A stretch of 64,000 nt of DNA, from positions 1 through 64,000 of the forward strand of contig JAAYSC010000040.1 in NCBI GenBank assembly GCA_012524025.1. The letters are read 5' to 3'. The notes beneath the pieces are model-generated. The model made no database searches. It worked only from the letters and a program-made list of their open reading frames with translations, and had not been told where the DNA came from. Below are positions 1 through 64,000 of the stretch, piece by piece. The position numbers and the translations under genes are program-made. Positions within the stretch are counted from its first letter, which is position 1. The number at the start of each line of letters is the position of its first letter. This DNA is from Clostridiales bacterium (lineage in GTDB: Bacteria; Bacillota; Clostridia; Oscillospirales; Acutalibacteraceae).

Positions 1-6
1 AATCAT

Positions 7-68
7 CTTGCATACACCTCAGTTCGTGTTTTTTCGCAAATTCATTGTACTGATTCTTTGTATGCAAG
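7..68 (+). other. possible 3' end of a structured RNA
   Basis: A perfect 10-bp inverted repeat, CTTGCATACA at 7-16 and TGTATGCAAG at 59-68, encloses 42 bases and runs directly into a strong terminator hairpin at 66-101. This is how the end of a small structured RNA, or the leader or tail of an upstream transcript, can look. The window cuts off anything further 5', so no family can be assigned. One frame is open to a stop at 121-123, but it would read through the terminator stem and resembles no protein I know. Confidence 0.3.
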
Positions 69-101
69 GGAAGTGGTTCGCGCCATTTCCCTTTATTTTT
101 T
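66..101 (+). terminator. intrinsic terminator
   Basis: An 11-bp stem (66-76 with 83-93, one G-T pair) with a TTCGCG loop is followed by TATTTTTT. It ends whatever transcript enters from the left edge. Confidence 0.75.
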
Positions 102-179
102 GCCAATGATAATTTTACACTAAGAATAATTTGAGACGGCAGACTTTAGAAACGAAGATAATTAATAAGTTTATAACTG

Positions 180-210
180 ACCGGATGGCATGTGAATGCT
201 GTCCGGTTTT
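180..210 (+). terminator. second intrinsic terminator
   Basis: A 12-bp stem, ACCGGATGGCAT at 180-191 with ATGCTGTCCGGT at 196-207 (two G-T pairs), has a GTGA loop and is followed by TTT ACC TTTT. With the hairpin at 66-101 it insulates the penicillin-binding protein gene from upstream transcription. Confidence 0.7.
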
Positions 211-279
211 ACCTTTTGAATTTTTCAAAAAGCAATCCAAAACCAAATAAACTATTGTTAACAAAAGACTTGAACAGGC

Positions 280-308
280 TAAACAAATCGGCCGGAATGT
301 GTTATAAT
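280..308 (+). promoter_or_regulatory. extended -10 promoter of the PBP gene
   Basis: TATAAT at 303-308 is preceded by TGT (300-302), an extended -10 element. A weak -35 (TAAACA, 280-285) lies 17 bases upstream. It is placed 27 bases before the TTG start. Confidence 0.65.
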
Positions 309-334
309 ATCAGCCATAAAGGGGAGTGTGCTTT

Positions 335-2599
335 TTGAGTCAAAATAATTTTAACGACATTACTTTTAATCAAAAACCAAATAAACCATCCCATAATGAC
401 AGGAAGTTTAAGCCGTTTAAAAAAGCTATAACGGTTTTACTTGCTTTCATTGCTGTTGTTGCCATAACTTCAGTCACTGTCTTGGCTTATGTTGTTGGCA
501 ACATTTATTCTTTTGCAAATGGTGAAGCGAAAATAGTTTTAGAAGAATACATGCGCGGCCAAAGCAGAACTTCTTTTGTCTATGCAACCGATAAGGAAGG
601 CAAAGAGGTTCTTATAGAAAAACTGCATGGCGAAGAAAACAGAGTATGGGCCAATTTGGAGGAAATGTCGCCTTATATTTCAAAAGCTTTTGTAGCTCTT
701 GAAGATAAACGCTTTGAGGATCACAAAGGCGTTGATTGGATTCGTTTTGTAGGTGTAATGACTAAATATAACTTTGAACAAGGGGCCTCAACAATAACAC
801 AACAGCTTATAAAAAACTTGACCGGTGAAAATGATGTAACGGTTGTAAGAAAATTCAGTGAAATATTATCAGCTCTAAATCTAGAGCGCCATTATTCAAA
901 AGACTTGATTTTAGAAACTTACCTGAATACAGTGGCACTTGGTAACGGTTGTTACGGTGTCAGAACCGCTTCCGAAAAATATTTCGGTAAAGATGTAAAT
1001 GAGCTTAACATTGCCGAAAGTGCCTGTTTGGCTGCAATTACTCAGGCCCCTTATACTAAAGATCCGCTTTATCATTTTGAAAACAACAGGGAACGGCAAA
1101 AAATCTGCTTAAAATATATGTTGGAACAAGAAATGATATCTAAATCGGAATATGAAGAAGCTCTTAATCACAAAGTTTTATTGACTAACAGCCCGGATTA
1201 TATCCCCAAAAAAGATGACAAGAGTAAAGTAGATAAAGAGCAAAAATTTCAAAGCTTTTATATCGACTTTATTATTCAAAATGTTATTGACGACTTGGTT
1301 GAAAAACATGACTTAACCGTTCAAGAAGCTACAAGAAAAATTTATTACGGTGGTTTGAAAATTTATGCCGCCATTGATTTAGATGTTCAAAAAGCTTTGG
1401 AAGATGTTTATGTTAACAGGGTTACCTTTCCAAAACAAACTGACACTAAAGAAAGACCGGCCGTGCAATCTGCAATGACGGTTATGGATTATGAAGGAAG
1501 GGTGCTGGGTATTATTGGTCAAGCCGGTGAAAAAACCGGTAACAGGGTCCTCAACAGAGCAGCAAACTCACCCAGGCAACCGGGCTCTTCTATCAAACCT
1601 TTAGCTACCTATGCGCCGGCAATTGAGCGAAATTTAGTTACCTGGTCAAGCCTAATTCTTGATAAGGCTTTTCCTTATCAAGGTAAGACGCAGTGGCCCA
1701 AAAATGTTGACAACAGCTACGGCTCCGGCTCTCGGGTTACTGTGCAAAGGGCTTTGGAGAAATCGCATAACACAGTGGCGGCAAGGCTTTGTGTTGATTA
1801 TGTTACACCGTCAAAAGCCTTTGACTTTCTAAAAGAAAATTTTCACATTTCCACACTTGACCCTAAAGGCGATCCTTTCGCAGCCCCCATGGCCTTAGGG
1901 GCCTTAACAAAAGGTGTAACAACCTTGGATATGGCTGCGGCCTATGCCGCTTTTGGCAACGGTGGCTTATACTATAAACCTTATAGTTATTATAAGGTGA
2001 CAAACAATGATGGCAGCGAAGTATTGCTGGAAAACAAACCTTCAGGTGAACAAGTTATCGCCCCGGATACCGCCGATGTTATGTGTTCAATGTTGCAAAC
2101 AGTTCCGATTGGAGCTTATGGAAAGGCCGCAAATGCAAGACGTTTTCAAATTATGTGCAAGACAGGTACTACCGACAAAGAGCATGACAGATGGTTTTGC
2201 GGTGGCTCGCCGCACTTTGTTGCAGCCGTTTGGTATGGTTATGATTTACCAAGAAAAATTAATCAATCCCCAAACCCTGCCGGCATGATATTTTTCGAGG
2301 TGTTTGACAGAATCAGCAAGGGGATGCCGGATAAGACTTTTTCGCGAAGCGATCTGGCCGTCGAAAAGAACTACTGCCTTAATTCCGGATTGTTAGCGAG
2401 CGCAAACTGTCAATCAACCGCAAAGGGCTGGTATCGAATCGGAAATCTCCCTTCAACTTGTACTTCTTGCAGTGCTCCGGCTCAAAAGCTTCCGGATGGT
2501 GTTGATGATCTAATTGATGGTGTACTCGACGGTATTGCAGGTGTCGTGGACGAAATTGCCGGCCAATTTACCAAACCTGCGGTTAGAAATGATGATTGA
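335..2599 (+). CDS. ponA: class A penicillin-binding protein (PBP1A-like)
   Basis: Bifunctional peptidoglycan synthase, membrane-anchored with its catalytic domains outside. A short cytoplasmic N-terminus is followed by one membrane segment (about residues 30-55). The GT51 glycosyltransferase domain carries the EDKRFEDH motif with catalytic Glu near 123. The transpeptidase domain shows SSIK (nucleophile Ser about 418), SHN (about 477) and KTGTT (about 609), so both activities look intact. The frame is open from a GTG at 326, but that codon lies inside the ribosome site AAGGGGAG (319-326). The TTG at 335, 8 bases after the site, is the better start and gives 754 residues. The pyrimidine genes begin 9 bases downstream, so it may be co-transcribed with them. 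The gene symbol follows Bacillus usage. Confidence 0.93.
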   Translation: MSQNNFNDITFNQKPNKPSHNDRKFKPFKKAITVLLAFIAVVAITSVTVLAYVVGNIYSFANGEAKIVLEEYMRGQSRTSFVYATDKEGKEVLIEKLHGEENRVWANLEEMSPYISKAFVALEDKRFEDHKGVDWIRFVGVMTKYNFEQGASTITQQLIKNLTGENDVTVVRKFSEILSALNLERHYSKDLILETYLNTVALGNGCYGVRTASEKYFGKDVNELNIAESACLAAITQAPYTKDPLYHFENNRERQKICLKYMLEQEMISKSEYEEALNHKVLLTNSPDYIPKKDDKSKVDKEQKFQSFYIDFIIQNVIDDLVEKHDLTVQEATRKIYYGGLKIYAAIDLDVQKALEDVYVNRVTFPKQTDTKERPAVQSAMTVMDYEGRVLGIIGQAGEKTGNRVLNRAANSPRQPGSSIKPLATYAPAIERNLVTWSSLILDKAFPYQGKTQWPKNVDNSYGSGSRVTVQRALEKSHNTVAARLCVDYVTPSKAFDFLKENFHISTLDPKGDPFAAPMALGALTKGVTTLDMAAAYAAFGNGGLYYKPYSYYKVTNNDGSEVLLENKPSGEQVIAPDTADVMCSMLQTVPIGAYGKAANARRFQIMCKTGTTDKEHDRWFCGGSPHFVAAVWYGYDLPRKINQSPNPAGMIFFEVFDRISKGMPDKTFSRSDLAVEKNYCLNSGLLASANCQSTAKGWYRIGNLPSTCTSCSAPAQKLPDGVDDLIDGVLDGIAGVVDEIAGQFTKPAVRNDD

Positions 2600-2608
2600 G
2601 GTGTTAAC

Positions 2609-3886
2609 TTGAAGAGTATTTTAATTAAAAACGCTGAGGTCTTTTCAAGGGAGGAAAAAAGTTTTATAAAATCAGATGTCTTAATTATCGGTGGCCTCAT
2701 ATCAAAAATAGATGACGATATTAATTTTGATGCTGACCTTGAAATTAGGGCTGATGGTTTATTTTTAGCACCCGGGCTGGTAGATATACATGTGCACACG
2801 CGAGACCCGGGCTTTACTTATAAGGATGATATCCTGACCGTTGCCGATTGTGCGGTGGCAGGCGGGGTTACCACCATAGTGGCCATGCCAAACACCAAGC
2901 CCACCACCGATAACGAAACTACTATTAAATATATATGCGATAAGAGCAAAAAAGCTAAAGTTAAAGTTTTGCCTTGTGCAAGTGTGAGTCATGGCCTCAA
3001 AGGCGAAGAAGCGGTGAATTTCGAGAGCTTGATAGCTGCGGGGGCATGTGCCTTTTCTGATGATGGGGAACCTGTTTCCAACGCAAAAATGTTAGCCCAT
3101 GCCATGTTAGAGTGTGAAAAACACAATAGTATTATTTTTGCGCATTGTGAAGACAAAAGCCTTGTTGGAAAGGGGATTGTTAACGAAGGCCCTATTTCAG
3201 AAAGATTGAGTGTCGAGGGCATACCGATTTCAAGTGAAAGTGTCGGTGTTGCTCGCGAAATAGCTTTGGCCAAATCCTTGGGGGCACGCATTCATATTTG
3301 CCATGTCAGTACGAAAGATGCTATTGACATAATTAGAAGTGCAAAGGCTGATGGGGTTAGAGTTACCGCCGAAACCGCGCCTCACTATTTTGTGTTTACA
3401 GAAGAAAACTTGCTTGTAAAAGATGCAGATTTTAGAATGAATCCTCCACTTAGAAGGGTAGAGGACAGGGCCGCCATAATAGAGGCTTTACAAGATGGCA
3501 CTTTGGATCTTATCGCCACAGACCACGCTCCACACACGGTTGAAGAAAAAAGCGACTTTGAAAAAGCACCCAACGGAGTTGTCGGTCTTGAAACATCTTT
3601 GGCTGCCGGGATTACCTACTTAGTCAAGGCAGGTCACATTGATATGTATCGCTTGATTGAGCTTATGAGTACTCTTCCCGCTGCAATTTTAGGACTGCCC
3701 GAGCCCGCAATAGCACCCGGTGAAACAGCGGACCTTGTCTTATTTGATCCTGATGAAGAATGGACGGTAAGCCCAGAAAAACTCGCCGGTAAATCTAAAA
3801 ACACACCCTTTAAAGGTATGAAATTAATAGGAAAAGTTAAACACACAATCTGTGCCGGTAAAATGGTTTACAATGATAACATGTGA
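2609..3886 (+). CDS. pyrC: dihydroorotase
   Basis: Cytosolic zinc amidohydrolase that cyclises carbamoyl-aspartate to dihydroorotate, the third step of UMP synthesis. The 425-residue length and the motifs are those of class I (type I) dihydroorotases: the metal-binding HVHTRDPG (His 61 and 63), FSDDG with the bridging Asp near 151, HVST and ATDHAPHT (catalytic Asp about 305). It begins at TTG with ribosome site GAGGTG (2598-2603) overlapping the PBP stop. It is followed after 9 bases by pyrF and is the first gene of the pyrC-pyrF-carB-like-pyrK-pyrD block. No aspartate transcarbamoylase gene (pyrB) is present in the window. Confidence 0.95.
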   Translation: MKSILIKNAEVFSREEKSFIKSDVLIIGGLISKIDDDINFDADLEIRADGLFLAPGLVDIHVHTRDPGFTYKDDILTVADCAVAGGVTTIVAMPNTKPTTDNETTIKYICDKSKKAKVKVLPCASVSHGLKGEEAVNFESLIAAGACAFSDDGEPVSNAKMLAHAMLECEKHNSIIFAHCEDKSLVGKGIVNEGPISERLSVEGIPISSESVGVAREIALAKSLGARIHICHVSTKDAIDIIRSAKADGVRVTAETAPHYFVFTEENLLVKDADFRMNPPLRRVEDRAAIIEALQDGTLDLIATDHAPHTVEEKSDFEKAPNGVVGLETSLAAGITYLVKAGHIDMYRLIELMSTLPAAILGLPEPAIAPGETADLVLFDPDEEWTVSPEKLAGKSKNTPFKGMKLIGKVKHTICAGKMVYNDNM

Positions 3887-3895
3887 GGTGTAATT

Positions 3896-4828
3896 ATGTC
3901 TTTTGGCTCAATGATTGAAAAAATCGTGGCAAAGAGTAATCCTACCGTAGTAGGTCTTGACCCTACCTTGGAAATGATTCCGCGTTTTATACTGGACTCA
4001 AGCCTGGAAAAGCACGGCAAAGGGTTGGAAGCGGCTGCTGAGGCGGTTTTAAGCTTTAATAAAGCTTTAATTGATGCGCTGTATGATATTGTTCCGGCTG
4101 TAAAGCCACAGTGTGCGTATTATGAAATGCTTGGTTGGCCTGGGGTAAAAGCCTTAAAAGAAACAATTGATTATGCCAAGTCAAAAGATCTGTTCGTCAT
4201 AATCGACGGTAAAAGAAATGATATCGGAACAACCATGCAAGCTTACGCTAATGCACATTTAGGTTATTCAGACATATTTGGGGAAAGTATTTCTGCATTC
4301 GGCGGTGATGCCCTGACAGTTAACGGTTACTTGGGTACAGATGGAATAAAGCCTCTTCTTACTATTTGTGATGAAGAAGATAAAGGTATTTTCGTTTTAT
4401 GCAAAACTTCCAACAAATCATCGGGTGAATTGCAGGACAAACTCATTGACGGACAATCTGTGTACAGCCATATGGGTGACTTATGCCGTCAATGGGGGGA
4501 AGATACAAGCTCAAACTATGGCTATTCGGCAGTGGGCGCCGTTGTGGGTGCCACATACCCTGAACAACTTGAAGAGCTCCGCCGTCAGCTGCCTAATACT
4601 TATTTTTTAGTCCCCGGTTATGGTGCACAGGGCGGTAAGGCTCAAGGCATTGCAGCGGCATTTGACAGCAATGGTTTAGGTGCAATTGTCAATTCATCGC
4701 GCGCTATTATGTGTGCTTACAAAAACAAAGGTTTTGATGAAAAAGATTTTGCATTAGCGGCCAGAGAAGAAGCTTTAAGAATGCGTGATGAGTTATTGGC
4801 TTATATTGCAAAACCACAATTAAAATAA
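3896..4828 (+). CDS. pyrF: orotidine 5'-phosphate decarboxylase
   Basis: Last enzyme of UMP synthesis, decarboxylating OMP. At 310 residues it belongs to the longer PyrF subfamily (type 2) rather than the 230-residue form. The N-terminal VVGLDP phosphate and ribose contact and the catalytic DGKRNDIG block (Asp about 103, Lys about 105) are intact, and VPGYGAQGG forms the phosphate-binding loop. ATG start preceded by GAGGTG. It lies between pyrC and the carB-like gene in the same direction. Residues agree with an active enzyme, in contrast to the next gene. Confidence 0.95.
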   Translation: MSFGSMIEKIVAKSNPTVVGLDPTLEMIPRFILDSSLEKHGKGLEAAAEAVLSFNKALIDALYDIVPAVKPQCAYYEMLGWPGVKALKETIDYAKSKDLFVIIDGKRNDIGTTMQAYANAHLGYSDIFGESISAFGGDALTVNGYLGTDGIKPLLTICDEEDKGIFVLCKTSNKSSGELQDKLIDGQSVYSHMGDLCRQWGEDTSSNYGYSAVGAVVGATYPEQLEELRRQLPNTYFLVPGYGAQGGKAQGIAAAFDSNGLGAIVNSSRAIMCAYKNKGFDEKDFALAAREEALRMRDELLAYIAKPQLK

Positions 4829-4880
4829 AAAGAAATACTTTGATTATAAATCTCAAGTTATATAGGAGGACTATTGTCCA

Positions 4881-7874
4881 ATGCAGCTTAAACACAGAAA
4901 AGTACTCATAATAGGTGCCGGCCCCACAGTTGTCGGCAGATCTACCGAATATGATTATGCAGCTGCTCAAACCTGTCTTGCCTTAAAAGAAGAGGGTATT
5001 AAAGTAATAATCTTAAACCCTAATGCAGCCACCATGCACACCAATAAAGAGTTTGCCGACAGTGTTTATTTAGAGCCTTTAACAGTAGAAGTGCTGGAAA
5101 AAGTCATAAAAAAAGAAAGGCCGGATGCCATCTTATCAAACCTTGGCGGATTGAGTGCGCTTGACTTAATTAATCAAGAAAAAGTTGCAGAAATTTTAGA
5201 AGAATTTGATGTGAAACTTTTGCCCTTTGGCCTTGAGGTAATTAGGCAAACCACAACCACGCAAGGGTTGAAGGAATTTTTGGCAGACATTAGCGAGCCT
5301 TTTATCAAGTCTTATCATATTAGTAATGTTGATGAGGCCACAGATCTTTCACAAAAACTTGATTTCCCCTTGGTGGTTAAAGCAGGCTTGGAATCCGAGA
5401 GGCTACCAGCAAGTTTTTGTGCAAATGAAAAAGAGCTTAAAAGCACCTTAGAAGAGCTTTTAAAAAACCAAGAGCGATATACCTATGCTCTTGAAAAAAG
5501 CATAATAGGCTGGAAAGAAGTCGAATTTGAACTTGTTAGGGACACAGATGGGCAAGTCTATATTGTTTCTAACCTTGAAAACATTGACCCGGTTGGGGTA
5601 CATGCCGGCGACAGCGTTGCAGTGACACCGGCTAAAACAATTTCAAGTGCTTTAAACAAGCTAATGGCGAAAAGTGTTGAGAACATTGCAAACAAATTAG
5701 GTCTTATCGGCTCTTGCAGTATTAAATTTGCAATAAGACCTAATTCAACTGATGAATTTGTGGTTTTGGGTATAACCCCGGGCTTTAACAGAAATTCAGC
5801 CCTTATATCAAAAGTTACCGGATATCCGATTGCACGCGTTTCCGCAAAACTGATACTTGGAAAGAAACTAAAAGAAATTCATCTTGATGTTAAATCCAAT
5901 CCGCTTCAAAATTCCGGGCCTTGTGCTGTACGCTTTCCCAAGTGGTCATTTGATAAATTAGGTTCCTTTAAAAGAAAAACCAGCAGTGTTATGCAAGCAA
6001 CCGGCGAAATCGTAGCTCTGGGTTCTAACTTTGAATCTGCCTTTATGAAGGCAGTCCGCTCTGTCAATAATAAAAATCTAACTCCGACACTTTCTCATCT
6101 TGCTGATTTGGCAGACAGTGAAATATTAAGCTTGTTGGAAGAGACGGGCGAAGATAAGATTTTTGTTGTTTATGAAGCTGTTAAGAGGCAGTTTGATAAA
6201 ACACAAATTCTAAAACTGTCCGGGATAGATATTTGGTTTCTTGAAAAATTTGCACGCTTGTCAGAAATGGAAAATGCTCTTAAATTTTCGCTTGACGAAA
6301 ATCTTTATATTGAGGCAAAGAGCTTAGGGTTTTTAGATGAAGCTATATTAATGCTAAATCCCTTGTCAACTTTTACACCCGCTCCGCCAAGCTATAAGAG
6401 TGTCAAACCTGTTAAAAAACTAATCGGGTCAAACAAGCCCTATCTTTTTTCTACATATAATCTTTCAAAAGAAGAAGAACATTCAGAAATAAAAAACAGC
6501 ACGATTAACAAGGTGCTTGTGGTAGGTGCCGGTCCCTTATCTGCAGGCCAAGCAGGGGAGTTGGACTACTGTAATGCTCAAAGTATGGCTTGTTTGAAGA
6601 AATTGGGCTTTGAGATTGTTTTGCTAAATAATAATCCGGCCTCTGTCAGCACAGGCTCGGGTTTTTCCGATAAGGTTTATATAGAACCTATTACAAACGA
6701 AGATTTTAAAAACATTTTAGAGCAGGAAAAACCGGGCTATGTTTTGGCACAATTTGCAGGCGAAAGCTCTTTGGAAATAACCCGCATAGCCGAAGAGTCC
6801 GGTGTCAGGGTCCTTGGTAGCTCATCTGAAGTTGAAGCTATTGTAAACAACAGGGATAAGCTAAAAAGACGCATTACAAACTTGGGGCTTAAAAAATTGG
6901 ACAAAGGTCTGCATAAAGCTGTAGCATTTGAGTTAGCGGTAATCAGTGACGGAAATGATGTTATTGTACCCGGTATATCGGAAAACATTGAGAAGTACCT
7001 TATAAATGCAGGTGATTCCATCGCTGTTTATCCAAGCATCAGCTTAAATCAACGAGCCAAAGATTCTGCCTTGGATTGTGCAAAAAAAATTGCACTTGAA
7101 TTGGGGATTAAAGGAATATTTAACCTACAGTTAGCCTTGTTTGAACAAGAGGTTTATGTTTTAAGTGTTTCTACCAAGGCCATGCACAATGTTCCGATGT
7201 TCAGTAAGGCGACCGGGTTTCCACTGATAAAAACAGCCGTAAACTGCATGCTGGGCAAAACAGTTGAAAAAATGGATTTGCCTGTCGGTCTGCTAAAAGA
7301 ATCTGAATATAAATATGTCAGGGTGCCGGTCTTTAGTTTTGACAAAATCAGTGGTGTCGACAGTCAATTGGGTAGTACCATGAAATCCACAGGGGAAGTT
7401 CTGGCATTTGCACCAACCTTTGAAGACGCCCTTTACAAGGGCTTGATTGCATCGGGTATGCAAATAAAAAACAAGGGAAATGTTATTATTACCGTGCGTA
7501 ATTCAGACAAAGAAGAAGTAATTGAAATAGCTGAAAAGTTTGCTCAACTGGGCTTTAATTTATATGCTACATCAGGCACTGCCTACAAACTAAATTCTAA
7601 CTGGGTCGCCACAAATTATTTAAGAAAAATTCATGAAGGCTCGCCTAATATCTTGGACCTTATCTACGAAAAAAAGGTTGTTTATGTCGTATCCACATCC
7701 GAAGAAAATAGAATTTCAATGGGGGACGATGTCTTAATCAGGCGCAAGGCTTTAGAAAATAAGATACCTACACTAACAACTATGGAAACCGCCAGAGCAC
7801 TTTTGAGATGCTTAAGTCTTAAGCGAGTTTTAGGCGATTTAGATATCATGGATATTATGAAAGTTAAGGAGTAG
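4881..7874 (+). CDS. CarB-like protein with both ATP-grasp sites degenerate
   Basis: Clear homologue of the large subunit of carbamoyl-phosphate synthase, 997 residues against the usual ~1,070, with no stop or frameshift. The two synthetase halves start near 1 and 541; the C-terminal MGS allosteric domain spans about 860-990. Compared from memory with E. coli CarB, the first half has lost the glycine-rich ATP loop (RPSFTMGG becomes VKAGLESE) and the metal-binding EMNPR (Glu299, Asn301) reads GITPG; Gln285 is Lys. The second half lacks about 65-70 residues, including its ATP loop, and EVNPR (Glu841, Asn843) reads SVSTK. WKE, ENxDxxGxHxGDS and the MGS motifs FNLYATSGTA and PNILDL remain. It occupies the usual carB slot between pyrF and pyrK, but there is no carA nearby. 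Catalysis seems impossible; a ligand-sensing or scaffold role is an inference. Ribosome site AGGAGG is 11 bases upstream of the ATG. Confidence 0.85.
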   Translation: MQLKHRKVLIIGAGPTVVGRSTEYDYAAAQTCLALKEEGIKVIILNPNAATMHTNKEFADSVYLEPLTVEVLEKVIKKERPDAILSNLGGLSALDLINQEKVAEILEEFDVKLLPFGLEVIRQTTTTQGLKEFLADISEPFIKSYHISNVDEATDLSQKLDFPLVVKAGLESERLPASFCANEKELKSTLEELLKNQERYTYALEKSIIGWKEVEFELVRDTDGQVYIVSNLENIDPVGVHAGDSVAVTPAKTISSALNKLMAKSVENIANKLGLIGSCSIKFAIRPNSTDEFVVLGITPGFNRNSALISKVTGYPIARVSAKLILGKKLKEIHLDVKSNPLQNSGPCAVRFPKWSFDKLGSFKRKTSSVMQATGEIVALGSNFESAFMKAVRSVNNKNLTPTLSHLADLADSEILSLLEETGEDKIFVVYEAVKRQFDKTQILKLSGIDIWFLEKFARLSEMENALKFSLDENLYIEAKSLGFLDEAILMLNPLSTFTPAPPSYKSVKPVKKLIGSNKPYLFSTYNLSKEEEHSEIKNSTINKVLVVGAGPLSAGQAGELDYCNAQSMACLKKLGFEIVLLNNNPASVSTGSGFSDKVYIEPITNEDFKNILEQEKPGYVLAQFAGESSLEITRIAEESGVRVLGSSSEVEAIVNNRDKLKRRITNLGLKKLDKGLHKAVAFELAVISDGNDVIVPGISENIEKYLINAGDSIAVYPSISLNQRAKDSALDCAKKIALELGIKGIFNLQLALFEQEVYVLSVSTKAMHNVPMFSKATGFPLIKTAVNCMLGKTVEKMDLPVGLLKESEYKYVRVPVFSFDKISGVDSQLGSTMKSTGEVLAFAPTFEDALYKGLIASGMQIKNKGNVIITVRNSDKEEVIEIAEKFAQLGFNLYATSGTAYKLNSNWVATNYLRKIHEGSPNILDLIYEKKVVYVVSTSEENRISMGDDVLIRRKALENKIPTLTTMETARALLRCLSLKRVLGDLDIMDIMKVKE

Positions 7875-7877
7875 ATT

Positions 7878-8645
7878 ATGGCCCCGCTTCAAAAAAAGTT
7901 TGAAATAAAAGAGAACAAAAAACTAAATGAGACTACTTTTAAGATAGTTTTTAATGCCCCGGAAATCGCTTCTATTGCCAAAGCCGGTCAATTTGTCAAT
8001 ATTCTTTGTGAAAATCGGACCTTAAGAAGGCCGATTTCAATTTGTGAAACAGAGCCCGATAAAGGACTTGTCAAAATAGTGTTTGATGTTAGGGGGGAGG
8101 GGACCGCTTGGCTTTCAAAACAAAAAAGCGGTAAAAAAATCGATATACTGGGGCCCTTAGGCAATGGTTTCCCTTGTGAAAAAGGAAACAGAGCTTTGCT
8201 TATCGGCGGTGGCTTGGGAGTTCCGCCACTCCTTGAAACTACAAAGTTTTTTGGTAAAAAGGCTGATGCAATCCTGGGATTTAAGTGTAAGGAAAATTTA
8301 ATCTTACTCGAAAATTTCAAACAAATTTGTGAAAACACTTATCTGACAAGTGATGATGGCAGCTGCGGTACCAGGGGCTTGGTTACGGATGTGATGCAAG
8401 ACCTGATCAAAACAAAAGATTACGACATCGTTTATGCTTGTGGTCCGGAAGCTATGCTAAAATCTGTGGCCAAAATATGTAGTGAGAACAAGTTGGCATG
8501 TTTTGTGTCATTAGAAGAAAGAATGGGTTGCGGCATCGGTGCTTGTTTGGTTTGCGCTTGTGCCGTTAAGGTAAACGGTGAAGTTGACTACAAGCATGTT
8601 TGTAAAGACGGGCCTGTTTTTAATGCAAGGGAGGTGGCTTGGTAA
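7878..8645 (+). CDS. pyrK: dihydroorotate dehydrogenase electron-transfer subunit
   Basis: Iron-sulfur flavoprotein of the NAD-dependent class 1B dihydroorotate dehydrogenase; it passes electrons from PyrD to NAD+. The N-terminal ferredoxin-reductase-like FAD domain has RRPISICE, and the nucleotide-binding part has IGGGLGVPPL and YACGPEAM. The C-terminal [2Fe-2S] ligands follow the family spacing in CGIGACLVC (Cys 218, 223, 226) plus a fourth Cys near 242. Starts 3 bases after the CarB-like stop; its end overlaps the beginning of pyrD, so translation is probably coupled. Confidence 0.95.
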   Translation: MAPLQKKFEIKENKKLNETTFKIVFNAPEIASIAKAGQFVNILCENRTLRRPISICETEPDKGLVKIVFDVRGEGTAWLSKQKSGKKIDILGPLGNGFPCEKGNRALLIGGGLGVPPLLETTKFFGKKADAILGFKCKENLILLENFKQICENTYLTSDDGSCGTRGLVTDVMQDLIKTKDYDIVYACGPEAMLKSVAKICSENKLACFVSLEERMGCGIGACLVCACAVKVNGEVDYKHVCKDGPVFNAREVAW

Positions 8646-9559
8646 TGGCTGATTTAAGTATTAATATTGCAGGTGTTAATTTTAAAAACCCGATAATTAC
8701 AGCCTCCGGTACATTTGGTTTTGGTAAGGAATATAATGATTTTTATGATATAGATAAGCTGGGCGGCATTTCTTGTTCGGCAGTCACCTTGGAAAAGCGA
8801 CCGGGAAACCCACCACCTCGAATAGCAGAAACACCTGCGGGAATGCTAAACAGTGTCGGTCTGCAAAACCCAGGCGTAAAGTCTTTCATCAAAGATGATT
8901 TGCCATGGCTTAAAAAACAAGATTTAGTTGTCATTGCCAATATCGCCGGAAGCACTTATGAAGATTACTCAGAGTCTGTTGAGCTTGTCAGCTCATCAGA
9001 TGTTGATATGGTCGAGCTTAATATTTCCTGCCCCAATGTTAAAGAGGGTGGGGTCGCTTTTGGCACCAACTGCCAAAGTGTCGAACTTATAACAAAGACA
9101 GTTCGCAAAGTTTGTAAAAAACCTTTAATTGTTAAGCTTTCACCCAATGTTACGGATATTTCTGAAATAGCCAAAGCCGCTGAAGCTGCCGGCGCTGATG
9201 CAATTTCACTTATCAATACCTTAACCGGCATGCAAATCGACATTGAAACTAAAAGGCCCTTGCTAAAAAATAATGTAGGCGGGCTTTCCGGGCCTGCTGT
9301 TTTTCCGGTAGCTCTCAGAATGGTCTGGCAGGTTGCAAACTCGGTAAAATTACCCGTCATTGGAATGGGCGGAATCAGCACTTGGCAAGATGCGGTTCAA
9401 ATGTTCTTGGCGGGTGCAAGTGCCATTCAGGTAGGAACTGCAAACTTTTTAGATGTATATGCGCCTTTAAAGATTATAGACGGCTTAGGCGCCTATTTAA
9501 ATGATAAAGGCCATGCTAACATTAAAGATATTATAGGGAAAGTTGAGGTCTGGCAATGA
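8645..9559 (+). CDS. pyrD: dihydroorotate dehydrogenase catalytic subunit, class 1B
   Basis: FMN-containing TIM-barrel enzyme oxidising dihydroorotate to orotate, working as a complex with PyrK. The ISCPNV motif carries the catalytic Cys that separates class 1B from the Ser of class 2. GNPPPR, LINTLTG and GMGGI fit FMN binding. A TTG at 8639 also opens the frame, but the ATG at 8645, sharing one base with the pyrK stop and 10 bases after GGGAGG (8629-8634), is the more likely start, giving 304 residues. Its stop overlaps the ruvX start as ATGA. Confidence 0.94.
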   Translation: MADLSINIAGVNFKNPIITASGTFGFGKEYNDFYDIDKLGGISCSAVTLEKRPGNPPPRIAETPAGMLNSVGLQNPGVKSFIKDDLPWLKKQDLVVIANIAGSTYEDYSESVELVSSSDVDMVELNISCPNVKEGGVAFGTNCQSVELITKTVRKVCKKPLIVKLSPNVTDISEIAKAAEAAGADAISLINTLTGMQIDIETKRPLLKNNVGGLSGPAVFPVALRMVWQVANSVKLPVIGMGGISTWQDAVQMFLAGASAIQVGTANFLDVYAPLKIIDGLGAYLNDKGHANIKDIIGKVEVWQ

Positions 9560-9978
9560 AAATCTTGGCAATAGATTTTGGTGATGCCAGGACGGGGCTT
9601 GCTGTTTGTGATGAGCTTGAAATACTTGCTACGCCGCTCAAAGTAATAAAACACAAAAACACAGAAGCTTTAGTTGAAGAAATTAAGAAAATTATAGATG
9701 AAAACTCAATCCAAGGCCTTGTTTTAGGTTTACCTAAAAACATGGATTCGAGTTTAGGTTTCAGAGCTCAAAAAAGCCTCGAATTTGCCAAAAAACTTGA
9801 AGAAGAAACCGGTATAGAAGTAGCGCTTTGGGACGAACGATTGACAACGGTTGCCGCGCATGGTTTTTTAAACACAACAAATGTCAGAGGAAAAAAAAGA
9901 AAAAACTTAGTAGACGCAGTCGCTGCCACAATAATTTTGCAAGATTATATTAACAGCAGAAAAAATCAGAATTTTTAG
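9556..9978 (+). CDS. ruvX: RuvX/YqgF Holliday-junction resolvase-like nuclease
   Basis: Small RNase H-fold nuclease of 140 residues, involved in processing of rRNA ends and/or Holliday junctions in studied bacteria. Acidic site residues are visible in IDFGDARTG (Asp 7) and DERLTT, and VLGLPKNMDSS is the family loop. It overlaps pyrD by 4 bases. In many Bacillota it sits between ireB and a DUF1292 gene; here ireB is at 36032 and ruvX has joined the pyrimidine/radA block. radA follows 8 bases downstream with AGGAG. Confidence 0.92.
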   Translation: MKILAIDFGDARTGLAVCDELEILATPLKVIKHKNTEALVEEIKKIIDENSIQGLVLGLPKNMDSSLGFRAQKSLEFAKKLEEETGIEVALWDERLTTVAAHGFLNTTNVRGKKRKNLVDAVAATIILQDYINSRKNQNF

Positions 9979-9986
9979 GAGATTTT

Positions 9987-11354
9987 ATGGCTAAGTCAAA
10001 GGCTAAAAGTGTATATGTATGCAGTAGTTGTGGCTACGAGAGTGCAAAATGGTTTGGATGTTGCCCCGGCTGTGATGAATGGAACACTATGCATGAAGAG
10101 CTTAAAGCTACCGGAAGAACAGCATCAAAATCTCTCTCGAATAAAAATCTAAAAGTTTTAAAACTCTCACAAATAACCTCTGATAGCGAAATTCGTCATA
10201 AGACCGGAAGTGACGAGTTAGACAGAGTTTTGGGCGGTGGGCTCGTAACCGGCTCCTTGGTTTTGTTAAGTGGTGATCCCGGAATCGGCAAGTCAACAAT
10301 TTTGCTTCAAATTTGTGAACACTTGGGTAATTTTCTTGATATACTTTATGTCTCGGGTGAAGAGTCTGCCCACCAGCTGAAAATAAGAGCAGAAAGGCTT
10401 AATGTTAAAACCTCAAGGCTTAATTTTATGTGCGAGACCGACACCGAGCTTGTGTCTTCTTATATTCGGTCTTCAAATGTGGATTTGGTAATTATCGATT
10501 CTATCCAAACCATGAATCTTAATGAGCTGTCATCATCGCCGGGCAGCGTTTCTCAGGTCAGAGAGTCAACCAATATGCTGATGCGGTGTGCAAAAGAATT
10601 AAGTATCCCCCTTATCCTTGTTGGTCATGTCAATAAAGACGGTAATATTGCCGGGCCCAAAGTTTTGGAACATGTTGTTGATGCTGTTTTATATTTGGAA
10701 GGGGAGAGGCATCTTTCCTACCGTATACTCAGGGCTGTTAAGAACCGCTTTGGCGCCACGAATGAAATCGGTGTGTTTGAAATGAAAAAAGAGGGTCTGG
10801 TTGAAGTGCCCAACCCTTCACAGATGTTGATTGCCGGCCGACCTTTAAAAACGCCGGGCACATGTATTTCGTGCGTTATGGAGGGCTCCAGACCGATTTT
10901 GGCAGAAGTGCAGGGTCTGGTTACACCTACAGGCTTTGGTAATCCGCGCCGTACATCAACAGGATTTGATTATAATAGAATGTCTATGTTACTGGCTGTC
11001 TTAGAAAAGCGAGCAGGTTTTTTCTTTGGAAATATGGATGCCTATTTGAATATTGTTGGTGGCTTGAAATTGGAGGAACCTGCAAACGATTTGCCGGCGG
11101 CAATTGCCTTGATTTCCAGCCTTAAAGATTTACCGGTTCGTGATGACGCTTTGGCTTTTGGTGAAATTGGCCTGGCCGGTGAGCTGCGTTCCGTGGGTAA
11201 CTGTGAGCTCAGAATTAAAGAGGCAGCAAGATTGGGCTTTAAGCTTTGCGTAATTCCTCAACATAACTTCCGTTCTTTGAATACCGCTTCCTTTAAAAAC
11301 ATCGAAATCATTGGGGCAGCCTCTGTCAGGCAAGCCTTTGAAGCAATCTTATAA
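9987..11354 (+). CDS. radA: DNA repair protein RadA
   Basis: RecA-like branch-migration ATPase for recombinational repair. Domains in order: N-terminal zinc finger (CSSCGYES...CCPGC, residues 11-31), ATPase core with Walker A GDPGIGKST (about 93-101) and Walker B LVIIDS, the RadA-specific KNRFG motif (about 252), then the C-terminal Lon-protease-like domain (DLPAAIALISS, GEIGLAGELR). The 455 residues match the family. It is the fourth housekeeping function in this + strand run and probably shares transcription with ruvX. Confidence 0.96.
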   Translation: MAKSKAKSVYVCSSCGYESAKWFGCCPGCDEWNTMHEELKATGRTASKSLSNKNLKVLKLSQITSDSEIRHKTGSDELDRVLGGGLVTGSLVLLSGDPGIGKSTILLQICEHLGNFLDILYVSGEESAHQLKIRAERLNVKTSRLNFMCETDTELVSSYIRSSNVDLVIIDSIQTMNLNELSSSPGSVSQVRESTNMLMRCAKELSIPLILVGHVNKDGNIAGPKVLEHVVDAVLYLEGERHLSYRILRAVKNRFGATNEIGVFEMKKEGLVEVPNPSQMLIAGRPLKTPGTCISCVMEGSRPILAEVQGLVTPTGFGNPRRTSTGFDYNRMSMLLAVLEKRAGFFFGNMDAYLNIVGGLKLEEPANDLPAAIALISSLKDLPVRDDALAFGEIGLAGELRSVGNCELRIKEAARLGFKLCVIPQHNFRSLNTASFKNIEIIGAASVRQAFEAIL

Positions 11355-11360
11355 TTCGCT

Positions 11361-12122
11361 ATGAACCAAAAACTGACGCCAGTAAAAAGGGCTAATTTAC
11401 CTTGTAACAAAGTAGGCCTTGCAATCGGATCTTGTTCGGCAAAAGCCTATAAAAGCTTAAAGGAGCGAGGCATTGAGCTTTTAGAACCGCTTGCAGAGCC
11501 AGGGTTGGAAAGAGCTTTATCCCGGCATTCAGACTTAGTATTTTTACATTTGGGTGATAAAAACATTGTAGTTAGTGAGCATCAGGCGACCTTAGCCGAA
11601 AAATTAGGAGAATATGGCTTTACAGAACCTCATTCAAGGCCCTTAATTAATTCACCTTACCCGCAAGATGTGCCTTTAAACCTGGTTTTACTGGGTGAAA
11701 ATGTAATTTGCAACACAAAAACTGCCTGGCCAAGCCTTTTAGAGCATCTTTATAGTGAAAATTTTAATATAATTGATGTTAAGCAAGGATATACCAAATG
11801 CTCTGTCTGTGTTGTCAATGAATCCGCCGTAATAACAGAAGATCGCACAATTGCATTGGCCTGTAATAAAGCGGGGATTGATGCCTTGCTCATAAGTAAA
11901 GGGACAATTAAGCTTAAAGGCCATGAATATGGCTTTATTGGTGGTTGCAGTGGATTGGTAGCCGGTGATTGCTTGGCGTTCCATGGCAAGTTGGAAGAGC
12001 ATAAAGATTCCCAAGTAATATATGATTTTTTAGACAGCCATAAAATTCAAGCTCTTTCTTTAAGCGATGAGTCATTAACCGACATCGGGGGAATATTGCC
12101 GATATTAGAATATGAACCTTGA
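11361..12122 (+). CDS. DUF6873-like GME-fold protein
   Basis: 253-residue soluble protein resembling a clostridial family of unknown function that I recall as DUF6873, related in fold to amidinotransferases (GME superfamily). Supporting features are the regular short beta/alpha pattern, DLVFLHLGDKNIVVS, the KQGYTKCSVCVV segment with a conserved Cys pair, ITEDRTIA, and the near C-terminal YGFIGGCSGLV and LTDIGGILPI. Whether the guanidine-group catalytic triad is present cannot be decided by eye. Start ATG lies 7 bases after the radA stop with a poor ribosome site, suggesting coupling. Its stop overlaps the ATG of a 35-codon frame (TGATG). Confidence 0.65.
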   Translation: MNQKLTPVKRANLPCNKVGLAIGSCSAKAYKSLKERGIELLEPLAEPGLERALSRHSDLVFLHLGDKNIVVSEHQATLAEKLGEYGFTEPHSRPLINSPYPQDVPLNLVLLGENVICNTKTAWPSLLEHLYSENFNIIDVKQGYTKCSVCVVNESAVITEDRTIALACNKAGIDALLISKGTIKLKGHEYGFIGGCSGLVAGDCLAFHGKLEEHKDSQVIYDFLDSHKIQALSLSDESLTDIGGILPILEYEP

Positions 12123-12229
12123 TGCAAGTATCGAAAACAAAATTCAAACGAATTATTAATGACTCTTACAGTGTAAGAACAATAATTAAAAAAGGATCTC
12201 TTCAAGGGGGAGCAGTAAATTTCCCATGA
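12122..12229 (+). CDS. possible 35-residue small protein
   Basis: A short frame starts at an ATG that shares its A with the preceding TGA stop (TGATG), the arrangement of translational coupling. It encodes a basic peptide of 35 residues (MQVSKTKFKRIIND... ending GGAVNFP). I recognise no family. Length alone could be chance; the coupled start is the only support. It ends 15 bases before the palindrome at 12244. Confidence 0.25.
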   Translation: MQVSKTKFKRIINDSYSVRTIIKKGSLQGGAVNFP

Positions 12230-12243
12230 TTTACAAAACCACT

Positions 12244-12273
12244 AACTTCGCAAAAGAAATGTTTTGCGAAGTT
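12244..12273. other. dif-like palindrome upstream of the Xer gene
   Basis: A perfect 12-bp inverted repeat with a 6-base centre. Its inner 28 bp (12245-12272) have the dif layout: 11-bp arm ACTTCGCAAAA, centre GAAATG, arm TTTTGCGAAGT. By eye the left arm matches the left arm of B. subtilis dif at 8 of 11 bases, and the right arm matches the XerD arm (TTATGTAAACT) at 7 of 11. No T-run follows on +, so it is not an ordinary terminator. It lies 36 bases before a tyrosine recombinase start and near the switch from + to - genes. An RNA hairpin or operator controlling that gene is the alternative. Confidence 0.4.
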
Positions 12274-12309
12274 GAGGGGATTAATTAAGCGAAAAGTAGG
12301 TATTTTTGA

Positions 12310-13293
12310 TTGAAACAGGAAAATTCAGAGCAAATGCCGGAACTTCTTATAGACTACATCAGGTATCTTGATGTGGTTAAAAACCGTTCTCCATTGACCG
12401 TTGAAGAATACGCACGCGACTTGAGAACCTTTTTTAAATTTCTTTTGAGGCTTCGCGGTAACTATGCCCCAAATGTTGATTTGAATGAAATCGATATTTC
12501 AGGGCTTGATATTGATTTTTTTAAAACCGTCACGCTAAATGATGCCTATTCCTTTTTGTCTTACTGTAGGCACGACAGAAACAATGCTGCGGTTACCCGA
12601 GCTCGCAAGGCGGTGTCTTTAAAACGATTCTTTCGATACTTGAGCGTACAGCTTAAGCTTTTGGAAGAAAACCCTTTACAAGAGCTTGAAACGCCTAAAA
12701 TTAAAAAAGCTTTACCAAAGTATTTGACCTTAGAGCAAAGCATTGATTTGTTAAACTCAGTTGAAGGTAAATTTAAGGAACGCGATTACTGCATTATGAC
12801 CCTGCTTCTGAACTGCGGTTTGAGACTGTCGGAATTGACGGCCTTGAATTTGAACAGCATTAGGTCCGATAACACAATGAGTGTCATCGGTAAAGGTAAT
12901 AAGGAAAGGATTGTTTATCTCAACGGAGCTTGTGTTAATGCCATAGAAAGATATCTGTCAGTTAGGCCCGGCGAAGCGCTAATAGACAGAAACGCATTGT
13001 TTATAAGCAGGAACAGACGCAGAATCAGCAACCGCGCTGTTGAGAATATTATTGAAAAATATGTAAAAAAGTCCGGCCTTGACGGCCAAGGAATAACTGT
13101 TCATAAGCTCCGACATACCGCGGCAACCTTAATGTATCAACACGGCGGTGTCGATATTTTACTTATTAAGGAAATATTGGGGCATGAAAATCTTTCTACA
13201 ACAGAAATATATACTCACCTTGTGGATTCGCAATTAAAAAATGCGGTTGATCAGAATCCCCTAAATAAACACTTTAAAAACGATAAAAGCTAA
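12310..13293 (+). CDS. xerC: tyrosine recombinase, XerC/XerD family
   Basis: Site-specific recombinase of 327 residues. The N-terminal SAM-like core-binding domain (about 1-115) contains YIRYLDVVKNRSPLTVEEY, as in XerC/D. The catalytic domain has the first Arg in CGLRLSEL (about 172), HKLRHTAAT (His/Arg about 264-267), LGHENLSTT and the nucleophile Tyr in IYTHL (about 300), so the active site is complete. Such proteins resolve chromosome dimers at dif with FtsK. TTG start, with AGTAGG 9 bases before it. It could be XerC or a stand-alone recombinase; the symmetrical palindrome upstream would fit one protein binding both arms. Confidence 0.88.
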   Translation: MKQENSEQMPELLIDYIRYLDVVKNRSPLTVEEYARDLRTFFKFLLRLRGNYAPNVDLNEIDISGLDIDFFKTVTLNDAYSFLSYCRHDRNNAAVTRARKAVSLKRFFRYLSVQLKLLEENPLQELETPKIKKALPKYLTLEQSIDLLNSVEGKFKERDYCIMTLLLNCGLRLSELTALNLNSIRSDNTMSVIGKGNKERIVYLNGACVNAIERYLSVRPGEALIDRNALFISRNRRRISNRAVENIIEKYVKKSGLDGQGITVHKLRHTAATLMYQHGGVDILLIKEILGHENLSTTEIYTHLVDSQLKNAVDQNPLNKHFKNDKS

Positions 13294-13345
13294 CTGCTAC
13301 TCTGTCGTCGGTCGACTCCCCTAAGTGAATTAATTAAGACTGTTG

Positions 13346-13390
13346 AAAAACTCCCCATCCGTCCAATAATGACGGAAAAGGGAGTTTTTT
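13346..13390. terminator. bidirectional terminator between convergent genes
   Basis: AAAAACTCCC (13346-13355) pairs with GGGAGTTTTT (13380-13389), with an inner CCGTC/GACGG stem. T-runs stand on both strands. It separates the recombinase gene (+) from the SCIFF maturase gene (-). Confidence 0.8.
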
Positions 13391-13409
13391 CTATTCTTTT
13401 ATTAGTCAT

Positions 13410-14765
13410 TCATTGAGCCAACGCTACCTTGATCATTATAGCACATTCCAAGCGTTTCTTTTCAATTTCACAGCTTATGGTATGGGGAAGTTTGATACTC
13501 CCCTCGTAAAGGTAATTATTTGCATCACAGCCACCGCTACAATAAAATTTCGCCCAGCACTTCTTACATTCTTCCTTACTATAAACAGTGGCTGAAGCAA
13601 AATCTACCTTAAGTTTATTGTCAAACTCGCCGCTTAAAACACTCCCCATTTTTTTCTCTTCAATGCCCACAAATTGATGGCAAGGGTAAATATCACCTTC
13701 GGGGGTAACTGCAATGTATTCATTGCCGCAGCTGCAGCCTCTTAAGCGCTTATAGACACATGGCCCTTGCTCTAAATCAAGCATAAAGTGAAAAAAGTTG
13801 AGTTTTTTGCCTTGCTTTTTATTTTCCAACATTAATAGGGCCAGCTTTTCATATTCTTTAAAAATTCGTGTTAAATCTTCTTCTCTTACTGAAAAAGGAA
13901 GTTCTTTCTCGGTAACGGCAGGTTCAATAGATACTTGGTCAAAACCAAGAGCAAAAAGGTGTTCAACATCATTTGAAAAGTCCAAGTTAAAACGAGTATA
14001 GGTTCCACGGACATAATATTCTTTGCCGCCGCGTTCTGCTACAAGCTTTTGGAATTTAGGCAAGACTATGTCATAGCATCCTTTGCCGGTTTGAAAACAC
14101 CTGAACCTGTCGTTAATTTCTTTGCGTCCGTCAAGCGACAAAACAACATTTGACATTTCTTTATTTATAAAGTCGATCTTTTCATCGTTTAACAGTACAC
14201 CGTTTGTAGTAAGCGTGAAGCGAAAGTTTTTATTATGCTTTTTTTCTAAAGAACGAGCATAGGAAACAAGTTTTTTTATAACTTCAAAATTCATGAGCGG
14301 CTCACCGCCAAAAAAATCGACCTCTAAATTATATCTATCGGCGGAGTTTTCTATAAGGAAATCGAGAGCTTTTTTACCTACTTCGTAAGTCATCAGCTTT
14401 CTTCCATGCCCAAAATCACCTTGCGAGGCAAAACAATAGCCGCACTCTAAGTTACAGTCATGTGCTATATTCAGGCACATGGATTTTATAGGAGCAGTTC
14501 CCAGTTTTTCTACAAATGGTAAATAGTCATCTTTTGAAAATAAAAGCCCTTGTTCCACAAGCTCTTTTATCTCACTGTAAGTTTCACTTATTTCATCATT
14601 AGAGAATTCTTTTAATTTGATATAAATATCTTTCGGGCATTCAGCGGGCAATGGCAAATCGATGAAGTCTAACATTTTATAAGCACAATCATCAAGTTCA
14701 AAAACAGCACCGCTGTTGACATCTAAGACTATCTTATAATCATTTAGGGTAAATTTATGTATCAT
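13410..14765 (-). CDS. SCIFF peptide radical-SAM maturase
   Basis: Radical-SAM/SPASM enzyme that installs Cys-to-Thr thioether (sactipeptide/ranthipeptide type) crosslinks in the SCIFF precursor encoded just upstream. The N-terminal RiPP-recognition-like region begins with IHKFTLNDYKIVLDVNSGAV, typical of this family. The SAM cluster motif is CNLECGYC (Cys about 102, 106, 109), followed by FFGGEP. The SPASM region has CSCGNEYIAVTPEGDIYPC and CKKCWAKFYCSGGC for auxiliary clusters. Two GTG codons at 14777 and 14774 precede the ATG at 14765, which matches the usual family start (451 residues). The start codon follows directly after the T-run of the hairpin terminating the SCIFF gene. Confidence 0.93.
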   Translation of the reverse strand: MIHKFTLNDYKIVLDVNSGAVFELDDCAYKMLDFIDLPLPAECPKDIYIKLKEFSNDEISETYSEIKELVEQGLLFSKDDYLPFVEKLGTAPIKSMCLNIAHDCNLECGYCFASQGDFGHGRKLMTYEVGKKALDFLIENSADRYNLEVDFFGGEPLMNFEVIKKLVSYARSLEKKHNKNFRFTLTTNGVLLNDEKIDFINKEMSNVVLSLDGRKEINDRFRCFQTGKGCYDIVLPKFQKLVAERGGKEYYVRGTYTRFNLDFSNDVEHLFALGFDQVSIEPAVTEKELPFSVREEDLTRIFKEYEKLALLMLENKKQGKKLNFFHFMLDLEQGPCVYKRLRGCSCGNEYIAVTPEGDIYPCHQFVGIEEKKMGSVLSGEFDNKLKVDFASATVYSKEECKKCWAKFYCSGGCDANNYLYEGSIKLPHTISCEIEKKRLECAIMIKVALAQ

Positions 14766-14777
14766 TGTTTTCACCAC

Positions 14778-14810
14778 AAAAAAATAAAAGGCGGAGCATA
14801 AGGCTCCGCC
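14778..14810 (-). terminator. hairpin between SCIFF and its maturase
   Basis: On the minus strand GGCGGAGC...GCTCCGCC (14790-14810) forms a GC-rich hairpin followed by TTTTATTTTTTT, ending immediately before the maturase start. Probably a partial terminator giving much precursor and little enzyme. Confidence 0.75.
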
Positions 14811-14828
14811 CGGGAGTCATTATATGAT

Positions 14829-14966
14829 TTATTTTTCACACTTTTGATTTGCAACCGTGCAGGATGTTTTACAGGCTGATTGACAAGAAGCCTGACATTC
14901 ACCGCAGCCGCCCTTGTGAGCCGTTTCTTTTAGATTGGCTTTGTTAACAATTTTAATGTGTTTCAT
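14829..14966 (-). CDS. SCIFF precursor peptide (six cysteines in forty-five)
   Basis: 45-residue RiPP precursor. The translation begins MKHIKIVNKANLKETAHKGG and carries exactly six cysteines at 21, 24, 28, 32, 36 and 43, the pattern that names the family. Thr and Ser lie between the cysteines (for example CKTSCT) as crosslink acceptors. The ribosome site GGAGGG is 6 bases before the ATG. A hairpin and T-run separate it from the maturase gene. The role of the mature peptide in Clostridia is not established; the pair is almost universal in the class and often has no transporter beside it, as here. Confidence 0.95.
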   Translation of the reverse strand: MKHIKIVNKANLKETAHKGGCGECQASCQSACKTSCTVANQKCEK

Positions 14967-15026
14967 TTTAGTCCCTCCACAAGAAATTTCAAGGTCAGTT
15001 TAGCATATATGGCCGAAAATATCAAG

Positions 15027-15656
15027 TTACTTGGTGCCGAAAATCCTGTCACCGGCATCACCTAAACCGGGCACGATATAGCCGTGCTCATCCAGCTTTT
15101 CATCCAGGGAAGCTAAGAACACATCAACATCCGGATGAGCTTCCTCAAGAGCTTGCAGGCCTTCGGGGGCAGCAATAATTCCAATAAACTTTATAGATTT
15201 GGGCGCATGTTCTTTTATGCGCGAGATAGCATCTATTGCCGAACCCCCGGTAGCTAACATGGGGTCCAAGACAATTACATCACGCTCTGAAACATCTATG
15301 GGTAGTTTACAGTAGTAATCAACCGGCTGCAGGCTATCGGGGTCCCTGTACAGGCCGATGTGACCCACGCGGGCAGACGGCACTAAATTTAAAACACCGT
15401 CGATCATCCCGAGGCCGGCGCGCAAGATTGGCACAAAGGCAATTTTTGTGCCCGAAATAACTCGGGTATTAGTAATGGTAAGTGGAGTTTCCACTTCTAT
15501 TTCCACCAAGGGCAGATCACGCATAGCCTCAAAGCACATAAGCATGGCCATTTCGCCTACCATTACCCTGAAATCCTTTGAACCTGTATTTTTGTCACGC
15601 AAGAGGGCAAGTTTGTGTTGAATCAGCGGGTGTTTAGTTATGACAACCTTTCCCAT
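15027..15656 (-). CDS. upp: uracil phosphoribosyltransferase
   Basis: Salvage enzyme making UMP from uracil and PRPP. The PRPP loop is in [14 protein letters not shown], and [15 protein letters not shown] is the uracil-binding C-terminus; [11 protein letters not shown] is also diagnostic. The frame opens upstream at 15671, but the ATG at 15656, 5 bases after GGAGG, yields [10 protein letters not shown] and the usual 209 residues. The ribosome site overlaps the rpiB stop. It links nucleotide salvage to the tsaE-tsaB-rpiB transcript. Confidence 0.95.
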
Positions 15657-15667
15657 AAAAACCTCCA

Positions 15668-16114
15668 TCAACCTTCATAGTTTTCAATTTGGCTTATTTT
15701 GTTGATTCTGTCCATATGCCTTGCTTCGCCGCTAAAAGGGGTTTTAATAAAGGCATCTACGAGCTCAAAAGCTAAACCGAGGCCTATAACTCGACCGCCA
15801 AAACACAAAACATTGGCATTATTGTGCTGACGAGTTAGTTTGGCTGAATAAGGCTCAGAGCAACAGGCGGCCCGTATTCCTTTTGTTTTATTGGCTGCGA
15901 TTGACATACCAACCCCTGTGCCACAAATCAAGATACCCAAATTATTATCTTTTTCCAAGACTTTGTCAGACAGTTCCTTGGCGATAACCGTGTAATCACA
16001 GGAATTTTCACTATGAGTGCCAAGGTCTGTAAATTCAATGCCTGTTTCATGTAAATATTTTTTTACCGATTCTTTCAATTGAAAGCCTGCGTGGTCGCTA
16101 CCGATATAAAGCAT
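15668..16114 (-). CDS. rpiB: ribose 5-phosphate isomerase B
   Basis: Interconverts ribose 5-phosphate and ribulose 5-phosphate. 148 residues of the RpiB/LacAB fold: [10 protein letters not shown] at the N-terminus, the catalytic Cys in [16 protein letters not shown], and [15 protein letters not shown] with the His that opens the sugar ring. Begins 1 base after tsaB ends and directly precedes upp, so ribose supply, PRPP use and uracil salvage are neighbours. Confidence 0.94.
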
Positions 16115-16115
16115 A

Positions 16116-16826
16116 TTATTCTTGACTCCTTTTTAAATTTCTTTCTGCTTGTGATGGTCGTAGGTATATGGGATTTAAGTCTTCATAAGAAAAAAACAAG
16201 TCTTCTCTATCGCGTAAATTAAAAGCGGCAGTAGCCAAACTTCCGGCCCGCTGCATGCGAAGGTGTGGGGGTGCCAGAAAGGTTTTTGATTTTAAACTTG
16301 AATCCAACTGACCGTATAGCAAGTCTGCTCCGTCACCGACCAGATAAATTGATTTTTCTCGGCTGACTTCGTAAAGCATGCTGACAAGTTGCTCGGTGGG
16401 GATAGCTAAGTCTCCGCTGTATCTGCTTATGCCGTCGGGTGTACTTGTAAACAAAGCAGTGTAAACTTGCTGACAACGGGCATCCATAACCGAGCAAATC
16501 ATAAAATCCGAGTTTAGTGCACTGTAGGCCATGGATTCGAGGGTTGATATACCGAAACACTTCATCTTTTTAGCATGAGCCATACCTTTGACACATGCTA
16601 TGCCGATTCTCACCCCTGTATATGACCCGGGGCCCAAAGCGACTGCCAAGGTATCAAGCATTGAAAGGTCCCAGCCGGTTAAAGAAAAAGCCTCATCAAC
16701 CATTTTCATTAAAGTACGGCTATGGGTGAGTCCGGAATCTGAAAACAACTCACAAATAAGTTTATCGTCTTTTGATAAAGCTACGCTACAAGCATGAGCA
16801 GAACTTTCTATTGCAAGTATATTCAA
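16116..16826 (-). CDS. tsaB: tRNA threonylcarbamoyladenosine protein TsaB
   Basis: ASKHA-fold partner of TsaD and TsaE in making t6A at position 37 of ANN-decoding tRNAs. The N-terminal NILAIESSAHACSVAL and the ALGPGSYTGVRIG motif are diagnostic; 236 residues is normal. The start is TTG sharing bases with the tsaE stop (TTGA), with GGGAGGTC upstream. tsaD is not in the window. Confidence 0.94.
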   Translation of the reverse strand: MNILAIESSAHACSVALSKDDKLICELFSDSGLTHSRTLMKMVDEAFSLTGWDLSMLDTLAVALGPGSYTGVRIGIACVKGMAHAKKMKCFGISTLESMAYSALNSDFMICSVMDARCQQVYTALFTSTPDGISRYSGDLAIPTEQLVSMLYEVSREKSIYLVGDGADLLYGQLDSSLKSKTFLAPPHLRMQRAGSLATAAFNLRDREDLFFSYEDLNPIYLRPSQAERNLKRSQE

Positions 16827-17260
16827 GTTTTCTTGACCTCCCTTACCACAATTTGCCTTTGTTCAAGATTATTGTTTTGAGGGGAAATTTCAACTTTAAT
16901 ATAATTTGGCGGAAGCGCGTTTTCGATATTTTCACTCCACTCTATTATAATAATACCCTCACGCTTTAAATAATCGTAATAGGCGGTTGATTCCAAGTCG
17001 TCAAAGCTCTCAACTCTGTACATATCGAAATGGAAAAGAGAAACAGGGCCTTCATATTCATGCACAAGCGCAAAGGTGGGGCTGTGAACGCAATCCCCCA
17101 ACCCTAAACCGTCAGCCACTCCCCTGACGAAGGTTGTCTTCCCCGCCCCCATAGGACCGAACAAGGCAACAACATCCCCTGCTTTTAGCTTTTTGGCAAG
17201 TTGAAAACCTACCTTTTGTGTCTCATAGGAACTGTTACTTATAATAACTAATGTAAGCAC
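16823..17260 (-). CDS. tsaE: tRNA threonylcarbamoyladenosine ATPase TsaE
   Basis: P-loop ATPase of the t6A complex, 145 residues. Walker A is in LFGPMGAGKTTF (about 34-45), followed by SPTFALVHEY and the FHFDMYR and IIEWSEN motifs of the family. GTG start at 17260. A promoter -10 lies only about 17 bases upstream, so the leader should be about 10 bases. First gene of tsaE-tsaB-rpiB-upp. Confidence 0.94.
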   Translation of the reverse strand: MLTLVIISNSSYETQKVGFQLAKKLKAGDVVALFGPMGAGKTTFVRGVADGLGLGDCVHSPTFALVHEYEGPVSLFHFDMYRVESFDDLESTAYYDYLKREGIIIIEWSENIENALPPNYIKVEISPQNNNLEQRQIVVREVKKT

Positions 17261-17276
17261 CTTCTTTTCCTAAAGA

Positions 17277-17305
17277 ATTATAGCATAAGAAAAAAGCCAT
17301 TAAAA
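17277..17305 (-). promoter_or_regulatory. promoter of tsaE-tsaB-rpiB-upp
   Basis: On the minus strand an extended -10 (TGC TATAAT, hexamer at 17277-17282) stands 17 bases after a weak -35. Transcription should begin about 10 bases before the tsaE start codon. It is divergent from the SEDS gene promoter. Confidence 0.6.
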
Positions 17306-17326
17306 GACTAAGCAAAATCCAAGAGC

Positions 17327-17355
17327 TTGATTTGCCTATTTAAAAGCCTTATAAT
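17327..17355 (+). promoter_or_regulatory. sigma-A promoter of the SEDS gene
   Basis: TTGATT (17327-17332), 17-base spacer, TATAAT (17350-17355). The SEDS reading frame begins 56 bases further on. Confidence 0.7.
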
Positions 17356-17410
17356 TAATCGGCATAGTAGCCTTATAAAGTAGGTTTGCAAAAACGATTG
17401 GGGTTTAATA

Positions 17411-18592
17411 GTGAAAATCTTAAACGACTTTGTTAAAAATATTGATAAATTACTGCTATCACTCTGTTTACTTGCCTCTGCCCTTGGTGTTCTAATGGTT
17501 TACAGTGCCAGTTTAAGTTCTAAGTCGCAAGATCAAGTATTGTCGCGCGATGTTATTATAATGTTGGCGGCAGTCGGCTTGGGTTTGGTTTTATGTTTTA
17601 TCATTTCGGCCCTGGATTATGAGGCAGTGTTAAAATTATGGCCATTTTTTACAGCAATTTGTTTAGCTTTAATGTTTGCGCTTTTTATTTGGGGTGTGGG
17701 CCCCGGTGACAGGCCGGACGCAAAATCTTGGCTTTCTATAGGCGGAATACACTTTCAACCTTCAGAACTGCTTAAAATCGGCTTTATTTTGACCTTTTCC
17801 CTTCATATTGACGCCGTGAAGGGAAAGACCAATGATTTGAAAAACATTGCTTTATTAGCCCTTCACGGGATTTTTCCGGCACTTCTGGTCATAGTCACGG
17901 GTGATTTGGGTTCAGCCTTGGTTTTTGTTGGTATGTTTTTAGGCATGATGTTCTTAGCCGGTGTTAAATTTAAATTTTTTCTTATTGGCGGTGCTTTCGC
18001 TCTTGCCGGCCTTCCGGTGTTATGGCTAAAGTTTTTTTCTCAATTTCAAAAAGACAGGTTCCTTGCGATTTACTACCCACAGGGTTTATCCGAAAGCACT
18101 TATAAAACCATAATATATCAACAGCAACAAAGTGTAAATGCCATTGGTGCGGGCCGCCTGACCGGTAGCGGGCTTTTTAAGGGTGTTTTTACTCAGAACA
18201 ATCTTATACCGGTAGATGAAAGTGATATGATTTTTGCTGTTATAGGTGAAGAATTAGGTTTTATAGGTGCAGTTTTGTTTCTACTTTTATTAGCTTTTAT
18301 TGTTGTTAAAATTTTAAGTATAGCTCACAAAGCCAACACTTACTCGGGCAAGCTTATTAGTTACGGTATGGCGCTTATGCTGGGTGTGCAAACTATTATT
18401 AACATAGGTGTAAGCCTTAAGCTTTTGCCTTGCATCGGTATTACACTCCCCTTTTACAGCGCCGGGGGCTCTGCCAATATTTGCGTTTATATAGGTATAG
18501 GCATTTTATTGAGCATTTATCGTTCAAGTGTAATAACCAAACCTGTAAATTTCAGGCTCAGTCATATCAGCACGCCTTTTTCCGAAGCATAA
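17411..18592 (+). CDS. rodA: SEDS-family peptidoglycan glycosyltransferase (RodA/FtsW/SpoVE)
   Basis: Polytopic membrane enzyme polymerising lipid II, 393 residues with about ten hydrophobic segments. Conserved family blocks: KSWLSIGGIHFQPSELLKI, the loop IPVDESDMIFAVIGEELGFIG with the essential Asp, and GITLPFYSAGGSANI near the end. The Trp-Leu-Ser-Ile-Gly and Phe-Gln-Pro-Ser-Glu-Leu features fit RodA, but FtsW or SpoVE cannot be excluded and no partner transpeptidase gene is adjacent. Starts with GTG after GGGG. Alone on + between two minus-strand groups, with its own promoter at 17327. The 18-base gap to the pcrA end leaves no obvious terminator. Confidence 0.85.
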   Translation: MKILNDFVKNIDKLLLSLCLLASALGVLMVYSASLSSKSQDQVLSRDVIIMLAAVGLGLVLCFIISALDYEAVLKLWPFFTAICLALMFALFIWGVGPGDRPDAKSWLSIGGIHFQPSELLKIGFILTFSLHIDAVKGKTNDLKNIALLALHGIFPALLVIVTGDLGSALVFVGMFLGMMFLAGVKFKFFLIGGAFALAGLPVLWLKFFSQFQKDRFLAIYYPQGLSESTYKTIIYQQQQSVNAIGAGRLTGSGLFKGVFTQNNLIPVDESDMIFAVIGEELGFIGAVLFLLLLAFIVVKILSIAHKANTYSGKLISYGMALMLGVQTIINIGVSLKLLPCIGITLPFYSAGGSANICVYIGIGILLSIYRSSVITKPVNFRLSHISTPFSEA

Positions 18593-18610
18593 AACAAAAA
18601 AATAAATCTT

Positions 18611-20974
18611 TTAAGATGGCACTTTTTGTAAGTTTGCAAAATTTGCCATCAATTTTTTTGTTCCAACCTTATCAAAAGCTACTTCCAAGAGATAGTCGTT
18701 TCCGGCTTTTTCCATACTGATTAAAATGCCGCGCCCGAAAGTCTTGTGCTCTACACAGTCACCGACCTTATAACTTATCTTTACAACTTGTGAATCTTTT
18801 TGAGATTTTGAAAAAGCGCTCTTTGACCTTGCAACAGACGGTGTTCCCCGCCGGTCCAAAAACTCAATTCTGTTAATTCGAGTCTGAGGCTTGGTCAGGT
18901 TTTCAATTAATTCATCAGGAATTTCTTCTACAAAGCGCGATTTTGGGTTGTGAGATGTAGAGCCATACAAAAGTCTTGAATGAGCGTTCGAGATATACAA
19001 TTCTTCCTTTGCGCGTGTTATTGCAACATAGGCCAGACGCCGTTCTTCCTCAACATCTTCAACTTTAAAAGTTGAACGAGCTCCGGGGAAAATACCTTCT
19101 TCCATCCCAATCAAAAACACAGAAGGAAACTCCAGGCCTTTTGCAGAGTGAACAGTCATTAAGGTCACAGCATCTGTGTTGGCATTATAATTGTCAATAT
19201 CTGTTATCAGGGCAACTTCTTCAAGAAAATCATTAAGCTGAGCCCCCTCATTGTCTGCTTCAAAGGTATACAGGGTGGCGGAAAGTTCATTTAAGTTTTC
19301 GACTCTGTCAGAGTAAGAAAGTGGGTCGGCAGCCAAAGAACTAATATAGCTTGTCTTGTCAAGAATTGCTTGTAAAATTTCAGCCAAACTCAAGTTTTCT
19401 GCCTGAAGGCGTAAGTCATTAATTAAATTTGCAAATTGCTTGAGTTTTAAATGAGCTCTGCCCAGAATGGCATATTCATCTGAATTTTCAATTATCTCAA
19501 ATAAACTCAAGCCGGTTTCATCGGACAATTCTTGTATCCTGCTTAAAGTTGTGTTTCCTATCCCTCTTTTAGGCTCATTAATAATACGCCTAAGCCTTGT
19601 GTTATCGGAAGGGTTGTTGATAAGTGTCAAGTAAGCCAAGGCGTCCCTGACCTCCTTGCGTTCATAAAAGCGTAGGCCGCCAATTACTCTGTAAGGTATA
19701 CCGTTTCGCGCAAACGAGCTTTCAATTGTGTTTGACTGTGCGTTAAGCCTGTACAAAACAGCATGTTCACTGAATCTTTTGCCATCTGCTACACTTTTAA
19801 GAATCCACTGTGCTACATGGTTGGCTTCATCCACAGCATCATAGGCAGTGTAAAACTTGATTTTTTCGCCTTGCCCTTTATCGGTCCACAAATTTTTGCC
19901 TTTTCTGTTTTTGTTGTTTGATATAACACTGTTGGCGGCATCAAGTATTGTTTGAGTGGAGCGATAGTTTTTCTCTAACCTGATGGTTTTAGCTTGTTTA
20001 AAATGTTTTTCAAAGTTTAAAATGTTTTCAATAGTGGCCCCCCTGAACTTGTAAATGCTTTGATCATCATCGCCGACAACACATATATTTTCATGTTTTT
20101 GTGCCAGCAAGGATACCAAACGGTATTGTGCAAAGTTGGTGTCTTGATATTCATCGACTAAAATGTATTTAAACCTGTTGTTGTAATAGTCTAAAATATC
20201 AGGATAGCCTTCCAATAACTTAACAGTGTTGAATATTATATCATCGAAATCCATTGCATCAGCAGTTTTCAGATAACTTTGATATTTTTCGTAGGCAAGT
20301 GCTATTTCTTGCATTCTAATGTCCGTGCCTGCATTTTCTTTAAAAAGTTTACAATCTATCAAGTTGTCTTTAGCCCTGCCTATAACTGACAAGATGGTTT
20401 TATGAGGCAAGCGCTTATCACCTATCTTAAGTGCTTTTTGACATTCTTTAATTATCTTACGCGAGTCATCCATGTCATAAATCGTGTAATTTGATGTATA
20501 ACCTAAAAGATCTGCATGTTTCCTTAAAATTCGAGCGCAAGCGGAATGAAAGGTGCTGGCCCAAACTTTTGATGCATCTTCACCTAACATTGCAGCCAAC
20601 CTGTCTTTTAATTCCTGTGCTGCTTTATTTGTAAAAGTTATAGCCAAAATTTCCCAAGGTTTTGCCGGGTTAACACTGATTAAACCGGGATCAAGGGGTA
20701 AAGTTTCTCGCTCCCCTTTGAGGTAGGAGCGTAAGATTTCGACTTCTTCAGAACTCGGCTCATAAGCGAGACGGTCGAATGTCAGGGCTTCGCCGTATTT
20801 TATAAGATGGGCGATTCTGTTGATTATTACAGTCGTTTTACCGCTACCGGCACCCGCAAGCACTAAAAGCGGCCCTTTTGTGCAAAAGACCGCTTCGGCT
20901 TGTGCTTCATTCATTTTTTTAAAATCAGCCTTAATAAGACGATTTCTTAATTTTAAAAACTCTTCTCTGCTCAT
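18611..20974 (-). CDS. pcrA: ATP-dependent DNA helicase PcrA/UvrD
   Basis: Superfamily 1A 3'-5' helicase for repair and removal of recombination intermediates, 787 residues. Motif I is LAGAGSGKTT (about 38-47), motif II VDEYQDTN, motif III GDDDQSIYKFRGA, motif IV LEKNYRST and motif VI VAITRAKEELY. The C-terminal Tudor-like module (about 735-785, GDCVEHKTFGRG) is characteristic of PcrA and binds RNA polymerase. Its ATG overlaps the pfkA stop by one base (TAATG), an unusual pairing of glycolysis and DNA repair in one transcript. Confidence 0.95.
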   Translation of the reverse strand: MSREEFLKLRNRLIKADFKKMNEAQAEAVFCTKGPLLVLAGAGSGKTTVIINRIAHLIKYGEALTFDRLAYEPSSEEVEILRSYLKGERETLPLDPGLISVNPAKPWEILAITFTNKAAQELKDRLAAMLGEDASKVWASTFHSACARILRKHADLLGYTSNYTIYDMDDSRKIIKECQKALKIGDKRLPHKTILSVIGRAKDNLIDCKLFKENAGTDIRMQEIALAYEKYQSYLKTADAMDFDDIIFNTVKLLEGYPDILDYYNNRFKYILVDEYQDTNFAQYRLVSLLAQKHENICVVGDDDQSIYKFRGATIENILNFEKHFKQAKTIRLEKNYRSTQTILDAANSVISNNKNRKGKNLWTDKGQGEKIKFYTAYDAVDEANHVAQWILKSVADGKRFSEHAVLYRLNAQSNTIESSFARNGIPYRVIGGLRFYERKEVRDALAYLTLINNPSDNTRLRRIINEPKRGIGNTTLSRIQELSDETGLSLFEIIENSDEYAILGRAHLKLKQFANLINDLRLQAENLSLAEILQAILDKTSYISSLAADPLSYSDRVENLNELSATLYTFEADNEGAQLNDFLEEVALITDIDNYNANTDAVTLMTVHSAKGLEFPSVFLIGMEEGIFPGARSTFKVEDVEEERRLAYVAITRAKEELYISNAHSRLLYGSTSHNPKSRFVEEIPDELIENLTKPQTRINRIEFLDRRGTPSVARSKSAFSKSQKDSQVVKISYKVGDCVEHKTFGRGILISMEKAGNDYLLEVAFDKVGTKKLMANFANLQKVPS

Positions 20975-21936
20975 TATATCGAAATCTCATGTGCCATATT
21001 GTAAAAAGCTTGGTCGATAGTTTTTTTCATATTTAAAGCTTCATAAATATCGTAGTTTACAATTTCATCTTTTTTTATTGCAACTACTCTGTTGCCCATA
21101 CCTTGCATAAGCAACTTTACTGCACTATAACCCATTTCACTGGCTAAAACCCTATCACGCACCGTGGGCGAGCCACCGCGTTGTACATGGCCTAAAATAC
21201 TGGCCCTTGATTCAATTCCTGTTTTCTCTTCAATATATTCGGCAAGAGCTTCAACTCCGCCAACACCTTCGGCTATCATGATTATAAAATGTTTTTTACC
21301 TTTTTCACGGCTGTTTTCAATATGACTGATAATATGTTCTTTTACATGAACTTTAATTTCCGGAACCACAATGGCCGTTGCACCGACAGCTATACCGGCG
21401 TTTAAAGTTAAGAAACCTGCATCACGCCCCATTACTTCCACAACTGTGCACCTGTCGTGTGATTTTGCTGTGTCACTTATTTTGTCAACCATGTCCATAA
21501 CAGTGTTCAGGCAGGTGTCGTAACCAATAGTATAATCACTGCAAGCTATATCGTTGTCGATGGTGGCAGGTACCCCAACACAGGGCAAACCCCTTTCAGA
21601 GAGAGCACTCGCACCCCTAAAAGAACCGTCCCCGCCTATAACAACTAAACCTTCAATGCCGTTTTTTCTGCAAGTCTCAATGGCTTTTTGCATGCCGTCT
21701 TCACTTTGAAACTCCTTGCAACGAGCCGAACCAAGCGCGGTTCCACCTTTGTATAAAATATCTGAAACACTGTTTACATCAGCTTGTTCAAGTTGGCCCG
21801 AGATCAATCCGGCATAGCCGCGTTTTATCGCAAAAACTTTTATATTGTTGGCACAGCAGGTCCTGACAACTGCCCTAACAGCAGCATTCATACCCGGGGC
21901 ATCGCCACCGCTTGTTAAAACACCGATAGTTTTCAT
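20974..21936 (-). CDS. pfkA: ATP-dependent 6-phosphofructokinase
   Basis: Glycolytic enzyme, 320 residues. GVLTSGGDAPGMNAAVRAV binds ATP, VIGGDGSFRGA and the catalytic PATIDNDI are intact, and EVMGRDAG and ILGHVQRGGSP form the sugar-phosphate site. The GGDGS pattern points to ATP rather than pyrophosphate as donor. AGGAGG precedes the ATG. A strong promoter lies at 21971-21999. pcrA follows in the same transcript. Confidence 0.96.
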   Translation of the reverse strand: MKTIGVLTSGGDAPGMNAAVRAVVRTCCANNIKVFAIKRGYAGLISGQLEQADVNSVSDILYKGGTALGSARCKEFQSEDGMQKAIETCRKNGIEGLVVIGGDGSFRGASALSERGLPCVGVPATIDNDIACSDYTIGYDTCLNTVMDMVDKISDTAKSHDRCTVVEVMGRDAGFLTLNAGIAVGATAIVVPEIKVHVKEHIISHIENSREKGKKHFIIMIAEGVGGVEALAEYIEEKTGIESRASILGHVQRGGSPTVRDRVLASEMGYSAVKLLMQGMGNRVVAIKKDEIVNYDIYEALNMKKTIDQAFYNMAHEISI

Positions 21937-21970
21937 AATATCCTCCTAAAATGTAAAAATAGTCTCAACG

Positions 21971-21999
21971 AATATAAGCTCTAACATAATAAAAGTCAA
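21971..21999 (-). promoter_or_regulatory. sigma-A promoter of pfkA-pcrA
   Basis: On the minus strand TTGACT (21994-21999), exactly 17 bases, then TATATT (21971-21976). It lies in the gap between dnaE and pfkA and gives pfkA-pcrA its own transcript. Confidence 0.75.
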
Positions 22000-22016
22000 A
22001 CTTGTAAAAAGTCTTT

Positions 22017-25000
22017 TTATTTTACCACTACATTTTCTTCGCCTACAATTCTGCGCAGTTCGGCCAGCATTGTAGGATTAATTTGTGTTGAATTTTTTAA
22101 AGCTTGTTTTTGATATTTTTTTGTGCTTTGGAAAAAATAAACAACAGCAGTTTGCCCGGGAAACAAGGAAAGAACCCTTTCGGCTTTTTCAATTTCAGGA
22201 GCTTCTTCTTGATCAAACCTCAAATACAAAGTTTTTGCTTTTTTGGGGCTCTTGTTTTTTCCATTATACTCTTTTTCGGGCTCTCGCATACCCGTGGTGA
22301 GGTGGCTACGGTCCTCGACTGTGTTTATAAAGTCTTCATCACTTATAATTTCAGCAATTACTTTTGGCTCCTCATCTTCTCGCATGCTTAAACGGCCACT
22401 AACCTGAACTATTTGCCCTTCGTTAAGTTTAAGTGAATTCTCTTCATAAGTTCTTGGGAAAACAATTAGCTCAATAGATCCAAATAAATCTTCAAACACA
22501 ACAAATGCCATGGTTGAATTTGAGCGTGTCGTTTTTTTCTTTACATTTGATATTATACCCAACAAACGAACTTTAGAACCATCATTATAATCAGAAAGTT
22601 CGTCCTCTTGCGCACCTAACAAATCATCTATTCTGGCAAAGCGATGCCCGGTGTAAAACTTTTCAAATTTACTCATTGGGTGGCCGGAAATATAAATGCC
22701 GGTAGTTTCTTTTTCAAGAGCCAACTTTTCTTCTAAAGGCATTTCGGGTACAGTCGGCATTTCAGGTTCTGCACTGCTTCCGTCCGGTCCCACATCAAAA
22801 AAGCCTATTTGGCCGCTGATACTTCTTTTCTTTTCATCGTTAACCCATGCAATTATGTTTGGCAAGGCTTGCAGCATCTGTCGCCTATTACCGCACAAGC
22901 CATCCATGGCACCGCTCTTAATCAAATTTTCTAAAGCTTTACGATTAAGATCTTTTCCGTTAACTCGCTTATAAAATGAATAAAGTGACTCGTAAGCGCC
23001 ATCTGATTCGCGCTGTGATATAATTTCGCTAATCGCGTTTTTGCCAAGACTTTTAATTGCTAAAAGCCCGAATAAGATTTCATCGTTTACCACGGTGAAA
23101 TTTTCAAAGCTTTTATTGACATCAGGCCCCTGTACTTTAATTTTTAACCTACTGCACTCTGCAATATAGCGTGTTACTTTACCGTTATTACTGCTGTCAT
23201 TAATTACACTGCTTAAAAGTGCGGCCATGTATTCACGCGGGTAAAACACTTTGAGCCAAGCGGTTTGATAAGAAAGCAAGGCATAGGCAGTTGCATGTGC
23301 TTTATTGAAAGCATAGGATGAAAACGAAATTAGCTGGTCAAATAGTTCACTGGCATCTTCTTCTTTAACACCCCGAGCGACAGCTCCTTCACAAGTTTTT
23401 GTTTTTGAACCGGTAACCATACCGCTTATGAACCTACTTTTTTCCTCCAACATTACTTTGTGATCTTTTTTGCTCATGGCTTTCCTAACAATATCAGCCT
23501 GGCCGTAAGAATATCCTGCTATTTCACGAAAGATTTGCAGTACCTGTTCTTGATAAACAACACAACCATTGGTAATGTCAAGAATTGATTTAAGCTTGGG
23601 AATTTTATATTTTATTAATTCCGGATTATGTCTGTTTTGTATAAAGTTTCCAATTGAATCCATAGGCCCCGGCCTAAAAAGGGAAATTACAGCGATCAAG
23701 TCTTCAAGACTTTCGGGTTCAAGGCCGGTTAAAACTCGCTTCATGCCGGCCGACTCAAACTGGAAGACACCTTCAGATTGCCCCAAGGAAAGCATTTTAT
23801 ATACTTCTTCCTCATTGAGGGAAATATTTTCAATATTAAAATCGGGAACTCTTTCCTTAACAGCTTTTTGAGCGTTATGAATTACAGTCAGGGTCCTCAA
23901 GCCCAAAAAGTCCATTTTAAGTAAACCCAGTTTTTCTATGGTTTCCATGGGAAATTGAGTTACTATAGTCTCATCATTTTTTGCCAGAGGAAGATAATTG
24001 TTGATTGGCTCGCGCGTAATGACCACCCCGGCAGCATGCGTGGAAGCGTGCCTTACCATTCCTTCGACTTTTTGTGCCATGTCTATAAACTCTTTATTAG
24101 CTTCAGAAGCTGCATATTCGGCTCGAAGTTCAGCTGACTTTTCAAGGGCAGATGAAATAGTGATGCCAAGTTCATCCGGGATTAATTTTGCGACTTTGTC
24201 AACAGTGTCATAGGGCACTCCCAGGGCACGGCCGACATCACGAATGGCAGCTTTGGCAGCTAATGTGCCAAAGGTCACAATCTGGGCTACATGGTCAACA
24301 CCATATTTTTCTTTAACATAATCTATAACTTCATCACGACGAACATAGCAAAAGTCAATGTCAAAATCAGGCATGCTGATTCTTTCCGGGTTGAGAAATC
24401 TTTCAAATAAAAGTTGGTATTTAATCGGATCAACACCGGTTATGCCGATACAATAAGCCGCCATGCTCCCGGCACCGGAGCCACGCCCGGGGCCCACGGG
24501 AATATCTTTACTTCTTGCGTACTCGATAAAGTCGTGCACAATTAAGAAATAGTCAATGTAGCCCATTTTTTCAATGGTGGTGATTTCATAATTTAGGCGT
24601 TCAATGTATTCGGGTCCGGGGTTATCACCATAGCGCTGACTAAAGCCTTCCCGGCAGAGCTTTTTAAAATATTCGATGTTGTCGCTGCCATCGGGAGTTT
24701 CAAATTGCGGCAGTATTGTGTCTTTAAATTCAAAGCTTACATTACATTGTTCTGCTATTAAAGCGGTATTATCGACAGCTTGAGGGTAGTTTGAAAAAAG
24801 ATCCCTCATTTCTTCTTCGGACTTTAAGTAAAATTCGTCGGTATCAAAAGAAAAATCGGTTTCATCCCCTACTTGTTTATTGGTTTGAATACCTATTAAA
24901 ACTTCTTGAATCTTTGAATCTTCTTTTTTTACATAATGGACATCGTTGGTTGCAACCAAGGGGATGCCGGTTTCCTGTGACAAACGCCCCAACAAAGGGT

Positions 25001-25556
25001 TGATTTTAAGTTGTTCATCCAAACCGTGGTCTTGAATTTCTATATAAAAATTACCCTGACCAAAAACTTCTTGGTACCATAAAGCAGTCTCTTTGGCTAA
25101 TTCATAGTCCCCCTTTAAAAGAGCTTGAGGGATTTCACCGGCTAAACAGGCAGACAAAGCAATTATTCCTTGATTGTATTTTTCTAATAGTTCCTTGTCA
25201 ACACGAGGCTTGTAATAGAAGCCGGAAAGCCAAGCTTGAGAAACCATTGCACTTAAATTTTTATAGCCTGTGTTATTTTTGCACAACAAAATAAGGTGAT
25301 TTTGCCTACTGTCAAACTCCTTAACCTTATCAAGGCGAGATCGTGGTGCGACATAAACTTCGCAGCCTATTATGGGCTTGACACCTTTTTTCTTTGCGTA
25401 GTTATAAAAATCTAAAACACCATACATTGCTCCGTGGTCGGTAATAGCCAATGCAGATTGACCAAGTTCTTGTGCCATATCAACAACTTGTTCAATCCTA
25501 CAAGCTCCATCCAGTAGACTGTATTCGGTGTGCAAATGCAAATGAGTAAATGCCAT
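22017..25556 (-). CDS. dnaE: DNA polymerase III alpha subunit DnaE
   Basis: Replicative-type C-family polymerase, 1,179 residues. N-terminal PHP domain starts FTHLHLHTEYSLLDGA. The palm has GPGRGSGAGS and the catalytic PDFDIDF (396-402). Helix-hairpin-helix and OB-fold (LLGIISNVKKKTTR, IVFPRTYEE) lie in the last third. Length and layout are those of DnaE rather than PolC, with no inserted exonuclease. In Bacillota this enzyme usually works with PolC on lagging-strand initiation. Starts 1 base after whiA ends; GGAG precedes the ATG. Confidence 0.96.
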   Translation of the reverse strand: MAFTHLHLHTEYSLLDGACRIEQVVDMAQELGQSALAITDHGAMYGVLDFYNYAKKKGVKPIIGCEVYVAPRSRLDKVKEFDSRQNHLILLCKNNTGYKNLSAMVSQAWLSGFYYKPRVDKELLEKYNQGIIALSACLAGEIPQALLKGDYELAKETALWYQEVFGQGNFYIEIQDHGLDEQLKINPLLGRLSQETGIPLVATNDVHYVKKEDSKIQEVLIGIQTNKQVGDETDFSFDTDEFYLKSEEEMRDLFSNYPQAVDNTALIAEQCNVSFEFKDTILPQFETPDGSDNIEYFKKLCREGFSQRYGDNPGPEYIERLNYEITTIEKMGYIDYFLIVHDFIEYARSKDIPVGPGRGSGAGSMAAYCIGITGVDPIKYQLLFERFLNPERISMPDFDIDFCYVRRDEVIDYVKEKYGVDHVAQIVTFGTLAAKAAIRDVGRALGVPYDTVDKVAKLIPDELGITISSALEKSAELRAEYAASEANKEFIDMAQKVEGMVRHASTHAAGVVITREPINNYLPLAKNDETIVTQFPMETIEKLGLLKMDFLGLRTLTVIHNAQKAVKERVPDFNIENISLNEEEVYKMLSLGQSEGVFQFESAGMKRVLTGLEPESLEDLIAVISLFRPGPMDSIGNFIQNRHNPELIKYKIPKLKSILDITNGCVVYQEQVLQIFREIAGYSYGQADIVRKAMSKKDHKVMLEEKSRFISGMVTGSKTKTCEGAVARGVKEEDASELFDQLISFSSYAFNKAHATAYALLSYQTAWLKVFYPREYMAALLSSVINDSSNNGKVTRYIAECSRLKIKVQGPDVNKSFENFTVVNDEILFGLLAIKSLGKNAISEIISQRESDGAYESLYSFYKRVNGKDLNRKALENLIKSGAMDGLCGNRRQMLQALPNIIAWVNDEKKRSISGQIGFFDVGPDGSSAEPEMPTVPEMPLEEKLALEKETTGIYISGHPMSKFEKFYTGHRFARIDDLLGAQEDELSDYNDGSKVRLLGIISNVKKKTTRSNSTMAFVVFEDLFGSIELIVFPRTYEENSLKLNEGQIVQVSGRLSMREDEEPKVIAEIISDEDFINTVEDRSHLTTGMREPEKEYNGKNKSPKKAKTLYLRFDQEEAPEIEKAERVLSLFPGQTAVVYFFQSTKKYQKQALKNSTQINPTMLAELRRIVGEENVVVK

Positions 25557-25557
25557 A

Positions 25558-26463
25558 TTAAGTCTCCAAATCTTTAGCCAATTTAATTAGAGTCTTAAAC
25601 CTGTGGTTTAGGCCCGAGCGTGAAATTGGTTTTTCCAAAAGCTTACCCAAGTCACTCAAACTTAACTCGGGGTTGCTTAATCTTAAATTAGCCACTTCTT
25701 TTAAATGTTTAGGCAAATCATCAAATTTATCATGGGCCAGGATTAAATCGATTGCATGTATTTGTTCACCTGCTGCCTTAACAATGCGGTCAAGATTAGC
25801 CATGTCACAATTTGTTCTGCGATTAACCCTGTTTCTTAAATCGCGTTCTGCCTTAATGCCCATAAACTCCAAAGCAGCCTTGTCGGACCCCATAAAAGCT
25901 AAAAGATATTCAATCAAACCGCTGTCTTTTAGATACAAAATATTATTGCCCTTGCGCAATACATACTTAGTGGGAAAACCGACTTCGGTTAAAATTAAAG
26001 CCAAATCGTCTGACAGCTTTTTATAAGCTACAACAAATTCCAAATGGTAACTTTTATAGGGCGAACTTATAGTGCCGCAAGCCAAAAAAGCACCACGCAA
26101 AAAAGCAGAAAAACAACACTCATCACTTAAATTTGCTCGATTAACTCTCAAATGCAAACCTTCTGCGTCATGCCCAAAATGCTTTAGAAGCTTTTCGCGT
26201 TCGGCTTGTGTTTCCAATGAGACAAAAAAGTTGTTACTCTTGGTAGACTTATAGGTTAAATCGGGTGAAGCAACAAGGGCAACGCTTTTGGTGTATAGGC
26301 TTACAAGCTCTTCAATTTCACTCATAAACGAAACATCACGGGACGAGAAAGCCCTGCCGAAAAGCACAAGACCGTAAGATTGTGCTTTTTGGCAGCAGTT
26401 AGACATTAGAGAAAACTTTGCTAATTCACTTTTTAAATTCGTTGAAAAAGATATATTCGACAT
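25558..26463 (-). CDS. whiA: DNA-binding protein WhiA
   Basis: Regulator with a LAGLIDADG-homing-endonuclease-like N-terminal domain and a C-terminal helix-turn-helix, 301 residues. Family signatures: CCFSAFLRGAFLACGTISSP, RNRVNRRTNCDMANLDR and the end LLEKPISRSGLNHRFKTL. It influences cell division and chromosome segregation in B. subtilis and sporulation in Streptomyces. The ATG overlaps the rapZ stop (TAATG). The common intervening gene yvcK (CofD-like) is absent here. Confidence 0.95.
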   Translation of the reverse strand: MSNISFSTNLKSELAKFSLMSNCCQKAQSYGLVLFGRAFSSRDVSFMSEIEELVSLYTKSVALVASPDLTYKSTKSNNFFVSLETQAEREKLLKHFGHDAEGLHLRVNRANLSDECCFSAFLRGAFLACGTISSPYKSYHLEFVVAYKKLSDDLALILTEVGFPTKYVLRKGNNILYLKDSGLIEYLLAFMGSDKAALEFMGIKAERDLRNRVNRRTNCDMANLDRIVKAAGEQIHAIDLILAHDKFDDLPKHLKEVANLRLSNPELSLSDLGKLLEKPISRSGLNHRFKTLIKLAKDLET

Positions 26464-27320
26464 TATTTTTCAATATCCCTATGGTTTACACTAATTAAAT
26501 AGTCTTTGTCGGCAAAATAATCGCGTAAAATTTGTGAAAAAACAACAGATCTGTGCCTGCCACCCGTGCAACCGATAGAAACAACAAGCTGGCTCTTTCC
26601 TTCGCTCCTGTAAAGAGGAATTAAAAAGTCAAGCAAGTCGAGCAGTTTGTCTCGCAAGGTAAGCGCTTCTTGTTTTTGCATAACATAGTCAAAAACTTCT
26701 TTATCCAGCCCGGTTTTATTTTTTAATTCGCTCTTATAAAAAGGGTTAGGCAGACATCTCACATCAAAGACAAGATCCGAATCGGTGGGTATCCCGTATT
26801 TGTAGCCAAAAGAAATGCAGTGAATAAGCATTGCGCCGCTCGGATCTTCCAAGAACATATCTGTTACACGCTCACGGCATTCCATTGCACTCAAATTACT
26901 TGTATCAACAACATAATCGGCAATTTGCCTTGCAGGTTGCAAGCGAACTCTTTCAGCTTCTATTGCATCTATTAAGGAACCCTTAAATTCATCAATCAAA
27001 GGGTGTTTTCGCCTTGTTTCTTTAAAACGATGTAATAAAACTTTATTGTCAGCGTCAAAAAACAACATTTTAAATTTGATGCCCATGGCCCTTAATTCAC
27101 TTAAGGCGTTAAAAAGATCATTGAAAGACGAACCGAGGCGAATATCCGTGACAATCGCGACCCTTTGTCTTTGCTCTTTAGAATCAAGTATAAGTTTAAC
27201 AAAAGTTGATATAAGCTTGGGCGGCATATTATCGGCACAAAAAAAGCCTATGTCTTCCAAAGCGTTTACACCGCGTGACTTACCAGCACCGGAAAGCCCG
27301 GTAATAACCACAAGTTCCAT
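26463..27320 (-). CDS. rapZ: RNase adapter RapZ family nucleotide-binding protein
   Basis: 285-residue P-loop protein (YvcJ/RapZ). Walker A GLSGAGKSRG (8-17), VTDIRLG, and the C-terminal VSIGCTGGRHRSVV and VNHRDIEK that bind small signals or RNA in studied homologues. In E. coli it governs GlmZ decay; in Bacillota the role is less clear. Sits between murB (upstream) and whiA, overlapping the latter. Confidence 0.95.
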   Translation of the reverse strand: MELVVITGLSGAGKSRGVNALEDIGFFCADNMPPKLISTFVKLILDSKEQRQRVAIVTDIRLGSSFNDLFNALSELRAMGIKFKMLFFDADNKVLLHRFKETRRKHPLIDEFKGSLIDAIEAERVRLQPARQIADYVVDTSNLSAMECRERVTDMFLEDPSGAMLIHCISFGYKYGIPTDSDLVFDVRCLPNPFYKSELKNKTGLDKEVFDYVMQKQEALTLRDKLLDLLDFLIPLYRSEGKSQLVVSIGCTGGRHRSVVFSQILRDYFADKDYLISVNHRDIEK

Positions 27321-27335
27321 ATTTCCCCCTCTAAT

Positions 27336-28247
27336 TCATATTGATACAATTTCGGTTTCAAGCAAAACACCGGTCTTACCTCTGACGCTTTCTTGAACAA
27401 AGCTTATTAAATCTTTAATGTCTTTACTTGTCGCTTTACCTGTATTAATTATAAAACCGGCGTGTTTTTCACTGACTTGGGCACCACCGATTGAGTAACC
27501 TTTTAAGCCGCAAATTTCAATCAAACGCCCGGCGAAGTCATCGGGTGGGCGTTTAAAAATACTTCCGCCGCTTGGAAATTCCAGAGGTTGTTTTGCTATA
27601 CGCCTATGCATATAGTCATCCATTTTAGCTTTGATTTCGCTTGCCTCGCCTTGTTTTAACTGTAGCGTTAAAGATGTGATAAGGTAGGGTTTATTTTTAT
27701 AAACGCTGTTACGGTAAGAAAGCTCGAGCTCATCACCGCTAAAATTCCCTAATAAAAAATCAGACTTCAAGGCTTCCACATGCTTGCAACTCACCAAAAC
27801 ATCTTTCATCTCACCGCCATAAGCACCGGCGTTCATGTAAGCGGCACCTCCGGCACTACCGGGTATACCATAAGCGAATTCAAGGCCGGTAAGGCTGTTT
27901 TTTAAGGCAAAATTACACAAAGCAGACAGGCTGACACCGGCACCGCACTCTATTTTATTACCGGGAAGAAGCTCAAGCTTCTTAAAGGCACCGGTGCTTA
28001 TAACCAGACCTTTAAAACCTTGGTCCGATATCAAAACATTGCTGGCCTTGCCCAAAATTAAAACTTTGACATTCTCTTGTTTAGCCCATCGCCAAAGCCG
28101 GATTGCATCATCAGCCGATACCGGTTTAGCTAAAACATCGGCCGGGCCGCCAACCTTGAATGAAGTGATGGCGGACAAGGGAAAATCTTTAACTATCTCG
28201 CATTTTAATGTTTGCGCCAGTTCTAATAACCCGGAATAGTCGTACAT
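27336..28247 (-). CDS. murB: UDP-N-acetylenolpyruvoylglucosamine reductase
   Basis: FAD enzyme completing UDP-MurNAc synthesis in the cytosol. 303 residues. TSFKVGGPADVL and LGKASNVLISDQGFKG bind FAD; GIPGSAGGAAYMNAGAYG, YRNSVYK and the proton-donor Ser in PSGGSIFKRP are present, as in type IIa MurB. Lies between glk and rapZ with about 15-base gaps, so it is co-transcribed with hprK-glk upstream. Confidence 0.95.
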   Translation of the reverse strand: MYDYSGLLELAQTLKCEIVKDFPLSAITSFKVGGPADVLAKPVSADDAIRLWRWAKQENVKVLILGKASNVLISDQGFKGLVISTGAFKKLELLPGNKIECGAGVSLSALCNFALKNSLTGLEFAYGIPGSAGGAAYMNAGAYGGEMKDVLVSCKHVEALKSDFLLGNFSGDELELSYRNSVYKNKPYLITSLTLQLKQGEASEIKAKMDDYMHRRIAKQPLEFPSGGSIFKRPPDDFAGRLIEICGLKGYSIGGAQVSEKHAGFIINTGKATSKDIKDLISFVQESVRGKTGVLLETEIVSI

Positions 28248-28260
28248 GTTTTCACCACAA

Positions 28261-29208
28261 TCAATAGTCTAATAAGGCAGCACCGATTATTCCGGCGTCA
28301 TTGCCTAAAACAGCTTGACAAATTTCTGTTTGTTTGACTGCATGCATACTGTATCTTTCGTGTTCGACATGCCTGCGTAAGGGTGCAAGCAAAGTTTCGC
28401 CTTCATTTCCTATCCCGCCGCCAATGCAAAGCACTTGAGGCTGGAGAGCATTAATAATGTTGGTAATGCCGGCCGCCAAATAGTGAACATATTTTTTGAC
28501 GACCTCACTGCCGGCCTTGTCTCCGCTGCGCATTGCATCAAAGGCAGTTCGCCCGGTTACCCTGTGAATACTGTTGTCGGCCAATTTCCACATTAAACTG
28601 TCTTGATTTTTACGCATGGCAGATTTTGTTTGTGAAACCAAGGCGGAAGCCGAAGAATATTTTTCCCAACAGCCGCAGCGCCCACAATTACATGGCTCGC
28701 CATCTACTACTATCACCATATGGCCCATTTCACCGGCCGCATGGTTTACTCCGCTAACAATCTTGCCATCAATAATAATGCCGCTGCCTACACCGGTGCC
28801 CAATGTCACCGCTACAAGGCTTTTGACACCTTTGCCGGCACCGGCAAAAGCCTCGCCCAAGGCTGCACAATTGGCATCATTATCCAAATAAACCGGCTTT
28901 TTAATTATTTCTTCCAGCATTTTTTTGGCCGGAACATTGAAAAAGTTGAGATTATTCGCAAACTCAATATTTCCATTTTCTTTGTTAACAGAACCCGGTG
29001 TGCCGACACCGATTGATTTGACCTGTGAAATATCAATATTGGCCTTTTTAAGAGCTTGATCAATAGCCTTGGAAATATCTTTAAATATTTCTTCAGCGGG
29101 CCTTGGTAAATTCGTCTTAACTTTTCCTCTGCTGATAATCTTATAATTCTTGTCTACCAAACCTACCGCTATATTTGTACCACCTAAATCAACGCCTACT
29201 CTATACAT
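28261..29208 (-). CDS. glk: ROK-family glucokinase
   Basis: 315-residue ROK kinase phosphorylating glucose. N-terminal phosphate loop GVDLGGTNIAVGLV, DNDANCAALGE with the catalytic Asp, GTGVGSGII, and the ROK zinc site CNCGRCGCWE (about 173-182) are all intact. Compare the ROK protein at 59004, which lacks these motifs. Neighbour of hprK, so glucose phosphorylation sits beside the carbon-catabolite sensor. Confidence 0.92.
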   Translation of the reverse strand: MYRVGVDLGGTNIAVGLVDKNYKIISRGKVKTNLPRPAEEIFKDISKAIDQALKKANIDISQVKSIGVGTPGSVNKENGNIEFANNLNFFNVPAKKMLEEIIKKPVYLDNDANCAALGEAFAGAGKGVKSLVAVTLGTGVGSGIIIDGKIVSGVNHAAGEMGHMVIVVDGEPCNCGRCGCWEKYSSASALVSQTKSAMRKNQDSLMWKLADNSIHRVTGRTAFDAMRSGDKAGSEVVKKYVHYLAAGITNIINALQPQVLCIGGGIGNEGETLLAPLRRHVEHERYSMHAVKQTEICQAVLGNDAGIIGAALLDY

Positions 29209-29231
29209 AATTATCCTCCACAGCTTTATTT

Positions 29232-30200
29232 TTAAAAAGAATCTATTGTTTCAAGTTCTTTTTTTTCTGACACAATATCATCGGAAATACCTAAATTTTT
29301 TAAAAGCTCCAAGGCCGCGTTGTAACCCATTTTTTTCTGCCTGTTGTTCATGGCTGCCGCTTCAACAATTATTGAAAGATTTCGACCCGGTTTAACAGGT
29401 ACCACAACCATTGGAACTTCAATACCCAATATGTTTGCATACTCGTTGTCAATCCCCAACCTATCATAGACTTTATTATCTTCCCAAGGTTCAAGTTGCA
29501 CAACCATATCGATTTTTTCCGTTAACTTAACAGCACCCATACCGAAGATTTGCCGAGCATTTATTACCCCCACACCTCTAAGTTCTATGAAGTGCCTTAT
29601 ATTATCCGGTGCGGAACCGACCAAAGTTTTAGCGGAAACTCTACGGATTTCGACTGCATCATCGGCAATCAAACGGTGCCCCCTCTTGATGAGCTCAAGT
29701 GCTGTTTCACTTTTACCCACGCCGCTACCACCTAAAATCAAGACACCCTCACCACTGACTTCAACCAAAACACCATGTCTGGTTATCCTATCGGCCAGCT
29801 CTACACTTAAATAGGCTATAAGTGAAGCCATACTGCTTGAAGTTGTTTCAGATGTTCTTAATAGAGGCACCTTATATTCGGATGCAAAATCAAGGATTTT
29901 ATCACCGCAATCTAAAGATCTGGTTATAATAACAGCGGAAGGTTTTTTCTTAAAAAGTCTTTCAAGACTCTTATCCTTTTTTTCTTGACCTAAAGTGGAA
30001 AGATATTCAATCTCAGCCAAACCTAAAAATTGTATCCTGTCCGCATCAAAATAATCGGTAAAACCGGTAAAAATCAATCCGGGTCTATTAACTTCTGTTG
30101 AAGATATGTAAACTTCGCCTATATCCTTTGGCGTAAACAACACTTCAAAAGAGTTGTCTGTAACAACCTTTTCCAATGAAACGGAATATTTAGAAGACAA
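29232..30200 (-). CDS. hprK: HPr kinase/phosphorylase
   Basis: Bifunctional sensor that phosphorylates Ser46 of HPr, the switch for carbon catabolite control in Gram-positives. 322 residues: N-terminal MurF-like domain, then P-loop GGSGVGKSETAL (about 157-168) and the family signature LIADDAVEI, plus IIVEAAAMNNRQKKMGYN at the end. Start TTG, 7 bases after AGGAGG. First gene of hprK-glk-murB-rapZ-whiA-dnaE. Confidence 0.95.
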   Translation of the reverse strand: MSSKYSVSLEKVVTDNSFEVLFTPKDIGEVYISSTEVNRPGLIFTGFTDYFDADRIQFLGLAEIEYLSTLGQEKKDKSLERLFKKKPSAVIITRSLDCGDKILDFASEYKVPLLRTSETTSSSMASLIAYLSVELADRITRHGVLVEVSGEGVLILGGSGVGKSETALELIKRGHRLIADDAVEIRRVSAKTLVGSAPDNIRHFIELRGVGVINARQIFGMGAVKLTEKIDMVVQLEPWEDNKVYDRLGIDNEYANILGIEVPMVVVPVKPGRNLSIIVEAAAMNNRQKKMGYNAALELLKNLGISDDIVSEKKELETIDSF

Positions 30201-30241
30201 TATGATTCCTCCTTTTGATTTTGGTCTTGTTAGTGAATTAT

Positions 30242-30271
30242 ATTATACTTGAAAAAGCTCAAGGCTTTCAA
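30242..30271 (-). promoter_or_regulatory. promoter of the hprK operon inside the nnr 3' end
   Basis: On the minus strand TTGAAA (30266-30271), an 18-base spacer, then TATAAT (30242-30247) that reaches one base past the nnr stop. It could give hprK a transcript separate from acpS-nnr. Confidence 0.5.
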
Positions 30272-31802
30272 ATGTAGACAGCGTTTTGGGTATAAATTCA
30301 AGCAGTCTACTCGGTGTAAGCCCACGCATAGAATAATTTTCAACTGCCTTGTCTGCAGCCAAACCATGGATAAAGACGCCGGCTTGCGCAGCCTCTTCGG
30401 TTTTCATACCTTGTGCCAAAAAAGACGCTATCAATCCTGCCAGAACATCACCGCTACCTCCGGTTGCAAGGCCGGGGTTTCCTGTAGTGTTTATCGCTAC
30501 ACGCCCGTCACTGTGTGCAACAAGTGTATTTGCACCCTTAAGCACCAATGTCAAGCCATATTCTTTTGCAAAATCACGGGCAATTTGAATTTTATTTTTT
30601 TTGATCTCTTCAACTGTCATTGCGCACAATTTGGACATCTCGCCCAGATGTGGTGTTATAACAGCCTTGCTGCCCCTTAAGAGGCTTATTTTTGATGCCA
30701 AACAATTTAAGGCATCAGCATCAATGACCATGGGGCATTTAATTTTTTGTAAACATTGCTCGACAAAGGCAGAGGTTTCAGAATTGTTTCCGATCCCACA
30801 GCCGACAAGCAAGGCATTTGCATTTGATGCGGCATCCAAAAGTTTTGGAAAGCCCTCACTGTTGAAAGTACCATCAGCGCTTGCTTCAAGGGGCAAGAAG
30901 GTTGGCTCATCTAATCCGGATGCTATGGCAGAATAGGCTGTTTTTGGGAAAACTGCGGTTACCAAACCCGTGCCGGACAAAACTGCCGCTTTTGCGGCAA
31001 AAACAGCGGCACCGGGCATTTTATAAGACCCGCAAACACTGTAAAGTCGCCCAAAATCACCCTTGTGTGCCATAGGTGAAATAGGCTTAAACAAACTCTT
31101 GATATAATCTTCATTCAATGCAAAAATTTCTTGACCGTCTTTACTTATGAAGGGTGAAAAACCTAAATCAAGTTTTATTACTTGCCCGCAAAAAAGTGCC
31201 GCAGGTTTTAGAATATGGGCGGGTTTATAATTGGACAGTGCAAATGTGTAATCAGCTTTAATTGCGAGCCTTTCAGTGCTCCCCTCGTCACTTGCCAAAC
31301 CGCTTGGCAAGTCAACTGAGAAAACGGTGCCCACATATTTATTAACAGCTTTAAATATATTAGCGATTTCGGCTGATATTTTAAGCTTGGGATTAAAACC
31401 TATTCCGAAGATACAATCGACAATTACAGTGGACGATTCAAACAGCGGATTTATAGCTTTCGGATCCTTGTTCAACTCAATTACGGGTGTTTTTGACATT
31501 TGCATGTTTTCAAAATGACGCATTGCGTCCTTGCTTTTAGGTTGCCCTTTTAGAAGTAAAACCTTTACATCGGCACCCAAGTATCGAAGTTTTTGGGCTA
31601 TAACAAATCCATCCCCCGCATTATTGCCGTTGCCGCATAAAATTAAAAAACTTTCATCTTCGACTTTGCCGGGTTCAATAATGCCTACTATGGCCTCGGT
31701 GCATTTCTCACCGGCTTCTTTGATCATTTGATAATAGCTGATACCGCTTTTAAAAGCTCTTTCTTCAACTTTACGCATTTGTGTAGAATTTAAGATTCTC
31801 AC
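30243..31802 (-). CDS. nnr: bifunctional NAD(P)H-hydrate epimerase/dehydratase
   Basis: Repairs damaged NAD(P)H hydrates. The N-terminal epimerase domain (about 1-210) has LILCGNGNNAGDGFV and VDCIFGIG; the C-terminal ADP/ATP-dependent dehydratase domain (about 225-515) has HKGDFGRLY, LLVGCGIG, VITPHLGEM and GNPGLATGGSGDVLAG. Fused forms of about 500-520 residues are common. A GTG at 31811 also opens the frame, but the GTG at 31802 overlaps the acpS stop as GTGA and gives the family-like beginning MRILNSTQMRKVEE. Confidence 0.93.
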   Translation of the reverse strand: MRILNSTQMRKVEERAFKSGISYYQMIKEAGEKCTEAIVGIIEPGKVEDESFLILCGNGNNAGDGFVIAQKLRYLGADVKVLLLKGQPKSKDAMRHFENMQMSKTPVIELNKDPKAINPLFESSTVIVDCIFGIGFNPKLKISAEIANIFKAVNKYVGTVFSVDLPSGLASDEGSTERLAIKADYTFALSNYKPAHILKPAALFCGQVIKLDLGFSPFISKDGQEIFALNEDYIKSLFKPISPMAHKGDFGRLYSVCGSYKMPGAAVFAAKAAVLSGTGLVTAVFPKTAYSAIASGLDEPTFLPLEASADGTFNSEGFPKLLDAASNANALLVGCGIGNNSETSAFVEQCLQKIKCPMVIDADALNCLASKISLLRGSKAVITPHLGEMSKLCAMTVEEIKKNKIQIARDFAKEYGLTLVLKGANTLVAHSDGRVAINTTGNPGLATGGSGDVLAGLIASFLAQGMKTEEAAQAGVFIHGLAADKAVENYSMRGLTPSRLLEFIPKTLSTFESLELFQV

Positions 31803-32185
31803 TTGAGGCACAACCTTTCATTGGGGCTATAGCCAACCACAACCGCTGCGGCATATTTATCGGTATGAGTTATACTTACAGAAAGTTCAATCTTGTTTTT
31901 TTCTATTAATTTTTTAGCTTTACCTGTTAGAAAAAAATATGGCTTTCCGCTATCTTCGTGTAATAGCTGAACTTCTGTTAAAGAGAAAGCATTAAGACCG
32001 GTGCCAAGGGACTTGCCAAAAGCTTCTTTGGCTGCAAAACAAGCGGCAACTCTTTGGGCTTTTGACCCTGACAACCTATACTCTTCAAGTTCTTCCCTAC
32101 CCATTACTCGTTTGAGAAAACTTTCTCTCTTTAAAGAATTTTCTATTCTGGGAATCTCGACTAAATCGATACCGGTTAACAACAT
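31799..32185 (-). CDS. acpS: holo-[acyl-carrier-protein] synthase
   Basis: Transfers phosphopantetheine from CoA to ACP. Magnesium-binding Asp in TGIDLVEIPRI and Glu in CFAAKEAFGKSLGTGL are present, and VSITHTDKYAAAVVV closes the fold. The frame extends upstream to 32200, but the ATG at 32185 gives the usual 128-residue length and the expected N-terminus. The acpS-nnr pair is common in Clostridia. Its promoter diverges from that of pheST. Confidence 0.93.
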   Translation of the reverse strand: MLLTGIDLVEIPRIENSLKRESFLKRVMGREELEEYRLSGSKAQRVAACFAAKEAFGKSLGTGLNAFSLTEVQLLHEDSGKPYFFLTGKAKKLIEKNKIELSVSITHTDKYAAAVVVGYSPNERLCLK

Positions 32186-32211
32186 AAATATCACATCCAA
32201 GATTATTTAAA

Positions 32212-32240
32212 ATTATATCATAGTTAAAAAATCTTTCCAA
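32212..32240 (-). promoter_or_regulatory. promoter of acpS-nnr
   Basis: On the minus strand TTGGAA (32235-32240), 17 bases, then TATAAT (32212-32217) with a TGA extension just before it. About 30 bases upstream of the acpS start. Confidence 0.65.
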
Positions 32241-32259
32241 CCGAGTTTGGTGAGAATAC

Positions 32260-32288
32260 TTGATTTTTCTATAATATTGTGATATAAA
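32260..32288 (+). promoter_or_regulatory. promoter of the pheST T-box transcript
   Basis: TTGATT (32260-32265), 17 bases, TATAAA (32283-32288). An alternative pair is TTGGTG (32247-32252) with TATAAT (32270-32275), also 17 apart. Either places the start just before the T-box leader. Confidence 0.6.
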
Positions 32289-32289
32289 C

Positions 32290-32554
32290 TCACTATGCGC
32301 TTTGAAGGAGACAGTAAGCGATTCGCAAACCTTTGTTTCAGAGAAAATATGCCGTGGCTGAAAGCATATTTGAAGGTGAATCTGCTGAATTTCACTCCCG
32401 AGCTTTGTTGCCGAGGGCTTTAGGGTCTTGTAGGTTACAACGGTCAGCCACCGTTAAAGGGCAAAGAGCGTTCGAGTTTAAAAAACTCGAAAATGCAGGG
32501 TGGTAACGCGGAGTTTGTCTTCGTCCCTCGTTTGGGGCGAAGGCTTATTTTTTT
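32290..32554 (+). ncRNA. T-box leader, tRNA-Phe sensing
   Basis: Leader RNA controlling pheST by binding uncharged tRNA-Phe. Conserved pieces in order: GAAGGAGACAGTAAGCG near the start (AGTA bulge), CCGTGGCTGAAAGC, GAATTTCACTCCCGAGC with specifier TTC (Phe) at 32391-32393, and the T-box sequence AGGGTGGTAACGCGG (32497-32511). The specifier agrees with the genes downstream. The transcript ends in the hairpin at 32519 unless tRNA pairing stabilises the antiterminator. Confidence 0.92.
32519..32554 (+). terminator. T-box regulated terminator
   Basis: CTTCGTCCC (32519-32527) pairs with GGGGCGAAG (32534-32542), followed by GCTTATTTTTTT. It is the off-state hairpin of the leader and lies just before the pheS ribosome site. 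Confidence 0.88.
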
Positions 32555-32566
32555 GGAGGAGTATAT

Positions 32567-33586
32567 ATGAAAGAGCAATTGAGCAAAGTAAGAGAGCTGG
32601 CATATGAAGCGCTTGAAGCTGTCAGGAGCAGCCAAGAACTTGATCTTGTCAGAGTAAAATATCTGGGCAAAAAAGGTGAACTTACCGCACTCTTGAAACA
32701 AATGGGGAAGTTGACTGCTGAAGAAAGACCCATTGTAGGGCAACTTGCCAACGAAATTCGATCTCAAATTGAACAGATGATCAGCCAGCGTTTGAAAGCC
32801 TTGAGGGCAGCCGATTTGGAAGAGCGACTTTCAAAAGAAAAGATTGATGTTACTCTGCCTGGTGTCAGGCATAAAATAGGCTCCAAACATCCCTTAACGA
32901 TCGTTTTGGAAGAAGTTGAAGAAATCTTTTTGGGCTTAGGCTTTTCTATAGCCGAGGGCCCGGAAGTTGAGCTCGATTATTACAATTTCGAAGCATTGAA
33001 TATACCTAAAAATCATCCGGCAAGAGATACTCAAGATACATTTTATATTAGCGAAACCACTCTCTTGCGTACCCAAACATCCCCGGTTCAAATACGGGTA
33101 ATGGAAACACAAACGCCACCGATCAGAATCATAGCCCCCGGCAGAGTTTATCGTTCTGATGCAGTCGATGCAACGCACTCCCCTTTATTTCATCAGATTG
33201 AGGGCTTGGTAATCGATAAGGGCATTACCATGGGGCACTTAAAAGGCTGCTTGGAAGCTTTCGCTAAAAGACTTTATGGGGATGAAACAAAAATTCGCCT
33301 CAGGCCTCACCATTTCCCCTTTACAGAACCATCCTGTGAAATCGATGTATCTTGTTTCAGATGTAAAGGAGCCGGTTGCGGTATGTGTAAAGGCGAAGGC
33401 TGGATTGAAATTTTGGGCGGTGGCATGGTTCATCCCAAAGTTTTAAAAACAGGCGGAATAGACCCTGAAATCTACAGTGGGTTTGCCTTTGGTGTTGGTT
33501 TAGAGCGACTAACAATGTTTAGATTTAATATTGATGACCTTAGGTTGTTTTTTGAAAATGATATTAGATTCTTGAGTCAGTTTTAG
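32567..33586 (+). CDS. pheS: phenylalanyl-tRNA synthetase alpha subunit
   Basis: Class II synthetase catalytic chain of the alpha2-beta2 enzyme, 339 residues. N-terminal coiled-coil arm (about 1-90) for tRNA; motif 1 around GFSIAEGPEVE, motif 2 GRVYRSDAVDATHSPLFHQ, and motif 3 GFAFGVGLERLTMFRF. FRCKGAGCGMCKGEGWIEILGGGMVHP is the zinc-knuckle-like segment before motif 3. GGAGGAG precedes the ATG. Controlled by the T-box leader; pheT follows after 9 bases. Confidence 0.97.
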   Translation: MKEQLSKVRELAYEALEAVRSSQELDLVRVKYLGKKGELTALLKQMGKLTAEERPIVGQLANEIRSQIEQMISQRLKALRAADLEERLSKEKIDVTLPGVRHKIGSKHPLTIVLEEVEEIFLGLGFSIAEGPEVELDYYNFEALNIPKNHPARDTQDTFYISETTLLRTQTSPVQIRVMETQTPPIRIIAPGRVYRSDAVDATHSPLFHQIEGLVIDKGITMGHLKGCLEAFAKRLYGDETKIRLRPHHFPFTEPSCEIDVSCFRCKGAGCGMCKGEGWIEILGGGMVHPKVLKTGGIDPEIYSGFAFGVGLERLTMFRFNIDDLRLFFENDIRFLSQF

Positions 33587-33595
33587 GGGGAAGAA

Positions 33596-35977
33596 ATGAA
33601 AGTATCAAAAAAATGGTTAAATGACTTTTACCAAATAAAAGTTAGTGATAAAAATTTTGCCGACGCTATGACTTTATCAGGCTCAAAAGTAGAGTCACTC
33701 AAATGCGAAGGCGACGAAATAAAAAATGTTGTAGTCGGTAAGATTATAGAAATATCTAAACATGAAGATGCAGACCGACTGCTTGTTTGCACTGTTGATG
33801 TAGGTGCAGCGGAAACCTTGAACATTGTTACCGGTGCGCAAAATTTGAGTCTTGGTGACTTCGTTCCCCTTGCCTTGGATGGTGCGGTTCTTGCCAACGG
33901 TACTGAAATTGAAAAAGGTGAGATTAGAGGAGTTGCAAGTGCAGGCATGCTCTGTTCTTTGGCAGAACTGGGGCTGACGCTTAATGATTTTCCATATGCT
34001 ATTGAAGATGGAATTTTTATTTTAGGCGAAGATTGTGTAAGAGAGCCCGGTCTTCCGATTCAAAGTGCTATTGGCTTGGATGATTTAACTATTGAGTTTG
34101 AAATTACATCAAACAGGCCAGATTGCCTATCTATTGTGGGGTTGGCTCGAGAAGCGGCCGCAACATTCAATGAAAAACTCCCCATGAAAGTCAGAAAAGA
34201 ATTAAATACAACAAATTCATTAACCGACAGATTGGATGTTGAAATTCATGACAGTTCACTTTGCTACAGGTATATAGGTGCAATAGTTGAAAATGTTAAA
34301 ATTGCCCCCTCACCTCGCTGGATGCGTGAACGCTTGCGAGCTTGCGGTGTTAGGCCGATAAACAACATTGTAGACATAACGAACTATGTTATGCTCGAGC
34401 TCGGCCAGCCTATGCACGCATTTGATATTCGATATTTAAAAGGCAATAAAGTAAATGTTCGCAGGGCAAAGCATGATGAAAAGATTGTGACTTTGGAAGG
34501 CGAAGAACGAAACCTGACACCCGATATGCTTGTAATTGCCGATGCTGAAAAGCCTGTTGCCATTGCCGGTGTAATGGGGGGCGAATACAGCGGTGTTATG
34601 GATGATACGACAACCGTAGTATTTGAATCAGCTTGCTTTAATGGCGCCAGTGTCAGAGCAACTGCCAAAGAGCTGGGTATGCGTACGGAATCTTCAGCAC
34701 GCTTTGAGAAGGGATTGGACCCTCACGGGTGCTTAAATTCCATGTCTTGCGCCCTGGAGCTTGTCGAAAAGTTGAAGATAGGAAAAGTTGTTGAACCTGT
34801 AGTGGACTGTATTGCCTTTCTGCCCAAAGAGCGGCAACTTGACTTTGACTGGAAATGGATAAATGATTTTATCGGTATTGATTTAGAAAAAGATAAGCAG
34901 GCTGTCATACTTGAAAACCTTAGCTTTAAAGTGAAGGGCAATACCGTGTCCGTACCCACTTTTAGGAATGATGTTGAACACAAGGCAGATCTTTCAGAAG
35001 AAATTGCGCGTTTTTACGGCTATGAAAATATAGACAATGTTGCTTTATCGGGTATTGCGGAAGGAATGCTCTCCGAAAAGCAATCTTTTGAAAAACTTAT
35101 AAACACAAGCTTGCTTGCTATGGGTTACTCTGAAGTACAAAGTTATTCATTTATATCTGATAAGGCTTATGACAAAATGAATTTAGCAAATGATAGCCAT
35201 TACAGAAACAGTGTAAGATTGCTCAACCCCTTAAGCGAAGACATTGCCGTTATGCGAACCACTCCCCTTCCTTCTATGCTTGAAATATTGGCGGCTAACT
35301 ATAATAAGCGCAACACAGAAGCCGGGCTTTTTGAATTGGCAACCGTATATATTCCGCGAAAAAACGAAGAACTGCCTTTAGAAAAGCAAAAAATCACAAT
35401 AGGAGCATACGGCGAAGATTACGATTTCTTTAAATTAAAGGGCAGTATTGAAGAATTGTTGGAAATTGCCGGTATAGAAAACATAAAATTTGAACCTGAC
35501 GCTGATCTAAGCCACTTTCATTCCGGAAGATGCGCAAGGGTTAAAAAAGACGAATTGAGCTTAGGGGTTTTAGGAGAAGTTCATCCCACTGTTTGCGAAA
35601 ACTTTGCCATATCTGCTCGTGTATTGTGCGCAGAGCTTGATTTTGAATTAATTTTTGCAAACAAAAACTTAAGAAGAAGTTATAAACCCTTACCTAAATA
35701 CCCTGCTATTGAGCGCGATTTAGCTTTGATATGTGACTTTGATACGCCTGTTGGTCACATAAGTGATTTAATAAGCGATGCTGCCGGCGAATTTTTGGAA
35801 AATCTGGAGTTATTTGATGTTTATGAGGGCAGCCAAATCAAAGAAGGCAAAAAAAGCGTTGCTTTCAGCTTGCGACTGAGGTCACATGAAAGAACCTTGA
35901 ATGACCGAGATGCTGATTTGGCAATGGAAAAAATCGTTAGTCACTTGAAAAACAGTGAAATTTACCTTCGTGATTAA
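33596..35977 (+). CDS. pheT: phenylalanyl-tRNA synthetase beta subunit
   Basis: 793-residue partner of PheS. Domains: EMAP/tRNA-binding domain (about 40-150, VVGKIIEISKHEDADRLLVC), B3/B4 editing domain (about 200-390), B5 (about 400-470), catalytic-like domain (about 480-690) and the FDX-ACB anticodon-binding domain (about 700-793, YKPLPKYPAIERDLALI). All are present, so hydrolytic editing of Tyr-tRNA-Phe is likely retained. The next gene has its own promoter 3 bases after the stop. Confidence 0.97.
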   Translation: MKVSKKWLNDFYQIKVSDKNFADAMTLSGSKVESLKCEGDEIKNVVVGKIIEISKHEDADRLLVCTVDVGAAETLNIVTGAQNLSLGDFVPLALDGAVLANGTEIEKGEIRGVASAGMLCSLAELGLTLNDFPYAIEDGIFILGEDCVREPGLPIQSAIGLDDLTIEFEITSNRPDCLSIVGLAREAAATFNEKLPMKVRKELNTTNSLTDRLDVEIHDSSLCYRYIGAIVENVKIAPSPRWMRERLRACGVRPINNIVDITNYVMLELGQPMHAFDIRYLKGNKVNVRRAKHDEKIVTLEGEERNLTPDMLVIADAEKPVAIAGVMGGEYSGVMDDTTTVVFESACFNGASVRATAKELGMRTESSARFEKGLDPHGCLNSMSCALELVEKLKIGKVVEPVVDCIAFLPKERQLDFDWKWINDFIGIDLEKDKQAVILENLSFKVKGNTVSVPTFRNDVEHKADLSEEIARFYGYENIDNVALSGIAEGMLSEKQSFEKLINTSLLAMGYSEVQSYSFISDKAYDKMNLANDSHYRNSVRLLNPLSEDIAVMRTTPLPSMLEILAANYNKRNTEAGLFELATVYIPRKNEELPLEKQKITIGAYGEDYDFFKLKGSIEELLEIAGIENIKFEPDADLSHFHSGRCARVKKDELSLGVLGEVHPTVCENFAISARVLCAELDFELIFANKNLRRSYKPLPKYPAIERDLALICDFDTPVGHISDLISDAAGEFLENLELFDVYEGSQIKEGKKSVAFSLRLRSHERTLNDRDADLAMEKIVSHLKNSEIYLRD

Positions 35978-35979
35978 AC

Positions 35980-36008
35980 TTGTAAACATTTGTTTTTTAG
36001 GTTATAAT
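35980..36008 (+). promoter_or_regulatory. promoter of ireB
   Basis: TTGTAA (35980-35985), exactly 17 bases, TATAAT (36003-36008), starting directly after the pheT stop. Confidence 0.7.
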
Positions 36009-36031
36009 GTTAAGGCTATGGGGGTGTAATT

Positions 36032-36274
36032 ATGAACGATTCAACAAAAGAAATGCCAATTTATGGGCAGGAAGAAATTGAAATGCGCAATACCATGCTT
36101 GAAATTTGCGAGGCATTGCGTGAAAAAAAGTATAACCCTATCAGCCAGATTGTCGGCTATATTCTTACCGAAGACCCGACTTATATTACCACCCATGGTG
36201 GTGCACGAAACAAGGTTCGCAAAATTGATAGGGACGAATTACTTTCGGCCTTGGTCAGAAATTACTTGGAATAA
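36032..36274 (+). CDS. ireB: IreB-family regulatory phosphoprotein
   Basis: 80-residue UPF0297/DUF965 protein. In Enterococcus, IreB is phosphorylated near its N-terminus by the Ser/Thr kinase IreK and controls cephalosporin tolerance and cell-wall supply. Conserved core: LREKKYNPISQIVGYILTEDP, TYITTHGGARNKVRKIDRDE. The Ser4/Thr5 region is a likely phosphosite. GGGGTG precedes the ATG. The usual neighbours ruvX and DUF1292 are not adjacent; ruvX is at 9556. Confidence 0.93.
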   Translation: MNDSTKEMPIYGQEEIEMRNTMLEICEALREKKYNPISQIVGYILTEDPTYITTHGGARNKVRKIDRDELLSALVRNYLE

Positions 36275-36298
36275 TCTTATTTATAGAATGGAGCAATT

Positions 36299-36595
36299 AT
36301 GGCGAAAACTAAAAACAAAGATGACTTTCTGCTCTTCAAAGGTAAGCCCTTGGTGCGAAACGGTAATACCATCTACTATGGCAATATGAGTGACGAATAT
36401 GTTGTTTTGCTGCAAGTAATGGGCACCAGAAAAGTGCAAGACTTAGAACTGACAGATCGAGTTTTGGTTCAGTTGATAAAAACCGACCCCGACCTGTCCC
36501 CTTTTGAGAGAATCGTCAAAAAAGTTGAAAAAAGAGGGCTCTACAGCGCCCTGGATATTGGTTCGGTGTGGCTTGAGAGAGAGCTAAAAAAATAA
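36299..36595 (+). CDS. small conserved protein of unknown function
   Basis: 98 residues, strongly charged, no membrane segment or cysteine. It contains FKGKPLVRNGNTIYYGNMSD, VLLQVMGTRKVQDLELTDRV and the end ALDIGSVWLERELKK. I have an impression of similar clostridial proteins but cannot name a family or function. Ribosome site GGAG stands 9 bases before the ATG, and it follows ireB by 24 bases, so the two are probably one transcript ended by the terminator at 36623. It takes the place that ruvX and DUF1292 have in other genomes but does not look like either. Confidence 0.75.
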   Translation: MAKTKNKDDFLLFKGKPLVRNGNTIYYGNMSDEYVVLLQVMGTRKVQDLELTDRVLVQLIKTDPDLSPFERIVKKVEKRGLYSALDIGSVWLERELKK

Positions 36596-36622
36596 AATAA
36601 AGCAAATTAAATAAATCAAGAT

Positions 36623-36662
36623 AAAAACAAAGAAGAAGATAAAATCCTCTTCTTTGTTTTTT
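36623..36662. terminator. bidirectional terminator
   Basis: AAAACAAAGAAGA (36624-36636) pairs with TCTTCTTTGTTTT (36648-36660), T-rich on both strands. It separates the ireB unit from the convergent permease gene. Confidence 0.8.
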
Positions 36663-36698
36663 CATTTTAACTTATAATTTTTAAAAGTAAAAGTTCTG

Positions 36699-37955
36699 TT
36701 AATCCCTGCGTAAAGCATCGATAGGAGTCATTTTTGCAGCCCTTCTTGCCGGGTAGATACCAAAGAAAATACCAATAGCACTTGAAAAACCTATGGCAAG
36801 TACAAGTGTGGCAAATTTAACCGCCATGGGTATCTTCATATAGGCCGATACCCCTATAGCTCCTCCGACGCCCAATATGAGGCCTATTGTTCCGCCTATA
36901 ACACATAAAATAACCGACTCGGTAAGAAATTGGAACAAAATGGTTGATGTTTTAGCCCCCAGAGCCTTTCTTATGCCTATTTCACGCGTACGCTCTGTAA
37001 CGGAAACAAGCATTATATTCATAACACCAATTCCGCCGACAACAAGCGAAATGGCACTGACGGCTGCAATAAAGATTGTGAAAATCTTAATAACACTGTC
37101 CAACAAATCGATAAGAGTTGCCATGTTAACCATCATGTATTTGTCACTGCCGGCATTATTGTGCCGAGAATATAAGACATTCAAAGCAGCATTGCCGGCA
37201 CTTTCAAGGTTTTCATCGGTATCTGCCATAATATAGCACATTTCATAATAGCCTTGGCTGCCCATCATGGCGTTTACAAGGTTCCCGGGTAAAATAAAAA
37301 TACAGGCAGCTCCCATTGCGTCCATTCCCGGCATACCGGGCATGCCGCCGGATCCGCCGGCTAAAGAAGAGGTTGCCGACCCCATAAGTTTTGAAAAGTC
37401 AAAAATACCGATAATTTTTAGCCTTACCGTCTGGTTGTTTAAGGTTAAATCAATGTACTCCCCAACACTGTTTTCATAACCAAACATTGTGTAAGAACTA
37501 AAGGTATCTATTAGCGTAACGGGCCGCATAGCATCATACTCATCCTGGTTAAAAAATCGCCCGTAAGCAATAGGTGTGTTCATAACCTTTGCAAAATCAA
37601 CGGTACCCGACATTGCAATGGCAAGACCCTGTTCTTTTTGTGTTTGTACACTACCCAGAGACATTACCATGGGCGACACATATTTGACCATATCAAGTTC
37701 TTTTATGGCTTTAATGTCTTCATCGGTAATATATTCGCTTGCGGTAGCGGTTGCTGCGTTAACACTGATGCTGATTGAATTTGAGCCCATATCTCTGATC
37801 ATGCCGACAATGTAATCGCGACCGCCGTTACCAACGGTAACAATAGCAATAACAGATGCTACGCCTATGATGATGCCCAACATGGTTAAAAGTGACCGCA
37901 TCATGTTTGTTCTGATACTATATATGGCGATTTTAATATTTTCTTTAAAATTCAC
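36699..37955 (-). CDS. MacB/FtsX-type ABC transporter permease
   Basis: 418-residue membrane protein: first membrane helix at about 18-42 (MLGIIIGVASVIAIV), a large extracytoplasmic MacB-PCD domain (about 45-285), then three C-terminal helices. Family motifs are GGIGVMNIMLVSVTERTREIG and GIYPARRAAKMTPIDALR. A Gly/Met-rich stretch (SGGMPGMPGMD, about 220-233) lies in the outer domain. Such permeases drive export of peptides, lipoproteins or drugs together with an adaptor and a separate ATPase. The adaptor gene is 40 bases upstream, but no ATPase gene is in the window. Confidence 0.9.
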   Translation of the reverse strand: MNFKENIKIAIYSIRTNMMRSLLTMLGIIIGVASVIAIVTVGNGGRDYIVGMIRDMGSNSISISVNAATATASEYITDEDIKAIKELDMVKYVSPMVMSLGSVQTQKEQGLAIAMSGTVDFAKVMNTPIAYGRFFNQDEYDAMRPVTLIDTFSSYTMFGYENSVGEYIDLTLNNQTVRLKIIGIFDFSKLMGSATSSLAGGSGGMPGMPGMDAMGAACIFILPGNLVNAMMGSQGYYEMCYIMADTDENLESAGNAALNVLYSRHNNAGSDKYMMVNMATLIDLLDSVIKIFTIFIAAVSAISLVVGGIGVMNIMLVSVTERTREIGIRKALGAKTSTILFQFLTESVILCVIGGTIGLILGVGGAIGVSAYMKIPMAVKFATLVLAIGFSSAIGIFFGIYPARRAAKMTPIDALRRD

Positions 37956-37995
37956 GCACTGTCCTCCGATTTTCAGTCAAACAAAAAAACAAGCT

Positions 37996-39534
37996 TTAAG
38001 AAGCAGAGTTTGTCGAGCCTGTTGATGTAACTTCCTCGGTGGTAACAATGTTTACCTTGTCACCGTCTTTTAAGGTCAAGGGAGGGGCTTTCAGTATAGT
38101 GTCACCATCTTCAACACCTTCAAAAACTTGGTAGATTGCCCCGGAAAATATGCCTGTTTTGACTTCGCTGCGTGTAACTCTTTTGGTCTTTGAATTGTAA
38201 AAGAAGACATAAGACCCTTCGCTGTCAAACTGAATGGATTCAGCCGGTACGAGTACAGCATTTTCAGCTCTGTCAACATCAATGGAGATATCAACATCAA
38301 AGCCAATAATAATGCTTGAATCGGGGTTTGGTATTTTAACCTTTGCCTCAACGCCGTTAGAAGAACCGCCGCCGGCACCTAAAAGTGAATTTATGCTAAT
38401 ACTGCTGCTGGCAGAAGCGACAGGGCTTATATAAGAAATAACGCCTTCAAATTCTTGACCGCTGGCCGATTTAATAACTGCCGGTTGGTCCATTTCCACT
38501 TTAAGAACATCATATTTGCCAAGAATAAAGGAAGCTTCAAAAGGATAGTATTCAATAATCATGCCAACTTGGTCGGGCATGATATACTCCTTAATTAAGC
38601 CCATAATGTCTAAATCATCGCTGCCGGATGAAATAAGGTTCATAATGGAAGATAAATCAATTGCACTGTCAACCGCCAATTCGCTTTCAAAGGTTTTGCC
38701 TGCGGTAATTTTAACCTCTCGGACAATCCCGTCTGCTTCAGCGACCCAGCCGGTCTTTAAAACATCAACTGCAGCCTTTGTAGCATTCAGGTCATCCAAT
38801 GCGGAATCAGAAAATGCTTTCAAGGTCGTTTCTAAAGTTCCGCTTGCTTGCGCCTTGGCTATGGTCTGCTTGGCCTGCAGCTGCATAAGTTCAAATTGTA
38901 AGGTTGAAAGCTTTGTTTGCTCGGTAGAAAAGCCGGTAATGGAAGACAAGTCAAAATCGTTCATGCTTTTACCCGTCAGCAATGATATCAAAAAATTATT
39001 GCCAAATAAAGAGTTGAACTTGTCGGCAGCTGATTCTTTAACTTCCTCAGCTTCCTTTTTGTCTTCACTGCTCATTTTCTTTTCCAAATCTTTTATTTCA
39101 TTTTCAATGCGATTAACATCTTTTTCTAATTGAACGAGATCAGAAGCTGAGGTTTTTGCGCTATCCCTTGCACTCACATATGCGTCTTGCGCCATCTTGT
39201 AGTTTTTTTGTTTAGCGTCAATAATCTTCCCCAAGGAAGTAGTGTCAAAGGTAGCTAAAACATCACCTTTTTGAACTCTGTCACCCACGCGAAAATTCAC
39301 AGTTAAAACTTTTGTATCGTTCAAAACAGTAAACTTTTCTTGATTTGAGGATTCTACCGTGCCGGTTGCATCAAGCGTTTGTACAATCTCACCGCGCCCG
39401 ACAGTTACAAGTGAAACCTTTTGAGGAGGTTCGGGTTTAAAAATATAAAACAAACCCAAAGTTATAACTGCCACAACTAAGATTATAAAAACAGAAGTAC
39501 CAATCTTCTTTTTAGTGCTCCATCTATTTTCCAC
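37996..39534 (-). CDS. efflux periplasmic-adaptor-like (MacA/HlyD) subunit
   Basis: 512-residue membrane-fusion protein. One N-terminal membrane segment (about 13-32), lipoyl-like half (DATGTVESSNQEKFTVLNDTK), a long coiled coil (about 95-260, rich in Lys, Glu and Ala with EKDVNRIENEIKDLEKKMSS), the second lipoyl half (GWVAEADGIVREVKI, about 255), then beta-barrel and membrane-proximal domains ending in GDKVNIVTTEEV. No lipobox. GTG start after AGGGGTG. It pairs with the permease downstream. The ATP-binding component must be encoded elsewhere, or the pair shares one. Confidence 0.88.
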   Translation of the reverse strand: MENRWSTKKKIGTSVFIILVVAVITLGLFYIFKPEPPQKVSLVTVGRGEIVQTLDATGTVESSNQEKFTVLNDTKVLTVNFRVGDRVQKGDVLATFDTTSLGKIIDAKQKNYKMAQDAYVSARDSAKTSASDLVQLEKDVNRIENEIKDLEKKMSSEDKKEAEEVKESAADKFNSLFGNNFLISLLTGKSMNDFDLSSITGFSTEQTKLSTLQFELMQLQAKQTIAKAQASGTLETTLKAFSDSALDDLNATKAAVDVLKTGWVAEADGIVREVKITAGKTFESELAVDSAIDLSSIMNLISSGSDDLDIMGLIKEYIMPDQVGMIIEYYPFEASFILGKYDVLKVEMDQPAVIKSASGQEFEGVISYISPVASASSSISINSLLGAGGGSSNGVEAKVKIPNPDSSIIIGFDVDISIDVDRAENAVLVPAESIQFDSEGSYVFFYNSKTKRVTRSEVKTGIFSGAIYQVFEGVEDGDTILKAPPLTLKDGDKVNIVTTEEVTSTGSTNSAS

Positions 39535-39629
39535 ACAATCACCCCTACTTCACTTATTCTACTTTACAGTTTAGAGATTTTAAGATCATTTTTAAAGTTT
39601 TTATCTGTAAATTATTTATGAACAATATA

Positions 39630-40895
39630 TTACATAGCACCAATGTCTTTTCTGTAAAAGCCGGACTTCATTTTGATTTCACCAATGGCACTGTAGGCTT
39701 TACTCAGGGCTTGGTCAAGTGTATCTGCTTTTGCGCTTACACCCAATACCCTTCCCCCGGAAGAGAGAAAATCACCATTTTTAATTGAAGTCCCCGAATG
39801 GTAAACTTCAACATCATTCAGTTTGGCTAATTTTTCCAAGCCTGTGATTTGGTACCCTTCCTCATAATCGCCCGGATAACCACCCGAAGCCAAAACAATA
39901 CAAACGCAGGCTTTGTCATCCCATTCGATTTTAATTTCGCTCAATTTACTATCTGTAACCGCTAAAACAATATCAATCAAAGGTGTTTTAAGCCTTGGCA
40001 AAACAACCTGTGTTTCGGGGTCACCGAAACGGGCATTATACTCTATAACTTTTGGCCCTTCCATTGTTAACATTAAACCAAAATATAAGCAACCTTTAAA
40101 AGGCCTGCTTTCCTTGCTCATGGCCCGCACCGTAGGCTTAAAAATGTGTTCCATACAGTATTGTGATGTTTTTTCATCATAGAAGGGGTTTGGGCTGATA
40201 GCCCCCATCCCCCCGGTATTGGGCCCTTTATCGCCATCGTAGGCTCTTTTGTGATCCATGGATGAAACCATAGGTATAATACTTTCACCATCTACAAAAG
40301 CCAGAATAGACACTTCCGGCCCTGAAAGATATTCTTCAACAACCAATTGTTTGCCGGCTTGACCGAAAATTTTCTTCTCCATAATACTGTTTACGGCTGC
40401 TTTTGCGCTTTCAAAATTTTCGGCTATTATTACACCTTTACCAAGAGCCAACCCATCTGCCTTTATAACAGTTGGGTATGAGTTTTGTTGTTCTATATAG
40501 TTAATTGCATCTGCCGACTTCTCAAAAACCTCATATTCTGCAGTCGGTATTGAGTGTTTTTTCATTAAATTTTTTGCGAAAACCTTGCTGGCTTCAATTT
40601 GAGCTGCTCTTTTATTTGGACCAAAGGCCTTAATTCCATTTTTTTCAAGCAGATCAACCAAGCCGGCAGCCAAGGGATCATCAGGGGCTACAAAGACAAG
40701 GTCTATCTTGTTTTTTTGAGAAAACGCAAGAATCTTTTCGCTATCCAAGGGGCCGATTTCCGGCAAGCATTGAGCATCAAGTGAAATTCCGCCATTACCC
40801 GGAGCGCAATAAAGGTGAGATACTTTTTCACTTTCCTTTAATTTCTTTATTAGGGCATGTTCGCGGCCACCCGATCCGATCATTAAAATTTTCAT
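39630..40895 (-). CDS. purD: phosphoribosylamine-glycine ligase
   Basis: ATP-grasp enzyme forming GAR, 421 residues. MIGSGGREHALIKKL at the N-terminus, ATP-grasp KADGLALGKGV, the GDKGPNTGGMGAISP signature and metal-binding IEYNARFGDPETQ are complete. Last gene of purE-M-N-H-D. The later steps needing purF, purL, purQ, purC and purB are not encoded here. Confidence 0.96.
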   Translation of the reverse strand: MKILMIGSGGREHALIKKLKESEKVSHLYCAPGNGGISLDAQCLPEIGPLDSEKILAFSQKNKIDLVFVAPDDPLAAGLVDLLEKNGIKAFGPNKRAAQIEASKVFAKNLMKKHSIPTAEYEVFEKSADAINYIEQQNSYPTVIKADGLALGKGVIIAENFESAKAAVNSIMEKKIFGQAGKQLVVEEYLSGPEVSILAFVDGESIIPMVSSMDHKRAYDGDKGPNTGGMGAISPNPFYDEKTSQYCMEHIFKPTVRAMSKESRPFKGCLYFGLMLTMEGPKVIEYNARFGDPETQVVLPRLKTPLIDIVLAVTDSKLSEIKIEWDDKACVCIVLASGGYPGDYEEGYQITGLEKLAKLNDVEVYHSGTSIKNGDFLSSGGRVLGVSAKADTLDQALSKAYSAIGEIKMKSGFYRKDIGAM

Positions 40896-40928
40896 AACAT
40901 TTCGACCCTCAGGTCGCTCCCCTCCGAT

Positions 40929-42482
40929 TTAATGTTTAAAGTGACGCATTGAAGTGAACAACATTGCAATCCCGGCCTCGTCAGCGGCTTTTATGCTTTC
41001 ATCGTCTTTTATGGAGCCTCCGGGCTGTATTATTGCTCTTATACCCACCTTAGCGGCTAATTCGACACTGTCGGGGTAGGGGAAAAATGCATCACTTCCC
41101 ATAACAGAGCCTCCGGCTTCTTCTTTGGCATAATTTATAGCAATTTCGAGAGCTGTGACACGATTGGTCTGTCCGGGTCCTATACCGACGGTTCTATCGC
41201 CCTTAACCAAACAAATTGCATTTGATTTTACATGCTTAACTACTCGCCAAGCAAAGAAAAGCTGATCCAATTCACTCTCACTTGGTTGGCGCTTTGTAAC
41301 ACAGATTAAGTCTTGCGGCTTGTAAAGTTCGGTATCCAATCTTTGGACCAAAAGCCCACCGGCGACTTTTTTAAAATCCAATGAATCTTCGCTGTTCTTT
41401 GAAGTCAGGTGAGGCATTTCAAGTAAACGCAGATTCTTTTTTGTGCCCAAAACTTTTAAGGCTTCTTCTGTAAATGAAGGTGCAATAATTATTTCTAAAA
41501 ATATTTTTTGCATTTCAAGCGCAGTTTTCTCATCGATTTCTTTGTTTGCTGCTATGATTCCTCCAAAAATCGACAGAGGGTCTGCATCATGTGCATTCTT
41601 ATAGGCACCAAATATATTTTCACCTTGACCGACACCGCAAGGGTTGGCATGTTTAACGGCAACAACTGTGGGCCTTTCATCGCCAAATTCTTTAAGTAAA
41701 TCCAAGGCACCGTTGGCGTCGTTTATATTGTTGTAAGACAATTCTTTGCCTTGAAGTTGTTTAGCCTTAGGTAGGGTGTTTTGGCCTGCAAACACTTCGG
41801 CATAAAAAGCTGCACTCTGATGTGGGTTTTCACCATAGCGCATGTCTTGAACTTTTTCATAAGTAAGGTTCAAATTCTGTGGCCAGGTATCTTCAGAATC
41901 CAAATGAGTTCGTAGGTAGATGCTAATCAATGTGTCATAGGCCGCCGTGTGTTCAAACACAGAAGAGGCTAATTTGAACTTCGTATTTTCGGAAATTTCC
42001 CCGGATTTCTTTAACTCTTCAAGTATACCGCCATAATCTTCATGTTTGGTTACAACTATAACATCTTGCCAGTTTTTTGCGGCCGCCCTGAGCATTGTGG
42101 GGCCGCCGATATCAATATTTTCAATAGCTTCGTCAAGGGTTACACCTTCTTTTTTTATAGTCTCTTTGAAGGGGTATAGATTAATACATACTAAATCTAT
42201 AGTGTTAATCTCAAGTTCTTCCAATTGTTTTAGGTGTTCTTCGTCAGAGCGCTTGGCTAAAATACCTGCATGAATTTTAGGGTGCAAAGTTTTAACTCTT
42301 CCGTCTAAACATTCCGGAAATCCGGTTAATTGTGAGACTTCAATACAGTCTATGCCGGCTTTAAGTAAGGTGGCGGCAGTGCCTCCCGTTGATATAAGTT
42401 TGAAGCCGAGTTCTTCAAGCCCTTTTGCAAAATCAACAATTCCGGTTTTATCAGATACACTGATCAGCGCAAACTTTTTCAT
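40929..42482 (-). CDS. purH: bifunctional AICAR transformylase/IMP cyclohydrolase
   Basis: 517 residues catalysing the last two steps to IMP. The N-terminal MGS-like cyclohydrolase domain (about 1-195) opens [18 protein letters not shown] with [10 protein letters not shown]. The C-terminal transformylase has [11 protein letters not shown] (His for catalysis), and [15 protein letters not shown] and [10 protein letters not shown] near the end. Follows purN by 12 bases and precedes purD. It contains the same MGS fold as the CarB-like protein at 4881. Confidence 0.96.
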
Positions 42483-42494
42483 AGTTATCCCCTT

Positions 42495-43121
42495 TCACAA
42501 ACAAAGCTTTTCTAAAAATTTATTACACATCATTTGAGCAGCTTGCGGTAAAATTATCCATTCCGCTTCTTCCATTACTCTTTTTTGCAAGCTTAACGGA
42601 CTGTCATCTTCTTTAACTTCAACACATTTTTGAATTAATATTGGGCCGCCGTCGGTTACTTCATCAACAATGTGAACGGTTGCCCCCGTGACCTTGACAC
42701 CTCTCTTTAGTGCTTCTTCATGAACCTTCAAGCCATAAAACCCCGGGCCGCTAAAAGCCGGGATAAGAGAGGGATGGACATTAATTATTCTGCCTTTAAA
42801 AGCATCCGTAACAAACTTTTCAAGAACAGACATAAAGCCGGCCAAAATGACTAATTCAGCTTTACTTTCCAAGATAGCGGTGAGTAGGTTTTGATTGAAG
42901 CTTTGAGAGGACTCGTAATCTTTGCGGGCAATCACGCGAGTTTCTATGCCTTCACCGGCGGCTCTTTCGAGGGCATAAGCTCCTTTTCGACTGCTAATAA
43001 CACAATTTATCTTCCCAGATGATAAAATGCCGGATTTTTCCGCATCGATCAGGGCTTGCAAGTTTGAGCCCCCTCCGGAGACCAAGACTGTAATATTTAG
43101 TCTTCGTTTTGTTTCTAACAT
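42495..43121 (-). CDS. purN: phosphoribosylglycinamide formyltransferase
   Basis: 10-formyl-THF-dependent GAR transformylase, 208 residues. [16 protein letters not shown] binds phosphate, [10 protein letters not shown] and [12 protein letters not shown] carry catalytic Asn/His, and [13 protein letters not shown] the catalytic Asp. Overlaps the end of purM by 7 bases. Confidence 0.95.
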
Positions 43122-44146
43122 AAAATCAAGTCCCCTGCACCCGCTTCGATTTCACCTATCAAAAAGGCTTTTTCACCTTCCCGGTTTAGAATTTTCACAG
43201 CTTCTTCGGCATCTTCTGCAGCTACGGCAATGCAAAGCCCTATCCCCATGTTAAAGGTGTTAAACATTTCTCTTTCCTCAAGCCCTTGAAATTGCAAAAG
43301 ATTAAAGATAGGAAGCCTTGGGATTGAATCTGATTTAACACGAGCGCTTAGGCCCTGTGGCAGCATACGCGGTATATTTTCATACAAACCTCCGCCGGTT
43401 ATATGAGAAATGCCGTGAATTTCAATTGACTCCATAAGGGTGAGAAGTGATTTAACATAAATTTTTGTAGGTGTAAGTAATTCTTCACCCAAGGTCTTAC
43501 CAAGCTCTTCCACATAAATTTTTAGCTTTTCTTCGGATACATTAAAAATTTTGCGTACAAGCGAAAAACCGTTGGAATGCAGGCCGGAAGAAGCAACACC
43601 GATTAGGGTGTCACCAACCTTGATTTTGTCACTGTCGACTATCCGGGACTTGTCGACGATTCCGACGCAAAAGCCCGCCAGATCATATTCATCTACGGGG
43701 TAAAAACCCGGCATTTCGGCAGTTTCGCCGCCAATCAAGGCACATCCTGCCCGGACGCAACCCTCGGCTATGCCCTTTACAATTTCAGCCACTCGCTCCG
43801 GCTTGTTTTTTCCAACAGCTAAATAGTCAAGGAAAAACATGGGTTTAGCCCCGGAACAGGCAACATCGTTTGCACACATAGCAACACAGTCAAGGCCGAT
43901 TGTGTCGTGTTTATCCATAAGAAATGCAATTTTGAGCTTTGTTCCCACACCGTCCGTACCCGACACCAAAACAGGTTCTTTTAAATTTTCAAGATTTGGT
44001 TGAAACAATCCGCCAAAGCCACCAATCGAAGAAAGGACACCGGGGATCTCTGTTTTTGCAATGTGTTTTTTAATTAGTTCGACACTCTTATAGCCTGCCG
44101 TAAGGTCAACGCCGGCATCTTTATAACTGTCACTGAAGCTTTTCAT
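43115..44146 (-). CDS. purM: phosphoribosylformylglycinamidine cyclo-ligase
   Basis: AIR synthetase, about 343 residues. [46 protein letters not shown] and the [21 protein letters not shown] block are family signatures; [12 protein letters not shown] is present. Two adjacent ATGs exist; the second (44146) is better spaced from AAGGAGAT. Lies between purE and purN. Confidence 0.95.
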
Positions 44147-44163
44147 CATATCTCCTTAAAATT

Positions 44164-44661
44164 TTAAAGATTGTTAATCTTGCTTTCGATTTCCTTGTCT
44201 TTCGCTAAAACTTCCGCTTCAAGATTTTCTTTAAATTCTTTTAACTTATCACTTAACTTTTCATCTGCCAAAGCCAAAATTTGCACCGCTAACAAAGCGG
44301 CATTCTTTGCACCGTTTATTGCCACAGTCGCGACCGGAACCCCTGCCGGCATTTGAACCGTAGACAATAAAGCATCAAGGCCATCCAATGTTGAGGACTT
44401 TATAGGAAGCCCTATGACAGGTAAAGTTGTATTGGCGGCAACGGCGCCGGCTAAATGAGCTGCCTTGCCGGCGGCGGCTATTATTACTCCAAAATTATTC
44501 TCATAAGCTTTTTTTGAGAAAGTCTCAGCGGCTTTCGGTGTTCTGTGTGCGGATATAACCCTCACTTCAAAACCGATATCGAAGCTCTTCAGTGTTCTAA
44601 CCGCTTCTTCCACTATCGGCAAGTCGCTGTCGCTTCCCATTAATATCGCTACCTTTTTCAA
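44164..44661 (-). CDS. purE: N5-carboxyaminoimidazole ribonucleotide mutase
   Basis: Class I PurE, 165 residues. ILMGSDSDLPIV, VISAHRTP and AAAGKAAHLAGAVAA form the active site; IKSSTLDGLDALLSTVQMP is conserved. A GTG at 44670 falls inside the ribosome site AGGGGGTG, so the TTG at 44661, 8 bases after AGGGGG, is the better start and gives MKKVAILMGSD. First gene of purE-M-N-H-D; no purK is adjacent. No riboswitch or PurR box was recognised in front of it. Confidence 0.93.
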   Translation of the reverse strand: MKKVAILMGSDSDLPIVEEAVRTLKSFDIGFEVRVISAHRTPKAAETFSKKAYENNFGVIIAAAGKAAHLAGAVAANTTLPVIGLPIKSSTLDGLDALLSTVQMPAGVPVATVAINGAKNAALLAVQILALADEKLSDKLKEFKENLEAEVLAKDKEIESKINNL

Positions 44662-44696
44662 GTTACCCACCCCCTATTTACACACTTATATTAGTT

Positions 44697-44769
44697 TAAT
44701 TTCTATAAAAACTCAAGCGCTTGCCTACTTGTAAAGATAATTCTACAAAACACGCCAAGCGCTTGAGTT
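44697..44769 (-). terminator. large hairpin before the pur operon
   Basis: AACTCAAGCGCTTG (44710-44723) and CAAGCGCTTGAGTT (44756-44769) form a perfect 14-bp inverted repeat around 32 bases. On the minus strand it is followed by TTTTTATAG, so it can end the mnmA/thioesterase transcript. Each arm also contains the 10-bp palindrome CAAGCGCTTG, so the arms could instead be two operator copies. Confidence 0.55.
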
Positions 44770-44813
44770 GATTTGCTTAAATTTAGTGCTTTTAACTATC
44801 ATTTGCAAAAAGA

Positions 44814-45272
44814 TTACTGGTTTTTCTTTCTATCCCGATATCTTGCCAAGCCCAGCTCATAATCCTTTTTCTCTGACTCATCGGTTAAAACCAAACCCGG
44901 TATAGCAGAGGGCTTGCCATGATCATCTAAAGCGACATAAGTGAAAATCGCCTTTAATGCAACTTTCTCTTCCCCAATCATAAAGTCTTCAACCTTTACC
45001 TCAACCTTGACTTCAATTGATGACCTTCCGACAAATATCGGTTTTGATGTGCAAGTTACAAGGTGCCCCACCGAAATAGGTGTATAAAACACCAACTCGT
45101 CGACTCTGACGGTAACAACATTTTTTTTTGCATGCCTTGTGGCGGCAACACTGCCGCATGCGTCCATCATTTTCATGATTTCACCGCCGTGAACATTGCC
45201 TGAAGGGTTTGCGTGGCTTGGCAACATAACTTGTGCTAAAACTGATTTTGATTCATTTGGATTTTTATTCAA
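44814..45272 (-). CDS. acyl-CoA thioesterase (YciA/hotdog family)
   Basis: 152-residue single hotdog-fold hydrolase of acyl-CoA thioesters. Characteristic motif HANPSGNVHGGEIMKMMDACGSVAA, with catalytic Asn/Asp, then VVTVRVDELVFYTPISVGHLV and a charged C-terminus. Chain-length preference cannot be inferred. Start TTG, 8 bases after AAGGGG. Follows mnmA and is probably the last gene of the iscS transcript; the link to sulfur transfer is positional only. Confidence 0.88.
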   Translation of the reverse strand: MNKNPNESKSVLAQVMLPSHANPSGNVHGGEIMKMMDACGSVAATRHAKKNVVTVRVDELVFYTPISVGHLVTCTSKPIFVGRSSIEVKVEVKVEDFMIGEEKVALKAIFTYVALDDHGKPSAIPGLVLTDESEKKDYELGLARYRDRKKNQ

Positions 45273-45291
45273 AAAATCAACCCCTTCAAAA

Positions 45292-46332
45292 CTATAGTAT
45301 CGTTCCTCCGCCGACTAAATATTCGTCTTCATAAAAAACAATGGTTTGCCCTTGCGCAACTGCCCTTTGCGCTTGTTCAAACTCAACAATAACTTTATCC
45401 GTATCTGTTTGTTCAATTCGCGCCCACTGCTCTTTTTGATTGTAGCGTGTTTTAGCCTTGAAGCGTCTCGGGCTTTCCAAACTTTCGAAAGGAATTAAAT
45501 TCAAATTATCTGCTCTTAAATAACTACTATACAGGGCTTCTTCACTCGATAGAGTTATAGTTTTATCTTCAATATTTTTTGCTTTAACAAACATTGGCTT
45601 GCCAAAAGAAACCCCTAAGCCCTTCCTTTGCCCTATCGTATATTTGTGTATGCCTTCGTGCTGACCTAATAAGCTGCCGTCTTCATCAATGAAGTTTCCC
45701 TTCAGATTTGCTTGTGGATAGTATTGAGCTATAAAGTCAGCATAATTACCGTGAGGTAAAAAACAAACATCTTGGCTATCCTTACGCTTGGCATTAGAAA
45801 AGCCCTGTGACTGCGCAATTTCCCTCACCTGCGCCTTTGTCAGGCTACCCAATGGCAATAAAGTTTTTGCTAAAATATCTTGTTTTAACATATAGAGAAA
45901 ATAACTTTGGTCTTTATCTTCTTCAAAAGCTTTTTTTAACAAAAACCTTTGGCTTGCTTTATCATATTCAATTGTTGAATAGTGACCAGTTGCCATGCTA
46001 TTAACACCGTGTGAGCGGGCAAGCTCTAAAACTTTATCGAATTTTATATAGCGATTGCACTCAATGCAGGGATTGGGCGTTTTTCCCGCCATATAAGACG
46101 ATACAAAATAATCAATAACCCTCTTTTTGAATTCCGAGCTTATGTCATACACAAAAAAAGGCGCACCGATTGCTTGCGCAGTCAGTGCGGCCTGATTTAA
46201 AATTTCTTCATCCATGTTTTCATAAAGTTTGAGAGTAAGGCCGTAAACATCAAAGCCCTCCTCTTTTAACAAGTGAGCCGCTACAGAACTATCCACGCCC
46301 CCGCTCATGGCTACAAATAGCTTTTTGTTCAT
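45292..46332 (-). CDS. mnmA: tRNA-specific 2-thiouridylase MnmA
   Basis: Thiolates U34 of Lys, Glu and Gln tRNAs. PP-loop VAMSGGVDSSVAAHLL, PNPCIECNRYIKF with the first catalytic Cys, KKAFEEDKDQSYFLYML, and RKDSQDVCFLP with the second Cys. 346 residues. Its sulfur donor, a cysteine desulfurase, is encoded in the same cluster at 47699. It abuts nadA without a gap. Confidence 0.95.
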   Translation of the reverse strand: MNKKLFVAMSGGVDSSVAAHLLKEEGFDVYGLTLKLYENMDEEILNQAALTAQAIGAPFFVYDISSEFKKRVIDYFVSSYMAGKTPNPCIECNRYIKFDKVLELARSHGVNSMATGHYSTIEYDKASQRFLLKKAFEEDKDQSYFLYMLKQDILAKTLLPLGSLTKAQVREIAQSQGFSNAKRKDSQDVCFLPHGNYADFIAQYYPQANLKGNFIDEDGSLLGQHEGIHKYTIGQRKGLGVSFGKPMFVKAKNIEDKTITLSSEEALYSSYLRADNLNLIPFESLESPRRFKAKTRYNQKEQWARIEQTDTDKVIVEFEQAQRAVAQGQTIVFYEDEYLVGGGTIL

Positions 46333-47247
46333 TTAACTGCCTAACCTTATCATCTGCTCAATACTCTTAGCGGCATCTCTTATTATATCTTCGGGCAGAA
46401 TTATTTCTTCGCCGCCCGTGCCCTTAACACTGTTTAAGACATCATTTAGAGTTGTAACCCGCATATCGGGACAAACGAGTTTTCGGGACAAGGGCAAGAC
46501 CTTCTTTGTGGGATTTGTGTATTGCAAGTGTTCAACAACCCCTACTTCCGTACCAATCAAAAATTCATCATGGTCCGAAGAGTTGACATAATCTAAAATT
46601 TGAGATGTCGAACCGATGAAATCCGCTCTTTCCAAAACTTCCGGTGTGCATTCCGGATGAGCCAAAACAAGGGCCCGTGGGTAGCGTTTTTTTGCATTAA
46701 CGACATCTTGTGCCGTCACTGCCGCATGTATTGGGCAACCACCATCAAGCAGTTTTATGTTTTTGCCTTCAACTTTGCCGGCAACATAAGCACCCAGGTT
46801 GCAGTCGGGTATGAAAAGAATATTCTTGTTATCAATCTTGTTCACTATGTCAACTGCCGAAGATGAAGTAACACAAACATCGCAGACCGTTTTTAGTTCT
46901 GCGCTGGTATTGATGTAGGCCACAACCGTGTAATCGGGGTATTCTTCTTTAACCTTAGTGATCATTTCACGGTCCATTTGTTCTGCCATGGGGCAACCTG
47001 CCACGGGGTTGGCTAAAATAACCTTCTTTTCAGGCGAAAGAATTTTTACGGTTTCTGCCATAAAGCGAACACCGCACATTATAATTGTTTTTTGACTTAC
47101 CTTTGAGGCTTCAACACTCAATTGATAAGAGTCACCTGTAAAATCAGCCACTTCAACAATATCGTAACCTTGATAACTGTGAGCCAAAATACAAATATCT
47201 TTCTCTTTTTTCAAACGCATAATTTCGGCTTGAACAGAGCCTAACAT
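46333..47247 (-). CDS. nadA: quinolinate synthase A
   Basis: Oxygen-sensitive [4Fe-4S] enzyme condensing iminoaspartate with dihydroxyacetone phosphate to quinolinate for NAD. 304 residues; ILAHSYQGYDIVEVADFTGDS, ANPVAGCPMA, VTSSSA, HPECTPEV and LVCPDMR are present with three candidate cluster cysteines. nadB and nadC, normally adjacent, are missing here; instead it is placed directly after iscU, which may help cluster supply. AAGGAGTGG precedes the ATG. Confidence 0.95.
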   Translation of the reverse strand: MLGSVQAEIMRLKKEKDICILAHSYQGYDIVEVADFTGDSYQLSVEASKVSQKTIIMCGVRFMAETVKILSPEKKVILANPVAGCPMAEQMDREMITKVKEEYPDYTVVAYINTSAELKTVCDVCVTSSSAVDIVNKIDNKNILFIPDCNLGAYVAGKVEGKNIKLLDGGCPIHAAVTAQDVVNAKKRYPRALVLAHPECTPEVLERADFIGSTSQILDYVNSSDHDEFLIGTEVGVVEHLQYTNPTKKVLPLSRKLVCPDMRVTTLNDVLNSVKGTGGEEIILPEDIIRDAAKSIEQMIRLGS

Positions 47248-47280
47248 AAAACCACTCCTTATAAGATTAGCGAAGGAAGA

Positions 47281-47712
47281 CTATAAATTATCGCATGAGT
47301 TGCAACAACCGGTACATTTGAAGAGCTCTGAATCGTGGGCAATATTGTTCCTTATATAGTAGTCGGAAATTGCCGCCTTGACTGCCTCTTCAGCCAAAAC
47401 CGAGCAGTGTACCTTTGAGGGTGGCAAGCCATCCAGGGCATCCACAACCGCTTTGTTTGATAAAGAAAGAGCTTCTTGCAGGTTTTTGCCCTTAATCATT
47501 TCTGTAGCAATTGAACTGGTTGCAATAGCGGAAGCACAACCGAAAGTGTTAAACTTAACATCGGTAATTATATCATCGTCTACTTTTAAGTAAACTTTCA
47601 TAATATCGCCGCATTTTGCATTCCCAACTTCACCTACGCCGTCTGCATTGTCCATCTTGCCGACATTTCTGGGGTTTGCAAAGTGATCCATTACTTTTTT
47701 ACTGTAAGCCAT
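47281..47712 (-). CDS. iscU: iron-sulfur cluster scaffold, IscU/NifU-like
   Basis: 143-residue scaffold on which clusters are built. Ligand cysteines at 34 (NAKCGD), 59 (FGCASA) and 103 (VHCSVLAEE), plus DDIITDVKF and LPPSKVHC. The C-terminus carries an extra Cys-rich tail with Cys 133, 136, 137 and 140 (CTGCCNSC), beyond the standard IscU fold. Its start lies inside the last codons of iscS (14-base overlap) with GGAGG in that gene. Confidence 0.93.
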
Positions 47713-48892
47713 TTGTATTAGCCTCCTTTTCTAACTTTTCCCATACGGGTGACATATCTCGAAGTCGTTTAACAATTATTTTTAGGTTTTCTATTATATA
47801 TTCCATTTCTTCCATTGTATTAAAATTTGACAGTGAAAGCCTTAAAGAACCATGGGCAATCTCATGGGGTAAGCCTATTGCCAACAAAACATGGCTGGGA
47901 TCTAAAGAACCCGATGTGCAAGCCGAGCCGGAAGAGGCGGCAATACCGACCATATCAAGTGACAAGAGTAAGGCTTCGCCTTCTATGCCTTCAAAACAAA
48001 AGCTGATATTGCCCGGCAATCTTTTAATGGGATCACCGTTAAGGCGTGAACGAGGAATTTTAAGAAGTTCATCAATCAATTTTGCTTGCATTTTCTTTAA
48101 GGCGATATTGTTTGCTTGCATATTGTCTTTTGCTTGTTTTAAAGCTGCCGACATCCCAACTATAGCGGCTACATTCTCGGTGCCGGCACGCCTGCCCCGC
48201 TCTTGTGCACCGCCGATAATCAGCCCCCTAAGGGCAAGGCCGGTCCTGCAATACAAAACACCGACACCTTTGGGTCCGTGAAATTTATGGGCAGAAAGTG
48301 ATAGGAAGTCAATATTGTCTTCAACAACATTGACGGGTAAGTTCCCAACAGCTTGAACTGCGTCGGTGTGGAACAAAACACCTTTTTCACGGCATAGGGC
48401 TCCAATTTCGGTTATAGGCTGAATTGAACCAATTTCATTATTGGCGTACATTATAGTTACAAGGGCCGTATCTTCACGAATAGCACTTTTAAGATCTTCT
48501 AACTTAACAATCCCGTTTCCATTAACATCAAGATAAGTTACCTCGTAACCCTCTTTTTCCAACCTTTTCAGAACATGCAAGACGGCGTGATGCTCAATCT
48601 TACTGGACACTATATGTTTCTTCCCTCTTTTGGCACCAATCGAAAGCGCGGCATTAATTGCCCAGTTATCCGACTCGGAGCCACCGGAGGTAAAGTAAAT
48701 TTCTTTTGACTTTGCGCCTAATATTTCAGCAATTTCAAGGCGAGCCTTTTCCAAGGCCGCTGAGGCTTCTTGCCCAAATGAATGTATACTTGAGGGATTA
48801 CCGTAAACTTCTTGCATAAAGGGCATCATAGCCTCTAAAACCTCTGGGCTAATTGCTGTGGTAGCAGCATTATCGACATATATCCTTTGCAT
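47699..48892 (-). CDS. iscS: cysteine desulfurase, NifS/IscS family
   Basis: PLP enzyme releasing sulfur from cysteine, 397 residues. [11 protein letters not shown] at the start, [15 protein letters not shown], the PLP lysine in [14 protein letters not shown] (about 205), and the sulfur-carrying Cys in [10 protein letters not shown] (about 322) with the following [11 protein letters not shown]. Serves IscU (next gene), MnmA and possibly NadA in the same cluster. Two tandem promoters lie upstream. Confidence 0.95.
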
Positions 48893-48927
48893 AAATCAGC
48901 CTCCCAACATACTTAAAACGATGTTGA

Positions 48928-48956
48928 ATTATACATTATTTTATTAGCAAATGCAA
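48928..48956 (-). promoter_or_regulatory. proximal promoter of iscS
   Basis: On the minus strand TTGCAT (48951-48956), 17 bases, TATAAT (48928-48933). Confidence 0.6.
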
Positions 48957-48991
48957 ATAATCGAATCAAATGTTAATTCATATCGTTTCAG

Positions 48992-49008
48992 TAGGTATTA
49001 TACACCTA
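48992..49008. promoter_or_regulatory. candidate Rrf2/IscR operator
   Basis: Inverted repeat TAGGT (48992-48996) and ACCTA (49004-49008) around a 7-base centre, overlapping the -10 of the distal promoter. The position suits repression by the Rrf2 regulator encoded next door. The arms are short. Confidence 0.4.
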
Positions 49009-49025
49009 ACACTGCTAATTGTCAA
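48997..49025 (-). promoter_or_regulatory. distal consensus promoter of iscS
   Basis: On the minus strand a perfect TTGACA (49020-49025), exactly 17 bases, and a perfect TATAAT (48997-49002). It is the only full consensus I found in the window. Confidence 0.8.
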
Positions 49026-49043
49026 TAATTAAACTGCTGTAGC

Positions 49044-49457
49044 TTATTTTATCATATCGTGCAAAGTTACAGAATCGATATACTCGCTTACTACATCTTG
49101 AAGCCCTTTCCAAAAATCATAAACTTCGCATTTTTCTTGTCTGTTACAATCTTCCTCTTCCGGTGTTTCTGTATCATTTAGACAGGAAACAGGTGTCAAG
49201 GAACCTTCTGTCACACGCAGAATCTCACCTACGGTGATTTGTTCGGGCGAAACATTCAGCAAATAACCGCCTTGCGCTCCCCTGACGCTGCGTAAAATTC
49301 CGGCTCCGGTCAGTGATTTAACAATCTGTTCCAAATATTTATATGAAATTTCTTGACCAATGGAAATTTTCTTTAAAGAAACGGGGGTGTCTTGCTCTCG
49401 CTTTGCTAATTCAACCATTAACCTAAGTGCGTATCTTCCGCGAGTAGATACTTTCAT
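49044..49457 (-). CDS. iscR: Rrf2-family regulator, IscR-like
   Basis: 137-residue winged-helix regulator. STRGRYALRLMVELA, ISYKYLEQIVKSL and SVRGAQGGYLL make up the DNA-binding domain. Three cysteines (92, 104, 110) in the later loop match the IscR pattern for a [2Fe-2S] cluster, although the first spacing is longer than in E. coli IscR. Start taken at the second of two ATGs. Its position ahead of iscS and the inverted repeat at the iscS promoter suggest cluster-dependent feedback, an inference. Confidence 0.88.
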   Translation of the reverse strand: MKVSTRGRYALRLMVELAKREQDTPVSLKKISIGQEISYKYLEQIVKSLTGAGILRSVRGAQGGYLLNVSPEQITVGEILRVTEGSLTPVSCLNDTETPEEEDCNRQEKCEVYDFWKGLQDVVSEYIDSVTLHDMIK

Positions 49458-49491
49458 CATATCACACCTATCTATTATTTTTAATTATTCT

Positions 49492-49830
49492 CTATTCCCA
49501 TTGCGACCATGTGTCGGGCTTATAGCCGACAGTCGCAAGTTTACCGTTTCTTACAATCGGTGTCTTATAAAGAAAGGGCATTTCAAGCAAGGCTTCTTTT
49601 TTATTTTCTTCCGATTGCAAGTATGGCAAGGTGGATGACTTATAATCATCCGAATCACTATTTACCAAGGCAGAAAACCCAACGGCTTTAAGAACACTTT
49701 GCAATTCGCCCTTACTTAACCCATATCTTAGTATATCAATGTATTGATAAGAAATCCGCCTCTCTTTAAAGTAGCGTTGAGCTTTTTGTGTATCAAAGCA
49801 TTTTTTCTTACCAAAAATTTGAATGTTCAC
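49492..49830 (-). CDS. ArsC/Spx-like thioredoxin-fold protein
   Basis: About 112 residues of the ArsC/Spx/YffB group. IQIFGKKKCFDTQKAQRYFKER carries one Cys (11) where arsenate reductases and Spx have the N-terminal active Cys; there is no CxxC. MPFLYKTPIVRNGKLATVGY corresponds to the conserved cis-Pro region. Without the ArsC Arg triad being evident, arsenate reduction is doubtful. The frame opens at TTG 49842, but GTG 49830 follows GAGGTG. It is flanked by the zinc-ribbon protein and iscR genes. Confidence 0.8.
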   Translation of the reverse strand: MNIQIFGKKKCFDTQKAQRYFKERRISYQYIDILRYGLSKGELQSVLKAVGFSALVNSDSDDYKSSTLPYLQSEENKKEALLEMPFLYKTPIVRNGKLATVGYKPDTWSQWE

Positions 49831-49846
49831 TTTACACCTCAAAGAA

Positions 49847-50587
49847 TTATTTTAGTAGTTGACACTTACATCTCTTACAGACATCTGCCGATATATTAGA
49901 AAATTGGGCACAGGAAACACACAAGATATCGCTGTCGTGTGATTTGTCATACTTTTCGTAGAGATAAAGGCCCTTGTGGTGCCTTACCCTGTCCCCTATT
50001 TCATAATAGTTATAAACGCCGGCAGCAGAATTAAAATCATGTTTAAAAATTTTGCCGTCATCGTCGCGCTTAACCTTAATTTGATAAATCCAAGTGTAAC
50101 TGCTTGTATTATCATCATTTCGCACGCGTTTCTTAAAGCTTCTTTTGTCTACAACACTGCCGTCCCATGTTTTATCTGACTTTGATTTTATGCTTTGATA
50201 GAAAGCGAAGAAAAGAAAAAACACAGAAAGACCGAGGCCCAGAAACAAGGATTTGGGGAATGCCATATCCTCCTTATAGATGCCTGCAATATGGCTGGCG
50301 ACAATAGCAATAGCCGAAGCAATAAAAGCAAAAATAATTGTGGATTTGTTTCTTCGGTTTATTAGTTTCTTATAAACCGGATCGGAAATTTTTGGTGAGA
50401 AGCCAACCAAAGTGTTGGGCTGATAACTAAAATTGGTGTGGGTTTGATTTGTTTGGTCTGCGTGATCTTGATTTTGAGTAGGAGGTATTTGCTCGACGGG
50501 GTCGGGGGTGTTTTTAATATGATGGCCGCAATTGCTGCAAAATTGTTGCTCGGTATTAAGCTTGTTCCCACATTTTTCGCAAAACAT
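49847..50587 (-). CDS. zinc-ribbon membrane protein of unknown function
   Basis: 246 residues. An N-terminal zinc ribbon (Cys 3, 6, 17, 20 in CEKCGNKLNTEQQFCSNC) is followed by a Pro/Gln/Thr-rich linker, two membrane helices (about 85-105 and 118-138), a soluble beta-rich domain (about 145-220, DGSVVDKRSFKKRV) and a second zinc ribbon at the end (CVSC...CKRC). The ATG at 50587 lies 8 bases after AAGGAG; the frame extends 6 codons further. No function can be named. It is upstream of the ArsC-like and iscR genes on the same strand. Confidence 0.8.
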   Translation of the reverse strand: MFCEKCGNKLNTEQQFCSNCGHHIKNTPDPVEQIPPTQNQDHADQTNQTHTNFSYQPNTLVGFSPKISDPVYKKLINRRNKSTIIFAFIASAIAIVASHIAGIYKEDMAFPKSLFLGLGLSVFFLFFAFYQSIKSKSDKTWDGSVVDKRSFKKRVRNDDNTSSYTWIYQIKVKRDDDGKIFKHDFNSAAGVYNYYEIGDRVRHHKGLYLYEKYDKSHDSDILCVSCAQFSNISADVCKRCKCQLLK

Positions 50588-50690
50588 TGTTGCATCTCCT
50601 TTCAAAACAAAGCAACTTTTATATTCCGACCTTTATAAGGTTTTGCGTTTATAATAAACATGAAGTTAAAGGCAGCTATAACCAATTCGG

Positions 50691-51575
50691 TTAATGAGAT
50701 TTAAGAGATTTATCAAAAGGTGCATCACTCCAAGAGCACAGACAAATGTTCAGGCGCTTTGCCTCTTCAAGTAAGTCACCGCTTTGCAACAAGCGTAGCT
50801 CATACTCTCTTTTGAGCCATTCGTTTTCGGCACTTGTATCTGTTTCGAGGGAATAAGACGGATGCAGAAAGATTTCACTTATCCCCTGTTTCAAGTTTTT
50901 AATCTCATCAATATAATACTTTCGCAAATTTTCATAGGTTTGAATTTTTTTAATCGAGTGTGGGTTGCTGATTATATCATTGGGTAAAAGGACTTTATAT
51001 TTATCAGCCACACCGACAATTGCCGAATGAAGAAAATTAACAATAAAAGGGACTTTACGCCCAAGTTGCCGTTCTAAAAAATCCGGTCTACGAGGAAATC
51101 TGAAGGGTAGTGAATATTTTTGACAAAACTTGAAAGCATTAAAAAAGAATAGCCTTCCGTTAATGCCGTAAAGCGTACCGCTGTGACTGTCCGCATGGTC
51201 AGGTCTTATGCCACGCTCAAGCATAAACGAATACTGTGCTTCAAGTTCTAATGTTACATCCTTGCTTTTAGCCTTCAAGGCTAATTTTTTCTGTTCGTGC
51301 CATAAGCCTTTTGCACCGCCCAATGAAGCAGCACCGCTGTTAGACACCCAAGGTTTTTCAGCACTGTCGGAATTAAGTGTTAAATGAACACCTACCGGAA
51401 GATTGAGGCTTGCTGCCACAGAACAGGCCGAGTCTGATGATTCGGCAACAGTCAGCATGGATGCCGATGTAATTAAACCGGCGGAAAACAACTCACCGAT
51501 GGCCCTATTTGTGGGTTCATTAGCCCCAAAATCATCGGCGTTGATTATCAAGTAACGGTCACTGTCAAAAAGCAA
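50691..51575 (-). CDS. YdjC/ChbG-family carbohydrate deacetylase
   Basis: 294 residues of the ChbG/HpnK group, metal-dependent deacetylases of chito-oligosaccharides and related sugars. IINADDFGANEPTN (metal-binding Asp pair), GVHLTLNSD, RPDHADSHSG (metal His) and EIFLHPSYS are the family motifs. TTG start after GGAAGGTG. The adjacent PfkB kinase (divergent) and the glycosidase operon further on suggest this stretch handles host or plant glycans; the substrate is unknown. Confidence 0.88.
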   Translation of the reverse strand: MLFDSDRYLIINADDFGANEPTNRAIGELFSAGLITSASMLTVAESSDSACSVAASLNLPVGVHLTLNSDSAEKPWVSNSGAASLGGAKGLWHEQKKLALKAKSKDVTLELEAQYSFMLERGIRPDHADSHSGTLYGINGRLFFFNAFKFCQKYSLPFRFPRRPDFLERQLGRKVPFIVNFLHSAIVGVADKYKVLLPNDIISNPHSIKKIQTYENLRKYYIDEIKNLKQGISEIFLHPSYSLETDTSAENEWLKREYELRLLQSGDLLEEAKRLNICLCSWSDAPFDKSLKSH

Positions 51576-51653
51576 AGCTTCACCTTCCCCTCTTCAGGTA
51601 AATTGTATCACTCTTATGCCTGCCTGTAAACCAAGTAGTTAATTTTAAGCAAC

Positions 51654-51682
51654 TTGACTTGAGGGCTTTACAAGTTTAGTAT
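51654..51682 (+). promoter_or_regulatory. promoter of the PfkB kinase gene
   Basis: TTGACT (51654-51659), 17 bases, TAGTAT (51677-51682), then a strong AGGAGG ribosome site before the ATG at 51719. Confidence 0.7.
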
Positions 51683-51718
51683 CTAAAAGAGACAGAAAAA
51701 AGTGAAGGAGGTAATACA

Positions 51719-52651
51719 ATGCTACTGACTGTTACTTTAAACCCGACACTTGATAAATCCTATGAGCTCCCCTCCTTTGGGTTGGGTGATGTGGTTAGGG
51801 TTAGAAAGATTACTTTAAGCGCAGGCGGAAAGGGAATAAATGTTGCAAAAGTAGCAAAGCTTTTAGGGCACGAGGTTATGGCAACGGGCTTTTTGGGTGG
51901 TGAGGTCGGTAAATACATTGAATCTGACTTAGACAAGAAGGGTATAGGGGCAAGGTTCGTTGAAACAAAGAACCCGACACGAACTTGCATAAACTTAAAT
52001 GATATCGAAAATTTCAGGCAAACGGTTGTATTGGAACCCGGAAGCTTTGTTGACACCTTTGAAGAAGAATCTTTTATAAAAGAATATGAGTCGCTACTCA
52101 AGTTAGCTGATGCTGTTGTTTTAGCCGGAACAACTCCGCAAGGTATTGATGCAAGTCTTATATATCCCCTGTTAATCAATTTAGCAAAAGAAAGCGGTAA
52201 AAGCGTGCTTTTAGACACAAGCGGTGATGCGCTCCGTAGCGCAATTTCCGCAAAGCCTGATTTTATAAAGCCCAATAGACACGAACTCAGCTATATTTAT
52301 AAAAGAGAGCTTACAAGCAGAGAAGAAATTTTAGAAGTTGCCCTCTCTCTGCAAAAAAATGGGATTAAAAATATTATTGTATCTATGGGTGAAGACGGAG
52401 CAGTTTTCGTTTTAGAATCAGGATCATTTTATGCTCATGTCCCACCGATAAAATCAATAAACACGGTAGGCTGCGGTGATGCACTTGTAGCAGGTTTTAT
52501 GTGCGCTTACTGTAAAGATATTGAAATTGAGGAGGCAATTCGCCAATCAATCGCTGTCTCGGCAGCTGCCGCGTTGAGCGGTGAAATCGGTGTTTTTGAG
52601 AAGGAAGACTTTGACCGCTTAATCACTCAAGTCAAGCTTATTAGTCTTTAG
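51719..52651 (+). CDS. PfkB-family hexose-phosphate kinase (FruK/LacC type)
   Basis: 310-residue sugar kinase of the 1-phosphofructokinase/tagatose-6-phosphate kinase branch. VTLNPTLDKSYEL at the start, the first PfkB signature AGGKGINVAKVAKLLG, FIKPNRHEL, and the second signature NTVGCGDALVAGF with the catalytic Asp. No PTS or tagatose genes are beside it, so the substrate is undecided. It is transcribed alone from a good promoter and ended by the hairpin at 52674. Confidence 0.88.
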   Translation: MLLTVTLNPTLDKSYELPSFGLGDVVRVRKITLSAGGKGINVAKVAKLLGHEVMATGFLGGEVGKYIESDLDKKGIGARFVETKNPTRTCINLNDIENFRQTVVLEPGSFVDTFEEESFIKEYESLLKLADAVVLAGTTPQGIDASLIYPLLINLAKESGKSVLLDTSGDALRSAISAKPDFIKPNRHELSYIYKRELTSREEILEVALSLQKNGIKNIIVSMGEDGAVFVLESGSFYAHVPPIKSINTVGCGDALVAGFMCAYCKDIEIEEAIRQSIAVSAAAALSGEIGVFEKEDFDRLITQVKLISL

Positions 52652-52673
52652 CATTACACAATCTTAAGTGACT

Positions 52674-52714
52674 GAAAGCCGCATTTAGTTTAGCTATCTG
52701 CGGCTTTCATTTTA
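52674..52714 (+). terminator. terminator of the PfkB gene
   Basis: GAAAGCCGCA (52674-52683) pairs with TGCGGCTTTC (52700-52709 region), then ATTTTAAG. It overlaps the last codons of the convergent GH4 gene. Confidence 0.7.
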
Positions 52715-54182
52715 AGAAGTCTTCGTGGCAGGCCTTGTTTTTATCCATCATTTCAAGAAACAGGGCTTTCGCCTTTTTATTTCCGATTCTTCTGACTGCC
52801 GGGTCTTTTAAAAAGACTTCTTCAATTTTTGAAGGGTCGCCATCCAAGTAAGCTTTGACGAATTCATGTTGATTTTCAGCATGGGGGCGGACAAGCTCAG
52901 CAACTTCTTCCTTCATATAGCCGGCATTAATCGCGAGCAATTTATCCTTTGAAAACTCTGCATTTGTTTCAACTACGGCCCCAATCGGAAGGTCGGCTGC
53001 CTGACCGGTGTTTGGCAGATTAACATTGCTGACTAAGTCACCCAAACCGCTTAAGGCTTCGATTTGTCTTACACCCTCTTCACCCGATGTTTTTATTTTA
53101 ACCCTAATAAAGGGTGAAATTCTAATTAATAAACGCAGCTTCAATAATAGGTTGTAAAATTGTCGCGCCCAAACCGGAGTTAAAACAAAGCCGTGTTTTA
53201 ATACTTTAGAGTCGGGCAAGTAGACAGAGGGTATAAATTCTGCAAGGTGCCTATCCCCTGCTGCTGCCATCTGTCCATGTTTTTCAAAAAGTTCAAACTT
53301 TACGCTTTCATAATTCCTTTTCATCTTAAGAAAGCCCGGAGTGTGTTTTTTAATCCTCTTGCGATTGTTAAGACGAAAAAGTTTTATATAAGCTCTATAA
53401 ATTTCAAAAAGGTCCTGCCCTTCGTAACTTGCCTCGTTCACCCAGGTAAAATGATTTATGCCCTGGACATTAACCTTAATTTGATCCCTGGCGATGGGTT
53501 CGTGCCCATACTTGTTTTCAAACTTTCTACCCTTGCCCTTAAGTTCTTTTTTTATTTGATTGAGATCACCTGACATAAAAGCTTCTTGCCCTTCATCAGA
53601 AAGGGAATTAAATAAACCCAATATAGCTCCCAGGAGTTTTTGAAGGCCAAAAACCTCATGGCAACATCCAAAAGCTTTAATCTCCGGAAATATTTCATAA
53701 AGCGTTTGCACACACATGGCCAAGGGGTTTGTATAGTTAATGACCCAAGCTTGCGGACAGTGTTCCCTGATAGCCTTGGCAAAGTCAACAAAAATCGGGA
53801 TGGTCCTAATTGCGCGGGAATATCCTCCGGGGCCTACCGTGTCACCGACCGATTGCCAAATTCCATACTTCTCGGGAAGATGCACATCGGTTTTCATATA
53901 TTTCAGTGAACATGGCAATACAGAAATAATAACAAAGTCCGCCCCCAACAGTGTATCTTCAAGGTTGTCGGTGACCATGCAAGTCCAGTCACTTAAAACT
54001 TTGTTTTTCTTATTGCTTTGTAATTTTGAAAAATATCTGCAGTTTCGCTCGGCAGCTTTTTTATCAATGTCAAAAAGCCTTAATTGGCCGCCAATCTTCC
54101 CGCTTGACAGAAGGTCTCCAAAATACTTATGAGCCCAATCTTTAGAACCACCGCCTAAATAGGCAATAACAATTTTTTTCAT
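52707..54182 (-). CDS. GH4-family glycosidase
   Basis: 491 residues of glycoside hydrolase family 4, enzymes that use NAD+ and a divalent metal through a redox elimination mechanism. N-terminal Rossmann motif IAYLGGGSKDW, FVIISVLP, WVINYTNPLAMCVQTLYE, metal-binding Cys/His in GCCHEV, and VQGINHFTW. The family includes alpha-galactosidases, alpha-glucuronidases and 6-phospho-glycosidases; the sequence does not let me choose, though no PTS gene is near. It is last in the six-gene operon beginning at 61150, just after the beta-mannosidase. Confidence 0.9.
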   Translation of the reverse strand: MKKIVIAYLGGGSKDWAHKYFGDLLSSGKIGGQLRLFDIDKKAAERNCRYFSKLQSNKKNKVLSDWTCMVTDNLEDTLLGADFVIISVLPCSLKYMKTDVHLPEKYGIWQSVGDTVGPGGYSRAIRTIPIFVDFAKAIREHCPQAWVINYTNPLAMCVQTLYEIFPEIKAFGCCHEVFGLQKLLGAILGLFNSLSDEGQEAFMSGDLNQIKKELKGKGRKFENKYGHEPIARDQIKVNVQGINHFTWVNEASYEGQDLFEIYRAYIKLFRLNNRKRIKKHTPGFLKMKRNYESVKFELFEKHGQMAAAGDRHLAEFIPSVYLPDSKVLKHGFVLTPVWARQFYNLLLKLRLLIRISPFIRVKIKTSGEEGVRQIEALSGLGDLVSNVNLPNTGQAADLPIGAVVETNAEFSKDKLLAINAGYMKEEVAELVRPHAENQHEFVKAYLDGDPSKIEEVFLKDPAVRRIGNKKAKALFLEMMDKNKACHEDFLK

Positions 54183-54194
54183 CGCTACCTCTTA

Positions 54195-56762
54195 TCATTC
54201 ATTAAACTTAATATCTTTAGGTCGTTTTAAGTAGAAAAGCCAAGGAAGGAAATTAACAGGTTTTAAAAAAATAAACATTCGTATCATAAAATCCTTTAAT
54301 GACCTCTTTTGAGGTATATGGTCACAGTAGCTTGTAGCCACAATATCAACTAACTCTCCCCCGCCCTCGAAGGATGTTTCAATTTTGATTACCCTTTCCT
54401 CGCCGGGCAAAAGGTCAAAATAATTGTCGGAAAAAATCACACCATTTTCTGATGCCTCAAGTCTGACGAAGCGAGCGTACTTTTCGCTGAAAACTCTGAC
54501 TTTGCCGTAATCATCGTTATAAGGATAATCCACTTCAATTTTTGCATCAGGTAATTTTATACTTTTTTCCGGTTTGTACAAAAGTGTCTTTTGAAAAATA
54601 ACTCGTCCCTGTTCATCGACAAGCTTTGCTCTAATTCCGGTGTCTGATAGTTTTGTACCACCCTCTTTATGCATAAATGTCAGACTTTTGTCAAACAATG
54701 ATCTTTTGCCGTTCGCATCAAGAGAAATTTTAAAACCGCCTTCCTCATAGCAACTTGAAAAAATATCAAAATATCTAATCCGTAAACCGCCTTCAAATTT
54801 TTCAAGGCTGTCATTTGAAATAAACGCCCTAAGTGATTTCCTTCCTATTTCAATTGAACAACTTATAGTTGAATTAAATGAGCGAGCTCCATACTGCAAA
54901 GCCTTAAAGTTACCTTTGTAATCTATGCCGGACCAAGATGTTACCGGCCAACAATCGTTAAACTGCCAATAAAGTGCACCGTTACAACGTCCCTTGTTGC
55001 GGCGCCAGTGCTCTGTTGCCTGCGTTATATATTCATTCTGAACTATTTGACTTGCATAAATCAAGCTTTTAAAATCTTTTGGTGTTCTATATTTTTTGCC
55101 TATGTAATAGAGCATTTTATCATTGCCTGACGGACACTTTTGATGGGATAAAACATCCTTATTGTAAAGACTGAGGTTTTCCGAATCAGTATATGATTTT
55201 ATTGTTTTAAGGTCGGGCAAAGATTCAAAGCCAAATTCACTGCAAAAGCGAGTTAATCTTTTTGAGTAGTAATTTGGCGAGTGCAAACCATGCCAAACAC
55301 CCCATAAATGGGTATCACCCACATTATCGCTGTTGACCCCTTTCAAATGCGCTATTCCACTTGGGGAGCCCGGGACATAGTCGGTCACGGAGTCATGTTT
55401 TTCAACTTCATTTTTCAGTATTTCATAAAAAAATACTTTTGTCCATTTAATATATTTTCTACTGTAAAACCACGCAGCAGACAGTTGCTCAATTTCATTA
55501 TTTCCACACCACAGTGCCAAACTGGCCCTGTGGCGTAGACGCTTAACATTATCAGCAACCTCAAGCAAAACATTATCTAAAAACTCTTGATCAAAAAAGG
55601 GATAAGGGTTACAGGCAAAGGCGAAATCCTGCCATACTAAAATACCTACTTTGTCGCAGATATCATAAAACTCTTCCGATTCATAATAACCGCCGCCCCA
55701 GACTCTTATCATATTAAAGTTTGCAAATAAGGCAGCATCGATAAGCCCTTTCAATCGTTTTGAATTAAATCGATTTATGAAAGAATCAGGCGGGATCCAG
55801 TTGGCTCCTTTTGCAAAAATCGGTTTACCGTTTAGCTCAAAACAGAAATTTTGCCCATATTCGTCACGGTCTGTGTTGAGCTTTATCGTACGAAGTCCAA
55901 TCGTTTTTTCAACACGGTCTATTATTTCATTTTCACTTAATAACTCAAAGCTGACAGTATAAAGCGGTTGTTCTTTTTTATCCGAAAGGTCATGAGTGTA
56001 CCAGAGCTCGGGAGCATGAATCTTTATGCTTTCTTCGATATTTTCCCTACAGGATCCCTTCTTACTGATCACTTGGCCTGAAGGCTCTTTAATAGTTATA
56101 ATGTAGTCATATGTTTTTGTTTTCAATAAGGCAACAGCACAAGAAAAGTCCAGTTTAACATATTTGTCAAAATGCTCTTGCCGGATAAGAGGAGTGCCAA
56201 GATATGCACCCTTAAGGCCTTTTAAATATACTTGACGGAAAATACCACAGGCCGGTAATTTGGGCCCCCAGTCCCATCCAAAATGCGATTGAGGTTTTCT
56301 TATATGCACAAGGCCTTTAATAAAGCTTGGATTATATGGGCTTTTTATCAATTTTTCTTTTTGGGCTATATATTTTAAAGGTGAATGGAAAACAAGATTG
56401 AGCTCATTTTCACCCAAGATTAAATGTTTTTTAACATCGAACTTAAAAGTTCTGTGTGCGTTTTCACATTTGCCAAGGCAGTGTTTGTTTAAATAGACAT
56501 CACAAACGGTATCCAGCATTTCAAATACTAAATAAACAGCATCATAACTTAAGAGTTCCTTTTCGATTTCAAATATTTTCCTGAACTCCCAAGTATGCTC
56601 TGCAGGCCATAAAAGTTTTTCTTCATTTCGGCCAAAAAAAGGGTCCTCTATTAGATTATTTTCAAGCAGTGCCGTATAATTACAGTCGGGCACCTTGGTT
56701 CTTAGCCATTCATCTTCATTTTCTTTCCTAATATACCAGTTTCCGGTAAGATCAATACGCAT
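54195..56762 (-). CDS. GH2 beta-mannosidase
   Basis: 855-residue exo-beta-mannosidase. N-terminal jelly-roll domain (LTGNWYIRKENEDEW), immunoglobulin-like domains, then the TIM barrel with FNMIRVWGGGYYE, acid/base Glu 423 in WCGNNE and nucleophile Glu 509 in CSEFGFES; GWDWGPKLPACGIFR is typical of GH2 mannosidases. No signal peptide, so it acts on imported oligosaccharides such as mannobiose or trimmed N-glycans. AAAGGGGAG precedes the ATG. Neighbour of the GH4 gene. Confidence 0.92.
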   Translation of the reverse strand: MRIDLTGNWYIRKENEDEWLRTKVPDCNYTALLENNLIEDPFFGRNEEKLLWPAEHTWEFRKIFEIEKELLSYDAVYLVFEMLDTVCDVYLNKHCLGKCENAHRTFKFDVKKHLILGENELNLVFHSPLKYIAQKEKLIKSPYNPSFIKGLVHIRKPQSHFGWDWGPKLPACGIFRQVYLKGLKGAYLGTPLIRQEHFDKYVKLDFSCAVALLKTKTYDYIITIKEPSGQVISKKGSCRENIEESIKIHAPELWYTHDLSDKKEQPLYTVSFELLSENEIIDRVEKTIGLRTIKLNTDRDEYGQNFCFELNGKPIFAKGANWIPPDSFINRFNSKRLKGLIDAALFANFNMIRVWGGGYYESEEFYDICDKVGILVWQDFAFACNPYPFFDQEFLDNVLLEVADNVKRLRHRASLALWCGNNEIEQLSAAWFYSRKYIKWTKVFFYEILKNEVEKHDSVTDYVPGSPSGIAHLKGVNSDNVGDTHLWGVWHGLHSPNYYSKRLTRFCSEFGFESLPDLKTIKSYTDSENLSLYNKDVLSHQKCPSGNDKMLYYIGKKYRTPKDFKSLIYASQIVQNEYITQATEHWRRNKGRCNGALYWQFNDCWPVTSWSGIDYKGNFKALQYGARSFNSTISCSIEIGRKSLRAFISNDSLEKFEGGLRIRYFDIFSSCYEEGGFKISLDANGKRSLFDKSLTFMHKEGGTKLSDTGIRAKLVDEQGRVIFQKTLLYKPEKSIKLPDAKIEVDYPYNDDYGKVRVFSEKYARFVRLEASENGVIFSDNYFDLLPGEERVIKIETSFEGGGELVDIVATSYCDHIPQKRSLKDFMIRMFIFLKPVNFLPWLFYLKRPKDIKFNE

Positions 56763-56773
56763 TAAGCTCCCCT

Positions 56774-57601
56774 TTAAACATTTCCTAAATAAACATTTTT
56801 CAAATGGTATTTGGCAATACGATACAAAGCTTCCATTGTCTTGAAGGGTGTTGCACCCTTTTCTTTGACCTTGTAATTTGGGAAGAAACGGGAAATGTGT
56901 AGCGGAATATTTTCATCTAAAGTAGCCAACCAAGCAACCATTGATGTCATTTCTTCCGGCGAATCGTTTTCTCCCGGCACAATTAAGTTAGTTATTTCAA
57001 GATGGCAAGAACCTATGGCAGTAGCAATCGTTTCTTTCACAGTCTCAAGGTCCCCACCGAGTTTTCTGTAATAATCTTCATTGAAACACTTAAGATCAAT
57101 ATTCATAGCGTCTATATAAGGCAAGATCTTTTTAAAAGGTGCATCACAGATAAGACCGTTTGTTATGAGGACATTTTTTAGATTTTGCTTTTTAACCGAC
57201 TGTGTACAATCATATACAAACTCGTAGCCGACCAAGGGTTCGTTATAGGTGTAGGCCAAACCTATATTGCCTTTATTCTTTAAATCAAGAGCAAGTTCGG
57301 TAAGTTCTTCGGGGCTATAATTTTTTGTTTGGTTTTGGCCTTGTTCTGCCATTGAGATAGAATAATTTTGGCAAAAGGGGCAGCGCATATTACAACCAAA
57401 GCTTCCAACAGATAAGATTTTTTTACCGGGATAAAAGTGGCGCAAAGGTTTCTTTTCTATGGGATCAAGCGCAATAGCCGTTACCTTGCCGTAATTTAGG
57501 CTTACGATTTTTCCGCCAAGGTTGGCTCGTGCGCGACAAATGCCGGTTTGACCCGGCCCAAGCCTGCATTTGTGCGGACATATGCTGCATTGAAGAATCA
57601 T
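56774..57601 (-). CDS. amrS: AmmeMemoRadiSam-system radical SAM enzyme
   Basis: 275-residue radical-SAM protein. The family-defining N-terminal Cys-rich segment CSICPHKCRLGPGQTGICRA is followed by DPIEKKPLRHFYPG and the SAM cluster CNMRCPFCQN. YTYNEPLVGYEF and NLIVPGEND are conserved later. It is shorter than homologues I recall (about 330 residues), with almost nothing before the first Cys. It overlaps the end of the LigB/Memo-AMMECR1 gene by 4 bases, reproducing the named three-part association. The reaction is unknown. Confidence 0.92.
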   Translation of the reverse strand: MILQCSICPHKCRLGPGQTGICRARANLGGKIVSLNYGKVTAIALDPIEKKPLRHFYPGKKILSVGSFGCNMRCPFCQNYSISMAEQGQNQTKNYSPEELTELALDLKNKGNIGLAYTYNEPLVGYEFVYDCTQSVKKQNLKNVLITNGLICDAPFKKILPYIDAMNIDLKCFNEDYYRKLGGDLETVKETIATAIGSCHLEITNLIVPGENDSPEEMTSMVAWLATLDENIPLHISRFFPNYKVKEKGATPFKTMEALYRIAKYHLKNVYLGNV

Positions 57602-58983
57602 TGATAGCGCCTCACTTTAAAACGCTCAAGTGTATACTTTTCCCTTGGGCCGATACCGGCTTTTTTCAAGGCTATTTTAATTTGTTCTTCGGGGCTGTCA
57701 ACACCGGATAAATTGGGCAAAAGAAGGCCTCTTTTATGGCCCTTGCTAACAATCACACCATATATTTTTGCATCTAATTGTTTTACTGATGTAATCGGCT
57801 CCGGTTTTTCTAAAATATCTACACTATACTCAATAAAGGGAAGCTCTGCCAATGAAACTTCTTCAAACCTAAAATCTTCAGTGCCTGCCTTTATGGCATT
57901 ATCGGTTATTTCAAGCGCTATATTCGCTTTAGTCGGCATAAATGTGCCGATGCATCCGCGCAAGTCCCCCTCTTTCTTTAAAGTTACAAAGACCCCGGAT
58001 CTGTTTTCAAGCATTTCTTTTGGTAAATTATCAGGCAAGACGATTTCCCTTCCTTGACAAATGTAACCTTCGAGTGCGGCACGAGCCAAGGATACATAAG
58101 GGTTTTCAAGACGGCGATTTGATTCAAGCCTTGAAATCAGATCATCTTGATATTGCTTCAAAAAGTTACGATTTTTGTCTTGCCCAAGAACTTCAAAAGA
58201 AGCAACGGCGTAACCAACGCCAAAAGGCCCTTCATAGGACATTAAATCGCTTTTTAAGCTTAAAGCATCTAATGCACCGGCCATCATTAAAAGGCTGCGA
58301 AAGCCACATTCTGCGGCGTTTTCAATCAATGCCTTATCAAATTTGAAAAGCATGGAAAAGTTTGCTGTAGATAAAACATCACAGATCTTCTCATCAAATT
58401 CCGGGCCGGCAGGATTAAAGCCATAAGGCCCTTCTTGACTTAATTTGTGGGAAAGGTCACCGCTGGCTATAAAAACAAGATTTCTTTGCAGTTCTTCGCT
58501 CGCGGCTTTGATACTCATACCCATTTCATAATGTGCCGAAGCTGTTAGGCCTGAAAAACCCAGTCTGACGCTTTTAAAATCTTGATAATTTTTTTTGATG
58601 AACCTTAAAGGGATAAGAGTGGCATGGTCTAAATCTTTTTCTCTTTGCCCTTGTGTTCCTGTCGGTAGGTTAAATTTTTGTGCTTGTCGTATTATTTCCA
58701 AAACGAATTCATTGTCATACTCGGTTCTTTCTGCTATTTGGGGAGCACCATACATTGCGAAATTACCTTGGGCCCCTTCCCCCGGCGAAATATGAAAATA
58801 GTCTGAGTAAATAGTAGTATGAGGCGACACAAAAACAATGGTATCGGGTTTCAAGGCGGCAATCATTTGGGCCGCCTTCATATAAGCTTCAACTGTCGCT
58901 GAAATTGTTTTTTTCTGCCCTTTTCCAACCTCTTCAAAGATCAGTGGTGGATGTGGAAGAAAAAAAGCTGCTCTAATAGCCAT
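57598..58983 (-). CDS. LigB/Memo-like and AMMECR1 fusion protein
   Basis: 461 residues, the A and B parts of the AmmeMemoRadiSam system in one chain. Residues about 1-270 form a class III extradiol-dioxygenase/Memo-like domain with FLPHPPLIF, VSPHTTIYSDYF, LDHATLIPL and ASGDLSHKL as candidate metal-binding segments. Residues about 285-461 are AMMECR1: RSGVFVTLKKEGDLRGCIGT (the LRGCIGT motif), then IEYSVDILEKPEPI and KRGLLLPNLSGVDS. The frame opens at 59001, but the ATG at 58983, after AGGAGG, is the start. In one operon with AmrS and glycosidases. Confidence 0.9.
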   Translation of the reverse strand: MAIRAAFFLPHPPLIFEEVGKGQKKTISATVEAYMKAAQMIAALKPDTIVFVSPHTTIYSDYFHISPGEGAQGNFAMYGAPQIAERTEYDNEFVLEIIRQAQKFNLPTGTQGQREKDLDHATLIPLRFIKKNYQDFKSVRLGFSGLTASAHYEMGMSIKAASEELQRNLVFIASGDLSHKLSQEGPYGFNPAGPEFDEKICDVLSTANFSMLFKFDKALIENAAECGFRSLLMMAGALDALSLKSDLMSYEGPFGVGYAVASFEVLGQDKNRNFLKQYQDDLISRLESNRRLENPYVSLARAALEGYICQGREIVLPDNLPKEMLENRSGVFVTLKKEGDLRGCIGTFMPTKANIALEITDNAIKAGTEDFRFEEVSLAELPFIEYSVDILEKPEPITSVKQLDAKIYGVIVSKGHKRGLLLPNLSGVDSPEEQIKIALKKAGIGPREKYTLERFKVRRYQ

Positions 58984-59003
58984 AAAATCCTCCTTTATCA
59001 AAC

Positions 59004-60197
59004 TTATGCACCGTTTTCTAAAAACCCTAAAATAGCAAGAGCTGTTGCTGCATAACTTGCTTGTTTATTGTAGTCGGAATTCAAAGAGAAGGCCGGTACT
59101 ACTCTCTTCTTTGATAATCGAATTTCAGATTTAAATTTTTTAAGAAAGTCTTTACTTTTAAAATAGTGGGAGTATATAAAAACATTGTCAGGCTCCAGCA
59201 AGTTTACACAAGCGCTCACACCTTGTGCCAGCGAAAAAGCAATAGAATCCATTATTTGAGCCGGGCCTTTATCTTTTTTTGAATATGCCTCAAATAATAA
59301 ATTTAAGTTTATTTGCTTGAAATCACCTTTCGATGAAGCATAAAGAAAGGGACAGGCATCTTCAGAGTAAACTTTTTTCAAGTTTTGTAATAAATAAGAA
59401 AATGATGCGCAGCGATTAAGTGGCATAAGCCCTCTATCGCTGTTTTCTTTGTCTCTGTTATAAACTGTTAAATTGCCAAAGTTTATTTCTTTTTCACAGT
59501 TGAATAGCTTACCCGAGGCACTCGGTATATAAACACCCGAAAAAACTTTATCGGCAATTAAAAATAAATTGTTTTCCTCAAAACAAGAACGCTTAAAAAG
59601 TCTGTCGGCATAAAACATTGCAAATGTATGCTTTTCAAAATATATACCTATATTGAAAAGGTTAATAAGCTCTGCTTTTAAAGCTCCGAGAAAAGATTCT
59701 TTTTCTTCTTTAGAGCTTAAAAAGTTCTCTGCAACGCTTATACCTATGGAATGAATTTTTATTTCTGAATTTAGCTTCTTGCTTAATTTGTATAATATCT
59801 TAACTAAACAATTTTGGGCATTCATATCTGTTTCAAATTTTTGGCTGGATCTTGATAAAGATTTGCCATTTAGAAGGCTTGTTATTAAGGTAAAGTTATC
59901 CTTTTGAATATCTATCGAAAGAAAAACAATTCCCCGGTAGTTGAGATCCAACAATTGTTCTTTTCTGCCGGCTCCGCCTGATCTACTAACTTTTTCAGCC
60001 TTGACCAAGACTCCTTCCTCAATCAGCCCAGCAGTGATATTGGTTATTGCCGCAGGCGTAAGTTCCAAGGCATCTGCTAAAAATTTTCTTGATTTGGGAC
60101 CGGAAAAGAATAAAGTTTTTAAAACAAGTGCTCGGTTTATTTTTTTTATATCATTAATTGTTTTGCCCGAAAGCCCAAAACCTTTATTTTCAATCAC
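59004..60197 (-). CDS. ROK-family transcriptional regulator
   Basis: 397 residues. N-terminal winged helix (about 18-80, LTPAAITNITAGLIEEGVLV) is the NagC/XylR/Mlc type. The C-terminal ROK domain is highly divergent: where kinases have DxGxT it reads SIDIQKDNFTL, and the CxCGxxGCxE zinc motif is absent, so it is not a kinase and may have lost normal sugar-phosphate binding. GTG start overlaps the stop of the UroD-like gene (GTGA). Probable local regulator of this operon; the operator is unknown. Confidence 0.88.
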   Translation of the reverse strand: MIENKGFGLSGKTINDIKKINRALVLKTLFFSGPKSRKFLADALELTPAAITNITAGLIEEGVLVKAEKVSRSGGAGRKEQLLDLNYRGIVFLSIDIQKDNFTLITSLLNGKSLSRSSQKFETDMNAQNCLVKILYKLSKKLNSEIKIHSIGISVAENFLSSKEEKESFLGALKAELINLFNIGIYFEKHTFAMFYADRLFKRSCFEENNLFLIADKVFSGVYIPSASGKLFNCEKEINFGNLTVYNRDKENSDRGLMPLNRCASFSYLLQNLKKVYSEDACPFLYASSKGDFKQINLNLLFEAYSKKDKGPAQIMDSIAFSLAQGVSACVNLLEPDNVFIYSHYFKSKDFLKKFKSEIRLSKKRVVPAFSLNSDYNKQASYAATALAILGFLENGA

Positions 60198-61150
60198 TTA
60201 TAAATCCCCTCTTCCTGCCAAATTTTGTTCATGAGCTCATAGCGCTCAAGCGGCATACCGGTATAAATGCAGTTTGAAGTAGAAAAAATATAACCATAGC
60301 CGGGCATCCCATCCCTTAAAGAGCGTCGAACATCCGCTATGACATCATTTTCACTACCGGTTTGTAAAAGCCCACAGTTTACATTGCCTATTAAGCATAC
60401 CTTATCACCAATAAGTTTTTTTACTTCACGCAAACTGACGCCTGCTTGTGGGTCAATGGAATGAAGGGCATGCGGCTTACATTCAATAATTTGATCTAAT
60501 ATAGGCATAATATTGCCATCAGTATGCTTTATGGTATAAAAGCCCAATTCTTTATAGGCCTTAATAATTTCAAATAGATAAGGCGTCACAAACTCAGAAA
60601 ACATTGAAGGGCTGAAAAAGGGGTTTGTGTTAAAACAGTAATCCGAACACATGGCAAAGCCGTCAACCAAGCCCTCGTATTTTGAAAGTTTCTCGGCAAA
60701 TTCAATATGCTCCTTAACAGCCCGCTTTGCTTCCAATTTAATCTTGTTTGGCTCTTCTTGACAAAGAACGGACAGTTCAAGCATATCTTCACCGTTTGGG
60801 ATTCCAATTGTAGGGTCACCATATATCATGACAAAATACTCGTCATTGGTCTTCTCTCTTAACCTTTCATAAAAGCGGATTTGTTCATCGAAGTCATTAT
60901 TGGGTGCATCGGCAAATAAGGCACTGTGGTTATATTTTTTAGCTATTTCAATATAGCAATCAGCCTGATCGTCTATTAACAGCCTTTTTTCTTCTTCGCT
61001 CATCTGGTTCCATTGGGTAAACCTTCTATGTTGCGGATGAACCTTCCCAATCGCTTGCATAGTTAAGAAGAACACCAACTCAAAGTGAGGCACCAAACCC
61101 TTTATAGGCCTTCTTTCAAGGGCATCAATAAATCTTTGCTTATGTGTCAT
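60194..61150 (-). CDS. uroporphyrinogen decarboxylase-family protein
   Basis: 318 residues of the UroD/MtaA/CmuA superfamily. MTHKQRFIDALERRPIKGLVPHFE at the start, FADAPNNDFDEQ, GFAMCSDYCFNTNPFFSP and KHTDGNIMPILDQIIEC with HSIDPQAG are shared with uncharacterised members and with corrinoid/coenzyme-M methyltransferases. No heme genes are near, so true uroporphyrinogen decarboxylation is unlikely. HTDGN may hold a metal ligand. First gene of the six-gene operon; AAGGGGTG precedes its ATG. Confidence 0.82.
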   Translation of the reverse strand: MTHKQRFIDALERRPIKGLVPHFELVFFLTMQAIGKVHPQHRRFTQWNQMSEEEKRLLIDDQADCYIEIAKKYNHSALFADAPNNDFDEQIRFYERLREKTNDEYFVMIYGDPTIGIPNGEDMLELSVLCQEEPNKIKLEAKRAVKEHIEFAEKLSKYEGLVDGFAMCSDYCFNTNPFFSPSMFSEFVTPYLFEIIKAYKELGFYTIKHTDGNIMPILDQIIECKPHALHSIDPQAGVSLREVKKLIGDKVCLIGNVNCGLLQTGSENDVIADVRRSLRDGMPGYGYIFSTSNCIYTGMPLERYELMNKIWQEEGIYK

Positions 61151-61168
61151 AGATTCACCCCTTAATTA

Positions 61169-61187
61169 ATTATACGAGTTAATTATA
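61169..61187 (-). promoter_or_regulatory. tandem -10 elements before the six-gene operon
   Basis: On the minus strand two TATAAT hexamers (61182-61187 and 61169-61174) stand 13 bases apart, inside a 9-bp direct repeat (TTAATTATA on +, 61166-61174 and 61179-61187). The -35 is weak (TGGATA, 17 bases before the first). The repeat might also bind the ROK regulator. Confidence 0.45.
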
Positions 61188-61229
61188 TCAAAAGATCCGG
61201 TCACTATCCATTGACAATCTTAACAAAGT

Positions 61230-61264
61230 TTAAATTAAAAAAAGCGCCTCCGAAGAAGCGCTTT
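61230..61264 (-). terminator. terminator of the surface-protein gene
   Basis: On the minus strand AAAGCGCTTC-TTCG-GAGGCGCTTT (61241-61264), a 10-bp stem with a UUCG tetraloop, followed by TTTTAATTT. Confidence 0.85.
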
Positions 61265-61277
61265 CTGAATTAAGAAA

Positions 61278-64000
61278 TTAATCTTTTAACCATTGGGCTG
61301 TAAATGTTTGCGACCCGCCGACTGCCTTTGATGGAACCGCAGGTGACCAACCAACAAATATATATCCCTCTCTGCTCACAGCCGGAATTTGAACATTTTC
61401 GCCCGGCGACAAGAGAATTTCGGTTCCCCCGCTTCCGCCGTTTGCATTAAAGGTATATTTTAATTTGGTGGGAGTCCACTGGGCAACATAGGTAATGTTT
61501 TCAGCCGGCACGGTTGAAGAAAGAGCGGGGCTCCAGCCGGTAAAGCTATAACCTTCACGGGTTATTGTGGGGGCATCAAGCGTGTCGCCATAGGTCATTA
61601 AGGCTCCGGTCGAGCCTGAACCGCCGTTGGCGTCAAAGGTCACATAGTACTTGTTGGGAGCCCATTGGGCAGAATAGGAGTGCACTCCTTCAAGGGCAAC
61701 CGAAGGCAAATCGGGGTTCCAACCGGTGAAGATGTAGCCTTGGCGAGTCATCAAAGGTGAATCTATCTTGCTACCCGGTGTTAAAAGATCCGACGAACCC
61801 CCGCTACCACCATTGGGCAGGAAGTAAAGATTGTTGCCGTCAACTTGCCATTTTGCTGTATAGGTCGTATCTTTAGCCGGAACCGAGTCAGGCACTTCAG
61901 GCTCCCAACCTAAAAAGGTGTAGCCATCGCGTGTAACAACAGGCGCTGTAAGTGTAGCACCATGAGCCATTTGTTGAGTGCTTCCGCCGGTTCCGCCATT
62001 TGCATCAAAAGTAATTTGGTATTTATTAGCTGTCCATTGGGCGGTATAGGTTGAATCTTTACCCGGTACGGTTGCCGGTACGGCCGGCAGCCAGCCTGAA
62101 AGTGTGTATCCGTCACGCGAAACAGCCGGTGCAGAAAGAGGTGCACCGTATGGCATTAAGCTAGCGCTACCGCCGGTGCCGCCATTTGCGTCAAAAGTAA
62201 TCATGTAGTTGTCAGAAGTCCATTTTGCAACATATACGGCATCACCCGTAACAGGTCCGATATTAGGTGACCAACCGGCAAAAACATAACCGTCTTTTGT
62301 AACAGTGGGCGGAATCGGAGTTTCACCATAAAGAACTTGCTTAACTGTGCCGCCTTGCCCACCGTCCGCATTAAAAGTAATGTTATAAGTATTTTTCTGC
62401 CATTGAGCAACATAGGTGGCATTATAGCCCGGAACTTTATCAGGAACAGCCGGATCCCAATGTGTAAAAGTGTGACCTTCCCTGTAAACAAAAGGAGGGT
62501 TTAAGCTTGTATCATAAGTTTGGGTGACGCTTGTTGAGCCTTGCCCACCGTTGGCATCAAATGTTTGCGTATAACTTCCAAGTTCCCAAATTGCATAAAA
62601 AGTGAGAAGGGAACCTTGAGTTGATGCAAGGTTTAAAACACTTTCCATATCTTCATATACCGGCGTTACAGCACCACTTTGGGTTGACCACCCAAGGAAT
62701 TCGTAGCCGTATTTAAGAAATCCGTTTGGAGTCAGGCTCTTACTTGTATCATAAGTATGTGTAGAGCTTGCAGTTGAGCCGGATGTATGACCATTGCCTG
62801 AATAATTAATATTATAAGTTATAGGAGTCCATTGGGCTTTATAAACGGTGTTAACGGAAGGTACGGTTGAAGGTAGTGCCGGAGACCAGCCCGATAAGGT
62901 ATAACCTAACTTTGACACGGAAGGCGCTTGCAAGGGCTGACCGACAGCCATTTCAGTCTGACCCTGTCCGCCTGTTCCACCGTTGGCATCAAAAGTTATT
63001 TGAACCGTTTGACCCCATTGAGCATAGAGGGTGTGGTCACTTGTTCCGACAGGAAAAGAAGCACCAGGGTTGTAAACAACACCGCTGGTTGGGGAGGTGC
63101 CCCAGCCTATATGTTCTGCCGCGCCATTTGAGAATTTATTGGCCGAAAGATTTGCTGATTGGTCTTTGTTGATCAGTTGCGGGTTCATCCCACCGGAACC
63201 GCCATTAGCATCAAAAAACACTGTTTGTGCATTGTTAAGGTCACTTTCAGTAGCGGTATAGCTCGTATAGCTGCCATCAATGTCAAGGTCAAAAACTCTT
63301 ACCCCGGGGTTACCGTCATTATAGGAGTTGACACCGGCCGACTTACCAAAGCCTAAATCAATTCCATCAGGGGTAGTAACAGTAAAAGAGTTCATGTGGT
63401 CATGACCAAAATAAGCTCCTTTAAAATTCCCGTAATCGCGCCAAGCTTCATACAAAGTTTTACTTCCGTATTGAGACGAAGAACGATGAGCCGTGGATTC
63501 ATAAGTGCTTTTATTTGCAGGGCACGGTTTTTCCTTGTAAATTTGCGCCTCTGTCGTTCCGTAGGCAGACTTTTCCCAATTGATTCTTTCGGGAATTAAA
63601 TAATAGGTTGAGCTACCATAGGGAGTACCGTGACCGACATAACCAACACTGTTATCGGTCGGCTTTGAAGTTGTCATCCCTAAATCATAGACATCGTTAA
63701 CGATTATATGTTGGAACTGAATAGCCGGTACGGTCGGATAGGTTTGTGCGGTTTGAATATAATAATTAATTTGGTCTGTATAGCAGCAGTCATAGCCAGA
63801 AGAAGCATATGCTCCCGAGTCCATAACATAAACCAAATAGCCGGGCGTCCCGCTTGTTTGACCACGAGGATATATCTCAATAACACCGTTGCCCGCCCCG
63901 GTAAGGCTCTGAACATCGTGATCAATGAAAAGGTCACCGCCACGCTGTTTATAGTATGCATACTGATCATCTTTGCTAGGAGGTTTGTTGGGCCAATTGC
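61278..64000 (-). CDS. surface metallophosphoesterase with ten InlB-type repeats (5' partial)
   Basis: The frame stays open to the right edge, so the N-terminus and any signal peptide are outside; the TTG at 63836 is internal. The visible first ~260 residues are the C-terminal part of a calcineurin-like (purple acid phosphatase-type) phosphoesterase: DLFIDHDVQSLTG, GYLVYVMDSGAY, QFQHIIVNDVYD and the metal-binding FKGAYFGHDHMNSF. Ten Listeria-Bacteroides/InlB B-repeats of about 60-80 residues follow, each with a FDANGG-like start and a GW...(A/K)QW end. The protein stops 3 residues after the last repeat (AQWLKD) with no LPXTG, SLH or membrane anchor. Probably a secreted or cell-wall-associated nucleotide- or phosphate-ester hydrolase. 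A terminator follows 14 bases downstream. Confidence 0.88.
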   Translation of the reverse strand, partial: NWPNKPPSKDDQYAYYKQRGGDLFIDHDVQSLTGAGNGVIEIYPRGQTSGTPGYLVYVMDSGAYASSGYDCCYTDQINYYIQTAQTYPTVPAIQFQHIIVNDVYDLGMTTSKPTDNSVGYVGHGTPYGSSTYYLIPERINWEKSAYGTTEAQIYKEKPCPANKSTYESTAHRSSSQYGSKTLYEAWRDYGNFKGAYFGHDHMNSFTVTTPDGIDLGFGKSAGVNSYNDGNPGVRVFDLDIDGSYTSYTATESDLNNAQTVFFDANGGSGGMNPQLINKDQSANLSANKFSNGAAEHIGWGTSPTSGVVYNPGASFPVGTSDHTLYAQWGQTVQITFDANGGTGGQGQTEMAVGQPLQAPSVSKLGYTLSGWSPALPSTVPSVNTVYKAQWTPITYNINYSGNGHTSGSTASSTHTYDTSKSLTPNGFLKYGYEFLGWSTQSGAVTPVYEDMESVLNLASTQGSLLTFYAIWELGSYTQTFDANGGQGSTSVTQTYDTSLNPPFVYREGHTFTHWDPAVPDKVPGYNATYVAQWQKNTYNITFNADGGQGGTVKQVLYGETPIPPTVTKDGYVFAGWSPNIGPVTGDAVYVAKWTSDNYMITFDANGGTGGSASLMPYGAPLSAPAVSRDGYTLSGWLPAVPATVPGKDSTYTAQWTANKYQITFDANGGTGGSTQQMAHGATLTAPVVTRDGYTFLGWEPEVPDSVPAKDTTYTAKWQVDGNNLYFLPNGGSGGSSDLLTPGSKIDSPLMTRQGYIFTGWNPDLPSVALEGVHSYSAQWAPNKYYVTFDANGGSGSTGALMTYGDTLDAPTITREGYSFTGWSPALSSTVPAENITYVAQWTPTKLKYTFNANGGSGGTEILLSPGENVQIPAVSREGYIFVGWSPAVPSKAVGGSQTFTAQWLKD

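Follow-up and report, generated by a model that had tools for sequence, protein, structure and literature searches.

The 64-kb window (the whole stretch of DNA that was analysed) harbours a perfect inverted repeat at positions 12244-12273 (AACTTCGCAAAA-GAAATG-TTTTGCGAAGTT; 12-6-12 geometry, arms 100% complementary), situated in front of a gene for a tyrosine recombinase (hereafter xer). The left arm (12244-12255, + strand), composed of an 11-bp half-site (ACTTCGCAAAA) and one outer base, has its exact reverse complement in the right arm (12262-12273, - strand), and the two enclose an asymmetric 6-bp spacer (GAAATG, 12256-12261, + strand) that is predicted to be the strand-exchange region and the cue for direction. 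The 28-bp dif-like core (11-6-11, 12245-12272, without strand) is the sole perfect 11-6-11 inverted repeat within the window, where 0.03 would be expected by chance (dinucleotide-preserving null), and has a single match in the 2.13-Mb genome when up to 3 mismatches are allowed. The general attributes of dif sites (~28 bp, two 11-bp arms, a 6-bp centre and one chromosomal copy) were all found in this genome, and a search of it for a canonical Firmicutes dif recovered none. The xer gene is a complete ORF (12310-13293, + strand, 327 aa) whose annotated TTG lies 36 bp from the 3' end of the palindrome (the true start codon is uncertain), and it encodes the sole PF00589 protein found in the draft genome (97% complete). 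These results bear out what the initial annotation had read from the locus, namely a perfect palindrome of dif geometry 36 bp before a complete tyrosine recombinase gene, and the checks that it had proposed (for repeats of the palindrome, for another dif-like site and for other Xer genes) came out in its favour. The gene directly upstream of the palindrome (11361-12122) codes for a DUF6873 protein, conserved but of unknown function.

One Xer recombinase per genome, as recovered here from a 97%-complete draft, is characteristic of single-recombinase Xer systems; one PF00589 protein each was also present in two genomes of the same genus (G002, G003) and in G009, G031 and G036. The catalytic residues (R172, K195, H265, R268, H292 and Y301) are invariant among 12 orthologs. 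When compared with the NCBIfam models, the protein scored 215 bits for XerC (cut-off 335), 207.7 bits for XerA (NF040815, cut-off 220), 198 bits for XerD (cut-off 330) and 155 bits for XerS (cut-off 267), reaching none of the four cut-offs, and the same families were matched by the 12 orthologs. The XerH profile matched it more weakly than those of XerD or XerA, and the nearest solved structures were XerA, XerD and XerH; the AlphaFold model was moderate (pLDDT 79, pTM 0.56), with unreliable domain placement, and was used for fold class alone. In a maximum-likelihood tree (built from the xer orthologs, clostridial XerD, E. coli XerC/XerD and clostridial XerS-like proteins, without XerH), a long and fully supported branch parted the orthologs from clostridial XerD and E. 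coli XerC/XerD, and another branch parted them from the XerS-like proteins, which formed a separate clade; E. coli XerC is itself a long branch, which makes finer placement within the tree unsure. The host genome furthermore encodes an FtsK with the gamma domain.

Of 60 relatives, drawn mainly from the order, 57 gave a match to the xer protein; in most of these the best match was ortholog-grade, and the relatives with an ortholog mostly had one such copy each. At the level of the class, an ortholog was present in about 80 of the 118 Clostridia genomes sampled (named carriers include Thermoanaerobacter wiegelii, Acutalibacter, Oscillibacter, Clostridium and Peptoniphilus), and two 99%-complete relatives from the order (G023, G027) had neither an ortholog nor a good palindromic site. 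Some of the ortholog-bearing genomes also encode a genuine XerD (which in a few adjoins the xer gene), so that a two-protein reaction is possible in those. At four loci (L211, L212, L213 and L214) the xer ortholog is followed, within 0.1-1.1 kb on its downstream side, by a convergent gene whose product is XerD-like (309-319 bits, slightly short of the cut-off), and the dif there is still perfectly symmetric. The ortholog-less clostridial families (L216, L218, L219, L221, L222) carry XerS-like recombinases, and for the three of these proteins that were scanned the best NCBIfam match was XerS, below its cut-off.

The conservation of the palindrome was assessed in a curated set of sites located upstream of the orthologs. 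From 138 loci, 85 palindromes were chosen by symmetry alone (vs. the few spurious ones expected from our own estimate, with a pairing chance of 0.26) and seven were dropped by eye as unrelated, leaving 78 sites in which 10 or all 11 of the arm positions are complementary. Perfect symmetry was recorded in 68 of these, and the set comprises 31 different half-sites, ranging from this genus's ACTTCGCAAAA to ATTATACAAAA (the commonest), ATTGAACAAAA, ACTTCGCTAAA, ATTGCGCATAA and others. Within the arms (11 positions) the fraction of complementary pairs was 0.94-1.00, and in the spacer it dropped from 0.85 for the outer pair to 0.13-0.23 for the four central bases; the positions immediately flanking the arms gave 0.81 and 0.56, and background was reached from position 17. 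All these fractions are inflated by the selection for symmetry. This per-position profile was used in place of counts of perfect 11-bp repeats by spacer length, which are uninformative since longer arms shift the counts to other even spacers. The arms change by Watson-Crick exchanges, and wobble (G-T type) pairs are almost absent among the 858 cells, which favours DNA rather than RNA as the level at which the symmetry matters. Arm symmetry is conserved by compensatory change across Clostridia, i.e. the palindrome is kept and its sequence is not, and the conservation in related genomes that had been put forward as a check of the initial reading was thereby recovered. The symmetry appears strong but not absolute, as the site of G002 (same genus, same place) has three mismatched pairs. 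None of the spacers upstream of orthologs is self-complementary, and the E. coli dif spacer recurs at some sites, as TGTATA in G164 and as its complement TATACA in Clostridium species.

An order-wide search with one half-site type recovered the site mostly once per genome, gene-linked in most. Two perfect dif-like sites were found in G046, the second of which (L224; contig 49, position 5107) has the spacer TGCAAA instead of TGAATA; its interpretation as a mobile element was rejected, given that the contig has an amino-acid kinase and a SpoU methylase, and the ordinary chromosomal genes there are accompanied by a group II intron. At two further loci (L199, L201) another perfect 11-6-11 palindrome, whose arms are of the canonical TTATG kind, is situated ~4-25 bp after the xer gene (AGTTCACATAA-ATATAT-TTATGTGAACT and AATTTACATAA-TATATA-TTATGTAAATT, both spacers self-complementary), so that xer has a different dif-like site on each side in these genomes.

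In the complete chromosomes from ten genera, in each of which dnaA was located, the distance from dnaA to the xer gene was 0.44-0.59 of the chromosome in 10/10 cases (0.445, 0.513, 0.477, 0.533, 0.475, 0.507, 0.488, 0.502, 0.588 and 0.473, with chromosome lengths rounded for six of the ten values), and a skew sign change was present near the site in the two complete relatives sampled for it (G010, G044). Within the window, the genes run on the + strand up to 13293 and mostly on the - strand after it (+ exceptions at 17411, 32567, 33596 and 51719). As the co-orientation of genes is a hallmark of replichores, this switch gives weak support to a meeting of replication arms. The cumulative GC skew of the window has its maximum at 13182 and the skew flips at 12-13 kb; the third-codon-position skew, taken along the coding strand, hardly differs between + and - genes or between the two sides, and thus the local flip reflects gene direction only and was rejected as terminus evidence after this control. 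For the earlier proposal that two replication arms meet here, we rely on the switch at 13293 and on the near-terminus position of the gene in all ten relatives; the skew flip is not independent of gene orientation. The interval 13294-13409 (no strand) is a predicted replichore junction, and the window itself, its own assembly being a draft, is placed at the replication terminus by inference from relatives. Between the converging genes, an inverted repeat at 13346-13389 (AAAAACTCCC/GGGAGTTTTT) represents an ordinary terminator-like feature.

Matching palindromes with exactly 6-bp spacers were also recovered from IMG/VR contigs (27 of the ATTATACAAAA-type, 11 of the ATTGAACAAAA-type and 3 of the ACTTCGCTAAA-type); control queries with altered outer bases or with a 5-bp spacer gave 0 matches each, and the window's own half-site type had no match in these viral contigs. 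Within the stretches fetched, the xer gene was present in 1 of the 41 site-bearing contigs, and the spacers of the viral sites were mostly unlike the chromosomal ones. Seven contigs (L157, L160, L165, L169, L171, L174 and L177) share one architecture, in which a terminase (526 aa), a 104-aa product and an SPP1-like portal (436 aa) are followed, ~280 bp after the portal gene, by a perfect ATTATACAAAA-type site, with no xer gene. It is possible that this group represents Xer-exploiting phages, and the site-bearing viral contigs as a whole may be Xer-exploiting elements or may carry dimer-resolution sites of their own.

We consider it highly probable that the locus is a terminus-located module in which a host dif (chromosome-dimer-resolution) site is linked to the gene for its single cognate Xer recombinase. 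Joined sister chromosomes would very probably be separated at this site, and a single enzyme would apparently do so where two are usual. The initial suggestion of a single-recombinase dif beside its gene is thus upheld by the one PF00589 protein, the conserved single-copy palindrome and the lack of a canonical Firmicutes dif in this genome. The distance between site and gene (29-520 bp upstream in most genomes) would also suit an operator for the control of xer, whether by the recombinase itself or by some other dimeric regulator, and dimeric repressors suit symmetric sites; such a role is, however, at odds with sites on the downstream side of the gene (L048, L193, L195), 6.5 kb (G044) or 11 kb (G015) away from it, on a different contig (G007, G039), or on viral contigs without any xer gene, and with a spacer that is constant at 6 bp and never self-complementary, and we regard it as quite improbable. 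Autoregulation may nonetheless take place alongside recombination. In the 11-kb gap of G015 an inserted phage was considered and rejected, as the gap apparently holds two tandem copies (equal-size ORFs, 5.45 kb apart). About one third of the ortholog loci have no clear site within ~700 bp upstream, and only some of them have a site further off.

The spacer is found in both directions relative to the xer gene, and the existence of inverted, downstream and unlinked copies also speaks against an RNA hairpin acting as the terminator of the upstream gene or as an attenuator of xer. Although the predicted RNA fold is strong (z -4.9) and the arms covary, no T run follows the site in the window, the stem is always 11 and the loop always 6 nt, and G-U type pairs are as scarce as noted above, which makes the hairpin the least credible of the readings considered. 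Tyrosine recombinases are often element-borne, and with matching sites on viral contigs one may ask whether recombinase and site are the integrase and att site of a mobile element, resident or domesticated, rather than a host dimer-resolution system. Against this, the ortholog occurs in most relatives of the order (mostly in one copy each) and near the terminus in all complete genomes examined, no phage genes were found among the window neighbours scanned, the genome has no second copy of the site, and the viral contigs, with one exception, are devoid of the xer gene; a mobile module seems to us very unlikely, even more so than an operator.

For the host dif reading, we infer binding, recombination, dimer resolution and FtsK activation along the following lines. 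Two monomers of one Xer protein would bind the two identical 11-bp half-sites, the two dif copies within a dimeric chromosome would synapse, and Tyr301 would make paired cuts at either edge of the 6-bp spacer, whereupon strand exchange would turn the dimer into monomers. The presence of an FtsK with the gamma domain makes septal activation plausible, and recombination would probably be activated by FtsK gamma at the septum. With two identical arms, only the asymmetric spacer is left to set polarity, as in Cre/loxP. The initial annotation rightly held that a symmetric site needs another cue for direction, but overlooked that the spacer can provide it. Cre/loxP likewise has identical arms, one recombinase and a direction given by an asymmetric spacer; it differs in being a phage P1 system of 13-8-13 geometry that acts on a plasmid prophage.

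The closest experimental and functional parallel is XerL/dif of the Legionellales, which shares the single recombinase, the perfect dyad symmetry, the location near the terminus and the exploitation by mobile elements (PMC9765430). In Legionella, however, xerL and dif are >400 kb apart, whereas here gene and site are usually adjacent, and the Legionella arms resemble no known Xer motif (PMC9765430), whereas the clostridial half-sites are Xer-like; the proteins also differ (predicted catalytic Tyr389 in Coxiella XerL vs. Tyr301 in 327 aa). XerS/difSL (streptococci, lactococci) and XerH/difH (Campylobacter, Helicobacter) have in common with the clostridial system a single recombinase and a site beside its gene at the terminus, but those sites are partly symmetric and difSL is atypical, with 31 bp (PMC5357621, PMC9765430); the xer protein moreover stays below the XerS cut-off (155 vs. 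267 bits). XerCD/dif (E. coli; CodV/RipX in B. subtilis) is similar in its 28-bp 11-6-11 site, related half-sites and FtsK gamma, and differs in using two proteins instead of one, whose XerC and XerD cut-offs are not reached here, and in an arm match of 6/11 (E. coli dif) as opposed to 11/11. Archaeal XerA/dif, described as FtsK-independent (PMC5357621), also relies on a single recombinase, and XerA is among the nearest solved structures, but the xer protein falls short of the XerA cut-off (207.7 vs. 220 bits). According to a comparison of Xer systems published in 2022, dyad symmetry without interruption was observed in Legionella and Coxiella only, the other dif sites (single-recombinase ones included) having, per the XerL authors, partial symmetry only, and gene-site adjacency is the rule in XerS and XerH systems and absent in Legionella (PMC9765430). 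The clostridial system unites perfect symmetry and adjacency in a different protein clade (XerL being compared by description), and no reports of it were found in open papers, subscription literature being outside the search.

On balance, we lean towards a broader picture in which an undescribed Xer clade acts alone across most Clostridia on a perfectly symmetric, loxP-like dif, which would have allowed XerD to take on other tasks or to be lost, and in which phages carry host-matched sites, mostly with spacers of their own, to use the host enzyme. The dif prediction of Kono et al., in which XerCD-trained models were applied to Firmicutes, failed in C. perfringens and C. beijerinckii (PMC3025954), and the symmetric clostridial sites might explain such failures of XerCD-based prediction in some clostridia. 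The system extends through much of a gut-bacterial class and, if true, it would offer a natural test of direction, strand-exchange order and FtsK control with identical half-sites and proteins, as well as orthogonal Cre/loxP-like tools and phage attachment sites.
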